Source: Chitinophaga pinensis | Lineage (GTDB): Bacteria; Bacteroidota; Bacteroidia; Chitinophagales; Chitinophagaceae | Assembly (NCBI GenBank): GCA_945860605.1 | Contig: CAMAQL010000005.1 | Span: 1 to 52,669 of the forward strand | DNA length: 52,669 nt | Reading direction: 5' to 3' | Part shown: piece by piece, positions 1 through 52,669 of the stretch | Position numbering within the stretch: position 1 is the first letter of the stretch | How the letters are laid out: each line of letters starts with the position of its first letter | Notes under the pieces: model-generated | The model's database searches: none | Told to the model about the DNA's origin: nothing | The model's input: the letters and a program-made list of their open reading frames with translations, nothing else | Program-made: the position numbers and the translations under genes

Positions 1-83
1 ACGTTCAAGTTGACATCTTGCAAAATAAGGCTACCACTTTGGTAAATATTTGCATGCTCAATTTGTACAACAATTTCACTCAT
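1..83 (-). CDS. ABC transporter ATP-binding protein, FtsE-like (N-terminus only, runs off window)
   Basis: Reverse-strand translation from ATG at 83: MSEIVVQIEHANIYQSGSLILQDVNLN..., resembles the N-terminus of Bacteroidota FtsE-type ATPases; not in the ORF track because truncated. Confidence 0.55.
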   Translation of the reverse strand, partial: MSEIVVQIEHANIYQSGSLILQDVNLN

Positions 84-107
84 ATGGTTTGTGTTAATAG
101 ATTAAAA

Positions 108-1286
108 TTAATAGCTAAATACTTCCTTTCCAAAACTTCCTTCTAAAACCAACTCCTTTTTATCTGAGGCTTCCACAAAGCCCACCACTTGCGCTTCTAT
201 CCCTAATCCTTTTGCGATTGTAATTAAGGTGTCAGCAGATGCAGTATCTGTGAAAATTTCTAAACGATGGCCCATATTAAATACTTGGTACATCTCTTTG
301 GTATTCGCTCCAGAATTGGCTTGTATCAATTTGAAGATGGGTGGCGCGTCAAATAAATTATTTTTTATGATACGCATATTGCCTGGTAAATATTTCATGC
401 ACTTTGTTTGACCACCGCCGCTGCAATGGATCATGCCTTTGACTGCATCAAAATGTTCAGTCAAAATAGCTTTCACAAGTGGTGCATAAGTACGTGTAGG
501 GCTCAATAGTAATTTACCAACACTGACCTCGCCAAACCCTTCAATAGCGAGCATATCCGTCATCCTATTTTTTCCTAAGTAAACCACTTCATCCTTTAAA
601 GTTGGTTCAAAAGATTCAGGGAAAGCAGTGGCATAATAATGCGATAAGACATCGTGCCTTGCACTTGTTAAGCCATTGCTTCCTAATCCGCTATTGTATT
701 CTGTCTCGTAATTCGCTTTGCCAGAACTTGAGAAACCAACAATCACTTGTCCTGGTGCAATTAAGTCGTTGGTGATTAATTTTGATTTAGGCCATCTAGC
801 AGTCATGGTACCATTCACCGCAATGGTTCTTACCACATCTCCTACATCTGCAGTTTCACCGCCCAAGAATGCAATTTCAACTCCAAATGTTTTAAGTGTA
901 TTAAAAAAATCTTGAGTACCATTGATCACCTGACTTATCACTTCACCGGTAATTAATAATTTATTACGATCAATGGTGGATGAAAATAAAATTTGATCAT
1001 AGATGCCTACGCACAATAAGTCATCTAAATTCATTGCAATTGCATCTTGCGCAATGCCTTTCCAAACAGATGCATCGCCAGTTTCTTTCCAATATAAATA
1101 AGCTAAAATACTTTTAGTACCTGCCCCATCTGCATGCATGATATTAATGTGGTCTTGACTGCCTCCTAAAAAATCCGAATATAATTTACAAAAAGCGTTT
1201 GCATATAAGCCTTGATCTAAATCCTGAATGGCGGCATGAACTTCTTCTTTTTGAGCGGATACGCCGCGCTGAGCATACAATGACAT
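108..1286 (-). CDS. purM: Phosphoribosylformylglycinamidine cyclo-ligase (AIR synthase), Bacteroidota type
   Basis: 392-aa ORF; HADGAGTKS, GGETADVGD and GFSSSGKANYETEYNSGLGSNG motifs of AIR synthases. Confidence 0.9.
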   Translation of the reverse strand: MSLYAQRGVSAQKEEVHAAIQDLDQGLYANAFCKLYSDFLGGSQDHINIMHADGAGTKSILAYLYWKETGDASVWKGIAQDAIAMNLDDLLCVGIYDQILFSSTIDRNKLLITGEVISQVINGTQDFFNTLKTFGVEIAFLGGETADVGDVVRTIAVNGTMTARWPKSKLITNDLIAPGQVIVGFSSSGKANYETEYNSGLGSNGLTSARHDVLSHYYATAFPESFEPTLKDEVVYLGKNRMTDMLAIEGFGEVSVGKLLLSPTRTYAPLVKAILTEHFDAVKGMIHCSGGGQTKCMKYLPGNMRIIKNNLFDAPPIFKLIQANSGANTKEMYQVFNMGHRLEIFTDTASADTLITIAKGLGIEAQVVGFVEASDKKELVLEGSFGKEVFSY

Positions 1287-1307
1287 GGCTATAAATTGAT
1301 TTTACAA

Positions 1308-1332
1308 CAAAGGTACAATTGTTTTACATTTG
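1308..1332. promoter_or_regulatory. Divergent -7 boxes for purM (-) and ribF (+)
   Basis: Reverse-strand TACCTTTG (1308-1315) and forward TACATTTG (1325-1332). Confidence 0.5.
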
Positions 1333-1353
1333 TACCCTATTTACAAGATAAAG

Positions 1354-2301
1354 ATGAAGGTTCACCAAGATTTAACTTCCCTACCCCAATTTAAAGACGC
1401 CATTGTGACAATGGGCGCTTTTGATGGTGTGCATAAAGGACACCAACAAATCATTCAAAGGATGAAGCAGTTGGCACAAAAAGTGCAGGGGGAAACCATC
1501 ATCATTACTTTTCATCCACATCCTAGAAAGGTCATCTCTTCTGTACCTGGAGAAATCAAGCAATTAAGCAATATTAAAGAAAGGATTCATCTACTAGAGG
1601 CAGCGGGAATAGATCATCTAGTGATCATCAATTTTGATTACAAATTCTCTAATTTATCTGCAGAGCAGTATGTGGAAGATTTTTTATACCAATATTTTAA
1701 GCCTAATACTGTTATTGTGGGCTATGACCATCATTTTGGAAAAGGTAGAAATGGTAATATTGAATTGTTAAAAGCCATGGGTACAAGCTTGAATTTTAAA
1801 GTAGAAGAAATCAACGAGCAACTGGTGCATAATGAAATAATTAGCTCCACGTTAATCAGAAATTATATCTCAGAACAACAAATCAAGAAGGCAAATGATT
1901 TACTAGGATATGCCTATTTCTTTGAAGGATTTGTTGTTAGAGGAAATCAATTGGGCAGAACCATTGGTTACCCTACTGCTAATTTACATATCAATGACGA
2001 AGAGAAATTGATCCCAGCAAATGGTGTCTATGCTGTGAAAGTAAAGGGTGATTGCACCAATCATGCAATTGTGGATGGCATGATGAATATTGGAATACGC
2101 CCCACTGTAGATGGACAAAAGAAAGTGATTGAAGTCAATATATTTAATTTTGACCAAGACATTTACGAACAATATATCACTGTATTGGTCTATGAATTTA
2201 TTAGAGGAGAAGTTAAATTCGATGGATTAGATGCTTTAAAAAATCAACTGCATCAAGACAAAATAACAGCTTCAGCAATCTTAGCTAATTACGAAGTCTA
2301 A
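1354..2301 (+). CDS. ribF: Bifunctional riboflavin kinase/FAD synthetase
   Basis: VTMGAFDGVHKGHQQII, GYDHHFGKGRNG, SSTLIRNYI, GYPTANL motifs. Track starts at TTG 1330; ATG 1354 preferred because a -7 box at 1325-1332 overlaps the TTG. Confidence 0.93.
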   Translation: MKVHQDLTSLPQFKDAIVTMGAFDGVHKGHQQIIQRMKQLAQKVQGETIIITFHPHPRKVISSVPGEIKQLSNIKERIHLLEAAGIDHLVIINFDYKFSNLSAEQYVEDFLYQYFKPNTVIVGYDHHFGKGRNGNIELLKAMGTSLNFKVEEINEQLVHNEIISSTLIRNYISEQQIKKANDLLGYAYFFEGFVVRGNQLGRTIGYPTANLHINDEEKLIPANGVYAVKVKGDCTNHAIVDGMMNIGIRPTVDGQKKVIEVNIFNFDQDIYEQYITVLVYEFIRGEVKFDGLDALKNQLHQDKITASAILANYEV

Positions 2302-2317
2302 TTAGATTAAGATTAGA

Positions 2318-3316
2318 TTAAGACATTATTTTCACTACCAATTCCTTTAATAAATCTGCATCCGTATTGCTTGCATCATTGATGCCTATTACCCGAAGAT
2401 TGTATTCATGAATCAACAATAGTATCTGTTCCACTTTTGCAGGGTTATAATGCCTAGTAGCCGCCATCGTAGTTTTGATAGAAAAGAAATTCAAACCTAC
2501 TTCGGCCATGATTCTTTTTTCGTCGTTGGTTCCTAGGCCGTAAACCGAATATAGTTTACTAAAAAAACCATAAAGTGTTGGCAAGATCAATTGAATGGGC
2601 GCTGCTTTTTGATTGGATTCAAAATATTGAATCATCTGGATCGCCTTAGAGAATTTTTTATGTGCAATCGCGTCCTGAAATTCAAAGGCATTAAATTCTT
2701 TGCTAATTCCAATATATTTTTCGATATCGTCTTCGGTGATTTTTTTTCGATCCCCTAAATTCACTATTAACTTTTCTAGCTCATTTTTAATCCTGCTTAA
2801 ATCATTCCCAATATGATCCACAATTATTTGAACCGCTTTAGGGCTAATTTGATACCCATTGTCTGCCACCCATTGATTGACCCATTCAGGTAATTTATTG
2901 TCATACATCTTCTTGGTGCTAAGAACTACCGCTTTTGTTTTAAGTAATTTTGCCAAGGCAGAACGCCCATCTACATTTTTGTCTTTATGGGCTACAATTA
3001 AGATCGTAGATGATAAGGGGTTTTCAATGTAGGAAACCAATTTCTCAATTGAATTCATATGTTGCGCCTCTTTTAAAATGACAACTTGCTTTTCTGCAAA
3101 AACGGGATAACGTTTACATGCATTGACCACCTCGGCCCAATCGGCATCTTTGCCATAAAAGACCGTCAAATTAAAGGCTTGATCTGCCTCAGGTAATAAC
3201 TTGTGTTCTGCATACTGCACTAACTGATCTATATAAAACGACTCTTCCCCTTCCAGCCAATAGACGGCGTCGAAGACGTTATTTTTCCAATTGGATAATA
3301 TTTTGGAAATAGGCAT
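2318..3316 (-). CDS. holA: DNA polymerase III subunit delta
   Basis: ~332 aa; YWLEGEESFYIDQLV N-terminus, delta-subunit organisation. Track starts at TTG 3322; ATG at 3316 preferred. Confidence 0.88.
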   Translation of the reverse strand: MPISKILSNWKNNVFDAVYWLEGEESFYIDQLVQYAEHKLLPEADQAFNLTVFYGKDADWAEVVNACKRYPVFAEKQVVILKEAQHMNSIEKLVSYIENPLSSTILIVAHKDKNVDGRSALAKLLKTKAVVLSTKKMYDNKLPEWVNQWVADNGYQISPKAVQIIVDHIGNDLSRIKNELEKLIVNLGDRKKITEDDIEKYIGISKEFNAFEFQDAIAHKKFSKAIQMIQYFESNQKAAPIQLILPTLYGFFSKLYSVYGLGTNDEKRIMAEVGLNFFSIKTTMAATRHYNPAKVEQILLLIHEYNLRVIGINDASNTDADLLKELVVKIMS

Positions 3317-3319
3317 CCC

Positions 3320-3357
3320 CAAAGATATACAGGAATGGCGTTTTTTTTATATCTTTG
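3320..3357. promoter_or_regulatory. Symmetric divergent promoter: 10-bp inverted repeat carrying TATCTTTG on both strands
   Basis: CAAAGATATA (3320-3329) / TATATCTTTG (3348-3357). Confidence 0.6.
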
Positions 3358-3381
3358 CAAAATAAATAAACATATTTTATT

Positions 3382-4296
3382 ATGAGCAATGAAAATTCAG
3401 GTAACGGAGGCAAAATTATAATTGCTGCTTTGGCGGTTGCCCTAATAGGTTCATGGATCTACTTTAGTTCTTCTAAGACTGAAATTATCACCAACTACAC
3501 GATGCAAGTAAATAACTTAGATAGCGCTAAGAATGCTATTCAATCAGATTTTATTGCAGTTTCTGCAAAAGCAGATTCATTGACACAGCAAAACACCACA
3601 TTACAAGGAGATTTATTATCTAAGTCAAAAGATATCCAACAATTAAAATCTAATATCAGCACCCTGTTACAAAAAAAGAATGCAACAGATAAGGAATTAG
3701 TAGAAGCGAAAGCAATGATCGCTGAACTAAACGTAAAAGTGACTGGATTATTCACTGATTTAGCAAAAGCGCAAGAAGAAAACAAAGTATTGACAGTAAA
3801 GAATGAAGTTTTATCTACTGAAAATACCAACCTTAATACTAATTTAACTTCAACTACAAAGGAAAAAGAAAGATTACAAGACATCGGATCTACTTTACAT
3901 GCATCTACTTTCAGTATCCAAGCTATTTTAGTGAAAGCGGATGGTTCTGAAAAAGTAACTACCTCTGCAAAAAAAGCTAATACCATTCGTTTGTCTTTTC
4001 AAATTGACAAAAATAGAATCACCCCTTCTGGTTCTCAAGATTTATATGTATGTATCACTGCCCCTAACGGTGTAAGTTTTAGCGAAGGCGGTAAAATCAA
4101 TACAAGAGAAGATGGCACTAAGGCTTATTCAAATAAAATAGCAGTGCAATATGTTCAAAATGCTGTATTACCAATTAGCTACGACATAAAGCAAAGTGCT
4201 AAATTGATTGAAGGCGACTACTTAGTAGAAGTTTATAACAATGGTTTCAAAATTGGCGAAGGAAAAACGACTTTGAAAAAAGGTGGATTATTCTAA
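3382..4296 (+). CDS. Uncharacterised membrane-anchored coiled-coil protein with C-terminal beta-rich region
   Basis: 304 aa; N-terminal TM (IIIAALAVALIGSWIYF), heptad-rich central region, C-terminal non-coiled domain; followed by a strong terminator. Confidence 0.8.
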   Translation: MSNENSGNGGKIIIAALAVALIGSWIYFSSSKTEIITNYTMQVNNLDSAKNAIQSDFIAVSAKADSLTQQNTTLQGDLLSKSKDIQQLKSNISTLLQKKNATDKELVEAKAMIAELNVKVTGLFTDLAKAQEENKVLTVKNEVLSTENTNLNTNLTSTTKEKERLQDIGSTLHASTFSIQAILVKADGSEKVTTSAKKANTIRLSFQIDKNRITPSGSQDLYVCITAPNGVSFSEGGKINTREDGTKAYSNKIAVQYVQNAVLPISYDIKQSAKLIEGDYLVEVYNNGFKIGEGKTTLKKGGLF

Positions 4297-4311
4297 CCCT
4301 TTACAATACTT

Positions 4312-4346
4312 AAAAAAAGCCACTCAAATTTGAGTGGCTTTTTTTT
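4312..4346 (+). terminator. Rho-independent terminator
   Basis: aaaaaaagccactcaaatttgagtggctttttttt: perfect GC-containing stem with A/T tracts. Confidence 0.85.
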
Positions 4347-4364
4347 ACTTATAACCCATCTAAT

Positions 4365-4673
4365 TTAATACGTCAACTCAATATTGTTATCTTGTAATTC
4401 ACTTCCTACATTTAATAAGGAAAAATTGTTATAAGACAACGCATAAAACCATAACTGAATGGCGGCAGGAGAAATATTTTCTACGAAAAAGTTTACTTTA
4501 TTTAGATAAACAAATAGTTTGTCATTTAAAGTAAAATCATTTTCTTCTGCGACCCATTGATTTAATACATTCTTGAAATTAGCCAACTCAGCATCCAATA
4601 AATGATCAAATGCATGTAATTGAATCATTTCAGATACTGCATCATACATTAAAGCTTTGTTACATGTTTTCAT
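4365..4673 (-). CDS. Hypothetical protein
   Basis: Track ORF 4365..4859 overlaps the glgB 3' end by 82 nt; internal ATG at 4673 (MKTCNKALMYDAVSEMIQLH...) removes the overlap. No recognised family. Confidence 0.4.
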   Translation of the reverse strand: MKTCNKALMYDAVSEMIQLHAFDHLLDAELANFKNVLNQWVAEENDFTLNDKLFVYLNKVNFFVENISPAAIQLWFYALSYNNFSLLNVGSELQDNNIELTY

Positions 4674-4777
4674 AACATAGGGTTTGATTATGATGTAAAG
4701 TTCCAACCCTAATTTAAACAAATTGTTAACATAAGCTTGGTTTTCCACAATGTGTAAAACTTGCAAACAAATGCGCC

Positions 4778-6718
4778 TTATTTCATTACGACTGCTGCTA
4801 ATGGAGGTAATTCTAGATGTAATTCCATTAATTGATTTGTGCCATCCAATAATGTGCATCGAACATTTTGATTATTTACATTGCCCGATCCCCAAAAGGC
4901 ATGATCATCACTATTAAAGATTTCCTTCCAAATGGTTTTCCCTTGCACACGAATCGGAAATTGATGCCTTGGAACTGGTGTCATATTAAAGACGACCAAA
5001 ATAGCTTGGTCAGGGTCCTTCGCTTTTCGTTTAAAAGCAATAATACCCTCTTGACGTTGATTCAATTCTACCCATTCAAATCCGCTTGCTTCATATTGTA
5101 GCTCATACAATGCTGGGTGTGTTTTATACAATGCATTTAATTGCTGCACACAATATTTCATGCCACCATGATTTGGGTATTGCAATAAGTCCCACTGTAA
5201 TTCTGACTGAAAGTCCCATTCCTTCGTCGCTGCAAATTCATTCCCCATGAACATCAATTTCGCACCTGGGTGTAAAAACATATACGCATACAATAATCTA
5301 AGGTTGGCAAATTTTTGCCACGCGTCGCCTGGCATTTTATACAGCATTGGACTTTTACCATGCACGACTTCGTCGTGACTTAAAGGCAACATAAAATGTT
5401 CATCATAATAATACATCATGGAAAAACTAAATTTATCCTGCGCTCCAGAACGCATGATAGGATCTAGTTTAAAATAATCCAAACTGTCATGCATCCATCC
5501 CATCATCCATTTCATTCCAAAACCCAATCCATCCATAAATACCGGCTGACTTATGCCCGGCCAATCTGATGCTTCTTCTGCAATGGTTTGAATAGCTGGG
5601 AAGTCCCTATATAAAGTGATGTTTAAATCTTTAATAAACTCAATCGCTTCTATATTCCCATTCCCGCCAAATTCGTTCGGTTCCCATTGACCTTCTGTTC
5701 TGCTGTAATCCAATCTCAACATAGAACTTACAGCATCTACTCTCAGGCCATCAATATGAAATTGATCACACCAAAATTTAGCACTGCTAATTAAGAAGGA
5801 TTTTACTTCACCTCTTTTATAATTAAAAATATAAGAATTCCAGTCGGGATGATATCCTTTTCGCATGTCTGCATATTCATAGGTATTAGCGCCATCAAAC
5901 ATAAATAAACCATGACTATCATATGGAAAATGCGATGGCACCCAGTCCAAGATCACACCAATGCTTGCTTGATGAAAAGCATCCACTAATGCTGCAAATG
6001 CTTGGGGATTCCCAAATCTAGAAGTGGGCGCAAAAAAACCTGCCCCCTGATACCCCCAACTTCCATCAAATGGATGTTCCATCACAGGCATGAATTCGAC
6101 ATGCGTGAAACCCATTTCTTTCACGTAGGGAACCAATAAGTCGATTAGTTGTATGTAGCTATTGTAACTGTCGGAATTGTTCATATCTGGTCGCATCCAA
6201 CTAGCTAAATGCACTTCGTACACCGAATAGGGTTGGTCTATTCGATTTTTGATCTTTCTATCTTCCATCCATTGTTGATCCTTCCACTGATAGGCTGTTT
6301 GCCAAGTAATTGAGGCGGTTTCTGGCCTTAATTCCCAATAATGCGCATAAGGATCCCCCTTATCTAGTTTCAAGCCCTTATAACCATGAATATGGTATTT
6401 ATAGACTTCACCTTGTCCGACATTTGGAATAAAACCTTCCCAGATTCCCGAAGCTTCTAATCGAACTTTTAATGGATGTGCCTCATTGTTCCAATCATTA
6501 AAATTGCCTGTAACAAATACGGCAGTCGCATTTGGAGCCCATACACTAAAATAGGTTCCATGCACACCCAACACTTCAATCTGTTTATTGCCAAATAATT
6601 GATATAAAGTAGAATGAGTTCCATGTTGAAAAGCATGGACATCATCGTCTGTAAAGAGCGAATAATTCCAAACCGCTTGGGCAGTATCTACAAAATGTAT
6701 TGCTTCGTATTTTGACAT
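4778..6718 (-). CDS. glgB: 1,4-alpha-glucan branching enzyme (GH13)
   Basis: 646 aa; CBM48-like N-terminus (VFVTGNFNDWNNEAHPL), GH13 motifs HIDGLRVDAV, TIAEEASDWP, PLSHDEVVHGK. Confidence 0.93.
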   Translation of the reverse strand: MSKYEAIHFVDTAQAVWNYSLFTDDDVHAFQHGTHSTLYQLFGNKQIEVLGVHGTYFSVWAPNATAVFVTGNFNDWNNEAHPLKVRLEASGIWEGFIPNVGQGEVYKYHIHGYKGLKLDKGDPYAHYWELRPETASITWQTAYQWKDQQWMEDRKIKNRIDQPYSVYEVHLASWMRPDMNNSDSYNSYIQLIDLLVPYVKEMGFTHVEFMPVMEHPFDGSWGYQGAGFFAPTSRFGNPQAFAALVDAFHQASIGVILDWVPSHFPYDSHGLFMFDGANTYEYADMRKGYHPDWNSYIFNYKRGEVKSFLISSAKFWCDQFHIDGLRVDAVSSMLRLDYSRTEGQWEPNEFGGNGNIEAIEFIKDLNITLYRDFPAIQTIAEEASDWPGISQPVFMDGLGFGMKWMMGWMHDSLDYFKLDPIMRSGAQDKFSFSMMYYYDEHFMLPLSHDEVVHGKSPMLYKMPGDAWQKFANLRLLYAYMFLHPGAKLMFMGNEFAATKEWDFQSELQWDLLQYPNHGGMKYCVQQLNALYKTHPALYELQYEASGFEWVELNQRQEGIIAFKRKAKDPDQAILVVFNMTPVPRHQFPIRVQGKTIWKEIFNSDDHAFWGSGNVNNQNVRCTLLDGTNQLMELHLELPPLAAVVMK

Positions 6719-6720
6719 GG

Positions 6721-8574
6721 TTATTTAGTTAATTCAATCACTTGCATACCCATTGCAGGTATTGAAAATGTAGCACCTATTTGACTTCCTGAAATAATTT
6801 CCTTACCGCCTTTATAGGCACTTGTTCTTTCTGCATAATTGGACATGTTCACATTTCTAGCCTTCGTATCAGTATTCATTACAATCATCACAGATTGTTT
6901 ATTGTCATACCTAAAATAAACATACAATCCATCTTCAGGAATATACTGCATCATGTTACCTGTTTTTAGTGCGGATGATTTTGTACGATACGATCCAAGG
7001 GCTTGAACATAATGTAAAAAGTCGGATTCTTCATTCGTTAATCCTGTTTCTGTGAATGCATTCTTTTTATCACCTTGCCATCCACCCGGAAAGTCAAGCC
7101 TTACCCAACCATCAGGATTGGAAATCCCTTTCATTAAAACTTCAGACCCATAATACAATTGTGGTATACCACGACAAGTATACAGCCATGCATAAGCCAT
7201 TTTAGTTTTAGCAATACTTTCTCCCAAAGAAGAATGGATTCTTGTCATATCATGATTGTCTAAAAATGTGACATTATTATTGGCTTGTTTGTATAAAAAA
7301 TCAGCCGACAAAGTATTGTATAATTTAATGACCCCAGTAGACCAACCATTGGGCTCATTTAAAGCTGGAAGGATACCACCAAATAGCAAACTAAAATCAG
7401 ATGTCGATTTTAAATTACTTTTAAAAGGTAGATTGTAATTATTTTCTACATAGTAAGCTTGGGAAGCGACCCCATCCACCCAACATTCTCCGAATGTAAA
7501 TATTTTAGGATACTCGTCTAATAAAGCCTTATTTAAACGATTCATGACATCCACATTACAATATTTGTAAGTGTCTACTCTAAATGCGTCCACACCAAAT
7601 GTTTCTACAGACCAAATAGCGTTTTGTGTTAAATATTTTTCGACCATTGGGTGCTCATGATTGATATCTGGCATCTCGGTCGTAAACCAGCCATCAATCA
7701 TGCGTTTAGCATCTGCTGCCGAGTGGTAAGGATCAAAAACTGCTTGTTCTCTATAATGTGTTTGAGTATATGTAGGCCATTGGTGCAACCAATTTTTGTC
7801 CGGTGCATCTTGAACTAAAAAATGAAACCTACCAAAATGATTGTAGACAATATCTTGAATTAATTTCATCCCTCTTTTATGCAAACTATCGCTTAATGCT
7901 AAGTAGGCTTTATCGCCGCCAAGCCTGGTTTCTGTTTTATAGTTATTGGTTGCAGCATATCCGTGTTCAGTTCTATCAGGCATATTATTTTCTACCACAG
8001 GTGTCATCCATAAAGAAGTTACACCAAGCTTTTGCATATAATCCAAATGATTGGCCACGCCTTGCAAGTCTCCTCCATGTCTTAAAAAAATCTCTGACCT
8101 ATTTAAAGATTGGTCTTTTAATCCAGGGATTTTATCATTCGTTGAATCCCCATTACTAAAACGATCAGGCATTAAAAAATAAATCAAATCGGCAGCACTT
8201 AATCCTTGTGCAAAATCAACACCTCTGTTTTTTCTTCTTGGAAGTAAAGGCCAATTAAAATTAGTTATCTTACCAGTAGCTGTAATTTTTAATTGAACAT
8301 TACCAGGTTTCGCCATCGCACCAATTTCTAGATCTACTGCGATATAATGTCCATTTTCAAAATGATGTATTTTTTGAACTTTTACTCCGGGATAATTAAC
8401 TGCAATAGTTGCCTTACTAAAATCTGCATCTGCCGATCTTAATAAAACTTGTACTTGATTGTACTTCATACCAGCAAACCAATTACTTGGATAGGCTTCG
8501 GTAGCAGTTGCTTGCATTGTCGATAATAAAAAACCAATAATGGCTAAAACAGGAACATAGAATGCTCTTTTCAT
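6721..8574 (-). CDS. Exported GH13 alpha-amylase family protein (cyclomaltodextrinase/neopullulanase-like)
   Basis: 617 aa; signal peptide; DVIYHH-like PDRFSNGDSTND, GVDAFRVDTYKY, FTFGECWVDG, FLDNHDMTR catalytic regions. Confidence 0.9.
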   Translation of the reverse strand: MKRAFYVPVLAIIGFLLSTMQATATEAYPSNWFAGMKYNQVQVLLRSADADFSKATIAVNYPGVKVQKIHHFENGHYIAVDLEIGAMAKPGNVQLKITATGKITNFNWPLLPRRKNRGVDFAQGLSAADLIYFLMPDRFSNGDSTNDKIPGLKDQSLNRSEIFLRHGGDLQGVANHLDYMQKLGVTSLWMTPVVENNMPDRTEHGYAATNNYKTETRLGGDKAYLALSDSLHKRGMKLIQDIVYNHFGRFHFLVQDAPDKNWLHQWPTYTQTHYREQAVFDPYHSAADAKRMIDGWFTTEMPDINHEHPMVEKYLTQNAIWSVETFGVDAFRVDTYKYCNVDVMNRLNKALLDEYPKIFTFGECWVDGVASQAYYVENNYNLPFKSNLKSTSDFSLLFGGILPALNEPNGWSTGVIKLYNTLSADFLYKQANNNVTFLDNHDMTRIHSSLGESIAKTKMAYAWLYTCRGIPQLYYGSEVLMKGISNPDGWVRLDFPGGWQGDKKNAFTETGLTNEESDFLHYVQALGSYRTKSSALKTGNMMQYIPEDGLYVYFRYDNKQSVMIVMNTDTKARNVNMSNYAERTSAYKGGKEIISGSQIGATFSIPAMGMQVIELTK

Positions 8575-8625
8575 AATTTCTACTGGTTGAACGTTAAATA
8601 CTTTTAAATAAATGTCTGCAAAAAA

Positions 8626-9954
8626 CTACGCATCATGCGTTTGCTCTTCTTTGATGATCAATGCACAGACCAAGCCTGCCGTAATTAATAAGCAACCGCC
8701 AATTAGCACAGCCATTAGTCGATCATTGTTTAAATAGGATGACATGATTTTGCCGAAAAATAAAGAAGCAATGATTTCGGGCAATACGATAAAGAAATTA
8801 AAGATGCCCATATACATCCCCATTTTATGTTCCGGTATATAACCAGATAACATGGAATAAGGCATAGATAAAATAGACGCCCATGCAATACCAACCAAGC
8901 CCATACTTAGGTACAAAAGATTAGGCTGGTCTACAAAATATACCGAAACTAGGCCCATGCCTCCAACCAGTAAACAAAGTGTATGGGTATACTTTTTACC
9001 AATACGACTCACCCAAAAAGGTAGTGTAAACGAAAATCCAAAAGTCACTAAATTCAAGATGGCAGAGGTGGTGTTGGCATGTTCTAATCCCAAAGTAAAG
9101 ACTTCGCTATTGGTAGTTGGATCACCATGAAATATCTGAGTTGCAACACCTGTACTATAATAAAACCACATCAAAAACAAACCGGGCCAGGTGATGAAAT
9201 TAACCAATGCTAACCTTTTCATCTGAATAGGCATATGCTTAATAGAATCTACAATTTCTTGAAATAAACCTAATTGAGGCGTTGTGGTGTCATTTGTTTT
9301 TGAGGGATTAGAAGGAGGATACTCTTTACTCGTAATGATCGTATATAAAACAGACACAAAGAAGACTGCACCACCAATATAAAAAGACATTAAAATATTT
9401 TGTGGTATAGACCCATTGATTTTATCTCTAGATACATCAAACCAATTCGCTAATAACTGAGGTAAGTAACCTGCTATAAATGATGCCAATCCAATAAACA
9501 TACTCTGCATGGCAAAACCAAATGAACGTTGTTTTTCATTTAAATTATCCGCTACAAAAGCCCTGAATGGTTCCATCGTAATATTGATGCTTGAATCTAA
9601 AATCCACAATACTCCTGCTGCCATCCATACCGTTGGAGAATTGGGCATCGCAAATAATAATGCCGAACTTAAAATAGCACCAATTAAAAAAAACGGACGA
9701 CGTCTTCCTAATTTAGGATGCCAAGTTCTATCACTTAAATAGCCTACAATGGGCTGTATAATTAGACCAGTCATTGGAGCTGCTAACCATAATCCTGGAA
9801 TTGCATCTGGAGATGCACCCAAAAATTCATAAATCGCACTCATATTGCCCATTTGCAAACTCCATCCAAATTGGATACCAAAAAATCCAAAACACATGTT
9901 CCAAATTTGCCAGAAACTCATCCTTACTTTTTCACCAGTATATGCTGTGCTCAT
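8626..9954 (-). CDS. MFS transporter, SLC45/alpha-glucoside-like
   Basis: 442 aa polytopic; GYLSDRTWHPKLGRRRPFFLIGAI MFS signature with GRRRP. Confidence 0.85.
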   Translation of the reverse strand: MSTAYTGEKVRMSFWQIWNMCFGFFGIQFGWSLQMGNMSAIYEFLGASPDAIPGLWLAAPMTGLIIQPIVGYLSDRTWHPKLGRRRPFFLIGAILSSALLFAMPNSPTVWMAAGVLWILDSSINITMEPFRAFVADNLNEKQRSFGFAMQSMFIGLASFIAGYLPQLLANWFDVSRDKINGSIPQNILMSFYIGGAVFFVSVLYTIITSKEYPPSNPSKTNDTTTPQLGLFQEIVDSIKHMPIQMKRLALVNFITWPGLFLMWFYYSTGVATQIFHGDPTTNSEVFTLGLEHANTTSAILNLVTFGFSFTLPFWVSRIGKKYTHTLCLLVGGMGLVSVYFVDQPNLLYLSMGLVGIAWASILSMPYSMLSGYIPEHKMGMYMGIFNFFIVLPEIIASLFFGKIMSSYLNNDRLMAVLIGGCLLITAGLVCALIIKEEQTHDA

Positions 9955-10069
9955 ATTTACTATTTATAATTGTTTTCAATTTACTAAATACTAGCTACAA
10001 TTGTCCATTTTATGGGGAAGGATTAAATAAAAATGAGTATTTTGGGGATTGATTAAACAAACGAATGCT

Positions 10070-11758
10070 ATGAGCCAAACAAAACAACCAACTAATACTG
10101 GGGCCCTTACTACCCTAATTGTGGTTTTCTTTTTCTGGGGATTTATTGCAGCTGGAAACAGTGTCTTTATTCCATTTTGTAAAAACTATTTTGCATTAGA
10201 TCAATTTCAAAGTCAATTGATTGATTTTGCGTTTTATCTAGCTTATTATATAGGTGCACTTGGCCTTTTCGCTTATGGCGCGCTGGGAGGTAAGGACTTG
10301 GTTGGAAAATGGGGCTATAAAAAAAGTATTGTTTATGGGTTATTATTTTCAGCCATTGGAGCAGCAGCAATGATTGTTGCTGTCAATGCCAATACTTTTA
10401 CAGGTATGTTGGTTGGTTTATTTATAGTAGCGCTAGGATTCTCTTTGCAACAAACTGCTGCTCAACCTTTCGCCATTGCATTAGGTGATCCCTCTACAGG
10501 AAGTAGTCGTGTTAACTTAGGTGGAGGTATCAATTCATTTGGAACTTCTATTGGCCCAATTGTAGTTGCACTTGCCTTATTTGGATCTGCCGCTGCCATT
10601 ACAGACGAACAAATAAAACAATTAAGTTTAGACAAAGTCATCATTTTATACACGGCAGTAGGCGCTTTGTTTATTGCCGCAGCTGCACTGTTCCATTTTT
10701 CTAAAAAAGTACCATCAGGTATTTCAAATGAAACGATGGAACCAGCTGGAAAAGCATTGTCTTTATTGGTTATCATGACAGGTGTTTTGATTGCGATGTT
10801 CGTACCCATTTTTAATAGTTATAAAATTGACCCAGCAAGTTTAACAGATATTGGCCGTCATGATTTAGAAACTTTTAGATTAAAGTGGCTTTTTGGTGCT
10901 TTAGCAACTGTGGTGGTTGGCTTATTAGCCGCTAATTTTACAGCACAAAAAAATGAAAAAGGATGGGGCGCGATGAAGTACCCTCAATTGGTATTAGGCA
11001 TGTTGGCCATCTTTGTATATGTAGGCGTAGAGGTTGCCATTGGATCCAACTTAGGAGAATTATTAAGACAAGCAGATTTTGGTAGTGTCTCCTCTTCAGA
11101 AATTGCACCCTATGTTTCGATGTATTGGGGAAGTATGATGATTGGACGTTGGGCAGGTGCCATCAGTGCTTTTGATTTCAAAAAGAAAACACAACAATAT
11201 TTAACTTTCATTGTACCAATTATTGCATTTGGAATTGTAATTGCTTTGAACAGTCTTGCACAATATGATATGAGTCCTTTGTATTGGTACATCATTTGTG
11301 TATTTATCCAAATCATTGCATTTTACTTAAGTCAAAACAAACCTGCTAAAACATTATTGATTTTTAGTTTGGTGGGTGTGATCGCGATGTTATTGGGAAT
11401 TTTTACAAAAGGTACCGTTGCGACTTATGCATTTTTAACAGGTGGCTTGGCTTGTTCTATTATGTGGCCTTCTATCTTTTCTTTATCAGTTGCAGGCCTA
11501 GGAAAGTATACACCGCAAGGATCTGCTTTTTTAATCATGATGATTTTAGGGGGTGGTATCATTCCTCCAATACAAGGTAAAATTGCAGATTACTTACAAT
11601 CATCTCATTTAGATCAACCAGGTTATGGTATTCACAATTCATTCTGGGTAGCTGCTATATGTTTTGCTTATTTAGTATTTTTTGCAATAGCAGTGAAAGG
11701 CATATTGAAAAAGCAAGGCATCAATTACGAAGATGCTGACACAAGTGGTGGACACTAA
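10070..11758 (+). CDS. Sugar MFS transporter, FucP/glucose-galactose type
   Basis: FFFWGFIAAGNSVFIPFCKNYFALDQFQSQLIDFAFYLAYYIGA: FucP-type N-terminus. Track start 10049; MSQTKQ at 10070 preferred. Confidence 0.88.
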   Translation: MSQTKQPTNTGALTTLIVVFFFWGFIAAGNSVFIPFCKNYFALDQFQSQLIDFAFYLAYYIGALGLFAYGALGGKDLVGKWGYKKSIVYGLLFSAIGAAAMIVAVNANTFTGMLVGLFIVALGFSLQQTAAQPFAIALGDPSTGSSRVNLGGGINSFGTSIGPIVVALALFGSAAAITDEQIKQLSLDKVIILYTAVGALFIAAAALFHFSKKVPSGISNETMEPAGKALSLLVIMTGVLIAMFVPIFNSYKIDPASLTDIGRHDLETFRLKWLFGALATVVVGLLAANFTAQKNEKGWGAMKYPQLVLGMLAIFVYVGVEVAIGSNLGELLRQADFGSVSSSEIAPYVSMYWGSMMIGRWAGAISAFDFKKKTQQYLTFIVPIIAFGIVIALNSLAQYDMSPLYWYIICVFIQIIAFYLSQNKPAKTLLIFSLVGVIAMLLGIFTKGTVATYAFLTGGLACSIMWPSIFSLSVAGLGKYTPQGSAFLIMMILGGGIIPPIQGKIADYLQSSHLDQPGYGIHNSFWVAAICFAYLVFFAIAVKGILKKQGINYEDADTSGGH

Positions 11759-11775
11759 AATTTAAAAAAGTATTT

Positions 11776-12726
11776 ATGGAATCATATGTAGTAGGCGTCG
11801 ATATCGGCGGAACAGGTACAAAATTTGGAATTGTAGACAAAGATGGTAATGTCTTATTCTCTAGTGAGATGTCTACTAAAAAGCATCTTCAAGTTGACAC
11901 ATTCATAGACGAATTGCATGAACATTTGTCAGCAATGATAGAGAAAGTAGGTGGATTTGGTCGTATCAGAGGAATTGGTGTTGGCGCGCCTAATGGCAAT
12001 ATCTATACTGGCACGATTGAGTATGCCCCTAACCTTCCATGGAAAGGCATTATTCCATTTGCAAAAATGATGCAGGATAAATTTAAAATCCCAGTAAAAT
12101 TAACCAATGATGCTAACGCTGCAGCTGTAGGCGAAATGATGTACGGCGCAGCAAAAGGAATGAAAGATTTTATCATGATTACCTTAGGGACGGGTGTAGG
12201 AAGTGGTATCGTAGCAAATGGCCAATTGATCTATGGTCATGATGGATTTGCTGGTGAATTAGGACATACTGTGATTATTCCAGATGGTAGAATGCACCAT
12301 GGTACAGGTAAGAAAGGATCACTTGAAAGTTATGCATCTGCAACTGGAGTAGCTGAATCTGCAAGAGAATTATTAAATCAATCTGATCGTCCTAGTGTCT
12401 TGAGGACAATTAATATTGATGAAATTACATCAAAAGATGTTTTTGAAGCCGCTGTTAAGGGAGATGAAATTGCAAAAGAAGTATTTGAATTTACTGGGAA
12501 AATATTGGGTATGTCTTTAGCCAACTTTGTGATGTTCTCCAGTCCAGAATCTATCATCTTATTTGGTGGATTGACAAAAGCAGGTGATATGATTTTAAAG
12601 CCAACAAGGGAACATATGGAAGCCAACTTAATTGAGATCTTCCAGAATAAAGTAAAAATATTAATCAGTCATTTAAAAGAATCAGACGCCGCCATATTAG
12701 GTGCCTCGGCATTAATGTGGGAGTAA
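11776..12726 (+). CDS. ROK family glucokinase-like protein
   Basis: 316 aa; VGVDIGGTGTKFGIVD, TLGTGVGSGIV, GFAGELGHTVI ROK motifs (zinc site diverged). Confidence 0.88.
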   Translation: MESYVVGVDIGGTGTKFGIVDKDGNVLFSSEMSTKKHLQVDTFIDELHEHLSAMIEKVGGFGRIRGIGVGAPNGNIYTGTIEYAPNLPWKGIIPFAKMMQDKFKIPVKLTNDANAAAVGEMMYGAAKGMKDFIMITLGTGVGSGIVANGQLIYGHDGFAGELGHTVIIPDGRMHHGTGKKGSLESYASATGVAESARELLNQSDRPSVLRTINIDEITSKDVFEAAVKGDEIAKEVFEFTGKILGMSLANFVMFSSPESIILFGGLTKAGDMILKPTREHMEANLIEIFQNKVKILISHLKESDAAILGASALMWE

Positions 12727-12786
12727 AATACAAATACACAAAATTATAAAAATTTAGTACATGATGTATTTGTATTTTACTCCCAC
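12717..12786. repeat. Perfect 22-bp inverted repeat spanning a stop codon
   Basis: GTGGGAGTAAAATACAAATACA (12717-12738) is exactly the reverse complement of TGTATTTGTATTTTACTCCCAC (12765-12786); 26-nt loop contains AAATT-ataaa-AATTT. Confidence 0.95.
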
Positions 12787-12806
12787 TGCTTCAATAAATT
12801 GAAGCA
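12787..12806. repeat. 9-bp hairpin directly abutting the 22-bp inverted repeat
   Basis: TGCTTCAAT-aa-ATTGAAGCA. Confidence 0.85.
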
Positions 12807-12837
12807 TGTGAGACTACTTAAAATATATAATTATAAT

Positions 12838-12868
12838 AAAAAAGGCCACAATGAATGTGGCCTTTTTT
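12838..12868. terminator. Bidirectional terminator between ROK kinase and lipA
   Basis: AAAAAAGGCCACA-atgaa-TGTGGCCTTTTTT perfect stem. Confidence 0.85.
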
Positions 12869-12869
12869 A

Positions 12870-13793
12870 TTATGATGTAGCTAATGCTAATTCTTCTAAA
12901 TATTTATTTCTCCCCCAGCCCTTAATGACGTGCTTTTCTGAATGATAAGACGATCTTACCAATGGCCCACTTTCTACATAGTCAAAGCCTAATTCATAGC
13001 CAATAGTTCTTAGTTCAGCAAATTCATTTGGGTGAACGAATCTTTGAACAGGTAAATGTTTCTTAGTCGGTTGTAAATATTGACCAATAGTTAACACATC
13101 ACATCCAACACCCACTAAGTCTTTCATAGTTTGTATCACTTCATCTTTTTCTTCGCCAATACCCAACATGATACCTGTTTTTGTACGCATGCCGCCTTTC
13201 TTTAAGGTCTCTAGCACTTCTAAACTTCTTCTGTATTTTGCTTGTACTCGCACACGTTTTGTATTGCGCTCCACTGTCTCCATATTATGACTCACTACTT
13301 CTGGAGCCGCTTCAATGATTCTTTCTATTTGTTCTTTGATCCCTCTAAAATCTGGAATCAATGTTTCCAATGTGGTATCAGGCGTCAATGCTTTAATGGC
13401 TTTAATTGTATTGGACCATATAATAGAACCACCATCTGGTAATTCATCTCTATCTACACTTGTTAAAACTGCATGCTTTACTTTCATTAAAAAAATCGCT
13501 TCTGCAACACGTTGTGGCTCGTCCCACTCCACTGGCTTTGGTCTACCTGTTGCCACTGCGCAGAACTGACAACTCCTTGTACAGATATTACCCAGTATCA
13601 TAAATGTGGCTGTTCCTTCTCCCCAACACTCGCCCATATTAGGACAATTACCACTCTCACAAATCGTATGTAATTTATGTTTGTCTACTAAGCCTCTTAC
13701 GTGTTTGTAACTTTCTCCAATAGGTAATTTAACCCTCAACCAATCGGGCTTCTTAATATGTTGTTCTGCTGGTACAATCGGTAGTTCTTGCAT
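12870..13793 (-). CDS. lipA: Lipoyl synthase
   Basis: 307 aa; [13 protein letters not shown] and [15 protein letters not shown] cluster motifs. Confidence 0.96.
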
Positions 13794-13812
13794 GCTTTTC
13801 TGTTATCAGTTG

Positions 13813-13841
13813 CAAAAATACAAGACTTGCGCTTAAATCAA
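13813..13841 (-). promoter_or_regulatory. Candidate Bacteroidota-type promoter of lipA
   Basis: Reverse strand TTG-N18-TATTTTTG, matching the TTTG/TAnnTTTG consensus. Confidence 0.55.
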
Positions 13842-13891
13842 GCCTTTCGTTGTAAATTTACCAAAATCACAAACCCATCAATTCAACAGAT

Positions 13892-14296
13892 ATGACAGCC
13901 ACAGTAACCTATGACGCTAATTTAAGAACTACCTGCCTTCATCTTCAAAGCGGTTCAAATTTTGAAACAGATGCCCCTTCTGATAATAAGGGTCAGGGTG
14001 CGCGATTTTCTCCTACCGATTTAATTGCTACAGGATTGGGTGCTTGTTTAATTACCACCATGGGTATCAAGGCAGAGGGCATGGATATTAAAATAGATGG
14101 TGCTAAAGTGGATGTGACGAAAGTGATGATGAGTGAGCCAAGAAGAATTGGCAAAATCATCATTGCCGTAACCATGCCTACATTGAATTTAGATGAAAAG
14201 ACGAAGGAGATACTTGAAAGAGTTGGAAGGACTTGTCCAGTTGAAAGAAGCCTTCACCCAGATATGGAATTGGATATTAGCTTTACTTGGTTGTAG
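13892..14296 (+). CDS. OsmC family protein
   Basis: 134 aa; GARFSPTDLIATGLGACLITTMG and RTCPVERSLHPDMEL OsmC signatures. Confidence 0.9.
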   Translation: MTATVTYDANLRTTCLHLQSGSNFETDAPSDNKGQGARFSPTDLIATGLGACLITTMGIKAEGMDIKIDGAKVDVTKVMMSEPRRIGKIIIAVTMPTLNLDEKTKEILERVGRTCPVERSLHPDMELDISFTWL

Positions 14297-14882
14297 TCCT
14301 ATTCCTGGTTGTAGGAAGATAACTCAGCAACTTACTCACTGGTAATCCCATGACGTTGTAGAAATCACCTTGGATACCTTGAATGCCTACAACACCTATC
14401 CAGTCTTGTATACCATAAGCACCTGCCTTGTCATAAGGCTGATATTGATCGACATAATATTCGATCTGTGACAATGTCAAAGGGTGAAAATGAACCAATG
14501 TGGTTTCACTGAAATTTATCGACTCGGTATCATTGATCAAATACACCCCTGTGATCACGCGATGTGTTTTGCCAGATAGTTTTTGCAATATGTGAATCGC
14601 ATCTGCCCTATCTATTGGCTTGCCAATGATTTCATTTTCTAATACTACAATGGTGTCAGCAGCAATGATCCACTTGCCTTGATGTATTGGCAATTCATGT
14701 TTGATTTTGTCCTGAACAGCAATCGCTTTTTTTTGTGCAATATGAACTGGCACTTCTTGTACATCCATCTCTGCTGGAAAATCTTCTTCTGCTGCAGAAA
14801 CAATCACATCAAAATCAATATCTGCCCATGCAAGTAATTGTTTTCTTCGAGGAGACTGGGATGCTAAAATAAATCCATTCAT
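14283..14882 (-). CDS. maf: Maf-like nucleoside triphosphate pyrophosphatase
   Basis: 199 aa; LASQSPRRKQLL, AADTIVVLENEIIGKP, YDKAGAYGIQ motifs. Confidence 0.94.
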   Translation of the reverse strand: MNGFILASQSPRRKQLLAWADIDFDVIVSAAEEDFPAEMDVQEVPVHIAQKKAIAVQDKIKHELPIHQGKWIIAADTIVVLENEIIGKPIDRADAIHILQKLSGKTHRVITGVYLINDTESINFSETTLVHFHPLTLSQIEYYVDQYQPYDKAGAYGIQDWIGVVGIQGIQGDFYNVMGLPVSKLLSYLPTTRNRTTTK

Positions 14883-14891
14883 TTTTTAAAA

Positions 14892-15827
14892 TTAAAGCAG
14901 AAAATAAAAAAAGCCCATCGATAAAATGCCCATCAACATTGCAAATTTTATCCAATGACTCAATCGGTTAAAATCGGCTCTAGAAAATGCATGCTTCAAA
15001 CTAAATAAAACATATACGAGTGGGGCAATGATGGTGACAATGCAGTAAACGATTGGCATCCACCATCCAAATGGTATGGCGTACAATTGAATAATCAATA
15101 AGACTAAAATAAGGACCATAAGCCAAACCGCCACATAGACTTTTGTGGTTTGTAAACCCCATGCAATTGGCATCGTTTTACAACCAAATTTCTCATCTCC
15201 GTCCATGTCTTCCATATCCTTTAATGCTTCTCTTATCAACGTTAAAATAAAGGCAAAACTGCTATACAATAACATGAGCTTAAACAGCTTCAAATCTGTT
15301 GGTAGCATATTCGTAGGATGCACCAATTGCATGAAAGTGAATTTTGAAAAATAAATCACCCCAATGGTCCATGCAGTCAATACTGCAATCACCACATTGC
15401 CTATTAAAAAATTTCTTTTAAAATTGGTTGAATAGAACCATAAAATCAAGATGGTTGCTAAATTAGAAAAATGAACATGAATATATTGTTGAAATGGAAA
15501 AGCGATCAATGAAATATACACGCCACCCATGCTCAAAAATAAATGCCAAAAAATGACCCAACGTCTACTAATGTGCGCGCCCACCACCACCATTTTGGGT
15601 TTATTGACTTGGTCAATATTCACATCAAAATAATCATTGATAATGTACCCAGCCGCAGCAATACAAATACTCGTTGCCACAATAAAATAAAATGGGTAAT
15701 CAGCGGTCAATGCCAAATTTGGATAAAGTGGCTTATAGATAAAAAAATGAAACAGCGATTCTGCTAGTAAAATAAAAAATAAATTAGGCCATCTTACTAA
15801 TCTTAAAAAATGGATTAAGCTTTTCAC
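14892..15827 (-). CDS. UbiA family prenyltransferase (geranylgeranylglycerol-phosphate geranylgeranyltransferase-like)
   Basis: 311 aa polytopic; AGYIINDYFDVNIDQVNKP and EALKDMEDMDGDEKFGCKTMPI, two aspartate-rich motifs. Confidence 0.9.
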   Translation of the reverse strand: MKSLIHFLRLVRWPNLFFILLAESLFHFFIYKPLYPNLALTADYPFYFIVATSICIAAAGYIINDYFDVNIDQVNKPKMVVVGAHISRRWVIFWHLFLSMGGVYISLIAFPFQQYIHVHFSNLATILILWFYSTNFKRNFLIGNVVIAVLTAWTIGVIYFSKFTFMQLVHPTNMLPTDLKLFKLMLLYSSFAFILTLIREALKDMEDMDGDEKFGCKTMPIAWGLQTTKVYVAVWLMVLILVLLIIQLYAIPFGWWMPIVYCIVTIIAPLVYVLFSLKHAFSRADFNRLSHWIKFAMLMGILSMGFFYFLL

Positions 15828-15834
15828 AGGAGGA

Positions 15835-16350
15835 TTATTTAGCTTGAATATGGTCCACTACATCCCAATGGCCATTTAATTTAAGCACTTTTTCAATCAC
15901 CTCTCTTGCACATCCTTCTCCACCTTTTGCAAGGGCTTTATAACTTGAAATATTTTTAATATCAAAACAGGCATCTGCAGGACAGGCAGCAATACCAGCA
16001 ATCTCCATGGCTTCAAAATCTGGCATATCATCCCCCATGTATAAAATAGATTCTAAGGAAACGCTTTCTGTCATGGAAAGTCTTTCTAATAGTTCTTTCT
16101 TGTCTTTGACTTTCATGTGTACTTCTTCCACTCCTAATTTTTCTAATCTATCTTGTACTTCTTCGGAATAACCCCCAGAAATAATCCAAACCTTATACCC
16201 TTTTTTGATGGCCAATTGAATGGCATAGCCGTCTTTTATGTTCATGGTGCGCACCATCAAACCATCAGGCATTACAATTAATGTGCCGTTGGTTAAAACA
16301 CCATCCACATCAAATACGAAACAGGTTATTTTTTCTAAGGCAGTTAACAA
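15835..16350 (-). CDS. KdsC-like HAD phosphatase (3-deoxy-D-manno-octulosonate 8-phosphate phosphatase)
   Basis: 171 aa; FVFDVDGVLTNG, IISGG, YMGDDMPDFEAM, CPADA motifs. Confidence 0.9.
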   Translation of the reverse strand: MLTALEKITCFVFDVDGVLTNGTLIVMPDGLMVRTMNIKDGYAIQLAIKKGYKVWIISGGYSEEVQDRLEKLGVEEVHMKVKDKKELLERLSMTESVSLESILYMGDDMPDFEAMEIAGIAACPADACFDIKNISSYKALAKGGEGCAREVIEKVLKLNGHWDVVDHIQAK

Positions 16351-16355
16351 AGCAA

Positions 16356-16598
16356 TTATTTTTTTTGGTTATCACGCCATTCATAGACCCAGGCACTTTG
16401 AATCATCTCCAAATGACCTTCGTTAGACTCCTCTTTTTTGCCTTCAAAATGAGGCAAGGTTAAAATCCACTCTAAAAGATCGGTGAAACGAACTCTGTAA
16501 ATTTTTGACTCCGTAAAATCATCCCCAAATTTTTCATATAATTTTTGGGCAATATCTTCGTGGTCATTCCAGTGAATGGGTGGCTCAAATTGATTCAT
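16356..16598 (-). CDS. iscX: IscX-like Fe-S assembly protein
   Basis: 80 aa; IHWNDHEDIAQKLYEKF...RFTDLLEWILTLPHFEG typical of IscX. Confidence 0.85.
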   Translation of the reverse strand: MNQFEPPIHWNDHEDIAQKLYEKFGDDFTESKIYRVRFTDLLEWILTLPHFEGKKEESNEGHLEMIQSAWVYEWRDNQKK

Positions 16599-16619
16599 AC
16601 TATTAATATATCTTTTTTA

Positions 16620-16955
16620 TTATTCTCCTAAAAATTGTGTTTGGTCTGGTAAGGTGACTTCGATTGCACCAGTTCCCGCTTTTAATTCGCATTGACAACC
16701 AAGTCTTGACTCAATCCTTGGAATTAACGCTCGGTCAATAAAATCTTCTTCCCTATCGGACAATTCAGCTAAATGCTCCATCCCTTGTTTAACATATAAA
16801 TGACAAGTACTACATGCACAAACTGCACCACAATTATGGTGTAATTCTATACCCGCATCCAAAAGCACTTCTAATAAACTTTGATCGGCAGCTACATTTT
16901 CAAGAGTGACTGTTTCTAAACCTTTTTGTTCGAAATTGATTTTTAATGAATACAT
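16620..16955 (-). CDS. fdx: 2Fe-2S ferredoxin
   Basis: 111 aa; HNCGAVCACSTCHLYV ... LGCQCEL cluster ligands. Confidence 0.92.
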   Translation of the reverse strand: MYSLKINFEQKGLETVTLENVAADQSLLEVLLDAGIELHHNCGAVCACSTCHLYVKQGMEHLAELSDREEDFIDRALIPRIESRLGCQCELKAGTGAIEVTLPDQTQFLGE

Positions 16956-16967
16956 AAATGGTCGTTA

Positions 16968-16985
16968 CTATTTTTGCAAAAATAG
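16968..16985. promoter_or_regulatory. Perfect 18-bp palindrome formed by two opposed -7 boxes
   Basis: CTATTTTTGCAAAAATAG; contains TATTTTTG on each strand, abutting. Confidence 0.7.
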
Positions 16986-17069
16986 CTTTAAAAGGCCAAT
17001 GGGTAAAGCACAATGCCCGTTTTATTTGTCAAAATACAAAAAAAATAAGCAGGAGCAGTTGGCGTGGGC

Positions 17070-17077
17070 TATCTTTG
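17070..17077 (+). promoter_or_regulatory. Candidate -7 box of the alpha/beta hydrolase gene
   Basis: TATCTTTG, 18 nt before ATG at 17096. Confidence 0.5.
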
Positions 17078-17095
17078 CGTTCAAATTGCAAACAT

Positions 17096-17971
17096 ATGGC
17101 TACAGTTGGCTTTTCTGAAAGAATTTACCTACAATATTTAAGGACAAAATTCAAGACCATTAGTAAATTGGCGCCAGCTACCGCAGGCAGGATGGCTTTC
17201 GAACTTTTTTGCACCCCCTATCCTAAATACAAAAAACGAAAAGCCCCAGCTATTTTCCACCATGCAATAAAGCGAACAGTGGTTTTAACGGATCAAACTA
17301 AGATTCATGGATTTGAATGGTTACCCAATAAGCCGAATGACCAAACCGTATTAATAGCGCATGGATATGCCAGTTTTGCCTACAAATTTGAACATTATAT
17401 TACTCCATTGCTTAAGATGGGCTATCGTGTATTGGCTTTTGATGGTCCAGCTCATGGTCAAAGCGAAGGGAAGCATATTCATGTAGTGGTTTACCAAGAG
17501 GCCATTCAAAAGATCATGGAACAAGCTGGCCCTGTCCATCATTTCATAGGCCACTCGCTTGGGGCACTTACTTTATCTATGATCGCAGAAAACATTGATC
17601 AGGCTGAAGATAGAAAATTCATATTGATTGCACCAGCTACAAAAACGACTACCACTTTTGCCAATTTTTTTAAGATGATGCATTTAAATGAAGTCAATAT
17701 TGCGGCTTTCTTGAGTGATGTAAGCAGCAAAACGTCCCATAAAGTTGAATTTTTTGCAGCGGATAGAGCTTTAGCAAACTATAAAGGTCCAGTATTATGG
17801 GTGCATGATGAAAAAGATGTGGTTTGCCCTTATGAGGATATTATAAATTTTAAAGAAAAGGCTCCATCCAATATCAAATTTCTGATAACCAATGGATTAG
17901 GACATAATAAAGTCTATAAAACGGCCGAAGTAATGGATCAAATTATGGCTTTTTTGACCCCTTCCAAGTAG
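17096..17971 (+). CDS. Alpha/beta hydrolase
   Basis: LIAHGYASFAYKFEHYI, FDGPAHGQSEGKH, FIGHSLGALTLS nucleophile elbow. Track start 16958 adds 46 residues upstream of a -7 box; MATVGFSERIYLQYL start preferred. Confidence 0.88.
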   Translation: MATVGFSERIYLQYLRTKFKTISKLAPATAGRMAFELFCTPYPKYKKRKAPAIFHHAIKRTVVLTDQTKIHGFEWLPNKPNDQTVLIAHGYASFAYKFEHYITPLLKMGYRVLAFDGPAHGQSEGKHIHVVVYQEAIQKIMEQAGPVHHFIGHSLGALTLSMIAENIDQAEDRKFILIAPATKTTTTFANFFKMMHLNEVNIAAFLSDVSSKTSHKVEFFAADRALANYKGPVLWVHDEKDVVCPYEDIINFKEKAPSNIKFLITNGLGHNKVYKTAEVMDQIMAFLTPSK

Positions 17972-18108
17972 ATCATTTTTATTTTTTAGCCGAAAGCTAT
18001 AATATTGCATCCAAGATAAAGTTCCTTGTAACTATGCAAGTTACCTTATCTTAGCTTGTAAATAGTTGATTTTCAATATATAAATAACCCGAAGGAGCGG
18101 TTTGAACT

Positions 18109-20469
18109 ATGTCAAAGAACTTATTAATTGTGGAGTCGCCTGCTAAAGCAAAGACGATAGAGAAGATTTTAGGCGATGAGTTTGAAGTTAGAAGCTGTTA
18201 TGGCCATATCAGAGATTTGGAAAAAAATGATATGGGTATAGATATGAAAAATCATTTTGCTCCAAGGTATATGGTTCCTAGTGAAAAAGAGAAAGTGGTT
18301 AAGGAACTTAAATCAATGACCAAGAAGGCAAAAGAAGTTTGGCTAGCATCGGATGAGGACCGTGAAGGAGAAAGTATTAGCTGGCACTTGGCAGAAGTAT
18401 TGGGATTGGATCCAAAGAAAACAAAGCGTATTGTCTTTCACGAAATCACTGCTCCGGCCATTAAAAAAGCAGTGGCAAATCCCCGTTTAATCAATATGGA
18501 TTTGGTGGATGCACAACAAGCAAGAAGAATATTAGACAGAATTGTTGGTTTTGAATTAAGTCCTGTTTTATGGCGCAAAATTGGTATGCAAAAAAGCTTA
18601 AGTGCTGGTCGTGTACAAAGTGTTGCTGTTAGATTGATTGCAGAAAGAGAAAGAGAGATCAACCACTTTATTCCTGAAAGTGTATTTAAAGTATCCGCAC
18701 TTTTTTCTGCATTAGATATCAATAAAAAGAAAGTCAAATTTAAAGCAGAGGGCCCACAGAAATTAACCACTGCAGGCGCTGCTGAAAAGTTTTTAAACGA
18801 ATGTAAAGGTGCCAAGTATACAGTAAAAGACATTACTGTAAAAGATGGCAAACGCACGCCATCCGCACCTTTCACGACTTCTACTTTACAACAAGAGGCT
18901 TCTAGAAAATTAGGCTATAGCGTGAGTAAAACAATGTTACTAGCACAAAAATTATATGAGAGTGGTAAGATCACTTACATGAGAACAGATAGTATTAGTT
19001 TAAGTGAAACTGCTATCGATGCTATTAAAGCAGAGATTAATTCAAACTTTGGCGAAAAATATTATCAGCCAAGAAAATTCAAGAATAAAAACGAAAATGC
19101 ACAAGAAGCGCACGAAGCCATCCGACCATCTTACATGAATGAGTCCAAGGTAGACGATGCGGATACGAATCGCTTATACGAATTGATTTGGAAAAGAACA
19201 ATTGCATCTCAAATGAGCGATGCACAATTTGAAAAAACAACAGCTAAAATAGAAATTTCCACCAATAAAGACACTTTGACTGCTAGTGGTGAAGTGATGA
19301 AGTTTGATGGTTTTTTGAAAGTGTATTTAGAAGGTAAAGATGATGATGATTTAGATGAAGAAGCAGAATTAGGCGAAGGGGACGAAAGCTTATTACCTCC
19401 TTTAGCAAAAGGTCAGGTACTTGAATTTATTAGCATGACTGGCCTAGAAAGATTTAGCCGTCCAGCTTCTAGATACACCGAGGCAAGTTTGGTTAAGAAA
19501 CTTGAGGAATTAGGCATTGGAAGACCATCTACCTATGCACCTACTATTACGACCATCATGAAACGTAATTATGTAGAAAAAAGAGAAAAAGAAGGCGTAA
19601 AAAGGATTTACCAAATACTTTCTCTTAACCCAAAAGATGAAATAAAATCTGAAACTGCATCTGAAATCACTGGAGCAGAAAAGAATAAATTGTCACCAAC
19701 TGACTTAGGATTAGTTGTTACAGACTTTTTGAAATTGCATTTTGAAAAAGTAATGGACTTTGGTTTTACCGCTAAAATTGAAGGCGAATTTGATGAAATT
19801 GCGGATGGTAAACTAAAGTGGAGTAAGATGTTGGAGAACTTCTACCAGCCCTTCCATGAAACCATTGAACATACTTTAGAAACAGCTGAGCGCGCAAAAG
19901 GAGAACGTGAATTAGGCTTTGATACTATCACTGGTAAGAAAGTGATTGCGCGTATGGGCAGGTATGGACCGATGGTTCAAATTGGCCACCAGGATGAAGA
20001 AGAAAAACCAAAATTTGCAAAATTGAAGGCTTCTCAAAGTATTGAAACAATCAGTTTTGATGAAGCCATGGAACTATTTAAGCTTCCTAGAGCCTTAGGA
20101 TTATTTGAAGACGAGGAAGTCTCTGTAAATATTGGCCGATTTGGCCCTTATGCAGCTCATAGTAAGAAGTTCTACTCCTTGAACAAGGAGATGGACCCTT
20201 ATACAGTTACGCTCGAGGAATTGACGCCAATGATTGCAGAAAAGCGTAAGGCAAAAGATGAACGTACGATCAAAGTATTTGAAAAAGAAAAAATTCAATT
20301 GTTAAGAGGCCCTTATGGCCCGTATATTAAGCAAGGCTTACGCAATTTTAAACTTACAAAAGAGCAGCAAGAAAAAGTAGAGACATTAACGATTGAGGAA
20401 GTGAAGGAGATTATAGAAGAATTGAAAAAGAATCCTCCACGTAAAACTGCAAGAAAAAAGAAAGCATAA
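18109..20469 (+). CDS. topA: DNA topoisomerase I
   Basis: 786 aa; LLIVESPAKAKTIEKILG, SDEDREGESISWHLAE, ITYMRTDS; C-terminal zinc-less repeats. Confidence 0.97.
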   Translation: MSKNLLIVESPAKAKTIEKILGDEFEVRSCYGHIRDLEKNDMGIDMKNHFAPRYMVPSEKEKVVKELKSMTKKAKEVWLASDEDREGESISWHLAEVLGLDPKKTKRIVFHEITAPAIKKAVANPRLINMDLVDAQQARRILDRIVGFELSPVLWRKIGMQKSLSAGRVQSVAVRLIAEREREINHFIPESVFKVSALFSALDINKKKVKFKAEGPQKLTTAGAAEKFLNECKGAKYTVKDITVKDGKRTPSAPFTTSTLQQEASRKLGYSVSKTMLLAQKLYESGKITYMRTDSISLSETAIDAIKAEINSNFGEKYYQPRKFKNKNENAQEAHEAIRPSYMNESKVDDADTNRLYELIWKRTIASQMSDAQFEKTTAKIEISTNKDTLTASGEVMKFDGFLKVYLEGKDDDDLDEEAELGEGDESLLPPLAKGQVLEFISMTGLERFSRPASRYTEASLVKKLEELGIGRPSTYAPTITTIMKRNYVEKREKEGVKRIYQILSLNPKDEIKSETASEITGAEKNKLSPTDLGLVVTDFLKLHFEKVMDFGFTAKIEGEFDEIADGKLKWSKMLENFYQPFHETIEHTLETAERAKGERELGFDTITGKKVIARMGRYGPMVQIGHQDEEEKPKFAKLKASQSIETISFDEAMELFKLPRALGLFEDEEVSVNIGRFGPYAAHSKKFYSLNKEMDPYTVTLEELTPMIAEKRKAKDERTIKVFEKEKIQLLRGPYGPYIKQGLRNFKLTKEQQEKVETLTIEEVKEIIEELKKNPPRKTARKKKA

Positions 20470-20498
20470 AATAATTTCAAAGGCATTACAAAATAAAT

Positions 20499-20588
20499 AA
20501 AGCCCTTAGAAAAAATATAATAATCATTCACTCTCTGCTCGCAAGCTCGAAAGTTCGTTCATGATTCGTATTTCTTTCTAAGGGCTTT
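20499..20588. repeat. Long-range 14-bp perfect stem with 62-nt structured loop between convergent genes
   Basis: AAAGCCCTTAGAAA (20499-20512) / TTTCTAAGGGCTTT (20575-20588); loop includes AATCAT...ATGATT. Confidence 0.8.
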
Positions 20589-20620
20589 TAATGATCCTTA
20601 TTGTAGAAATAAAATTTTAT

Positions 20621-21718
20621 TTAAGCAACAGATGGATTTGGGTTGCCCATCGATTTTAAGAACTGAACATGTGCTTTAACCGCCTCTAATACTGTTGGGT
20701 ATTCGATATAATTCAATTTGAATTCTGCGCATGCTTCTTTCACAATCTTACTAATTGCAGGATAATGTACATGTGATATTTTTGGAAACAAGTGGTGTTC
20801 AATTTGAAAATTCAATCCACCTACTAACCAACTAACTAGTTTACTTTTTGTAGCAAAATTAGCCGTTGTTTGTATTTGGTGTGCTGCAAATTCGTCTGGC
20901 ATTCTATTCTCTGGTTGAATCGCAATTGGGAATTCAGTATGTTCTACTGTATGTGCCAACTGAAACACTATACTTAAAATAAAGCCAGCAAAGAATGTAC
21001 TCAAAATAAATCCAATCAACCAAGCTTGCCAGCCTAACATCAGAATCGGCAACACAACAAAGATAGCTGCATGGTATACCTTTACAATCCAGAATTCAAA
21101 ATGGTCTGCAATAGCCATTTTTTTCAAAGGAATAGATCCGATTTTACGCTTAAAGTATTTATTATAGTCGGTAAAGAAAAGCCAAAACACATACAATAAC
21201 ATGTATAGAATTACAAAATAAATATGTTGGAAACGATGTACTAAAAAATGTTTTTGTGTTGGCGCCATACGCATTAAAACCCCTACTTCTATGTCATCAT
21301 CTACGCCGTCAATATTCGTATACGTATGGTGAATTGTGACATGCTTCATGCTCCACATAAAACGGCTTGCTCCAAGAATACTAATAGAGGAAGAAGCTAA
21401 TTTATTTAACCATGCGTATTTGCTAAAACTACCATGACTGCCATCATGCATAACGTTGAATCCAATGGCAGCTATCAGGCCGCCAAAAAATAAACACTCC
21501 ACAATAGCAATGGTTGTTGGTGGGGTAAAAAATACCAAATGAACATAAGTGATTAAAAATAAAATAATAAGAATAACTGCTTTCGTAAAGAGCTTGTAAT
21601 TACCTGTACCACGAATAGTATGTTCTTCTAGATATTGGTTCACTCTCCTCTTTAGTTCGGCATGCAATGATTTCTGCACGACCGTGAATTTAGGAACTGA
21701 AACAGGTTGAGTTTGCAT
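20621..21718 (-). CDS. Membrane fatty acid desaturase (front-end/linoleoyl-CoA type)
   Basis: 365 aa; HDGSHGS, HVTIHHTYTN, FQIEHHLFP histidine boxes. Confidence 0.92.
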   Translation of the reverse strand: MQTQPVSVPKFTVVQKSLHAELKRRVNQYLEEHTIRGTGNYKLFTKAVILIILFLITYVHLVFFTPPTTIAIVECLFFGGLIAAIGFNVMHDGSHGSFSKYAWLNKLASSSISILGASRFMWSMKHVTIHHTYTNIDGVDDDIEVGVLMRMAPTQKHFLVHRFQHIYFVILYMLLYVFWLFFTDYNKYFKRKIGSIPLKKMAIADHFEFWIVKVYHAAIFVVLPILMLGWQAWLIGFILSTFFAGFILSIVFQLAHTVEHTEFPIAIQPENRMPDEFAAHQIQTTANFATKSKLVSWLVGGLNFQIEHHLFPKISHVHYPAISKIVKEACAEFKLNYIEYPTVLEAVKAHVQFLKSMGNPNPSVA

Positions 21719-21936
21719 AAGCAGGTTTAGAATTTAGTATACACAAAGTACGGTAATTAATGGCTCATAATGGCTTAAATATGCTAAAAAACACTTAAAA
21801 AATGAACCAACGTTAAACAATGCACAATAGTATGTCAAGGATCAACTTTATATCCACAAGGGATGTATAACTTAAATGGTTTATTTAATAATTTTTTTGT
21901 CAATTTGAGTAAGAAAAAAGCAAGACATTATTGCCC

Positions 21937-22809
21937 ATGTTGCCAAAAAATGAAGAAATAAAAGCCTTATTTACCCTCATGGACGACCCTGATGAGGAAG
22001 TATTTAGTACAATTGCAACTAGATTACTGGACTACGGCACGCCTATCATTCCCGATTTAGAAAATTTATGGGAAAATACTTTAGAGGAAACGACATTAGA
22101 ACGGATCGAAAAAATGATCTACCGACTTCGGTTAAAAGACATTCAGCAACAATTGAGGGACTGGGCAGCCATCCCTAAGCCATCTCTTTTTGAAGGTGCA
22201 TTGATTTTGGTTAAATTTCAGTTTCCCGAATTAGCATTGGATCCATTAAGACATCAATTAGAAAAAATTAGACGTAATATCTGGCTTGAATTAAATAATT
22301 ATTTGACGCCTTTAGAACAAGCCAACGTGATTCGAAATATTTTATTCAGCTATTACCAAATAAAAGGAGTCGAGGTTAGTTATGAAAATCCAGAAGATTT
22401 TTTAGTATCCTCCCCACTGCAATCTAAACCAGGGAATGCATTTGCGAATTCCTTGATCTATGCTGAAATATGCCAACAATTAGAAATTCATGCCGAATGG
22501 ATCAATATCCCAAAGCAATGTATTCTTGCCTATTTTAGTGCAGATTGGGAACCGCATGAAATTGTACCTAACCCTCAAGAATTCATACAATTTTATGTCG
22601 AAGGCACATCTGGACATCCTTTTTCTCAAAAAGACATGGACCAATATTTTTTAAGACACAATATTGAGCCCAAAACAATTTATTATAAGCGGCTTTCCAA
22701 CCAAAGAGTCATTAAAAAAATGATCCTTGAATTTGCGAAGTGCTTTCAGAGTCCAACACTCCAATTTAAGCAAGAGGATTTAATTGAATTAGCTAAATTA
22801 TTAGACTAA
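21937..22809 (+). CDS. Transglutaminase-like (SirB1-N type) domain protein
   Basis: ~291 aa; N-terminal HEAT-like segment and SirB1-N-like middle (FEGALILVKFQFPELALDPLRHQLEKIRRNIW...). TTG start at 21931 in track; ATG 21937 preferred. Confidence 0.65.
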   Translation: MLPKNEEIKALFTLMDDPDEEVFSTIATRLLDYGTPIIPDLENLWENTLEETTLERIEKMIYRLRLKDIQQQLRDWAAIPKPSLFEGALILVKFQFPELALDPLRHQLEKIRRNIWLELNNYLTPLEQANVIRNILFSYYQIKGVEVSYENPEDFLVSSPLQSKPGNAFANSLIYAEICQQLEIHAEWINIPKQCILAYFSADWEPHEIVPNPQEFIQFYVEGTSGHPFSQKDMDQYFLRHNIEPKTIYYKRLSNQRVIKKMILEFAKCFQSPTLQFKQEDLIELAKLLD

Positions 22810-22855
22810 GTAATTTATTTAAACATAGTGGATATAGTCGACTAGACTTTGTTCT

Positions 22856-23341
22856 TTATTGATCTAGTATGGAGCCTGTAAAGCCAAAAGGGAGTATATG
22901 GGAAGCGGATGGTATCAACATCACCTTTCCTGTCTTTCCAGCCAAAATAAGCTTGATTGGGGCCTTATATCTTATTTCATAATCTAATAAGGATTGTCGG
23001 CACATACCACAAGGAGATAATGGATGGTCTGATGCAACACCATTCGGTAAGTAACTGATGGCCATAGCTTGAATGGTTTCATTTGGAAATTGACTTCCTA
23101 TACTATTTAAGAGTGTTCTTTCTGCACAAATACCTACAGGATAGCTAGCACTCTCTTGATTGGATCCTAAAATAATTTGACCATTTGATAATCTTGCCGC
23201 TGCGCCCACTTTAAATTTTGAATAAGGTGCAAAAGCGGTATCCACTGCTTTAAAGGCAGCATTTAATAAAATTAAATCCTCCGGACCTAACCCTTCTTTC
23301 GCATCCAACTCTTCGTATTCGAATTCGAATTTCTTATGCAT
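22856..23341 (-). CDS. cdd: Cytidine deaminase
   Basis: 161 aa; CAERTLLNSI and PCGMCRQSLLDYE zinc motifs. Confidence 0.93.
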   Translation of the reverse strand: MHKKFEFEYEELDAKEGLGPEDLILLNAAFKAVDTAFAPYSKFKVGAAARLSNGQIILGSNQESASYPVGICAERTLLNSIGSQFPNETIQAMAISYLPNGVASDHPLSPCGMCRQSLLDYEIRYKAPIKLILAGKTGKVMLIPSASHILPFGFTGSILDQ

Positions 23342-23346
23342 TCTTA

Positions 23347-24864
23347 TTATTTTATCAAATTAAAGAGCCTATTCCATCTTATGGATTGACTATAACTAAA
23401 CCAAATCAAAGCTGCGCGTCCAACAATATGGGTCTCAGGAACAAAACCCCAATAACGACTATCTTGACTACGATGACGATTGTCTCCCATCATCCAATAA
23501 TAATTTGCTTGAATAGTATACGTCTTAGCAGCTTTACCGTTGATAAAGTATTGCCCATTTTGAGTCGTTAATTTTTGTTGCTCATACCCTTCTATCACTC
23601 TTCTATACAGTTCTATTGTACTATCATTCAATGGCACTTGATCTCCTTTTTTAGGAATCCGTATTGGGCCAAAATTGTCTGCAGTCCAAGGAAAATGAAG
23701 GATGTCATTGGGGAAGGTATAGCCCACATTCTGATCTTCAAATAAGACAACCGATTTTACATTCGGCAATTTTTTTAAACTTAAAGCAGCAGCTGCAGTT
23801 AGATTTAATTTAAACATATTCGGTTGCCCTTCTACAAATTGAAAATCAGCTGTCGCTTCATTGATGTTGATTCCTAAACTGTCTTGAATAAAGTCTTCTG
23901 CTAGAGGTCTGCCATCCGTTTCTACCATATATTCTGTTTGCATATACGGCGCCACCAACGCAGGTGCACCATTCACCCATAATTGACTTTTTTTAATTTC
24001 AATCACATCACCGGGAATGCCCACGCATCTTTTAATATAATTGTCTGTCTTATCCATTGGATGCACTAAAATTGGATAATCAGCCTGCAATTTTGCTCGG
24101 TCATTATTGTATTGAGGACTTCTTAAAACATCGTAATAAGGAATCTTAGAACCAAATTCAGGAAGATTGATGATGGTGTCTCCTGCCGGAAAATTAAACA
24201 CAACCACATCGTTTCTATTGACGGCTCTTAATTTAGGAAATCGTTTGTAATCTAGTTGAACCCATTTTAAATAAGAAGGCGTTGTTGGTGCGCCAGGCAA
24301 TGTATTATGTACAAAAGGGAAAGTCAATGGTGTTTGTGGGATTCTTGCACCATAAGTTACTTTGTCAACAAATAAAAAATCATTCACTAACAAAGTCTTT
24401 TCCATACTCTCTGTTGGAATCACGTAAGCTTCAAATAAAAATGTTCTTATCAATGTTGCAGCCACAATTGCAAAGACCCCTGCATCCACCCACTCTCTTG
24501 ATCCTGGCTTATGGTAATGCTCCAATGCTGCATCCCCGTACCATTGTTCTTTTTTATCCAATCCTAGGTAGGGTAAATAGATAAAAGGAACTAACACCGT
24601 TAATGTATGATGAATTAAATTCACTTTCTTGAAATGCATTACAAAGAGGATCGTAATCCATATGGTTACAAATTGACCCACAATTGGAATGAGTTGTATC
24701 CAAAACCAAATTTTTGGAATCTTACATAGTTGAACCACTTCCCAAGTATTGTAAATTGGAATGATGGCTTTGTTTGCAGGCACACCTGCTTTTCTCAACA
24801 TCGTATAAATACCGATATGCCAGCCCAACCAATAAAGGATAAAAAGGATCATGCCCATAATCAT
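23347..24864 (-). CDS. lepB: Signal peptidase I (Bacteroidota long form with extra N-terminal TM segment)
   Basis: 505 aa; IPTESMEKTLLVNDFLFVDK (Ser), NYIKRCVGIPGDVIEI (Lys), MMGDNRHRSQDSRYWGFVP. Confidence 0.94.
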   Translation of the reverse strand: MIMGMILFILYWLGWHIGIYTMLRKAGVPANKAIIPIYNTWEVVQLCKIPKIWFWIQLIPIVGQFVTIWITILFVMHFKKVNLIHHTLTVLVPFIYLPYLGLDKKEQWYGDAALEHYHKPGSREWVDAGVFAIVAATLIRTFLFEAYVIPTESMEKTLLVNDFLFVDKVTYGARIPQTPLTFPFVHNTLPGAPTTPSYLKWVQLDYKRFPKLRAVNRNDVVVFNFPAGDTIINLPEFGSKIPYYDVLRSPQYNNDRAKLQADYPILVHPMDKTDNYIKRCVGIPGDVIEIKKSQLWVNGAPALVAPYMQTEYMVETDGRPLAEDFIQDSLGININEATADFQFVEGQPNMFKLNLTAAAALSLKKLPNVKSVVLFEDQNVGYTFPNDILHFPWTADNFGPIRIPKKGDQVPLNDSTIELYRRVIEGYEQQKLTTQNGQYFINGKAAKTYTIQANYYWMMGDNRHRSQDSRYWGFVPETHIVGRAALIWFSYSQSIRWNRLFNLIK

Positions 24865-24878
24865 AGAATTAGATAGTA

Positions 24879-24905
24879 CAAAAATATCCCTTTGTGAGGG
24901 ATATT
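24879..24905 (-). promoter_or_regulatory. Hairpin/T-tract (pdhB terminator-like) overlapping candidate lepB -7 box
   Basis: AATATCCCT-ttgtg-AGGGATATT (24883-24905) followed on the reverse strand by TTTTT; reverse-strand TATTTTTG at 24879-24886. Confidence 0.55.
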
Positions 24906-24967
24906 AAATAAAATATTTATTAGCTGTAATGAGGCTGTTTAAATGGTTAAATACAAGGATTTAGCAA

Positions 24968-25954
24968 TTACTTATACTGCTGTATCACTTCTTTCACCAA
25001 TTTCACTGAACGGCTTACATCAGGAATGGCCAATGCAGTCAAATTAGGGGCATAATGCATCGGTGCATCTGCACTAGTGATTCTTCTGATTGGGGCATCC
25101 AAATAATCGAAGCCTTCTTTTTGTATACGGTAACTTAGTTCAGATGAAACTGAAGCAAAAGGCCATTGCTCTTCAATGATCACCAAACGGTTGGTTTTTT
25201 TAACACTCTCTAATACCGTCATCCAGTCTAAAGGTCGAATGGTTCTTAGGTCAATCACTTCTGCACTGATACCTTCTTTTTCTAATTCATCCGCAGTTGA
25301 TAAAGCAACTTTCATCATTTTATTATAAGAGACAATCGTAATGTCTCTTCCTGGACGTTTCACATCTGCTTTACCTAATGGGATATAATATTCTTCTTCA
25401 GGCACTTCGCATTTATCTCCATACATCACTTCACTTTCTAAGAACATGATTGGATCTTCCTCGTAACGGATTGCTTGTTTTAATAAACCCTTTGCGTCAT
25501 ATCCATTCGAAGGTGATACCACTTTGATACCAGGAATATTCGCTAAATAACTTTCAAAAGCGGTGGAATGTTGTGCACCCAATTGACCAGCACTTCCATT
25601 AGGACCTCTCATAATGATAGGGCAACCAATTTGACCACCACTCATTGCCAACATTTTGCTAGCCGTATTTAAAATTTGATCTAATGGCAAAACTGCAAAG
25701 TTCCAAGTCATGAATTCAACAATAGGTCTTAATCCATTTTGTGCTGCACCCACGGCAACTGCAGTAAAACCCAATTCAGAAATAGGTGTGTCTATTACTC
25801 TTTTTGGTCCAAATTCAGCCAACATGCCTTGACTTACTTTATAAGCACCATTGTATTCTGCTACTTCCTCACCCATTAAAAATACACGCTCATCTCTTCG
25901 CATCTCTTCGTTCATTGCTTCGCGTAAGGCTTCTCTAAAGGCTATTGATCGCAT
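24968..25954 (-). CDS. pdhB: Pyruvate dehydrogenase E1 component subunit beta
   Basis: 328 aa; FREALREAMNEEMRRDERVFLMGEEVAEYNGAYKVSQGM, transketolase pyrimidine and C-terminal domains. Confidence 0.94.
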   Translation of the reverse strand: MRSIAFREALREAMNEEMRRDERVFLMGEEVAEYNGAYKVSQGMLAEFGPKRVIDTPISELGFTAVAVGAAQNGLRPIVEFMTWNFAVLPLDQILNTASKMLAMSGGQIGCPIIMRGPNGSAGQLGAQHSTAFESYLANIPGIKVVSPSNGYDAKGLLKQAIRYEEDPIMFLESEVMYGDKCEVPEEEYYIPLGKADVKRPGRDITIVSYNKMMKVALSTADELEKEGISAEVIDLRTIRPLDWMTVLESVKKTNRLVIIEEQWPFASVSSELSYRIQKEGFDYLDAPIRRITSADAPMHYAPNLTALAIPDVSRSVKLVKEVIQQYK

Positions 25955-26021
25955 GGAAAAATCATTTTTATTTTGAAATGCAAAAATAGCGTTTTATCAA
26001 GGAAAAACTAAGATTAGATAC

Positions 26022-26056
26022 AAAAAAAATCCCCTCCCGAAAATCGGGAAGGGATT
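26022..26056 (-). terminator. Terminator of TonB-dependent receptor gene
   Basis: AATCCCCTCCCGA-aaa-TCGGGAAGGGATT (one mismatch) with T-tract on the reverse strand. Confidence 0.8.
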
Positions 26057-26080
26057 AGGAACTAACCCATCTGAGTCAAT

Positions 26081-29011
26081 TTAAAACACGTTATAAGCAA
26101 AGCTTACATAGTACAATCCACCAATTGCTGGACTACCATGTGCAGTGTTATAATAAGTGTTCATAATATTGGTACCACCCATTTTAATCAAGGACTTGAT
26201 TGCAGGTAATTTGTAAGTTAATACAGCATCTAAAGTGTTGAAAGATGATACTTGACCTACTCCGAATGTACCTTCGTAAGTAAAGCCATCTTGGTAACGA
26301 TAGATTGCACTAAATCCTAAACGATTCTTTAATGCAAAACCACTATTATTCAATCCAACGTTTGCTCTCATTTGTGGCGTGTTGAAGTAAGAAATAAATC
26401 CTTCTTCTAAACCTCCAATTTTATCTCCATAAATACTACCATTCACAGTAAAGTTAGCAGGTAATATATAGTCTAATGAAAGACCCCATCCAGAAGTTTT
26501 TACTTTTTGAGTTGCATTAGTAGAGATAGAATAAGCGATACGCTTATCTGCAAATAATACATCTAGTGGACTAGGCGCTGCTGCATTTCTAGATTGTAAC
26601 ACAGTTACACCACTAATGAAGTTTTCATATGCACCAAAATAGTAATAGAAATCGATCAATAATTTTTTAGCCACTAAGCCCTTGTAACCCACTTCAAAAG
26701 AAGTCATAGACTCAGGCTTGAATTCTGGGAAGGCTTGTACTTTCAATAAACCTGGATTTGGAGCGCCTGCTAATGCAGAAGCACCAAACGCATTCACACT
26801 CGCTAAAGAATATGCAGGATTGGTATTGAATTTGTAGAAATTTCTTAACTGTGGCAAACCACCCATTAACCTTGTTCCACCACCTACCAATAAGTTGATC
26901 CACTGGTTTTGAGTCGTTGGGAAACGGTAAGCTGTTTGATAAGAAACACGTAAATTATGATCTTCTTCTAATTTCACAACCAAAGATGCTCTTGGTGTGA
27001 AACGACCTTGGAAGTTTTCATTTTTATCATAACGACCAGAGAATGAGATCTTAAATAAATCATCTAAGAAACGCTTAGACAATTGCGCATAAGCACCAGA
27101 CTCATTGATCTTAATATTTCCAGCTGTATCAGCAAACAAAGTACCCTGAGAATTCAATATAAATTGTCTTGTGCTTCCACCTACTAATAAATCAGCGTTG
27201 TACTTAGCTAAACCGAAAGCTTCTGTTAAATTGTATTGACCCTCAGCTGCACGCATAGAAGTTCTTTCTAAGAACATTGCACCACCTTGTGAAATTGGAG
27301 TGCTTACTAAAGATTGGAACATTGCATTGTTACCAAGGTAACCAGTTGGTCTTCCAACATCCGCGTTTGATCTAGCTCCTGCATGTGCAGCTTGTTGATT
27401 CAGACCAAGACTTAATAAAGTAGAATAAGTAGCAGCATAAGTAGGATACCAAGTTGTACTAGGTTTCCATGCTTCATTGAAATAACGTGCAGCAATAGTT
27501 GAATTAAAAGATGCACCAGAATTCTCTAAAGTTGTATACGCTCTAACGTACCAGTTTCTAGACTTTAATTCTAATTTATACTGACCCATGCTAAAATCCT
27601 TAATTGAATAACGGTCACTTCCTGTATACACCGTATTTCCAGAACCGTTGTAAGCAGCAAAAGATGCTTCTATATCGTCCGTGATTTTGTAGTGGATAGA
27701 CCCTTGGAATTTAACGTTCAATGCAGTTGGATCTACGACATCTTGTTCGGCATATCCTGTTCTACTTACATTCACATTATTAAAATATCCTCTTCTGTCA
27801 CCCCATAAGAAAGCAGCATTTGCACCTAAGGCAGCACCACCAGCACCTGTTAAGAATGCTTGGTAAGAAGCTAATGTCGGAAATGAAAGCGCTGCGTTAT
27901 ATAAACTATTAAAAGTGGCAGTACCTGCAGCAGAACCGAATGCACCAACTAAAGAAGCTAGTACACCACTTTTTACAGCAGTACCAACACCAGCTAAATT
28001 ACTTGTAGTTTCATCACCATAAAAGTTAACACCATCGTAGTTCGGATCAGATGCCCTGTTACCAGGAATAGTTTGACCCAATTGTGAACCAGTTGTTCTA
28101 GAATAGTTTTGATCACTATTCGCTCTCCAGTCATCAGCTTCTGTATATTGCATGCTGAATTTGTATGCAAAACGATCACCAATTTTCTTTGCATAACGAA
28201 CTGTCCAATCTTTATATGGAGCTAAAGGACGTTGTTTGTTATCAATGTGGTTGATACCTTGTTTTACTTGAAAACTTAAACCTTGGTATTTAAATGGATT
28301 TTTACTGTTAATCAAAACAGTACCGTTCATACCTCCTTGACCATATAATGCAGAAGATGCACCTGGTAATAATTCAATATTGTCTACGTCTAATTCTGTT
28401 AAACCAATAATACTAGCTACTGAGAAGTTCAAACCAGGCGCCTGGTTGTCCATTCCATCAACAAATTGATTTAGACGGCTGTTACCACTACCATTGAAAC
28501 CTCTTGTGCTAATACTTTTAAAAGTTAAACTGGCGATATTCACATCCACCCCTTTTAAAGTACCCAATAAGTCATAATAGTTAGCCACCGGTGCAGTCTT
28601 AATAGTTGCATTGCTAATTCTTTCAATCGTCACTGGAGATTCTAAAATACGCTCCGCAACTCTTGAAGCAGCAACAACCACTTCAGTACCTAGCGTAAAT
28701 GCTTGCTTTAAAGTCACATCCATTTTAGATGTTCCAGCATTCACCACCTGCTCTTGGCCTTCAAAACCTACCGAGCTAAAAACCAATGTATATGGTGCTT
28801 TTTGAGTTACATTTAATTTGAAATTTCCTTTATCATCTGTATAGGTTCCAACAGATGAGCCTTTCACTGTAACTGATACTGCAGCGATGGTTTCACCACT
28901 GGTTCCATTTTTTACAGTTCCTGTGATTGTTCCTGCATTTTGAGCCATTGCACTAATTGCAGTAAAAGCAACAGCACAAAAAAGACTAAAACGAGTTAGT
29001 AATCTTGTCAT
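26081..29011 (-). CDS. TonB-dependent receptor with carboxypeptidase-regulatory-like N-terminal domain
   Basis: Signal peptide, GTITGTVKNGTSGETIAAVSVTVKGSSVGTYTDDKGNF domain, plug (LLPGASSALYGQGGMNGTV), beta-barrel. ATG at 29011 preferred over 29044. Confidence 0.93.
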   Translation of the reverse strand: MTRLLTRFSLFCAVAFTAISAMAQNAGTITGTVKNGTSGETIAAVSVTVKGSSVGTYTDDKGNFKLNVTQKAPYTLVFSSVGFEGQEQVVNAGTSKMDVTLKQAFTLGTEVVVAASRVAERILESPVTIERISNATIKTAPVANYYDLLGTLKGVDVNIASLTFKSISTRGFNGSGNSRLNQFVDGMDNQAPGLNFSVASIIGLTELDVDNIELLPGASSALYGQGGMNGTVLINSKNPFKYQGLSFQVKQGINHIDNKQRPLAPYKDWTVRYAKKIGDRFAYKFSMQYTEADDWRANSDQNYSRTTGSQLGQTIPGNRASDPNYDGVNFYGDETTSNLAGVGTAVKSGVLASLVGAFGSAAGTATFNSLYNAALSFPTLASYQAFLTGAGGAALGANAAFLWGDRRGYFNNVNVSRTGYAEQDVVDPTALNVKFQGSIHYKITDDIEASFAAYNGSGNTVYTGSDRYSIKDFSMGQYKLELKSRNWYVRAYTTLENSGASFNSTIAARYFNEAWKPSTTWYPTYAATYSTLLSLGLNQQAAHAGARSNADVGRPTGYLGNNAMFQSLVSTPISQGGAMFLERTSMRAAEGQYNLTEAFGLAKYNADLLVGGSTRQFILNSQGTLFADTAGNIKINESGAYAQLSKRFLDDLFKISFSGRYDKNENFQGRFTPRASLVVKLEEDHNLRVSYQTAYRFPTTQNQWINLLVGGGTRLMGGLPQLRNFYKFNTNPAYSLASVNAFGASALAGAPNPGLLKVQAFPEFKPESMTSFEVGYKGLVAKKLLIDFYYYFGAYENFISGVTVLQSRNAAAPSPLDVLFADKRIAYSISTNATQKVKTSGWGLSLDYILPANFTVNGSIYGDKIGGLEEGFISYFNTPQMRANVGLNNSGFALKNRLGFSAIYRYQDGFTYEGTFGVGQVSSFNTLDAVLTYKLPAIKSLIKMGGTNIMNTYYNTAHGSPAIGGLYYVSFAYNVF

Positions 29012-29098
29012 AATAAATTGTTTTTTAATTGAATTGTATCTCAAAATACCAAATTGTTAGCAAATCAGAAAAAATTATCAAAATACTGTTAAAATTTT

Positions 29099-29106
29099 TA
29101 TTTTCG
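29099..29106 (+). promoter_or_regulatory. Candidate -7 box of purC (implies near-leaderless mRNA)
   Basis: TATTTTCG ending 4 nt before ATG at 29111. Confidence 0.4.
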
Positions 29107-29110
29107 TAGC

Positions 29111-30043
29111 ATGAACCCAACCACGATCCCCGGCCTAATAAATACCTACCACGGTAAGGTAAGAGACGTCTATTACATTGAAAATGAACTACTTGTAATG
29201 ATAGCAAGTGATCGTATCTCTGCATTTGACGTCATTTTGCCTAAGCCAATCCCTTATAAAGGACAGGTTTTAAACCAAATTGCTGCCTATATGCTCGAAG
29301 CCACCAAGGATATTTGTCCAAATTGGCTCATTAGCACCCCTGCCCCAAATGTGGCCATTGGTCAAAAATGCACCCCATTTAAGATCGAAATGGTCGTAAG
29401 AGGCAATTTAGTAGGACATGCATGGAGAACTTACCAGGCTGGCGGGAGGACACTTTGCGGCGTAACACTACCGGAAGGACTAAAAGAAAATGACTATTTC
29501 CCATCTCCTATCATCACCCCTTCTACTAAAGCAAGTGAAGGACATGATGAAGATATTTCAAAGGAAGCTATCATTGCCGAGGGGTTAGCTTCTGCAGAAG
29601 ATTGGGCCATTTTAGAAAAATATGCCCTAGCCTTATTTGAAAGAGGAAAAGCCATTGCTGCAAAAAGAGGCTTGATTTTAGTAGATACAAAATATGAGTT
29701 TGGGAAGATTGGGGACACCATTTATTTAATGGATGAAATTCATACCCCTGATTCATCGAGGTATTTTTATGCAGATGGATTTGAAGCAAGACAAGCTAGC
29801 CAAGAAAAGCAAAAACAACTAAGCAAGGAATTTGTAAGAGAATGGTTGATTGAAAACAATTTTATGGGCAAGGAAGGACAAACAGTGCCAGCTATGTCTG
29901 AAGAGTGGATTCAAACCATTTCAAAAAGATATATAGAATTGTATGAGCAAATCATTGGAGCAACTTTTCAACCTGAACCAAAATCAGAAGCTGAGACTTT
30001 TCAATTGATTCAAAATGCATTGAATAATTTAGGAATACAATAA
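29111..30043 (+). CDS. purC: Phosphoribosylaminoimidazole-succinocarboxamide synthase
   Basis: 310 aa; [52 protein letters not shown]. Confidence 0.96.
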
Positions 30044-30075
30044 AAAAAATCCCGGCCTTGGTCGGGATTTTTTTT
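30042..30075. terminator. Bidirectional terminator between purC and trhO
   Basis: aaaaaaaatcccggccttggtcgggatttttttt. Confidence 0.85.
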
Positions 30076-30088
30076 GCAATCATTTATT

Positions 30089-31138
30089 TTATTTGACTTC
30101 AATATCAATCCCGAGTCTTGGTCTTAATCTTTCTTTGGCTTTATTAAATACCTGCATACCTTTTTTTACTCCTTTTCTCAATGCCTCTTGTGCTTCTAGC
30201 GGTAAATGATAGACTTCTTTACATGCACTTGTGCAACATCCATCAAATGATTTTGCACAAGCATCGCATTGTATAAAAAGCAAATGACAAGCATCGTTTT
30301 TGCAATTGGTATGGGTATCTGCAGGCTTACCACACTGGTGACAACTTGCAATAATATCATCGGTAATTTGCTCCCCTAACCGATCGTCAAAGACGAAATT
30401 TTTTCCTTTGAATTTACTTTCTAATCCCGCCGCTCTTATTTGATTGGCATAATGAATGACACCGCCTTCTAAATGATACACATTTTTGAAACCCTCATGT
30501 AGCATATACGCACTTGCTTTCTCGCAACGTATCCCACCAGTACAATACATGATAATATTTTTATCCTTATGAGGCTGCATCATTTCTGCGGCCATCGGTA
30601 ACTGGTCTCTAAAAGTATCAGATGGGATTTCAATGGCATTGTCAAAATGTCCTACTTCATATTCATAATGATTGCGCATATCTATCACAATGGTATCTGG
30701 CAGTGCCAATAATTGATTCATTTGCTCCGCATTCACGTATTTCCCTTTGTTCTCCATACTAAAATTGGAATCCTCAATGCCGTCAGCCACTACTTTTTCT
30801 CTTACTTTTATTTTCAATACCCAAAAACTTTTACCATTGTCATTCACCGCATTATTTAATCGGATTCCATCCAATGCCTTCATTGAAAAAAGATAAGCTT
30901 TGAAGGCTTCAAATAAATGCGTGGGTACACTAATTTGTGCATTGATCCCCTCTGTCGCAATATAGATTCGTCCAAATACCTGCATTGCATTCAATGCTTG
31001 GTACATGTCATCTCTAAATTTAGCTGGATCTTGAATTGTAAAATACTGGTAAAAACTAATCGTGGTTCTATCGAAAGCCTCTTCGTATAGTTTTTGTTTC
31101 AACTCCTTGTTTGAAACACGGTTGTGCAGTTGTGCCAT
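30089..31138 (-). CDS. trhO: tRNA uridine(34) hydroxylase / rhodanese-related sulfurtransferase
   Basis: 349 aa; [32 protein letters not shown], Cys-rich C-terminus. Confidence 0.93.
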
Positions 31139-31193
31139 ATGGATTTAATTTAAGCTCAATTACAGATTAAGCAAATTGACCCCAAAGGTAAAC

Positions 31194-31544
31194 TTATTCA
31201 GGCTTCCTAACAAAAGATCCAGTTAGAGAAGCAAGTCCGCCTAACAAAGCACCCACTAATGCAGTCACCGCAATTAAAGCGATGTATGAACCTCCTAATG
31301 GAAGGATCTGAGCTACTTTGGTCGATAGAATATGGTTATTTGCTAAGTCAATCCCAAAAGCTAAGCCAGCCCACAAAGCACCCACACCAAGTGCACCGGC
31401 AATGAAAGATTGTAAAGGCTTAATGGGCAATGCAATGGCAATGATTAAATTGGTTACTACAAAACTCCACCAAGGCAAATTTCCGTAGATACCAATTGCA
31501 TAGGTCACTAATGCTACTAATACTATTAAAAGAATAAATTTCAT
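31194..31544 (-). CDS. Small integral membrane protein, hypothetical
   Basis: 116 aa, three to four predicted TM segments. Confidence 0.75.
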   Translation of the reverse strand: MKFILLIVLVALVTYAIGIYGNLPWWSFVVTNLIIAIALPIKPLQSFIAGALGVGALWAGLAFGIDLANNHILSTKVAQILPLGGSYIALIAVTALVGALLGGLASLTGSFVRKPE

Positions 31545-31573
31545 ATGAATTTTTTTAAGTTGATCTTTTAATA

Positions 31574-34057
31574 TTAAGCAACGGATTTTTTAAATTGAAT
31601 ATGCCATTTTGTTCGCTCATGTTGCTTTAATTTTTCTTTAGGCAAGAATAGCAATCTATAATATTTACCTGCCGCCCAATAATTAATAAAGCTATCATAA
31701 TAAGGACTGCCTGGGTTACCACTCTGTCCTCCTGGGTACAATCCATAAGCTTCAATTTCATCCGTCAAATGCACCACCATTCTCCAACTTGGTCCATTAT
31801 TTTCTCCAGTGGCATTAATAATATTCGTACCTCCTCCAATGGATAAATTTAATCTACTCAGGACTGGTATCTTAGTAAGGTGTAAAACCCTTGTAGCTTT
31901 AAATGTTTCCCAACTTAATTTATTTTCTTTTTCTAATGCAAGACATTTTAAGGTCGCTTTTTCAATTCCAATTCGAACTTGATCTTTCAAGCTTTCCACT
32001 TTGTCTTTTGTTCGGATATCATCCGCTACCCTATAATTAGAATCACGATTCATTTGTTCTAATAAAACAAATGACTCAGGTTTAGTCAATGGAATCAATG
32101 CGCCTGCTAATTCATCTCCCCAAACTGCATTCTCCACACTATCCCAAATCAATTTAAAAATGGTGATGCCTTTTTCTGAAGGATCATTGTATAAATTCCA
32201 TTGCGTCATCATTCCAACCATTCTTTGTGCCTCAGTACTTAATGTATTCATCTCCACAAACTTCATTAAAGCGGGTCTTGCTTGCTGGGCAAAAACATTG
32301 TAATTATTTGTTTGCAACGCTTGCATATCTTGAGCAGTCACTTGTGTCCTTCCAGTTAATTGTTGATTGACGCTAATGCCTCTATATAAAGGAAAGGAAC
32401 TTGCAGTGCCTAAATAATATGGATAGCTTGCATCGGTAGATTTTTGATTGGCACTACTTACAAAACCACGAGCAGGATTTAAGATCATTGGATTTTCTTG
32501 GAAAGGAATGATGCCCTGCCAGTCATATGCACTATCTGTTCCAGGCATGATAAAGTCACCTTGTCGATCCCATCTTGCAACAAAGTCGCCTTGTTGTTTA
32601 ATGGCGATATCTCCAGTTTTAGTGGCAACCACAAAATTTTGTCCAGGGCATTTCCATAATTGAATTGCTTTGGAATAATCATCAATATTTTTTGCACGAT
32701 TTAATTGGTAAAAAGTTTCTACTCCAGTTGAAGCATTGTGTGCAGTCCATTTTACTGCAAGGTTTCTGCCATTGGACTGTGAATTTTGATAATAGGCATC
32801 AAACATCACAGGTCCATAATGACTCATGGCAATATTTTCAATCACATCTGCACTGTCTTTCACTTTAATCACCTCTACTCTCTTGGTCACCGACTTCCAA
32901 TTACCATTAAACCAATATTCATTTTGTGTGGTATCTTTAAATTTTAATTCATAATAGTCTAATACATCACGTCCTGCATTGGTCACACCCCAGGCTAAGC
33001 TATCATTGAATCCTATGATCACTGCTGGAGATCCAGGAAAACTTGCGCCGTAAGTGCTATGTGTAGGTGTCGTGATTTGAACCTCGTACCATAACGAAGG
33101 TAAGTTCAAACCCAAATGCGGATCACTTGCTAAAATGGGTCTGCCTGACTTTGTCATTGTTCCACCAACTGCCCAGTTATTACTTCCATTATTAGGATCC
33201 GGTGCTTCTGGCGATTCAACTAATTTTGCAATATCTACTTGTTGTGTTTTTTTCAAATAAACCATATCAGATTCCAATGGTTTTATTGGAACAATACTTG
33301 GTTCGGCATAAGTGGTACCAATTGGAATAATTGGATCCAAAGAATCTTGTTGATTGGTATACAATTGATCAAATAAATCATACCCTAAATAATCTCTTGT
33401 ATTGGTCAATTGCAAATCTGCACTTGCAGATCTTCCTGTCAAATCATAGGACATGAACATCAAGAACAAATAGGTCTTTTTAGGCGTCCAGCTTTCTGGC
33501 TCAAAATTCATCAACTTATATTCAAAAGGCACATCCTCAGGTGCTAATTGTTTTAGGTAAGCATTGACACCAGCAGTGTAAGCATCCACAGTCGCTTTCA
33601 TTACTGGATTCTTTTCATTGATATAGGCTTCTGTCTGCTCTGCACCATACACCATGCCTAATCTTCTGAAAAAACGATCTATGGATAATTTATCTGCCCC
33701 TGCTACTTCGCTCAATCTTCCGGCAGCCACACGAGTTTGAAAGTCCATCTGCCATAATCTGTATTTTGCGTGCAAGTAACCTTGCACATAATAAGCATCT
33801 TCATCATTGTCTGCATAAATATGTGGGACTAATCGGTCATCCATATACACATCTACATCCCCTTTCAAATCATTGGCAAGGATGGATGCATCAAAATTGG
33901 TATTGACTTTTTCTGCATTTTTCCAAAACCCATGTTGAGGCGATAAAAAATAGCCCAGTCTTGGTGCTTTAGTTCCCCCTAATTTTAATTGGATATTGAG
34001 CGTAAAAACAAGCCCAGCTGTTACAGTCGCTGACACTAAAAATGGTACAATGCGCAT
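31574..34057 (-). CDS. Penicillin acylase family protein (Ntn hydrolase)
   Basis: 827 aa; GSNNWAVGGTMTKSGRPILASDPHLGLNLPSLWYEV, catalytic Ser after processing site. Confidence 0.93.
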   Translation of the reverse strand: MRIVPFLVSATVTAGLVFTLNIQLKLGGTKAPRLGYFLSPQHGFWKNAEKVNTNFDASILANDLKGDVDVYMDDRLVPHIYADNDEDAYYVQGYLHAKYRLWQMDFQTRVAAGRLSEVAGADKLSIDRFFRRLGMVYGAEQTEAYINEKNPVMKATVDAYTAGVNAYLKQLAPEDVPFEYKLMNFEPESWTPKKTYLFLMFMSYDLTGRSASADLQLTNTRDYLGYDLFDQLYTNQQDSLDPIIPIGTTYAEPSIVPIKPLESDMVYLKKTQQVDIAKLVESPEAPDPNNGSNNWAVGGTMTKSGRPILASDPHLGLNLPSLWYEVQITTPTHSTYGASFPGSPAVIIGFNDSLAWGVTNAGRDVLDYYELKFKDTTQNEYWFNGNWKSVTKRVEVIKVKDSADVIENIAMSHYGPVMFDAYYQNSQSNGRNLAVKWTAHNASTGVETFYQLNRAKNIDDYSKAIQLWKCPGQNFVVATKTGDIAIKQQGDFVARWDRQGDFIMPGTDSAYDWQGIIPFQENPMILNPARGFVSSANQKSTDASYPYYLGTASSFPLYRGISVNQQLTGRTQVTAQDMQALQTNNYNVFAQQARPALMKFVEMNTLSTEAQRMVGMMTQWNLYNDPSEKGITIFKLIWDSVENAVWGDELAGALIPLTKPESFVLLEQMNRDSNYRVADDIRTKDKVESLKDQVRIGIEKATLKCLALEKENKLSWETFKATRVLHLTKIPVLSRLNLSIGGGTNIINATGENNGPSWRMVVHLTDEIEAYGLYPGGQSGNPGSPYYDSFINYWAAGKYYRLLFLPKEKLKQHERTKWHIQFKKSVA

Positions 34058-34086
34058 GGCAGTAATTTAGACCTCTAATGTAGCAA

Positions 34087-35088
34087 TTATTTGCTTAAGC
34101 TGGCCTTAAAAAATGCTAAATGGTCTTGAAGAGATAGTGTTGGATATGTAGCTAACAATGTTTCCGTTTTAAGGATGCAGGATTCAAGGAATTTTTGATG
34201 TTCTGCAGATCCAAGGAAAAAAGGTTTATGATTCATTGCTAATTGAAGTTCAGCAACTTGTTTCATGATAGCTTGTGTTTTGTGGTCCATATAGGTCTCC
34301 ACCAATTTATCCCATACATAACCAGAGGCGGCAAAATTTGGATGCACCAAGTCTTCTGCGTAAAATCGGTAATCTCTTAAATCGTCCATCACATATTCGT
34401 ATGCTGGAAAATAATCCACCCCATTGCATTGATGCACTAATTCATGTACTGCATGAATTAAAACTGCTTTACTACGGTTGTTTTCTATCAAGCCTTCCCT
34501 TAAATGTCGAACAGGACTAATGGTAAATGTGATATGCAATTTTGGATTAAAAGCATGCAAACGATTCACCAAATCATGTAGATTTTCTAATAAAGTATTT
34601 GGCTGCATCAAGGATTTATAAAACCAATTGATTGGCCCTTTATGATTATTGGCAACCACTTGCCCATTTCCCAAAGGTGCATCATTGGTCAAATGGTACA
34701 ACCAAGCAGACCCTAATGTAATGACCAATCGATTCGCTGATTTTAAAAAATCATGCGCAGATAAAATGGTGCTATTGATATTTTCTAATGCCGCTGCCTT
34801 CTCTACAGCAGAAAAACGACTATGATGGTGCCAGCTATGCCAAAGCCCATTGTGTTGAAATAAATCATCCACTTGATACATTCTCTTATCCATGATCTCG
34901 GTCAATGTGGTAACAACGCTTACCGGATTAAATAAGATACCATATGGATTCTCAGACAGCTCAAATAAATGTGTCTTAAATTTTGCGCCAATATTTTCTG
35001 TAAAACAGGAGCCAATTAATAGGAGCTTATCCCCATATGCTATGGAATCCTTAGAGGGCTTTGCGTCTAATGTTAATTTAAATTTCAT
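34087..35088 (-). CDS. GSCFA domain-containing protein
   Basis: 333 aa; LLIGSCFTENIGAKF, NPYGILFNPVSV, TLGSAWLY, HPNFAASGYV. Confidence 0.92.
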   Translation of the reverse strand: MKFKLTLDAKPSKDSIAYGDKLLLIGSCFTENIGAKFKTHLFELSENPYGILFNPVSVVTTLTEIMDKRMYQVDDLFQHNGLWHSWHHHSRFSAVEKAAALENINSTILSAHDFLKSANRLVITLGSAWLYHLTNDAPLGNGQVVANNHKGPINWFYKSLMQPNTLLENLHDLVNRLHAFNPKLHITFTISPVRHLREGLIENNRSKAVLIHAVHELVHQCNGVDYFPAYEYVMDDLRDYRFYAEDLVHPNFAASGYVWDKLVETYMDHKTQAIMKQVAELQLAMNHKPFFLGSAEHQKFLESCILKTETLLATYPTLSLQDHLAFFKASLSK

Positions 35089-35924
35089 TTGAACAATCTT
35101 TGCTTCATGGATTCGTACAAGACAATACCAGCAGCAACGGATACATTATAGGAATCAAAATTTGTCGCCATTGGAATCTTGAAAAAATAATCTGCAGCCT
35201 TGGCTAAATAAGGTTGTACTCCTTTCCCTTCATCGCCCATAATGATACAACTTGGAATGGTTAAATCTAATTCATGTACATTTTTATCTGCACGCATTTC
35301 ACTGGTAAAAACTTGAATGCCGTTCATGTGTAAATCATCTACCGCTTTTAATAAACTAGTCACGCGAACAACATGAATATGTTCCAATGCACCTGCGCTG
35401 CTTTTAAAAGCTTCTTCATTCAATGCGCCAACACCTTTGTCAGGAATGATTAGCGCTTGCGCACCACAACAATGTATACTTCTACAAATGGCACCAATAT
35501 TACGTACATCGGTGACCCCATCTAACATCATAAATAAAGGAACCTCTCCTTTTGCAACTACAAAGTCAATCACTTCTTGTAGGTCTAAATATTTTACAGT
35601 GGAGATAAATGCAAGTACGCCTTGGTGATTTGCTTTGGTCATGCCGTTGAGCTTTTCAATAGGCACTAATTGAACAGGAATGGTATGCGTTTTTGCAAAT
35701 TGTTTTATCTCATCTAAGCCTTCCCCTTGTGCATTTTTTTGTAGTAATATTTTTTCAATATTCGCGCCAGCATTCAATGATTCAATCAATGGTTGACGAC
35801 CAATAATAAATTTACGTTCTGTGGTAAAACTTGGCCTAGGGCTAAATTTTCTTTGTCCTGTAAATTTTCTTTCTGGCCTTCCAGATCGATCTGGTCGTTC
35901 CGGTCTGTCGTTTCTTTCTTGCAT
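35085..35924 (-). CDS. rlmB: 23S rRNA (guanosine-2'-O-)-methyltransferase RlmB-like (SpoU family)
   Basis: 279 aa; IGRQPLIESLNAG, LDGVTDVRNIGAICRS, IIMGDEGKGV, NVSVAAGIVLYE. Confidence 0.92.
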   Translation of the reverse strand: MQERNDRPERPDRSGRPERKFTGQRKFSPRPSFTTERKFIIGRQPLIESLNAGANIEKILLQKNAQGEGLDEIKQFAKTHTIPVQLVPIEKLNGMTKANHQGVLAFISTVKYLDLQEVIDFVVAKGEVPLFMMLDGVTDVRNIGAICRSIHCCGAQALIIPDKGVGALNEEAFKSSAGALEHIHVVRVTSLLKAVDDLHMNGIQVFTSEMRADKNVHELDLTIPSCIIMGDEGKGVQPYLAKAADYFFKIPMATNFDSYNVSVAAGIVLYESMKQRLFK

Positions 35925-35945
35925 GGGTCAAAGTTATGGATTAAA

Positions 35946-35984
35946 ATAAAAATCCCGTCCCAATTTGTGTCGAGACGGGATCTT
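35946..35984 (-). terminator. Terminator of metK
   Basis: ATCCCGTC (35952-35959) / GACGGGAT (35974-35981) with T-rich tract on the reverse strand. Confidence 0.7.
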
Positions 35985-35999
35985 CATTCAATCAATGAT

Positions 36000-37253
36000 T
36001 TATTTTAAACCAAAGGCTTTTTTAACCTTGGAGACATAATCTAATTTCTCCCAAGTGAATAACTCCACTTTCATCACCTTCTTTTTACCGTCTGGCGTAG
36101 TGAATGTTTTAGTCACTGTCTCGTTCTTACGACCCATGTGGCCATAAGCAGCAGTCTCACTGTACATTGGTGTTCTTAACTTTAATCTTTGCTCAATAAA
36201 GTAAGGACGCATATCAAAAATGCCTTCTACCAACTTACCTATTTGACCATCTGTCATTTTTACTTTAGCCGTGCCGTAAGTGTTTACGTTAATAGATGTT
36301 GGCTTAGCCACACCAATCGCGTAAGACACCTGTACCAACACTTCAGAAGCCACACCAGCAGCCACTAAGTTCTTCGCAATATGACGTGTTGCATAAGCAG
36401 CAGAACGGTCTACCTTGCTTGGATCCTTACCAGAGAAAGCACCACCACCGTGTGCACCCTTACCACCGTAAGTGTCAACGATGATCTTACGACCAGTCAA
36501 ACCAGTGTCACCATGCGGTCCACCAATTACGAACTTTCCTGTAGGGTTAATATGGTACTTAATATCCTTGTTAAATAACTTAGCGTATTTCTTGTACTTC
36601 GCTTGTACTCTTGGAATCAAAATTTCAATGATGTCCTTTTTAATTTTAGCTAACATCTTTCCTTCTGCATCAAAATCATCATGTTGAGTAGAAACCACGA
36701 TCGCGTCAATTCTCACAGGCTGGTTCTTGTCGTTGTACTCTAATGTTACTTGAGATTTTGCATCTGGACGTAAATATTTAATCGCCTTGTTCTCTCTTCT
36801 TAATGCAGCTAATTCAATTAGAATTTTATGCGCTAAGTCTAAAGCGAGTGGCATTAAGTCTTCTGTTTCATTGGTTGCGTAACCAAACATCATCCCTTGG
36901 TCACCAGCACCTTGCTCTTCCTTCTTCTTTTTATCCACCCCTTGGTTGATATCTGCAGATTGTTCGTGAATCGCACTTAATACACCACAGCTATCCGCTT
37001 CAAACATATATTCACTCTTCGTGTAACCAATTTTCTTGATCACATCACGTGCAATCGTTTGAACATCTAAGTACGCTTTAGATTTTACTTCACCAGCCAA
37101 GATCACTTGACCTGTAGTTACTAAAGTTTCACAAGCCACTTTTGATTGTGGATCAAATGCTAAAAAGTTGTCGATCAATGCGTCAGAAATCTGATCCGCT
37201 ATTTTGTCTGGATGTCCTTCAGAAACACTCTCAGAAGTAAATAAATAAGGCAT
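36000..37253 (-). CDS. metK: S-adenosylmethionine synthetase
   Basis: 417 aa; [51 protein letters not shown]. Confidence 0.97.
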
Positions 37254-37284
37254 ATTGTTTTATTTAGATGTTTATTGTGTGGTG

Positions 37285-37292
37285 CAAATATA
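37285..37292 (-). promoter_or_regulatory. Candidate -7 box of metK
   Basis: Reverse strand TATATTTG, about 31 nt before ATG. Confidence 0.45.
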
Positions 37293-37333
37293 TAAAATAA
37301 TCGTAATTATTATAGATTGAATTATGGATTGGA

Positions 37334-38809
37334 TTATAGATTCGTATAATAAATACGTAACCTCATTCTAAACTTAGAATGTGATCCTCCTCCCAATCTT
37401 ACACGACCTATGGCAGGCTGATTGCCCAAAGAGGTAGATAAGTAATCTGTAGATTGTATTTTATTAAAAGGATAAGGCTGTACAAATTTTATTGAATCGT
37501 TCACTGGTGCATACAATCTAAAATCAAATAGTGAATCTTTTCTTGCAATCAATCCTTGAACATATCGACTCACATTAAAATTATAAGTAGCCACATTGCT
37601 ATACCCATTGATTGATTTTGAGATTTTATATCCACCAAACTGCGCTAATGCTTGCGTATTCATTGCTCCTTGAAAATCATTTGGCACCGACCTCAACTCC
37701 TTAGTTGCACTATCATAAACCCCTAAGAATAAATAATTAGGTGCAGTCATGTAACTGTCAGTGGTATTTAATCGAGCATCATCTGGTACTTGTTCTGCAA
37801 TTAATTCGGCCCTATGAATAATTTTCTTATCAAAAGTTTTTAACCCTGGTACTTTAATTTTTACTATGGTGCCAGGACTTGTTTGAACATAAACCAAAGA
37901 ATCCTTTGCGAAACCATTAAGATGACTTGCAATTTCAGAAGCGGCTCTATTTCTTTGGATAAAATTGGCGTTTTGTGCACTGAAATAAGAAAACCTAAAA
38001 TGTGTGACTAAAGTATCTCTCGTCACACTTCCTGTTGCACTAGTAGAATAATATAAAGCCAATTTTGTATTAGAGTCTAATAAAGCCAATCTAATAAGTG
38101 CATTGTGGTTATCAGAAGCGTTCGTCGTTAAAGCAAAGCCAGGAAAAGCATTGCGGAATGTGGTATCGTTTCGGTATACCCCATTTGAATCATAGGTTTT
38201 TAACAATTCAACGCCAATAGATTGATTCAACCTTAAACGGATTTGGTTCCTAGCATTTTCAAATCGATCATTGATGGAATCTTTCGCACTTGCAAAATCA
38301 AATAGTTTAGCATTACCCACAGACACCCCTTTTCTTATCCCATATGCACTGGCATAATTACTAGCATATAATTTTCCAACTTCCAAAGGCGTTGCAGGGT
38401 CAATTTTGTTGACATATATTTTAACTGGCTTAGACGAGTCTCCATAAAAGCCTCTATAACTTAAAATCAATACTGCAGAATCTACAATAATACTGTCTTT
38501 TGTCCCTTTAATAAAGAAAGGATAAAAGCTAGGCTTTAATTGTAGAAACAAAGAGGCACTAGTAGAGCCGAAAATAGGATCATTGGTAATATCTCCAAGT
38601 ACTTGTTGGTCTGAAGGATAAATTCTTAATGAATCCTCCATGACAATCGTTTCTGTCTCTACAATTAATGTAGTGTCTTTAGTATCAATGGCATCTTGGG
38701 ATAGAAAGTCTATGCCAAGTTCTGAATCGCTAATTCTAGTACATGAAAAAAGTAATGTAGCTGCGATTGTAATATATGTGACCCTTCTAACTATATTGAT
38801 AACTGCCAT
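37334..38809 (-). CDS. DUF4270 family lipoprotein
   Basis: 491 aa; lipoprotein-type N-terminus (LLFSCTRISDSELGIDFL), genomic position next to short glycogen synthase. Confidence 0.8.
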   Translation of the reverse strand: MAVINIVRRVTYITIAATLLFSCTRISDSELGIDFLSQDAIDTKDTTLIVETETIVMEDSLRIYPSDQQVLGDITNDPIFGSTSASLFLQLKPSFYPFFIKGTKDSIIVDSAVLILSYRGFYGDSSKPVKIYVNKIDPATPLEVGKLYASNYASAYGIRKGVSVGNAKLFDFASAKDSINDRFENARNQIRLRLNQSIGVELLKTYDSNGVYRNDTTFRNAFPGFALTTNASDNHNALIRLALLDSNTKLALYYSTSATGSVTRDTLVTHFRFSYFSAQNANFIQRNRAASEIASHLNGFAKDSLVYVQTSPGTIVKIKVPGLKTFDKKIIHRAELIAEQVPDDARLNTTDSYMTAPNYLFLGVYDSATKELRSVPNDFQGAMNTQALAQFGGYKISKSINGYSNVATYNFNVSRYVQGLIARKDSLFDFRLYAPVNDSIKFVQPYPFNKIQSTDYLSTSLGNQPAIGRVRLGGGSHSKFRMRLRIYYTNL

Positions 38810-38820
38810 GTATAATTGCT

Positions 38821-39639
38821 TTACTTGCCTGCAAGTTCGTTGTATAAATCTAAATACTCTGTTAAATCAGAATCCCATCCATTAAAAGGCACCACTTTTT
38901 TACCTTTAACTGATGCAAATTCTGAAACCAATTTCTTATCAATCACATCTGATCCAAAAGAAATAGCATCCGCGTAGGTCGCACCACCTCTAAACATAGC
39001 AGAGTTGGACAATTCTTTGAACGCTTCTAATTCTTTCTCTTTCACATTGGTATTGATCAAGGCCTTAGTCATAAAGTCTTTTGGAAACTGCTCTTCGAAT
39101 GTATTTTGTCCAATAGTGAACACCACTTTGGCATTGGAGAATACTGGTTCTTTCTTGAAAGCAGTTTTAATATATGCTGGGATTAAACCGGTCATCCATC
39201 CACTGCAGTGAATGATGTCTGGAGGCCAGCCGAATTTTTTTACGGTCTCTAAAGCGCCGCGGCAGAAGAAAATGGTTCTCATGGCATTGTCATCGTACCA
39301 TGTTTCATTTTCGTCATGAAATATATGCTTACGCTTAAAAAAGTCTTCATTCTCTAAAAAATAGACTTGTAATCTTGCATTGGGTAAGGATGCGACCTTA
39401 ATTTGTAAAGGGTAATCGTCGCTATCCACTTGAACATTGATCCCAGATAAACGAACTACTTCATGTAAACGGTGTCTTCTTTCGTTGATCATCCCGAATC
39501 TTGGCATAATACAACGGACTTCTAGTCCACTGTCATTGCTTTTAATTGCGAGTTTATTGATCACCTCTGCAAATTCTGTCATCTCTAAATAAGGCGACAT
39601 TTCTGTAGCAATGTATAAGATGCGTTTTTTTTCTGACAT
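38821..39639 (-). CDS. Glycogen/starch synthase family protein (short, N-terminal GT5-like domain only)
   Basis: 272 aa; RILYIATEMSPYLEMTEFAEVINKLA..., PDIIHCSGWMTGLIPAYIKT; no C-terminal GT-B half. Confidence 0.85.
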   Translation of the reverse strand: MSEKKRILYIATEMSPYLEMTEFAEVINKLAIKSNDSGLEVRCIMPRFGMINERRHRLHEVVRLSGINVQVDSDDYPLQIKVASLPNARLQVYFLENEDFFKRKHIFHDENETWYDDNAMRTIFFCRGALETVKKFGWPPDIIHCSGWMTGLIPAYIKTAFKKEPVFSNAKVVFTIGQNTFEEQFPKDFMTKALINTNVKEKELEAFKELSNSAMFRGGATYADAISFGSDVIDKKLVSEFASVKGKKVVPFNGWDSDLTEYLDLYNELAGK

Positions 39640-39796
39640 TCCTTTTATAGTTTAACTAAGTAACCTCTACGGGTTGGCGAAGATACGGATTTTAAAGGAC
39701 TTTTTTAAAACCCTAAAAAAGGCCAATTATTAAGGCTTTTCAAGGGTATTCTAGACATTTGGTTGTAAATTGCGGGGCAACTGAAACCTTACAAAA

Positions 39797-40780
39797 ATGG
39801 GAAAGTTTCTTAAAATCGGGTTCTTTTTTCTTTTAGGTATCGCTTTGATATGGTGGAGTTTACATCAAATTCCGGCCGAAGAATGGACAAAATTCACACT
39901 TGCCCTAAAGCAATCAAAACTTTGGATTGTATTTCCTGTCTTTATAATACTTGGTCTTTCTCATTTTTTACGCGCATTAAGATGGCGCTTGATTATGGAA
40001 CCCTTGGGGTATCGACCAAGTATTGCGAATACTTATCTTGCCGTTCTCATTGGCTATCTAGCGAATCTAGCCATCCCCCGACTTGGCGAAGTGCTCAAAT
40101 GCACTTTATTGGCTAAGTATGAGCGTGTACCTGCGGAGAAAATTGTAGGTACCATTGTCGCAGAAAGGGCTTTTGATGTGATTAGCCTAGGCATCGTTTT
40201 TTTATTGGCGCTTGGCTTACAATTCAATGTCATTGAAGCTGGATGGAATCAATTGAAAAATCAAACTGCTACACCAGTGATCAATTCCAATGAGGGTAAC
40301 TGGAAAATGTATTTGTTTGTGGGCATCGGTATTGTATTAATAGCCCTTTATTTTATACTTAGAAAACGCATCCCTACCATTGTTGCCTCCATTAAAAATA
40401 TTATCAGTGGCATTTGGGAAGGTGTCATAAGTGCAACTAAATTGAAACAACATAATTTGTTTTTTCTTTACTCATTCGGTATTTGGTTTTTGTATTTACT
40501 AGCAACCTATGTAGGATTGCATGCTACTGCTGGAACAGAAAGTAGTTTTGCCACCGCCATTAGTTGTTTAGCCTATGCAAGCATTGGTATGATCCTGACA
40601 CCAGGTGGTATTGGTGCCTATGCCTATTTTATGGCGAAAGTACTAGAGTTAAATGGAGTGGATTATACATTGGGCCTTGCCAATGGAACTTTACAGTGGT
40701 TTTCACAATTTTTAATTGTGATTGTTTTGGGTGGAGTCAGTTTAATTATATTACCTATTATCAATAAACAAGCTAAGTAA
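39797..40780 (+). CDS. Lysylphosphatidylglycerol synthase transmembrane family (YbhN/UPF0104-like)
   Basis: 327 aa polytopic; LSHFLRALRWRLIMEPLGYRPS, IPRLGEVLKCTLLAKYERVPAEKIVGTIVAERAFD, PGGIGAYAY. Confidence 0.9.
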   Translation: MGKFLKIGFFFLLGIALIWWSLHQIPAEEWTKFTLALKQSKLWIVFPVFIILGLSHFLRALRWRLIMEPLGYRPSIANTYLAVLIGYLANLAIPRLGEVLKCTLLAKYERVPAEKIVGTIVAERAFDVISLGIVFLLALGLQFNVIEAGWNQLKNQTATPVINSNEGNWKMYLFVGIGIVLIALYFILRKRIPTIVASIKNIISGIWEGVISATKLKQHNLFFLYSFGIWFLYLLATYVGLHATAGTESSFATAISCLAYASIGMILTPGGIGAYAYFMAKVLELNGVDYTLGLANGTLQWFSQFLIVIVLGGVSLIILPIINKQAK

Positions 40781-40781
40781 G

Positions 40782-41270
40782 ATGCGCGCAGTTGAACAAA
40801 TTGAAAAAAAAATCATGTCCCTTGCACAAGCAAAAGTATTTATGCAAGCTTGTAAAACCGCAGGAAAGACCGTAGCTTTTACCAATGGATGTTTTGATAT
40901 TTTACATCCGGGTCATTTATTTTCATTGGCTCAATCAGCTAAAGAAGCAGATTATTTATTGGTTGGTTTAAATAGTGACGCTAGTGTTAAAAAACTAAAA
41001 GGCCCCGAGCGTCCTATCCATTCCGAATCAAGCAGGGCTTCTATATTGGCCAATCTAGTATTAGTGGATGTGGTAGTGATTTTTGAAGAAGACACGCCGC
41101 TTGAATTAATTCAAACCCTCCTACCTGATGTGCTTGTAAAAGGTGGAGACTATACCATTGAAACCATTGTTGGTGCAAAAGAGGTGATTGCAAATGGTGG
41201 TAAAGTAATTATTAACCCAATTGTGGAAGGATTTTCCACAACAAATATTATTGAAAAAATAAAAAAATAA
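40782..41270 (+). CDS. rfaE2: D-glycero-beta-D-manno-heptose 1-phosphate adenylyltransferase (HldE C-terminal-domain type)
   Basis: 162 aa; FTNGCFDILHPGHLFSLAQSAKEADYLLVGLNSDASVKKLKGPERPI. Confidence 0.93.
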   Translation: MRAVEQIEKKIMSLAQAKVFMQACKTAGKTVAFTNGCFDILHPGHLFSLAQSAKEADYLLVGLNSDASVKKLKGPERPIHSESSRASILANLVLVDVVVIFEEDTPLELIQTLLPDVLVKGGDYTIETIVGAKEVIANGGKVIINPIVEGFSTTNIIEKIKK

Positions 41271-41272
41271 AC

Positions 41273-42796
41273 ATGCAATTTTTACAACAATTACAAATTC
41301 AAAAAGAAAACGAAGGCAGTTCTACTGGTGCGCAATGGATTAAAAGTAAAGGAGAAATGATTGCTTCTTTTTCTCCAGTAGATAATACAATGATTGGGGC
41401 AGTCATCACCACAGATAAGGCCGCATATGATCAAGTAATTGCAACTGCACAAAATGCATTTATACAATGGCGTAATTGGCCAGCACCTAAAAGAGGTGAA
41501 GTGGTTAGACAATTAGGAGAAGCTTTAAGAAAAGATAAAGAAGCACTTGGACAATTGGTGAGCTATGAAATGGGAAAGAGTTTACAAGAGGGTTTGGGAG
41601 AAGTGCAAGAGATGATTGATATCTGCGATTTTGCGGTGGGCTTATCAAGACAATTGTATGGCTTGACTATGCACAGTGAAAGACCATCTCATAGAATGTA
41701 TGAACAATGGCACCCAATGGGTATTGTTGGCATCATTTCTGCATTTAACTTCCCTGTAGCTGTCTGGAGCTGGAATGCTGCATTGGCATGGGTTTGTGGT
41801 AATGTAACTGTCTGGAAGCCTAGTGAAAAAACACCCTTGTGTGGAAATGCGATTCAAAAAATTGTAGAAAAAGTATTTGCGAATAATGATGTTCCAGAAG
41901 GTGTTAATAATTTAATTCAAGGAGGACGTGAAGTAGGAGAATGGATGACTAAGGATACCAATATTCCATTGGTTTCTGCAACTGGTTCTACGCGCATGGG
42001 TAAGGAATTGAATAAAGAAGTAGCAGGACGTTTAGGTAAAACGATTTTAGAATTAGGAGGCAATAACGCCATCATCATTACAGCGCATGCCGATTTAGAT
42101 ATGTCCTTAATTGGTGCTGTGTTTGGAGCGGTAGGTACTGCAGGACAAAGATGTACAAGTACTAGAAGGTTAATTATTCATGAAAAAATATATGACCAAT
42201 TTGTAGCTAAATTAGTCAAAGCCTACCAACAAATTAAAATCGGGAACCCATTAGATAGCAATAATCATATGGGGCCATTGATTGATAAAGACGCAGTGAA
42301 GATGTATTTGAATTCAATTGAAGCATGTAAAAAAGAAGGTGGTCATTTTATTGTGGAAGGTGGCGTACTCGAAGGAGATCAATATGCAAGTGGCTGTTAT
42401 GTAAAACCATGTATTGCAGAAGCAAAACCTGAATATAAAATTGTACAACATGAAACATTCGCACCCATCTTATACTTATTAAAATACAAGACCATCGAAG
42501 AAGCGATTGATATTCAAAACGGAGTGCCACAAGGATTGTCCTCTGCTATCATGACTTTAAATATGAGAGAATCAGAATTATTTCTTTCTGCAAAAGGAAG
42601 TGATTGTGGTATAGCCAATGTTAATATTGGAACAAGTGGTGCTGAAATTGGCGGCGCATTTGGTGGTGAGAAAGAAACTGGAGGAGGAAGAGAAAGCGGA
42701 TCTGATGCATGGAAAGCCTACATGCGCAGACAAACAAATACCATCAATTGGAGCACACAATTACCACTTGCGCAAGGTATCAAATTTGATTTCTAA
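41273..42796 (+). CDS. amaB: Aldehyde dehydrogenase family 7 (AmaB/antiquitin-like, L-piperidine-6-carboxylate dehydrogenase)
   Basis: 507 aa; ISAFNFPVAVWSWN, LELGGNNAIII, GTAGQRCTSTRRLIIH. Confidence 0.9.
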   Translation: MQFLQQLQIQKENEGSSTGAQWIKSKGEMIASFSPVDNTMIGAVITTDKAAYDQVIATAQNAFIQWRNWPAPKRGEVVRQLGEALRKDKEALGQLVSYEMGKSLQEGLGEVQEMIDICDFAVGLSRQLYGLTMHSERPSHRMYEQWHPMGIVGIISAFNFPVAVWSWNAALAWVCGNVTVWKPSEKTPLCGNAIQKIVEKVFANNDVPEGVNNLIQGGREVGEWMTKDTNIPLVSATGSTRMGKELNKEVAGRLGKTILELGGNNAIIITAHADLDMSLIGAVFGAVGTAGQRCTSTRRLIIHEKIYDQFVAKLVKAYQQIKIGNPLDSNNHMGPLIDKDAVKMYLNSIEACKKEGGHFIVEGGVLEGDQYASGCYVKPCIAEAKPEYKIVQHETFAPILYLLKYKTIEEAIDIQNGVPQGLSSAIMTLNMRESELFLSAKGSDCGIANVNIGTSGAEIGGAFGGEKETGGGRESGSDAWKAYMRRQTNTINWSTQLPLAQGIKFDF

Positions 42797-42804
42797 TTGT
42801 TACT

Positions 42805-44433
42805 ATGTATAAATTTATTCTAACAATAGCTTTGTATTCCTGTTCCCTATTCGCATGGGGACAGGATGCAAAATTTTGGCATTGGAAAGACCTTGAAAAA
42901 GATGGCGTTCATGGCGTTAGTCTTTTTAAGGCACAACAACTTATAAAAGATTTAAAATTAAAGCCATCCCCTGTAATTATTGCAGTTTTAGATGGCGGGA
43001 TTGATACAGCACATCTTCAAATCAAGCCCTTGCTCTGGAACAACCCTAAAGAAATACCAGGCAATGCTATGGATGATGACAAGAACGGATACATTGATGA
43101 TGTGCATGGATGGAATTTTTTAGGCAATGCTGCTGGTGAAAATATCAACAAAGCATCCGATGAAAAATCAAGAATCTACCATCGTTATAAAAATGAGTTC
43201 AAGCAAGATAACTTAGATAGTGCCTCCTGGGATGTAAAAAAGAAACAGCATTTTTACACATGGCAACAAGCCGCTGCCGAAATGGTCTTTACAGATGAGG
43301 ATGCTGCTAATTTATCTTTTATTAAAATGGCAAGGAATGCAGTTGTTAAGATGGGCATTATATTAATCCGAGAAATAGAGGATACTAATTTTACAACGGA
43401 ACAATTAGAAACTTATCAACCCATTGGAAAATTAACCGCAGATACAAAAATCTCCTACCTAAGAACGATGCAGGCTTTAGGTATTGATCGATCAAGTGGA
43501 CATCATTCAATTGTAGAGGATCTAAATGATTATATATCAGGCAAAGACCAATCCGCCATCTCTATAGACACGCCACCAGAAGATCTAAGAAAAAAAATCA
43601 CACAAGACCAATACGAAAATTTCAATGACCAATTTTATGGCAATAACAATATCACTGGGCCAAATGCAAGACATGGAACGCATGTAGCAGGCTTAGCTGC
43701 TGGTATTGTAGATAGTAATTTTACCAAATCCAACTTTAGTAATCCCATTCAAATTATGGGGATACGCGTGGTTCCAGATGGGGATGAGTATGATAAGGAC
43801 ATTGCTTTAGGCATAAGATATGCCGTGAACAATGGGGCTAAAATTATCAATATGAGTTTTGGCAAATCCTTCTCACCAGAACAAGCATGGGTTGATAGTG
43901 CCATTCGATACGCTGCGTCAAAAGATGTATTGATCATTCATTCTGCAGGCAATGAGTCTTATGATTTAAATAACAAATCTGTCTACCCTAGTCCTTACTC
44001 AAATATCTTTAAGGATAAAGCGAGTAATATGATTACTGTTGGTGCAAGTAGCGACCCAGTGATTGCAGAAAGTGTCTTAACAGACTTTAGTAATTTTGGT
44101 AATAAAATAGTGGATGTATTGAGTCCTGGAAATAAAATATTTTCAAGCTTACCCAATCAACAATATGGTTTTTTAAATGGCACCAGTATGTCAGCGCCTA
44201 TCATAAGCCATATTGCAGGATTGGTTCGTGCTTATTTTCCTAAGCTGAGTGCTACCGAAGTCAAAGCAATACTTTTACAAAGTAATTGGAAACCAAATGA
44301 TCCCAATACCTTGTACCCTATTCCACAAAAAGATCAATCAAAAAAATTGAATGAAATAAGTGCAGAAGGGGGTATCATCAACGCTGCACTATCAATTCAA
44401 AATGCACTCCTATTTCAAAGAAATAAAAAATAA
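42805..44433 (+). CDS. S8 family subtilisin-like serine peptidase
   Basis: 542 aa; signal peptide; IAVLDGGIDTAH (Asp), ARHGTHVAGLAAG (His), NGTSMSAPIISH (Ser). Confidence 0.95.
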   Translation: MYKFILTIALYSCSLFAWGQDAKFWHWKDLEKDGVHGVSLFKAQQLIKDLKLKPSPVIIAVLDGGIDTAHLQIKPLLWNNPKEIPGNAMDDDKNGYIDDVHGWNFLGNAAGENINKASDEKSRIYHRYKNEFKQDNLDSASWDVKKKQHFYTWQQAAAEMVFTDEDAANLSFIKMARNAVVKMGIILIREIEDTNFTTEQLETYQPIGKLTADTKISYLRTMQALGIDRSSGHHSIVEDLNDYISGKDQSAISIDTPPEDLRKKITQDQYENFNDQFYGNNNITGPNARHGTHVAGLAAGIVDSNFTKSNFSNPIQIMGIRVVPDGDEYDKDIALGIRYAVNNGAKIINMSFGKSFSPEQAWVDSAIRYAASKDVLIIHSAGNESYDLNNKSVYPSPYSNIFKDKASNMITVGASSDPVIAESVLTDFSNFGNKIVDVLSPGNKIFSSLPNQQYGFLNGTSMSAPIISHIAGLVRAYFPKLSATEVKAILLQSNWKPNDPNTLYPIPQKDQSKKLNEISAEGGIINAALSIQNALLFQRNKK

Positions 44434-44454
44434 TATCAACTAACAACACAATAC

Positions 44455-44967
44455 ATGTCTAGACCAAGCACCACAGAGTACGCCGCCTTTTTTCAAACTT
44501 ATATCAATTATACAAGCGGGAAAGATTATGAGATTCTAGTAAAACAATATCATGACAGACTTGTGGATTCATGGAATGCTATACCACTTGAGAAAGTCAA
44601 GTATGCTTATGGCCCAGAAAAATGGACGATACAGCAAATGTTTCAACATGTAATAGATACAGAAAGAATTTTTGCATATCGTGCATTAGCCATTGCAAGA
44701 CAGGATAAAACATCCTTACCAGGTTTTGACGAAAATAACTATGCGGCCAATGGAGATGCGAGTCATCGAAACTGGAAGGATATGTTAATTGAATGGAGAA
44801 CTGTAAGACAAGCAACTAATTTATTATTTGCTTCATTTACACCTGAACAAATGAAAACAAAAGGCAATTGCAACGGACATGATGTGACTGTGAATGCATT
44901 GGGGTTCATCCTCTTTGGTCATGCCCTTCATCATTTACATGTTTTGAAAGAGCGTTACGATGTCTAA
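44455..44967 (+). CDS. DinB family protein
   Basis: 170 aa; WTIQQMFQHVIDTERIFAYRALAIAR ... FGHALHHLHVLKERY metal-binding His pattern. Confidence 0.9.
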   Translation: MSRPSTTEYAAFFQTYINYTSGKDYEILVKQYHDRLVDSWNAIPLEKVKYAYGPEKWTIQQMFQHVIDTERIFAYRALAIARQDKTSLPGFDENNYAANGDASHRNWKDMLIEWRTVRQATNLLFASFTPEQMKTKGNCNGHDVTVNALGFILFGHALHHLHVLKERYDV

Positions 44968-44971
44968 TTGA

Positions 44972-45000
44972 AATTGAGTTACACTTTGTATAACTCAATT
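44972..45000. repeat. 10-bp inverted repeat just after dinB-family stop codon
   Basis: AATTGAGTTA (44972-44981) / TAACTCAATT (44991-45000). Confidence 0.85.
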
Positions 45001-45026
45001 AAAGAATTCAAAAAAGTTCGAATAAA

Positions 45027-45060
45027 AAAAGAACCCCTAAATAAAATTAGGGGTTCTTTT
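45027..45060. terminator. Bidirectional terminator
   Basis: AAAAGAACCCCTAA-ataaaa-TTAGGGGTTCTTTT. Confidence 0.85.
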
Positions 45061-45151
45061 TTGCCTTTCGGCCATACTCATTTTTTGAAGGGGAGATAAA
45101 CCTTAAATATGAATGAGCCGCACATGGTGTGACTTAAATTCTAATATCATA

Positions 45152-45724
45152 TTACTTTGTTGCATAAATATGCACTGCTAATTGAACTTGCGTATCAATC
45201 GCACCCACTCCGTAATTGATTCCAAATAAAGTTCTGTCAATTGGGAAAAATGCTTCTGCAAAGAAACCTTTCTCATCTGCATTTCTAATGATTGCTTGAA
45301 AACTAATTTGTTTTGTAATGCCTTTAATTGATACTGAACCAGCTAGGGTTGCTTTATTAGCAGTGGTATACTTCACAGTCTTGATTTGAAAAGTAGCTTC
45401 ACCAAACTTAGCTACATCAAAAAAATCAGCAGAAGATAAATGACCAGCTAATTTCTCGCCAGCTTCATCTGTTATTTTCATACCTGCAACATCTACCACA
45501 AAAGATCCACCAACTAATTTACCACCGTTAATTTGAACGCTACCAGACTTAACTGGAATTGAACCAGTATGGAAATCGCTCTTTTTAGAACCTGTGAAAT
45601 CTACTCTACTCTTTTGAGCAGTCACTGTAAAAGTTTCAACAGCTTTTGTAGTTGTTGGGTTGTTAAAAGAGAACAATGCCATTGTGGCGAAGGCGAAAGC
45701 CGAACTAAGAATGATTTTTTTCAT
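45152..45724 (-). CDS. YceI family protein
   Basis: 190 aa; signal peptide; SRVDFTGSKKSDFHTGSIPVKSG, SADFFDVAKFGEATF, FFPIDRTLFGINYG. Confidence 0.92.
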   Translation of the reverse strand: MKKIILSSAFAFATMALFSFNNPTTTKAVETFTVTAQKSRVDFTGSKKSDFHTGSIPVKSGSVQINGGKLVGGSFVVDVAGMKITDEAGEKLAGHLSSADFFDVAKFGEATFQIKTVKYTTANKATLAGSVSIKGITKQISFQAIIRNADEKGFFAEAFFPIDRTLFGINYGVGAIDTQVQLAVHIYATK

Positions 45725-45960
45725 ATTTGTTGTTTTAAATTTTTAAAAATTGCTAATAGTTTATGTTTAACAAAATTGGGCTCTTTTTGTTTGATTTGAT
45801 CTCAAATTTGAAACAATCTTTTGTTTATTCTATTGATATTAGTACCCCGAAGTTATAAAACAATGTTTAAACAACGAAATAAATAATTATAGATATTTTT
45901 CAATCTAATTTCCCCTCATAATCTGCCGTTTATGGATTATCTTCGCCAAAATTTCAGATT

Positions 45961-47172
45961 ATGAACCTGCATGAATATCAAGCAAAAGAATTACTTAAAA
46001 AGTACAATGTTCCTGTTCAAGAAGGTGTAGCCGTTGAGAATGTAAAAGACGCAGTCGCTGCATACCAAAAAATTGCAACAGAAACCAATAACAAATTTGC
46101 TGTTGTGAAAGCTCAAATTCACGCAGGTGGTCGTGGTAAGGGAAAAATTAATGGTTCAGAACAAAGAGGTGTAGCTGTTGGGAAATCAGCAGAAGACATC
46201 GAAAACTTTGCGAAAAATATACTTGGTGGTACATTGGTAACCATTCAAACTGGCCCTGCAGGTAAATTAGTTAGCAAAATTTTAGTTGCTCAAGACGTTT
46301 ATTATGAAGGTCCTCAGCCAACTAAAGAATTATACTTGTCTATCTTATTAGATCGTGCAAAAGGCATGAATGTAGTGATGTATAGCACAGAAGGTGGAAT
46401 GGATATCGAAGAAGTAGCCCACAATACACCAGAAAAAATATTCAAAGAATGGGTACACCCTGGTGGTGGATTACAAGGATTCCAAGCAAGAAAAATCGCT
46501 TTCAACTTAGGTTTAAGTGGTGATGCTTTTAAAAGCTGTGTGAAGTTTGTTACAAATTTATACAATGCATATGTTGGTTTAGACTGCGGTATGTTAGAGA
46601 TCAATCCTCTTTTCAAAACTGCTGATGACAAAATCATTGCAGTAGATTGTAAAATGAATATTGACGATAGCGCATTAATGCGTCATCCAGATTTATTAGC
46701 AATGAGAGATGTATCAGAAGAAGATCCAACAGAAGTAGAAGCAGGTGAATTCAATTTGAACTTTGTTAAATTAGACGGCAACGTGGGTTGTATGGTGAAC
46801 GGCGCTGGTTTAGCAATGGCAACCATGGATATGATTAAGTTAAGTGGTGGCGAGCCAGCTAACTTCTTAGACGTAGGGGGTTCTGCCAATGCACAAACCG
46901 TTGAAGCTGGATTTAGAATTATCATGAAAGATCCTAATGTAAAAGCTATTTTGATCAATATATTCGGTGGTATCGTTCGTTGTGATCGTGTTGCTGCTGG
47001 GGTTATTGAAGCATTCAACAAGTTAGGCAATATCGATATTCCAATCATTGTACGTTTACAAGGTACCAATGCGGTAGAAGCAAAGAAATTAATAGATGAA
47101 AGCGGATTGAAAGTACAATCTGCCATCTTATTGAGTGAAGCGGCAGATTTGGTGAAGCAAGCTGTAGCCTAG
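45961..47172 (+). CDS. sucC: Succinate-CoA ligase (ADP-forming) subunit beta
   Basis: 403 aa; MNLHEYQAKELLKKYNVP, KAQIHAGGRGKG, NGAGLAMATMD, GGSANA, NIFGGIVRCD. Confidence 0.97.
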   Translation: MNLHEYQAKELLKKYNVPVQEGVAVENVKDAVAAYQKIATETNNKFAVVKAQIHAGGRGKGKINGSEQRGVAVGKSAEDIENFAKNILGGTLVTIQTGPAGKLVSKILVAQDVYYEGPQPTKELYLSILLDRAKGMNVVMYSTEGGMDIEEVAHNTPEKIFKEWVHPGGGLQGFQARKIAFNLGLSGDAFKSCVKFVTNLYNAYVGLDCGMLEINPLFKTADDKIIAVDCKMNIDDSALMRHPDLLAMRDVSEEDPTEVEAGEFNLNFVKLDGNVGCMVNGAGLAMATMDMIKLSGGEPANFLDVGGSANAQTVEAGFRIIMKDPNVKAILINIFGGIVRCDRVAAGVIEAFNKLGNIDIPIIVRLQGTNAVEAKKLIDESGLKVQSAILLSEAADLVKQAVA

Positions 47173-47205
47173 TTTAATAGACATTTTTTTTAATGCCTAT
47201 TAAAC
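47172..47205 (+). repeat. Imperfect 14-bp hairpin starting at the sucC stop codon
   Basis: GTTTAATAG-a-CATT-tttttt-AATG-c-CTATTAAAC (13/14 paired). Confidence 0.85.
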
Positions 47206-47221
47206 CACTCTAATGATTTTT

Positions 47222-47256
47222 TAACAATGCCTCGATTTATCGAGGCATTGTTTTTT
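47222..47256 (+). terminator. Terminator of sucC
   Basis: AACAATGCCTCGAT-tt-ATCGAGGCATTGTT followed by TTTT. Confidence 0.88.
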
Positions 47257-47320
47257 ATTTTAAGCCCAAAGTATTTCCTTATTTTTTATGCTCAATTTCG
47301 AAAAGTAGGATGGTAAAAAA

Positions 47321-47947
47321 CTATACTTGTACTACCCTTACCTCAGTCAATCCACTGAAAGAATAAACATGGCCAGTAGTCACTTCTACACATTCAATGC
47401 GTATTCGGCGTTTTTTAATTTTTTTAAAGCGCTTCCCCTTTTCAGTCTCAAATAAAGCGCCATCAGGCAAATGCGCCACAAATGCGATCCCGTCTTTTTT
47501 GGCTTTATCATAACGCCTCAATACAAGTAATAGTGCGGTTTCTCCATTGGCGGTTGCTGCGGGGTTAAGCACTGTTTTTTTAAGCGACTTTTTAATATCT
47601 ATGGGAAATAGATCAAGTTGGATAAAGTCTGCTAGTAATAAACCATATAAATATTTCCACTCTTTGCCATGTGCATCTACCCTATTTTTATATTGCTCAT
47701 AACATAGTAAATGACCCAATTCATGCAAAAGCGTGATTAAAAATTCATACTGATTTAAATTACCATTGACCGAAATCTTATGGTTAGCACCCATGAGCGG
47801 ATGTCGATAATCGCCCAATACCGATTTTCTTGCTTTGGTCACTGTTAAGTGCACTTTATATTGATGTATCAAGGCCAAAACAGGCTCAAAAGCACCCTCA
47901 GGTAAATAGGCTTTTAGTGCGTTAAGTGGATATTCAACTTTTGACAA
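47321..47947 (-). CDS. SprT-like domain protein (zinc metallopeptidase fold)
   Basis: 208 aa; TLLHELGHLLCYEQY HExxH-type motif, later HGKEWKYL. Confidence 0.87.
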   Translation of the reverse strand: MSKVEYPLNALKAYLPEGAFEPVLALIHQYKVHLTVTKARKSVLGDYRHPLMGANHKISVNGNLNQYEFLITLLHELGHLLCYEQYKNRVDAHGKEWKYLYGLLLADFIQLDLFPIDIKKSLKKTVLNPAATANGETALLLVLRRYDKAKKDGIAFVAHLPDGALFETEKGKRFKKIKKRRIRIECVEVTTGHVYSFSGLTEVRVVQV

Positions 47948-47957
47948 TTGATTTAAT

Positions 47958-48344
47958 TTAAGCGTCTTTTTTTATTTTAGTCCACCCAATTTCGATCCAA
48001 GTATACAATAGATACAAAACCATTGCAATCATTAAGTTATAGTTACCAATAGGTGCTTTTTTTTGGATAGCATACCACAATGCTGCTCCACCAAAAATAA
48101 TAAACTTAAGCATGGCACCAGTCATCACAGAACGAACCATCACATTGGGTTTGCTCAAGTCTACTTGACTAATTCTTTTGAAATTAAAAAACGCAATCAT
48201 GAATAAAATACCATTCACCACTAGGATAAAAGTACTATTGATCGGAATTAAAACAAATCTATTTTGTTGCAATAGCGACAAAGCAAGTACAGCAAAAAAT
48301 AAGGCAAATACCGGAAGAAACTTTTTTTGAAAATAGATATTCAT
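47958..48344 (-). CDS. Small membrane protein, putative ATP synthase-associated (AtpI-like position)
   Basis: 128 aa, four predicted TM; immediately downstream of AtpZ/AtpI-type ORF. Confidence 0.6.
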   Translation of the reverse strand: MNIYFQKKFLPVFALFFAVLALSLLQQNRFVLIPINSTFILVVNGILFMIAFFNFKRISQVDLSKPNVMVRSVMTGAMLKFIIFGGAALWYAIQKKAPIGNYNLMIAMVLYLLYTWIEIGWTKIKKDA

Positions 48345-48566
48345 TTATTTTTTTGATTTAAGTTGAGTATCTCTAACGATTTTGAACAATGAAAATACAA
48401 TAAATAATGACGGTAGAATCCATAAAAAAAGAGGCGCTACCCTTCCAATTTTTTGATCAATATATTTCCCTAAAAAGATGAAAAGGGTTAATGCGATAGC
48501 CCATTGGCTGGCAAGACCAGCGAACTTACCCCATTGAATTTGATTGGTTTTATTTTGCATCTTCAC
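48345..48566 (-). CDS. AtpZ/AtpI family protein
   Basis: 73 aa, two TM segments; WGKFAGLASQWAIALTLFIFLGKYIDQKIG... Confidence 0.8.
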   Translation of the reverse strand: MKMQNKTNQIQWGKFAGLASQWAIALTLFIFLGKYIDQKIGRVAPLFLWILPSLFIVFSLFKIVRDTQLKSKK

Positions 48567-48570
48567 GCAA

Positions 48571-48966
48571 TTAGTCTAAAGAGGGTAAACTCTCAGGAAG
48601 TGTAAGAGGTATGGTATCCAATTGTTGTGGATTCCCTTCAGATAACACTTTTTTAATGCCTTCGATATATTGCTCTTTATAATGAACAGCTTGTTCTAAT
48701 GAATCGGTACGAATTTTAAGTAATTCTAATGCTGATCGGCTTTCCTTAGTCCCGTAACCAGGTATATAATATTTTAAGGGGGTGAATGCAATTAAAGCAA
48801 TTGTTAATCCCACCAAAAACATAAAAGCAATACTGAATCCCAAATACACGGATTTTCTGGATAATCTAAACGCAATCACCTCGTCATAAGTATCGTCATT
48901 GGTCACTACCAATCGGTACGTACTACTGCGTCTTTTAAAAGTATTGTTAATATCTAAGTTTGCCAT
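48571..48966 (-). CDS. Stand-alone protein resembling the N-terminal membrane/coiled-coil region of Bacteroidota M23 peptidases
   Basis: 131 aa; FKRRSSTYRLVVTNDDTYDEVIAFRLSRKSVYLGF..., LIAFTPLKYYIPGYGTKE, DSLEQAVHYKEQYIEGIKKVLSG-like; no M23 catalytic motifs. Confidence 0.65.
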   Translation of the reverse strand: MANLDINNTFKRRSSTYRLVVTNDDTYDEVIAFRLSRKSVYLGFSIAFMFLVGLTIALIAFTPLKYYIPGYGTKESRSALELLKIRTDSLEQAVHYKEQYIEGIKKVLSEGNPQQLDTIPLTLPESLPSLD

Positions 48967-49045
48967 ATTCTTTAATCTGTATAAAGGTACAACCTTTGCT
49001 TTATTTAAACGGAATATGCCGTATTTTTAAGGAGTTTTTAACCCT

Positions 49046-52000
49046 ATGCAACAAGATAATACATTTCCTAAGATCCAACGCTTCATTTGCTTGTTTGCAA
49101 TGGCCATACTATTCCTTATTGGCAGTCCAACCTATGCGCAGGATACGACAAAATCAATCCTAGATATAAACAATTCAAAAATTATAAAAAAGGCGAATCA
49201 ATTTTTAGATACAACCCAAAAAAAGATCAATAACTTTATCAATAAAAGAATTGAAAGAGTAAGAGATAGCTTGAATAAAAAAACAAATAGACTTCTGGAT
49301 AAAACAGGCATCAATGAAATGAATAAGCTTCTCCCCTATGAGCGCTTATTGGATAAGAAATATACCCTCGGGCGTCGCGCTTACCAAAATACCGTATCAC
49401 AGTTCAATTTTTTATTCAATGCAGACATTTCATTAGACGAAATGATCCAAAAAGCTCGAGAAGTTCATGAAGATGACTACACAGAATTACTCCCGTTTTA
49501 TGATTATGATTTAAGTATCACTGCAAAAGAATCGATTGATTCAATTATATATAGGTGTAATGCCAATATCGTATTACATGATTTAAGAAACAATTATGTA
49601 GATGATTCTTATTTGTTATTGGCAAAAACTTATTTATTTCATAAAGATTTTGATACAGCTGGTAGTATTTTACAATTCATTAATTACTCATTTTTTGACA
49701 AGGAAGATGGCGCTGATCAACCAATTGGTAGTAATTTAAATAAATTGGGAAAATTTAGTATTGCTTCTGCCGAGAACAATCGAGTTTGGGAAAATAAGAA
49801 TATCAGAAATGAAAGTATGATCTGGCAAGCAAGAAATTATTTTGAAGCTGGGGAAATCAATGAAGGAATAAGTCTATTGCAATTATTGAAAACAGATGCA
49901 GGATTTCCAAAGCGTTTACAACCCTTTTTATACGAACAATTGGCATATGGCTATTACTTATCTGGCATCAATGATAGTGCAGCAAATTATCTTATCAAAG
50001 GTTTAGAAAATGCAAAAGATTTAAGCACTAAAGCAAGATGGTCTTATCTTATTGCACAATTGTATGAAAAAGAACAAAAAATAGACCTAGCCTATACTTG
50101 GTATAAAAAAGCTAGCATCATTGTGTCCAATCCTGTCATTGCAATTTATGCCAATATTTATATGGCAAGTATTGAAGCGAATCGTGGAGAAAAGTCATGG
50201 GAAATTTTAGCCAGCGCACTAGAGCGCATGTTAAAGAAGGAAAAATACAAAGCATTTGCAGATATTGTTTATTATGAAATGGCCCAATTAGCGTTTCGCA
50301 ATCAGGCAAATTCTAAGGCAAATCAATGGCTGATTGCATCTATCCAAAAAAATGAAAATAATATTAAACTTAAGCAAAAAACCTTAGTGCAGTTAGGCGC
50401 ATTAAATTATAAAATTGATCGTTTTTCAATTGCTAAGATCGCTTATGAGAATTTAAAGGAACTATTAAAGACATATCCTAATTATGATCAAATTACTTTA
50501 CGGAAAAAATGGATTGAAAAAATAGCCAACTTAGACGAACTAATCAGTAATGAAAATACATTGCAAATGATTTATGCAGCACCAAAAAAGGATCAAGTTC
50601 AAATTGCAAAACAATGGCAAAAAAGAGTTTCATTAAATAAGTCCCAAGAAAAGGTTTTATTGTCAGACCCAAATAAGCAATCAGTAGCATCTGAAAACAT
50701 CAACTTAAAGAATCAAAATAATAATTATAATAAAGGCTACTCATTTAGCAATGCATTTACAAATACTTCAGCAAATCAAGTTGCGCAATCGGACTTCTAC
50801 TTTAGTAATCCTCAAAATGTAAGCATGGGCGTTGATAACTACATTAAAAAATGGGGTGATAGACCCAATGTTGACAATTGGCGAAGAAAAGCAAATATCC
50901 AATTAACAAAAACTAATTCAACAAATACCAATATAGATAGTATTCAAAATGACTTACCATTGAATGCAAGTATGGTGATGACAAAGAATAGTAAAAATAT
51001 GCCAAAGAGAGATAGTACTGATACGCTTGGTATTCGATTGATTGAAACTGATTTAGCATTAGCAGAATCAAAAACTAGTTGGAATACGAATAGCTTATCT
51101 ATTGCGAAAATATTTTTATACGAATTGAATGATTTTGAAAAAGCATTGCCAAGATATCAAGCTGTGATTCAAAATAACATTGAACCCAACACCACAGAAA
51201 GTGCTTTACTCGATTTGGCAAGCCATTACTTGCATGTAGGACAAACATCGATTTCTGATAGTCTAATCCAAGTCATTACAAGGCAATTTCCTGATGGTAT
51301 CTTTATACAAAAAAAGAAAGCAAAAGAAAATCTTGACCGTATTGATAAAAACAGTTCAGAAGCCTATAAAACAGCTTATTTTTTAGCACAAATTGGAGAC
51401 TGGGAGCAATTTAGTGTGCAAATGGAGACTGCAGAAGAACAATTCAAGGGCACGAAGTGGAATACGCCCTATCAGTTTTTAAAAGTGAAAATGAATGCCC
51501 AGCAAGGCAAAGACAGTATAGCTATTGTTTTATTAAATGAGCTAATCACAAAAAATAAAAGTGAATCTATTAAAGCAAGGGCTAAAAATATTATCACTGA
51601 AATCAATAATAGAAAAGTAACCGAAGCCTATCTAGCTGCATTAAAAATAGAAAAACCAACTAAATTGGTCAATACCAACGAAGAAGCACTTGAACAATCC
51701 AAAAAAACTAGGATTACATTAAAGAATGACAGTAGTTTAAATAGCATTGGTAAAACGAATACGATGGCCACTCCTGTTACTAAAAATGACAGTGCTCAAA
51801 CGCTAGCAGTAACAAATCTAATTAATTTTACCAATGATAGCTTAGAACAACATTATATTGCTTTACAAACGATGAATGTTTCTACTGTATTTGTAAAAGA
51901 AATTCAAAATGCATTAAAAGACTTCAATACGGAAGATTTCAAAAAACTTAACCTTTCAGTGACTTATGTTCAGTTTACAGATCAAAGTCATATTGTTTGG

Positions 52001-52204
52001 ATTGGACCATTTACAAATGCAGCTGATGGTCTATCTTATATCAATAAAGTGAAGCCAAGATTAAGTACAGAAATTATTTCTTTCATTGCTAAAAAACAGT
52101 ACGAACTAACATTGATTGGAAAATCAAATATCGTTCTAATTAACAATCAGGAACAATTGGAACAATATAAGCGCAATAAGTCAAATTATATTTTTAAACC
52201 TTAA
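49046..52204 (+). CDS. TPR protein, putative type IX secretion/gliding component PorW/SprE-like
   Basis: 1052 aa; signal peptide, TPR-like repeats, C-terminal SPOR-like segment; located next to AtpZ locus. Confidence 0.6.
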   Translation: MQQDNTFPKIQRFICLFAMAILFLIGSPTYAQDTTKSILDINNSKIIKKANQFLDTTQKKINNFINKRIERVRDSLNKKTNRLLDKTGINEMNKLLPYERLLDKKYTLGRRAYQNTVSQFNFLFNADISLDEMIQKAREVHEDDYTELLPFYDYDLSITAKESIDSIIYRCNANIVLHDLRNNYVDDSYLLLAKTYLFHKDFDTAGSILQFINYSFFDKEDGADQPIGSNLNKLGKFSIASAENNRVWENKNIRNESMIWQARNYFEAGEINEGISLLQLLKTDAGFPKRLQPFLYEQLAYGYYLSGINDSAANYLIKGLENAKDLSTKARWSYLIAQLYEKEQKIDLAYTWYKKASIIVSNPVIAIYANIYMASIEANRGEKSWEILASALERMLKKEKYKAFADIVYYEMAQLAFRNQANSKANQWLIASIQKNENNIKLKQKTLVQLGALNYKIDRFSIAKIAYENLKELLKTYPNYDQITLRKKWIEKIANLDELISNENTLQMIYAAPKKDQVQIAKQWQKRVSLNKSQEKVLLSDPNKQSVASENINLKNQNNNYNKGYSFSNAFTNTSANQVAQSDFYFSNPQNVSMGVDNYIKKWGDRPNVDNWRRKANIQLTKTNSTNTNIDSIQNDLPLNASMVMTKNSKNMPKRDSTDTLGIRLIETDLALAESKTSWNTNSLSIAKIFLYELNDFEKALPRYQAVIQNNIEPNTTESALLDLASHYLHVGQTSISDSLIQVITRQFPDGIFIQKKKAKENLDRIDKNSSEAYKTAYFLAQIGDWEQFSVQMETAEEQFKGTKWNTPYQFLKVKMNAQQGKDSIAIVLLNELITKNKSESIKARAKNIITEINNRKVTEAYLAALKIEKPTKLVNTNEEALEQSKKTRITLKNDSSLNSIGKTNTMATPVTKNDSAQTLAVTNLINFTNDSLEQHYIALQTMNVSTVFVKEIQNALKDFNTEDFKKLNLSVTYVQFTDQSHIVWIGPFTNAADGLSYINKVKPRLSTEIISFIAKKQYELTLIGKSNIVLINNQEQLEQYKRNKSNYIFKP

Positions 52205-52214
52205 ATGGTAAAAA

Positions 52215-52669
52215 GTGAATCAAGAAAATAAAACAACGACCAAAGAAACTAAACAAGGACCTAAGTATTGGGTAAAGGTATTTTGGAAATATTACCTAAT
52301 TGCAGCAGGTATCTTTTTACTATTTATCCTAATGCTCAATTTTGGATGGATTGGGGATATGCCCGATCTAGATAATATTGAAAATCCAACGGCTTCTTTA
52401 GCAAGTCAAGTATATGCCCAAGATGGCACGCCTATGGGTAAGTATTATTTAGAAGACAGAATTAGTGTGAAGTACAGAGATATCAGCCCCTACTTATTGC
52501 AAGCACTTGTTGCTACAGAAGATAAAAGATTTTATGACCATTACGGTATAGACGGAGAAGGCTTAATGAGAGCAGTCGCTTTTCTGGGTAGTCAAGGTGG
52601 CGCATCAACCATCACTATGCAGACAGCTAAAAACTTATTTACGAATAACTGGGGCACTAGCAACAAACT
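52215..52669 (+). CDS. Transglycosylase (GT51) / penicillin-binding protein 1A, N-terminus (runs off window)
   Basis: GTG start; NQENKTTTKETKQGPKYWVKVFWKYYLIAAGIFLLFILML...ALVATEDKRFYDHYGIDGEGLMRAV...GGASTITMQTAKNLF; not in ORF track. Confidence 0.92.
   Translation, partial: MNQENKTTTKETKQGPKYWVKVFWKYYLIAAGIFLLFILMLNFGWIGDMPDLDNIENPTASLASQVYAQDGTPMGKYYLEDRISVKYRDISPYLLQALVATEDKRFYDHYGIDGEGLMRAVAFLGSQGGASTITMQTAKNLFTNNWGTSNK

Follow-up and report, generated by a model that had tools for sequence, protein, structure and literature searches.

Why should the stop codon of a sugar kinase gene lie inside a long and perfect inverted repeat, and what keeps the two arms of such a repeat complementary when one of them carries the end of a protein and the other does not? 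This question is raised by a locus of a freshwater bacterium, a member of the Sediminibacterium-like Chitinophagaceae. The repeat was noticed in the window, that is, the whole stretch of 52,669 nucleotides analysed here, and the preliminary description proposed that template switching had duplicated the gene end in inverted orientation. The structure of an RNA is normally proved by covariation.

Results

The repeat lies at the end of a ROK family sugar kinase gene of 316 aa (positions 11776 to 12726, plus strand), identified from its open reading frame and from Pfam PF00480 (E = 1.2e-58), with TIGR00744 scoring below its cut-off. Since the gene upstream encodes an MFS sugar transporter of the glucose/galactose or fucose type, the transcript carrying the kinase is probably a sugar uptake/kinase operon. 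On the plus strand, the left arm A (12717–12738) comprises one base of an ATG codon, the last two codons TGG GAG, the TAA stop codon (12724–12726) and 12 nt beyond it, and orthologous arms occur in relatives. A spacer of 26 nt found by the repeat search (12739–12764) separates it from the right arm A′ (12765–12786), which tracks A in 16 species with the same layout. As had been described, the 22-bp arms are 100% complementary and a second hairpin abuts them exactly. This hairpin, B (12787–12806), consists of 9 bp with a 2-nt spacer when read as an inverted repeat, and its stem shortens to 8 bp, closed by a UAAA loop, when it is folded as RNA. The 5-bp stem reported within the loop of the main repeat is present in the sequence as AAATT/AATTT, but it is missing from the minimum-energy fold, where a weak 4-bp stem takes its place. 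B is followed by A2 (12807–12820), a degenerate second copy of the gene end (TGTGAGACTACTTA in the window, TGTGGATTAACTC in relatives). Should A be occupied, A2 can pair with A′ and so enclose B.

The earlier remark that neither hairpin is followed by a T-tract was confirmed, and a standard terminator is excluded for the repeat: no GC-rich stem runs directly into a T-tract, and the sequence from 12787 onward is TGCTTCAATA. The true terminator, which had gone unmentioned, is a separate element at 12830–12876, beginning 23 nt beyond the second hairpin. It is intrinsic and bidirectional, composed of an A-tract, a GGCCACA/TGTGGCC stem and a T-tract, and it is common to the ROK gene and its convergent neighbour lipA (lipoyl synthase; 12870–13793, minus strand). 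In the window species, the stop codon of lipA falls within the A/T-tract of the terminator arm (12870–12876), and its coding region is a few codons longer than the conserved part common to most relatives. The predicted fold of positions 12700–12880 has an energy of −74.8 kcal/mol (z = −13.3), to which the terminator contributes.

We scanned 935 gene ends of the window's genome, covering about 1.08 Mb of 1.64 Mb, for repeats that start at least 3 nt inside the gene and cover the stop codon. Only two had a repeat longer than 10 bp, namely the ROK gene (22 bp) and an ABC transporter permease gene (24 bp), whereas the longest such repeat obtained with shuffled downstream sequence in the control for these ends was 11 bp. 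In the relative G033, a stop-covering repeat of more than 9 bp was present at one of 295 gene ends, which is that of the orthologous ROK gene (16 bp). The idea that stop-codon palindromes are a genome-wide habit is rejected by these counts.

The convergent ROK/lipA junction is retained in nearly all near relatives, and the repeat occurs only in the small-genome Sediminibacterium clade. Of the 63 loci examined, the window included, 17 have a stop-codon repeat. Sixteen of the 17 repeat-bearing species have the arrangement of the window, often with a different sequence. In layout 1 (nine species, including that of the window), TGTGGGAGTAAAATAC... is followed by the right arm, GCTTCAA-TAAA-TTGAAGC, TGTGGATTAACTC and the terminator; the spacer, 26 nt in the window, is only 3 nt in the more distant species of this layout. 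Layout 2 (seven species) is exemplified by GGAGTAAGAACAATGC-tat-GCATTGTTCTTACTCC, then GAATTCAT-TAAA-ATGAATTC, TGGATTAA and the terminator, sometimes with tandem hairpins between TGGATTAA and the terminator. L041 has nothing but a terminator-like repeat over the stop codon, and it is only in L041 and L044 that the stop-codon repeat is itself terminator-like (A-tract, GC stem, T-tract). In L054, L066 and L067, tandem arrays of short palindromic or AT-rich units (for example TCTACCATATTTTGGTAAAATTATAT, with a period of 26) are located about 60–200 nt past the ROK stop codon, between the second hairpin and the terminator; they represent the growth of hairpin arrays at this junction.

Many sister species have nothing between ROK and lipA, often not even a terminator. 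On the ROK tree, the element is missing in 44 of 61 species, including sisters about 2% apart, and its presence differs between the very near sisters L046 and L237. At least 12 changes between presence and absence are required on this tree, which is unrooted and so counts gains and losses together. Since most relatives do without the element, any function that it has is dispensable. Two outcomes had been set against each other beforehand, covariation of the arms and a right arm specific to one lineage. Both were observed: the arms co-vary, and the element is confined to a single clade, within which it is often missing.

The stems of the 17 species contain 289 Watson-Crick pairs, no G-U pair and two mismatches, that is, near-perfect arms that change in concert as in a quasipalindrome. 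Coding constraint keeps TGGGA in the left arm, which leaves the noncoding positions and the wobble base of the last codon as the informative ones. The wobble base is G, A, T or C depending on the species, and it is matched in the right arm in 16 of 16 cases, changes between Glu and Asp included. In an alignment of 12 pairs across 16 species, 186 of the 192 positions are paired, compared with a mean of 143.5 and a maximum of 173 when right arms were swapped between species (2000 swaps); positions beyond +3 may not be strictly homologous between the two layouts. Double transversions (G-C to T-A or to C-G, A-T to T-A) are common among the pair changes, and these offer no route through a G-U intermediate. 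In the terminators of the same junctions, 18 of 680 positions are G-U, whereas none of the 429 positions in the two hairpins is (P = 0.0003), a contrast that is slightly inflated by the heavier G-U penalty used in stem finding (−1) than in terminator scoring (−0.3). Additionally, the loop reads AAA in L083 and L087 and TTT in L098 within the same flanking stem, the arms of L083 and L098 being identical. This difference appears to be an inversion of the 3-nt spacer, and spacer inversions have been reported as a mark of template switching between the arms of a repeat (PMC8604942). Such an apparent loop inversion and the extension of arms are the extent of the multi-base evidence at the ROK locus.

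A multi-base change was observed at the other palindrome of this genome, located at the end of the ABC transporter permease gene (G000 C41:11935–11984; L197), with arms of 24 bp and a TT loop. Compared with the relative L208, whose protein is 97% identical, this gene end carries a G to A substitution and 18 inserted nucleotides. Together they give 24 nt that are exactly the reverse complement of the right arm, which is itself unchanged, 21 nt of it being already present in L208. The other relatives lack the insertion and have G or T at the substituted site. The derived change is therefore the reverse complement of the other arm, as defines a quasipalindrome event, and a single template switch would explain it, in what looks like a near-textbook case. 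Since this repeat lies about 105 bases from the contig end, a check of the assembly is advisable. In relatives (L210, L212), the palindrome at the permease end is shorter or the gene end is duplicated in tandem. A second copy of the permease 3′ end, 93% identical and without the palindrome, is found on the minus strand at another contig end of the window's genome (C38:12551–12724) and may be a strain variant or a paralog.

The region downstream of the stop codon is unusually conserved. From the right arm to the terminator, a stretch of about 90 nt that includes the second hairpin, layout-1 species of two distant clades are 87–97% identical (83–103 aligned bases, gapped columns uncounted), while synonymous sites are saturated between the same clades, the 4-fold degenerate sites of ROK being 26–43% identical and the third positions of lipA about 24–39%. 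The conserved block ends at the gene borders, because the flanking third codon positions are near random between the same species. For the same reason, there is no support for the idea that the junction and its flanks recombined recently as a unit. When 102 ortholog 3′ regions of the window's genome were compared with those of G083 (L091), a distant congener, the junction was outscored only by regions containing tmRNA and tRNA. The other high-scoring regions that we inspected were mostly unannotated coding starts. An exception is a junction of convergent genes (L129:4155–4215 on contig C1 of the window's genome, L272 in G083), where a long hairpin without a T-tract lies directly after the stop codon, is accompanied by a separate terminator and is conserved in the distant relative.

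Discussion

We favor the explanation that the repeat is an inverted duplication of the ROK 3′ end, which was probably made and kept perfect by template switching during replication. The earlier proposal of such an origin is well supported by the co-changing arms of 17 species, the absence of G-U pairs, the loop inversion and the event at the second locus. Elsewhere, template switching is established as a process that creates stems, maintains them and makes quasipalindromes perfect (PMC8794818, PMC7202029). At the ROK locus, the nascent strand would fold back or jump to the other strand during DNA replication, copy one arm from the other and then return. Repeated switching would homogenise the arms, so that an alteration of the last codons, or of the bases directly following the stop, would enter both of them together, and the same events could extend arms, invert the loop and add palindromes such as B, A2 and the tandem hairpins of relatives. 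The ROK mRNA would be expected to fold into a stable stem that encloses the stop codon and lies 5′ of the separate true terminator. That template switching, and not compensatory selection in two steps, mainly maintains the repeat at the ROK locus is our inference. Several observations weigh against it: part of the left-arm sequence is explained by coding constraint, and B is not a copy of nearby sequence. Moreover, the junction is convergent and read on both strands, and G-U pairs would also be removed if selection acted on both RNAs.

A further objection is that homogenisation cannot by itself slow evolution, yet the right arm, B and the terminator are highly conserved. Since homogenisation alone predicts no such conservation, either purifying selection on the 3′ UTR and terminator or transfer of the element between species is needed, and the pattern suggests that additional selection acts, the simplest target being the 3′ UTR of the transcript. 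The regulatory roles raised in the preliminary description (an RNA stem that sequesters the stop codon, protection of the 3′ end, a DNA cruciform) may therefore be considered: the conserved noncoding part hints at some function, whereas the many species lacking the element show that it can be done without. A rival explanation is that the element is a selected 3′-UTR RNA, possibly the body of a 3′-UTR-derived sRNA ending at the terminator, and composed of a helix P1 around the stop codon, a helix P2 whose loop is UAAA, a linker and the terminator. Such an RNA would stabilise the 3′ end of the ROK mRNA or yield a regulatory RNA, and compensatory mutations would preserve its stems. The rank of the junction among the 102 ortholog 3′ regions and the confinement of the conserved block between the gene borders agree with this explanation, as does the fact that layout-2 species replace the stem of B yet usually keep the UAAA loop and the TGGATTAA that follows it. 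However, its stems are devoid of G-U pairs, and the element is lost or gained repeatedly, even between very near sisters. A search of Rfam 15 retrieved no family at its gathering threshold, the best score (42.8 bits against a cut-off of 88) being a generic long-hairpin match to a microRNA model. Covariation and conservation above the neutral level are both seen, but covariation would equally result from template switching, and many species lack the element. A selected RNA is a possibility to which we give about half the weight of template switching.

Somewhat more doubtful is a specific form of it, a structured and hitherto undescribed 3′-UTR RNA specific to this Sediminibacterium clade, whose first helix is half protein-coding and whose A′:A2 fold could sense translation termination. 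If true, a coding end and a UTR would evolve as one palindrome. The corresponding mechanism would be a translation-sensitive switch, in which a ribosome on the stop codon covers A and leaves A′ to pair with A2 around B, while A pairs with A′ in the untranslated RNA, the two folds exposing different 3′ ends to nucleases. Folding without the left arm indeed pairs A′ with A2 on either side of B, so that hairpin B becomes longer; in most of the nine species tested, the extended stem has a one-base bulge. However, because A2 resembles a duplicate of A, this pairing is automatic and perhaps a by-product. A2 is degenerate in several species (L045, L237), and the convergent orientation of the downstream gene leaves no obvious target of regulation. 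Such a switch seems improbable to us.

A mobile or dispersed palindromic repeat (REP- or MITE-like) inserted at the gene end would account for the patchy presence, the sharp borders and the high identity between distant clades. In contrast to what this predicts, there is one copy per genome at one locus, and the arms carry the last codons of the host gene itself. The search for further copies that the preliminary description called for revealed no second copy of the element in the genome. The hairpin-B and layout-2 motifs are confined to the junction, apart from one unrelated match, and an RNA model (R1) run against 299 genomes of the family gave clear matches only at the ROK/lipA locus of the window's genome and of G033, the weaker ones being partly terminator-only or low-scoring full-model matches. 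We regard an inserted repeat as very unlikely. As for chance or an assembly artefact of one metagenome-assembled genome, the window's genome is indeed an assembly of 114 contigs, but this explanation can practically be dismissed, because 16 independently assembled genomes share the layout, and chance is excluded by the scan of gene ends.

The palindrome is therefore real, discrete and clade-specific; it spans a stop codon and lies in an unusually conserved 3′ UTR. In this natural bacterial series, the covariation reaches the last codon of the protein without G-U intermediates, and because of this, one-step copying during replication can be distinguished from selection on RNA. With dozens of sequenced relatives that have or lack the element, the upkeep of bacterial stems by template switching becomes directly testable. 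The junction is also one of the best-conserved noncoding 3′ regions of the clade, hence a candidate RNA.

Several known systems resemble this locus in part. Like the E. coli terminators at stop codons recorded in a survey of inverted repeats (PMC6060812), the element is an inverted repeat at a stop codon; unlike them, it has no T-tract, and its terminator is separate and downstream. The structured 3′ UTR of a sugar-uptake transcript recalls the 3′-UTR-derived sRNAs of sugar operons, such as MalH (PMC8081044), from which our case differs in phylum and sequence and in being known from sequence alone. The RNA stems attributed to template switching (PMC8794818) share with it the reverse-complement copies that give perfect stems and the compensatory changes without G-U intermediates, whereas the RNA function here is putative. 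The inverted repeats of yeast genes (PMC8604942) also show homogenisation of arms, inversion of short spacers and coding changes (here Glu/Asp at the last codon); in our case, the setting is a bacterial gene end and a 3′ UTR with a conserved second hairpin and a terminator. Also similar are the hotspots of template-switch mutation at quasipalindromes of E. coli thyA and of lacZ reporters (PMC7202029), in which imperfect repeats are perfected arm from arm through multi-base concerted changes. Unlike these hotspots, the palindrome described here spans a natural stop codon and persists across many species, and it is known by comparison instead of by measured mutation. The mechanism has precedents; what is new is the coupling of a coding end to an arm in the UTR across many species.
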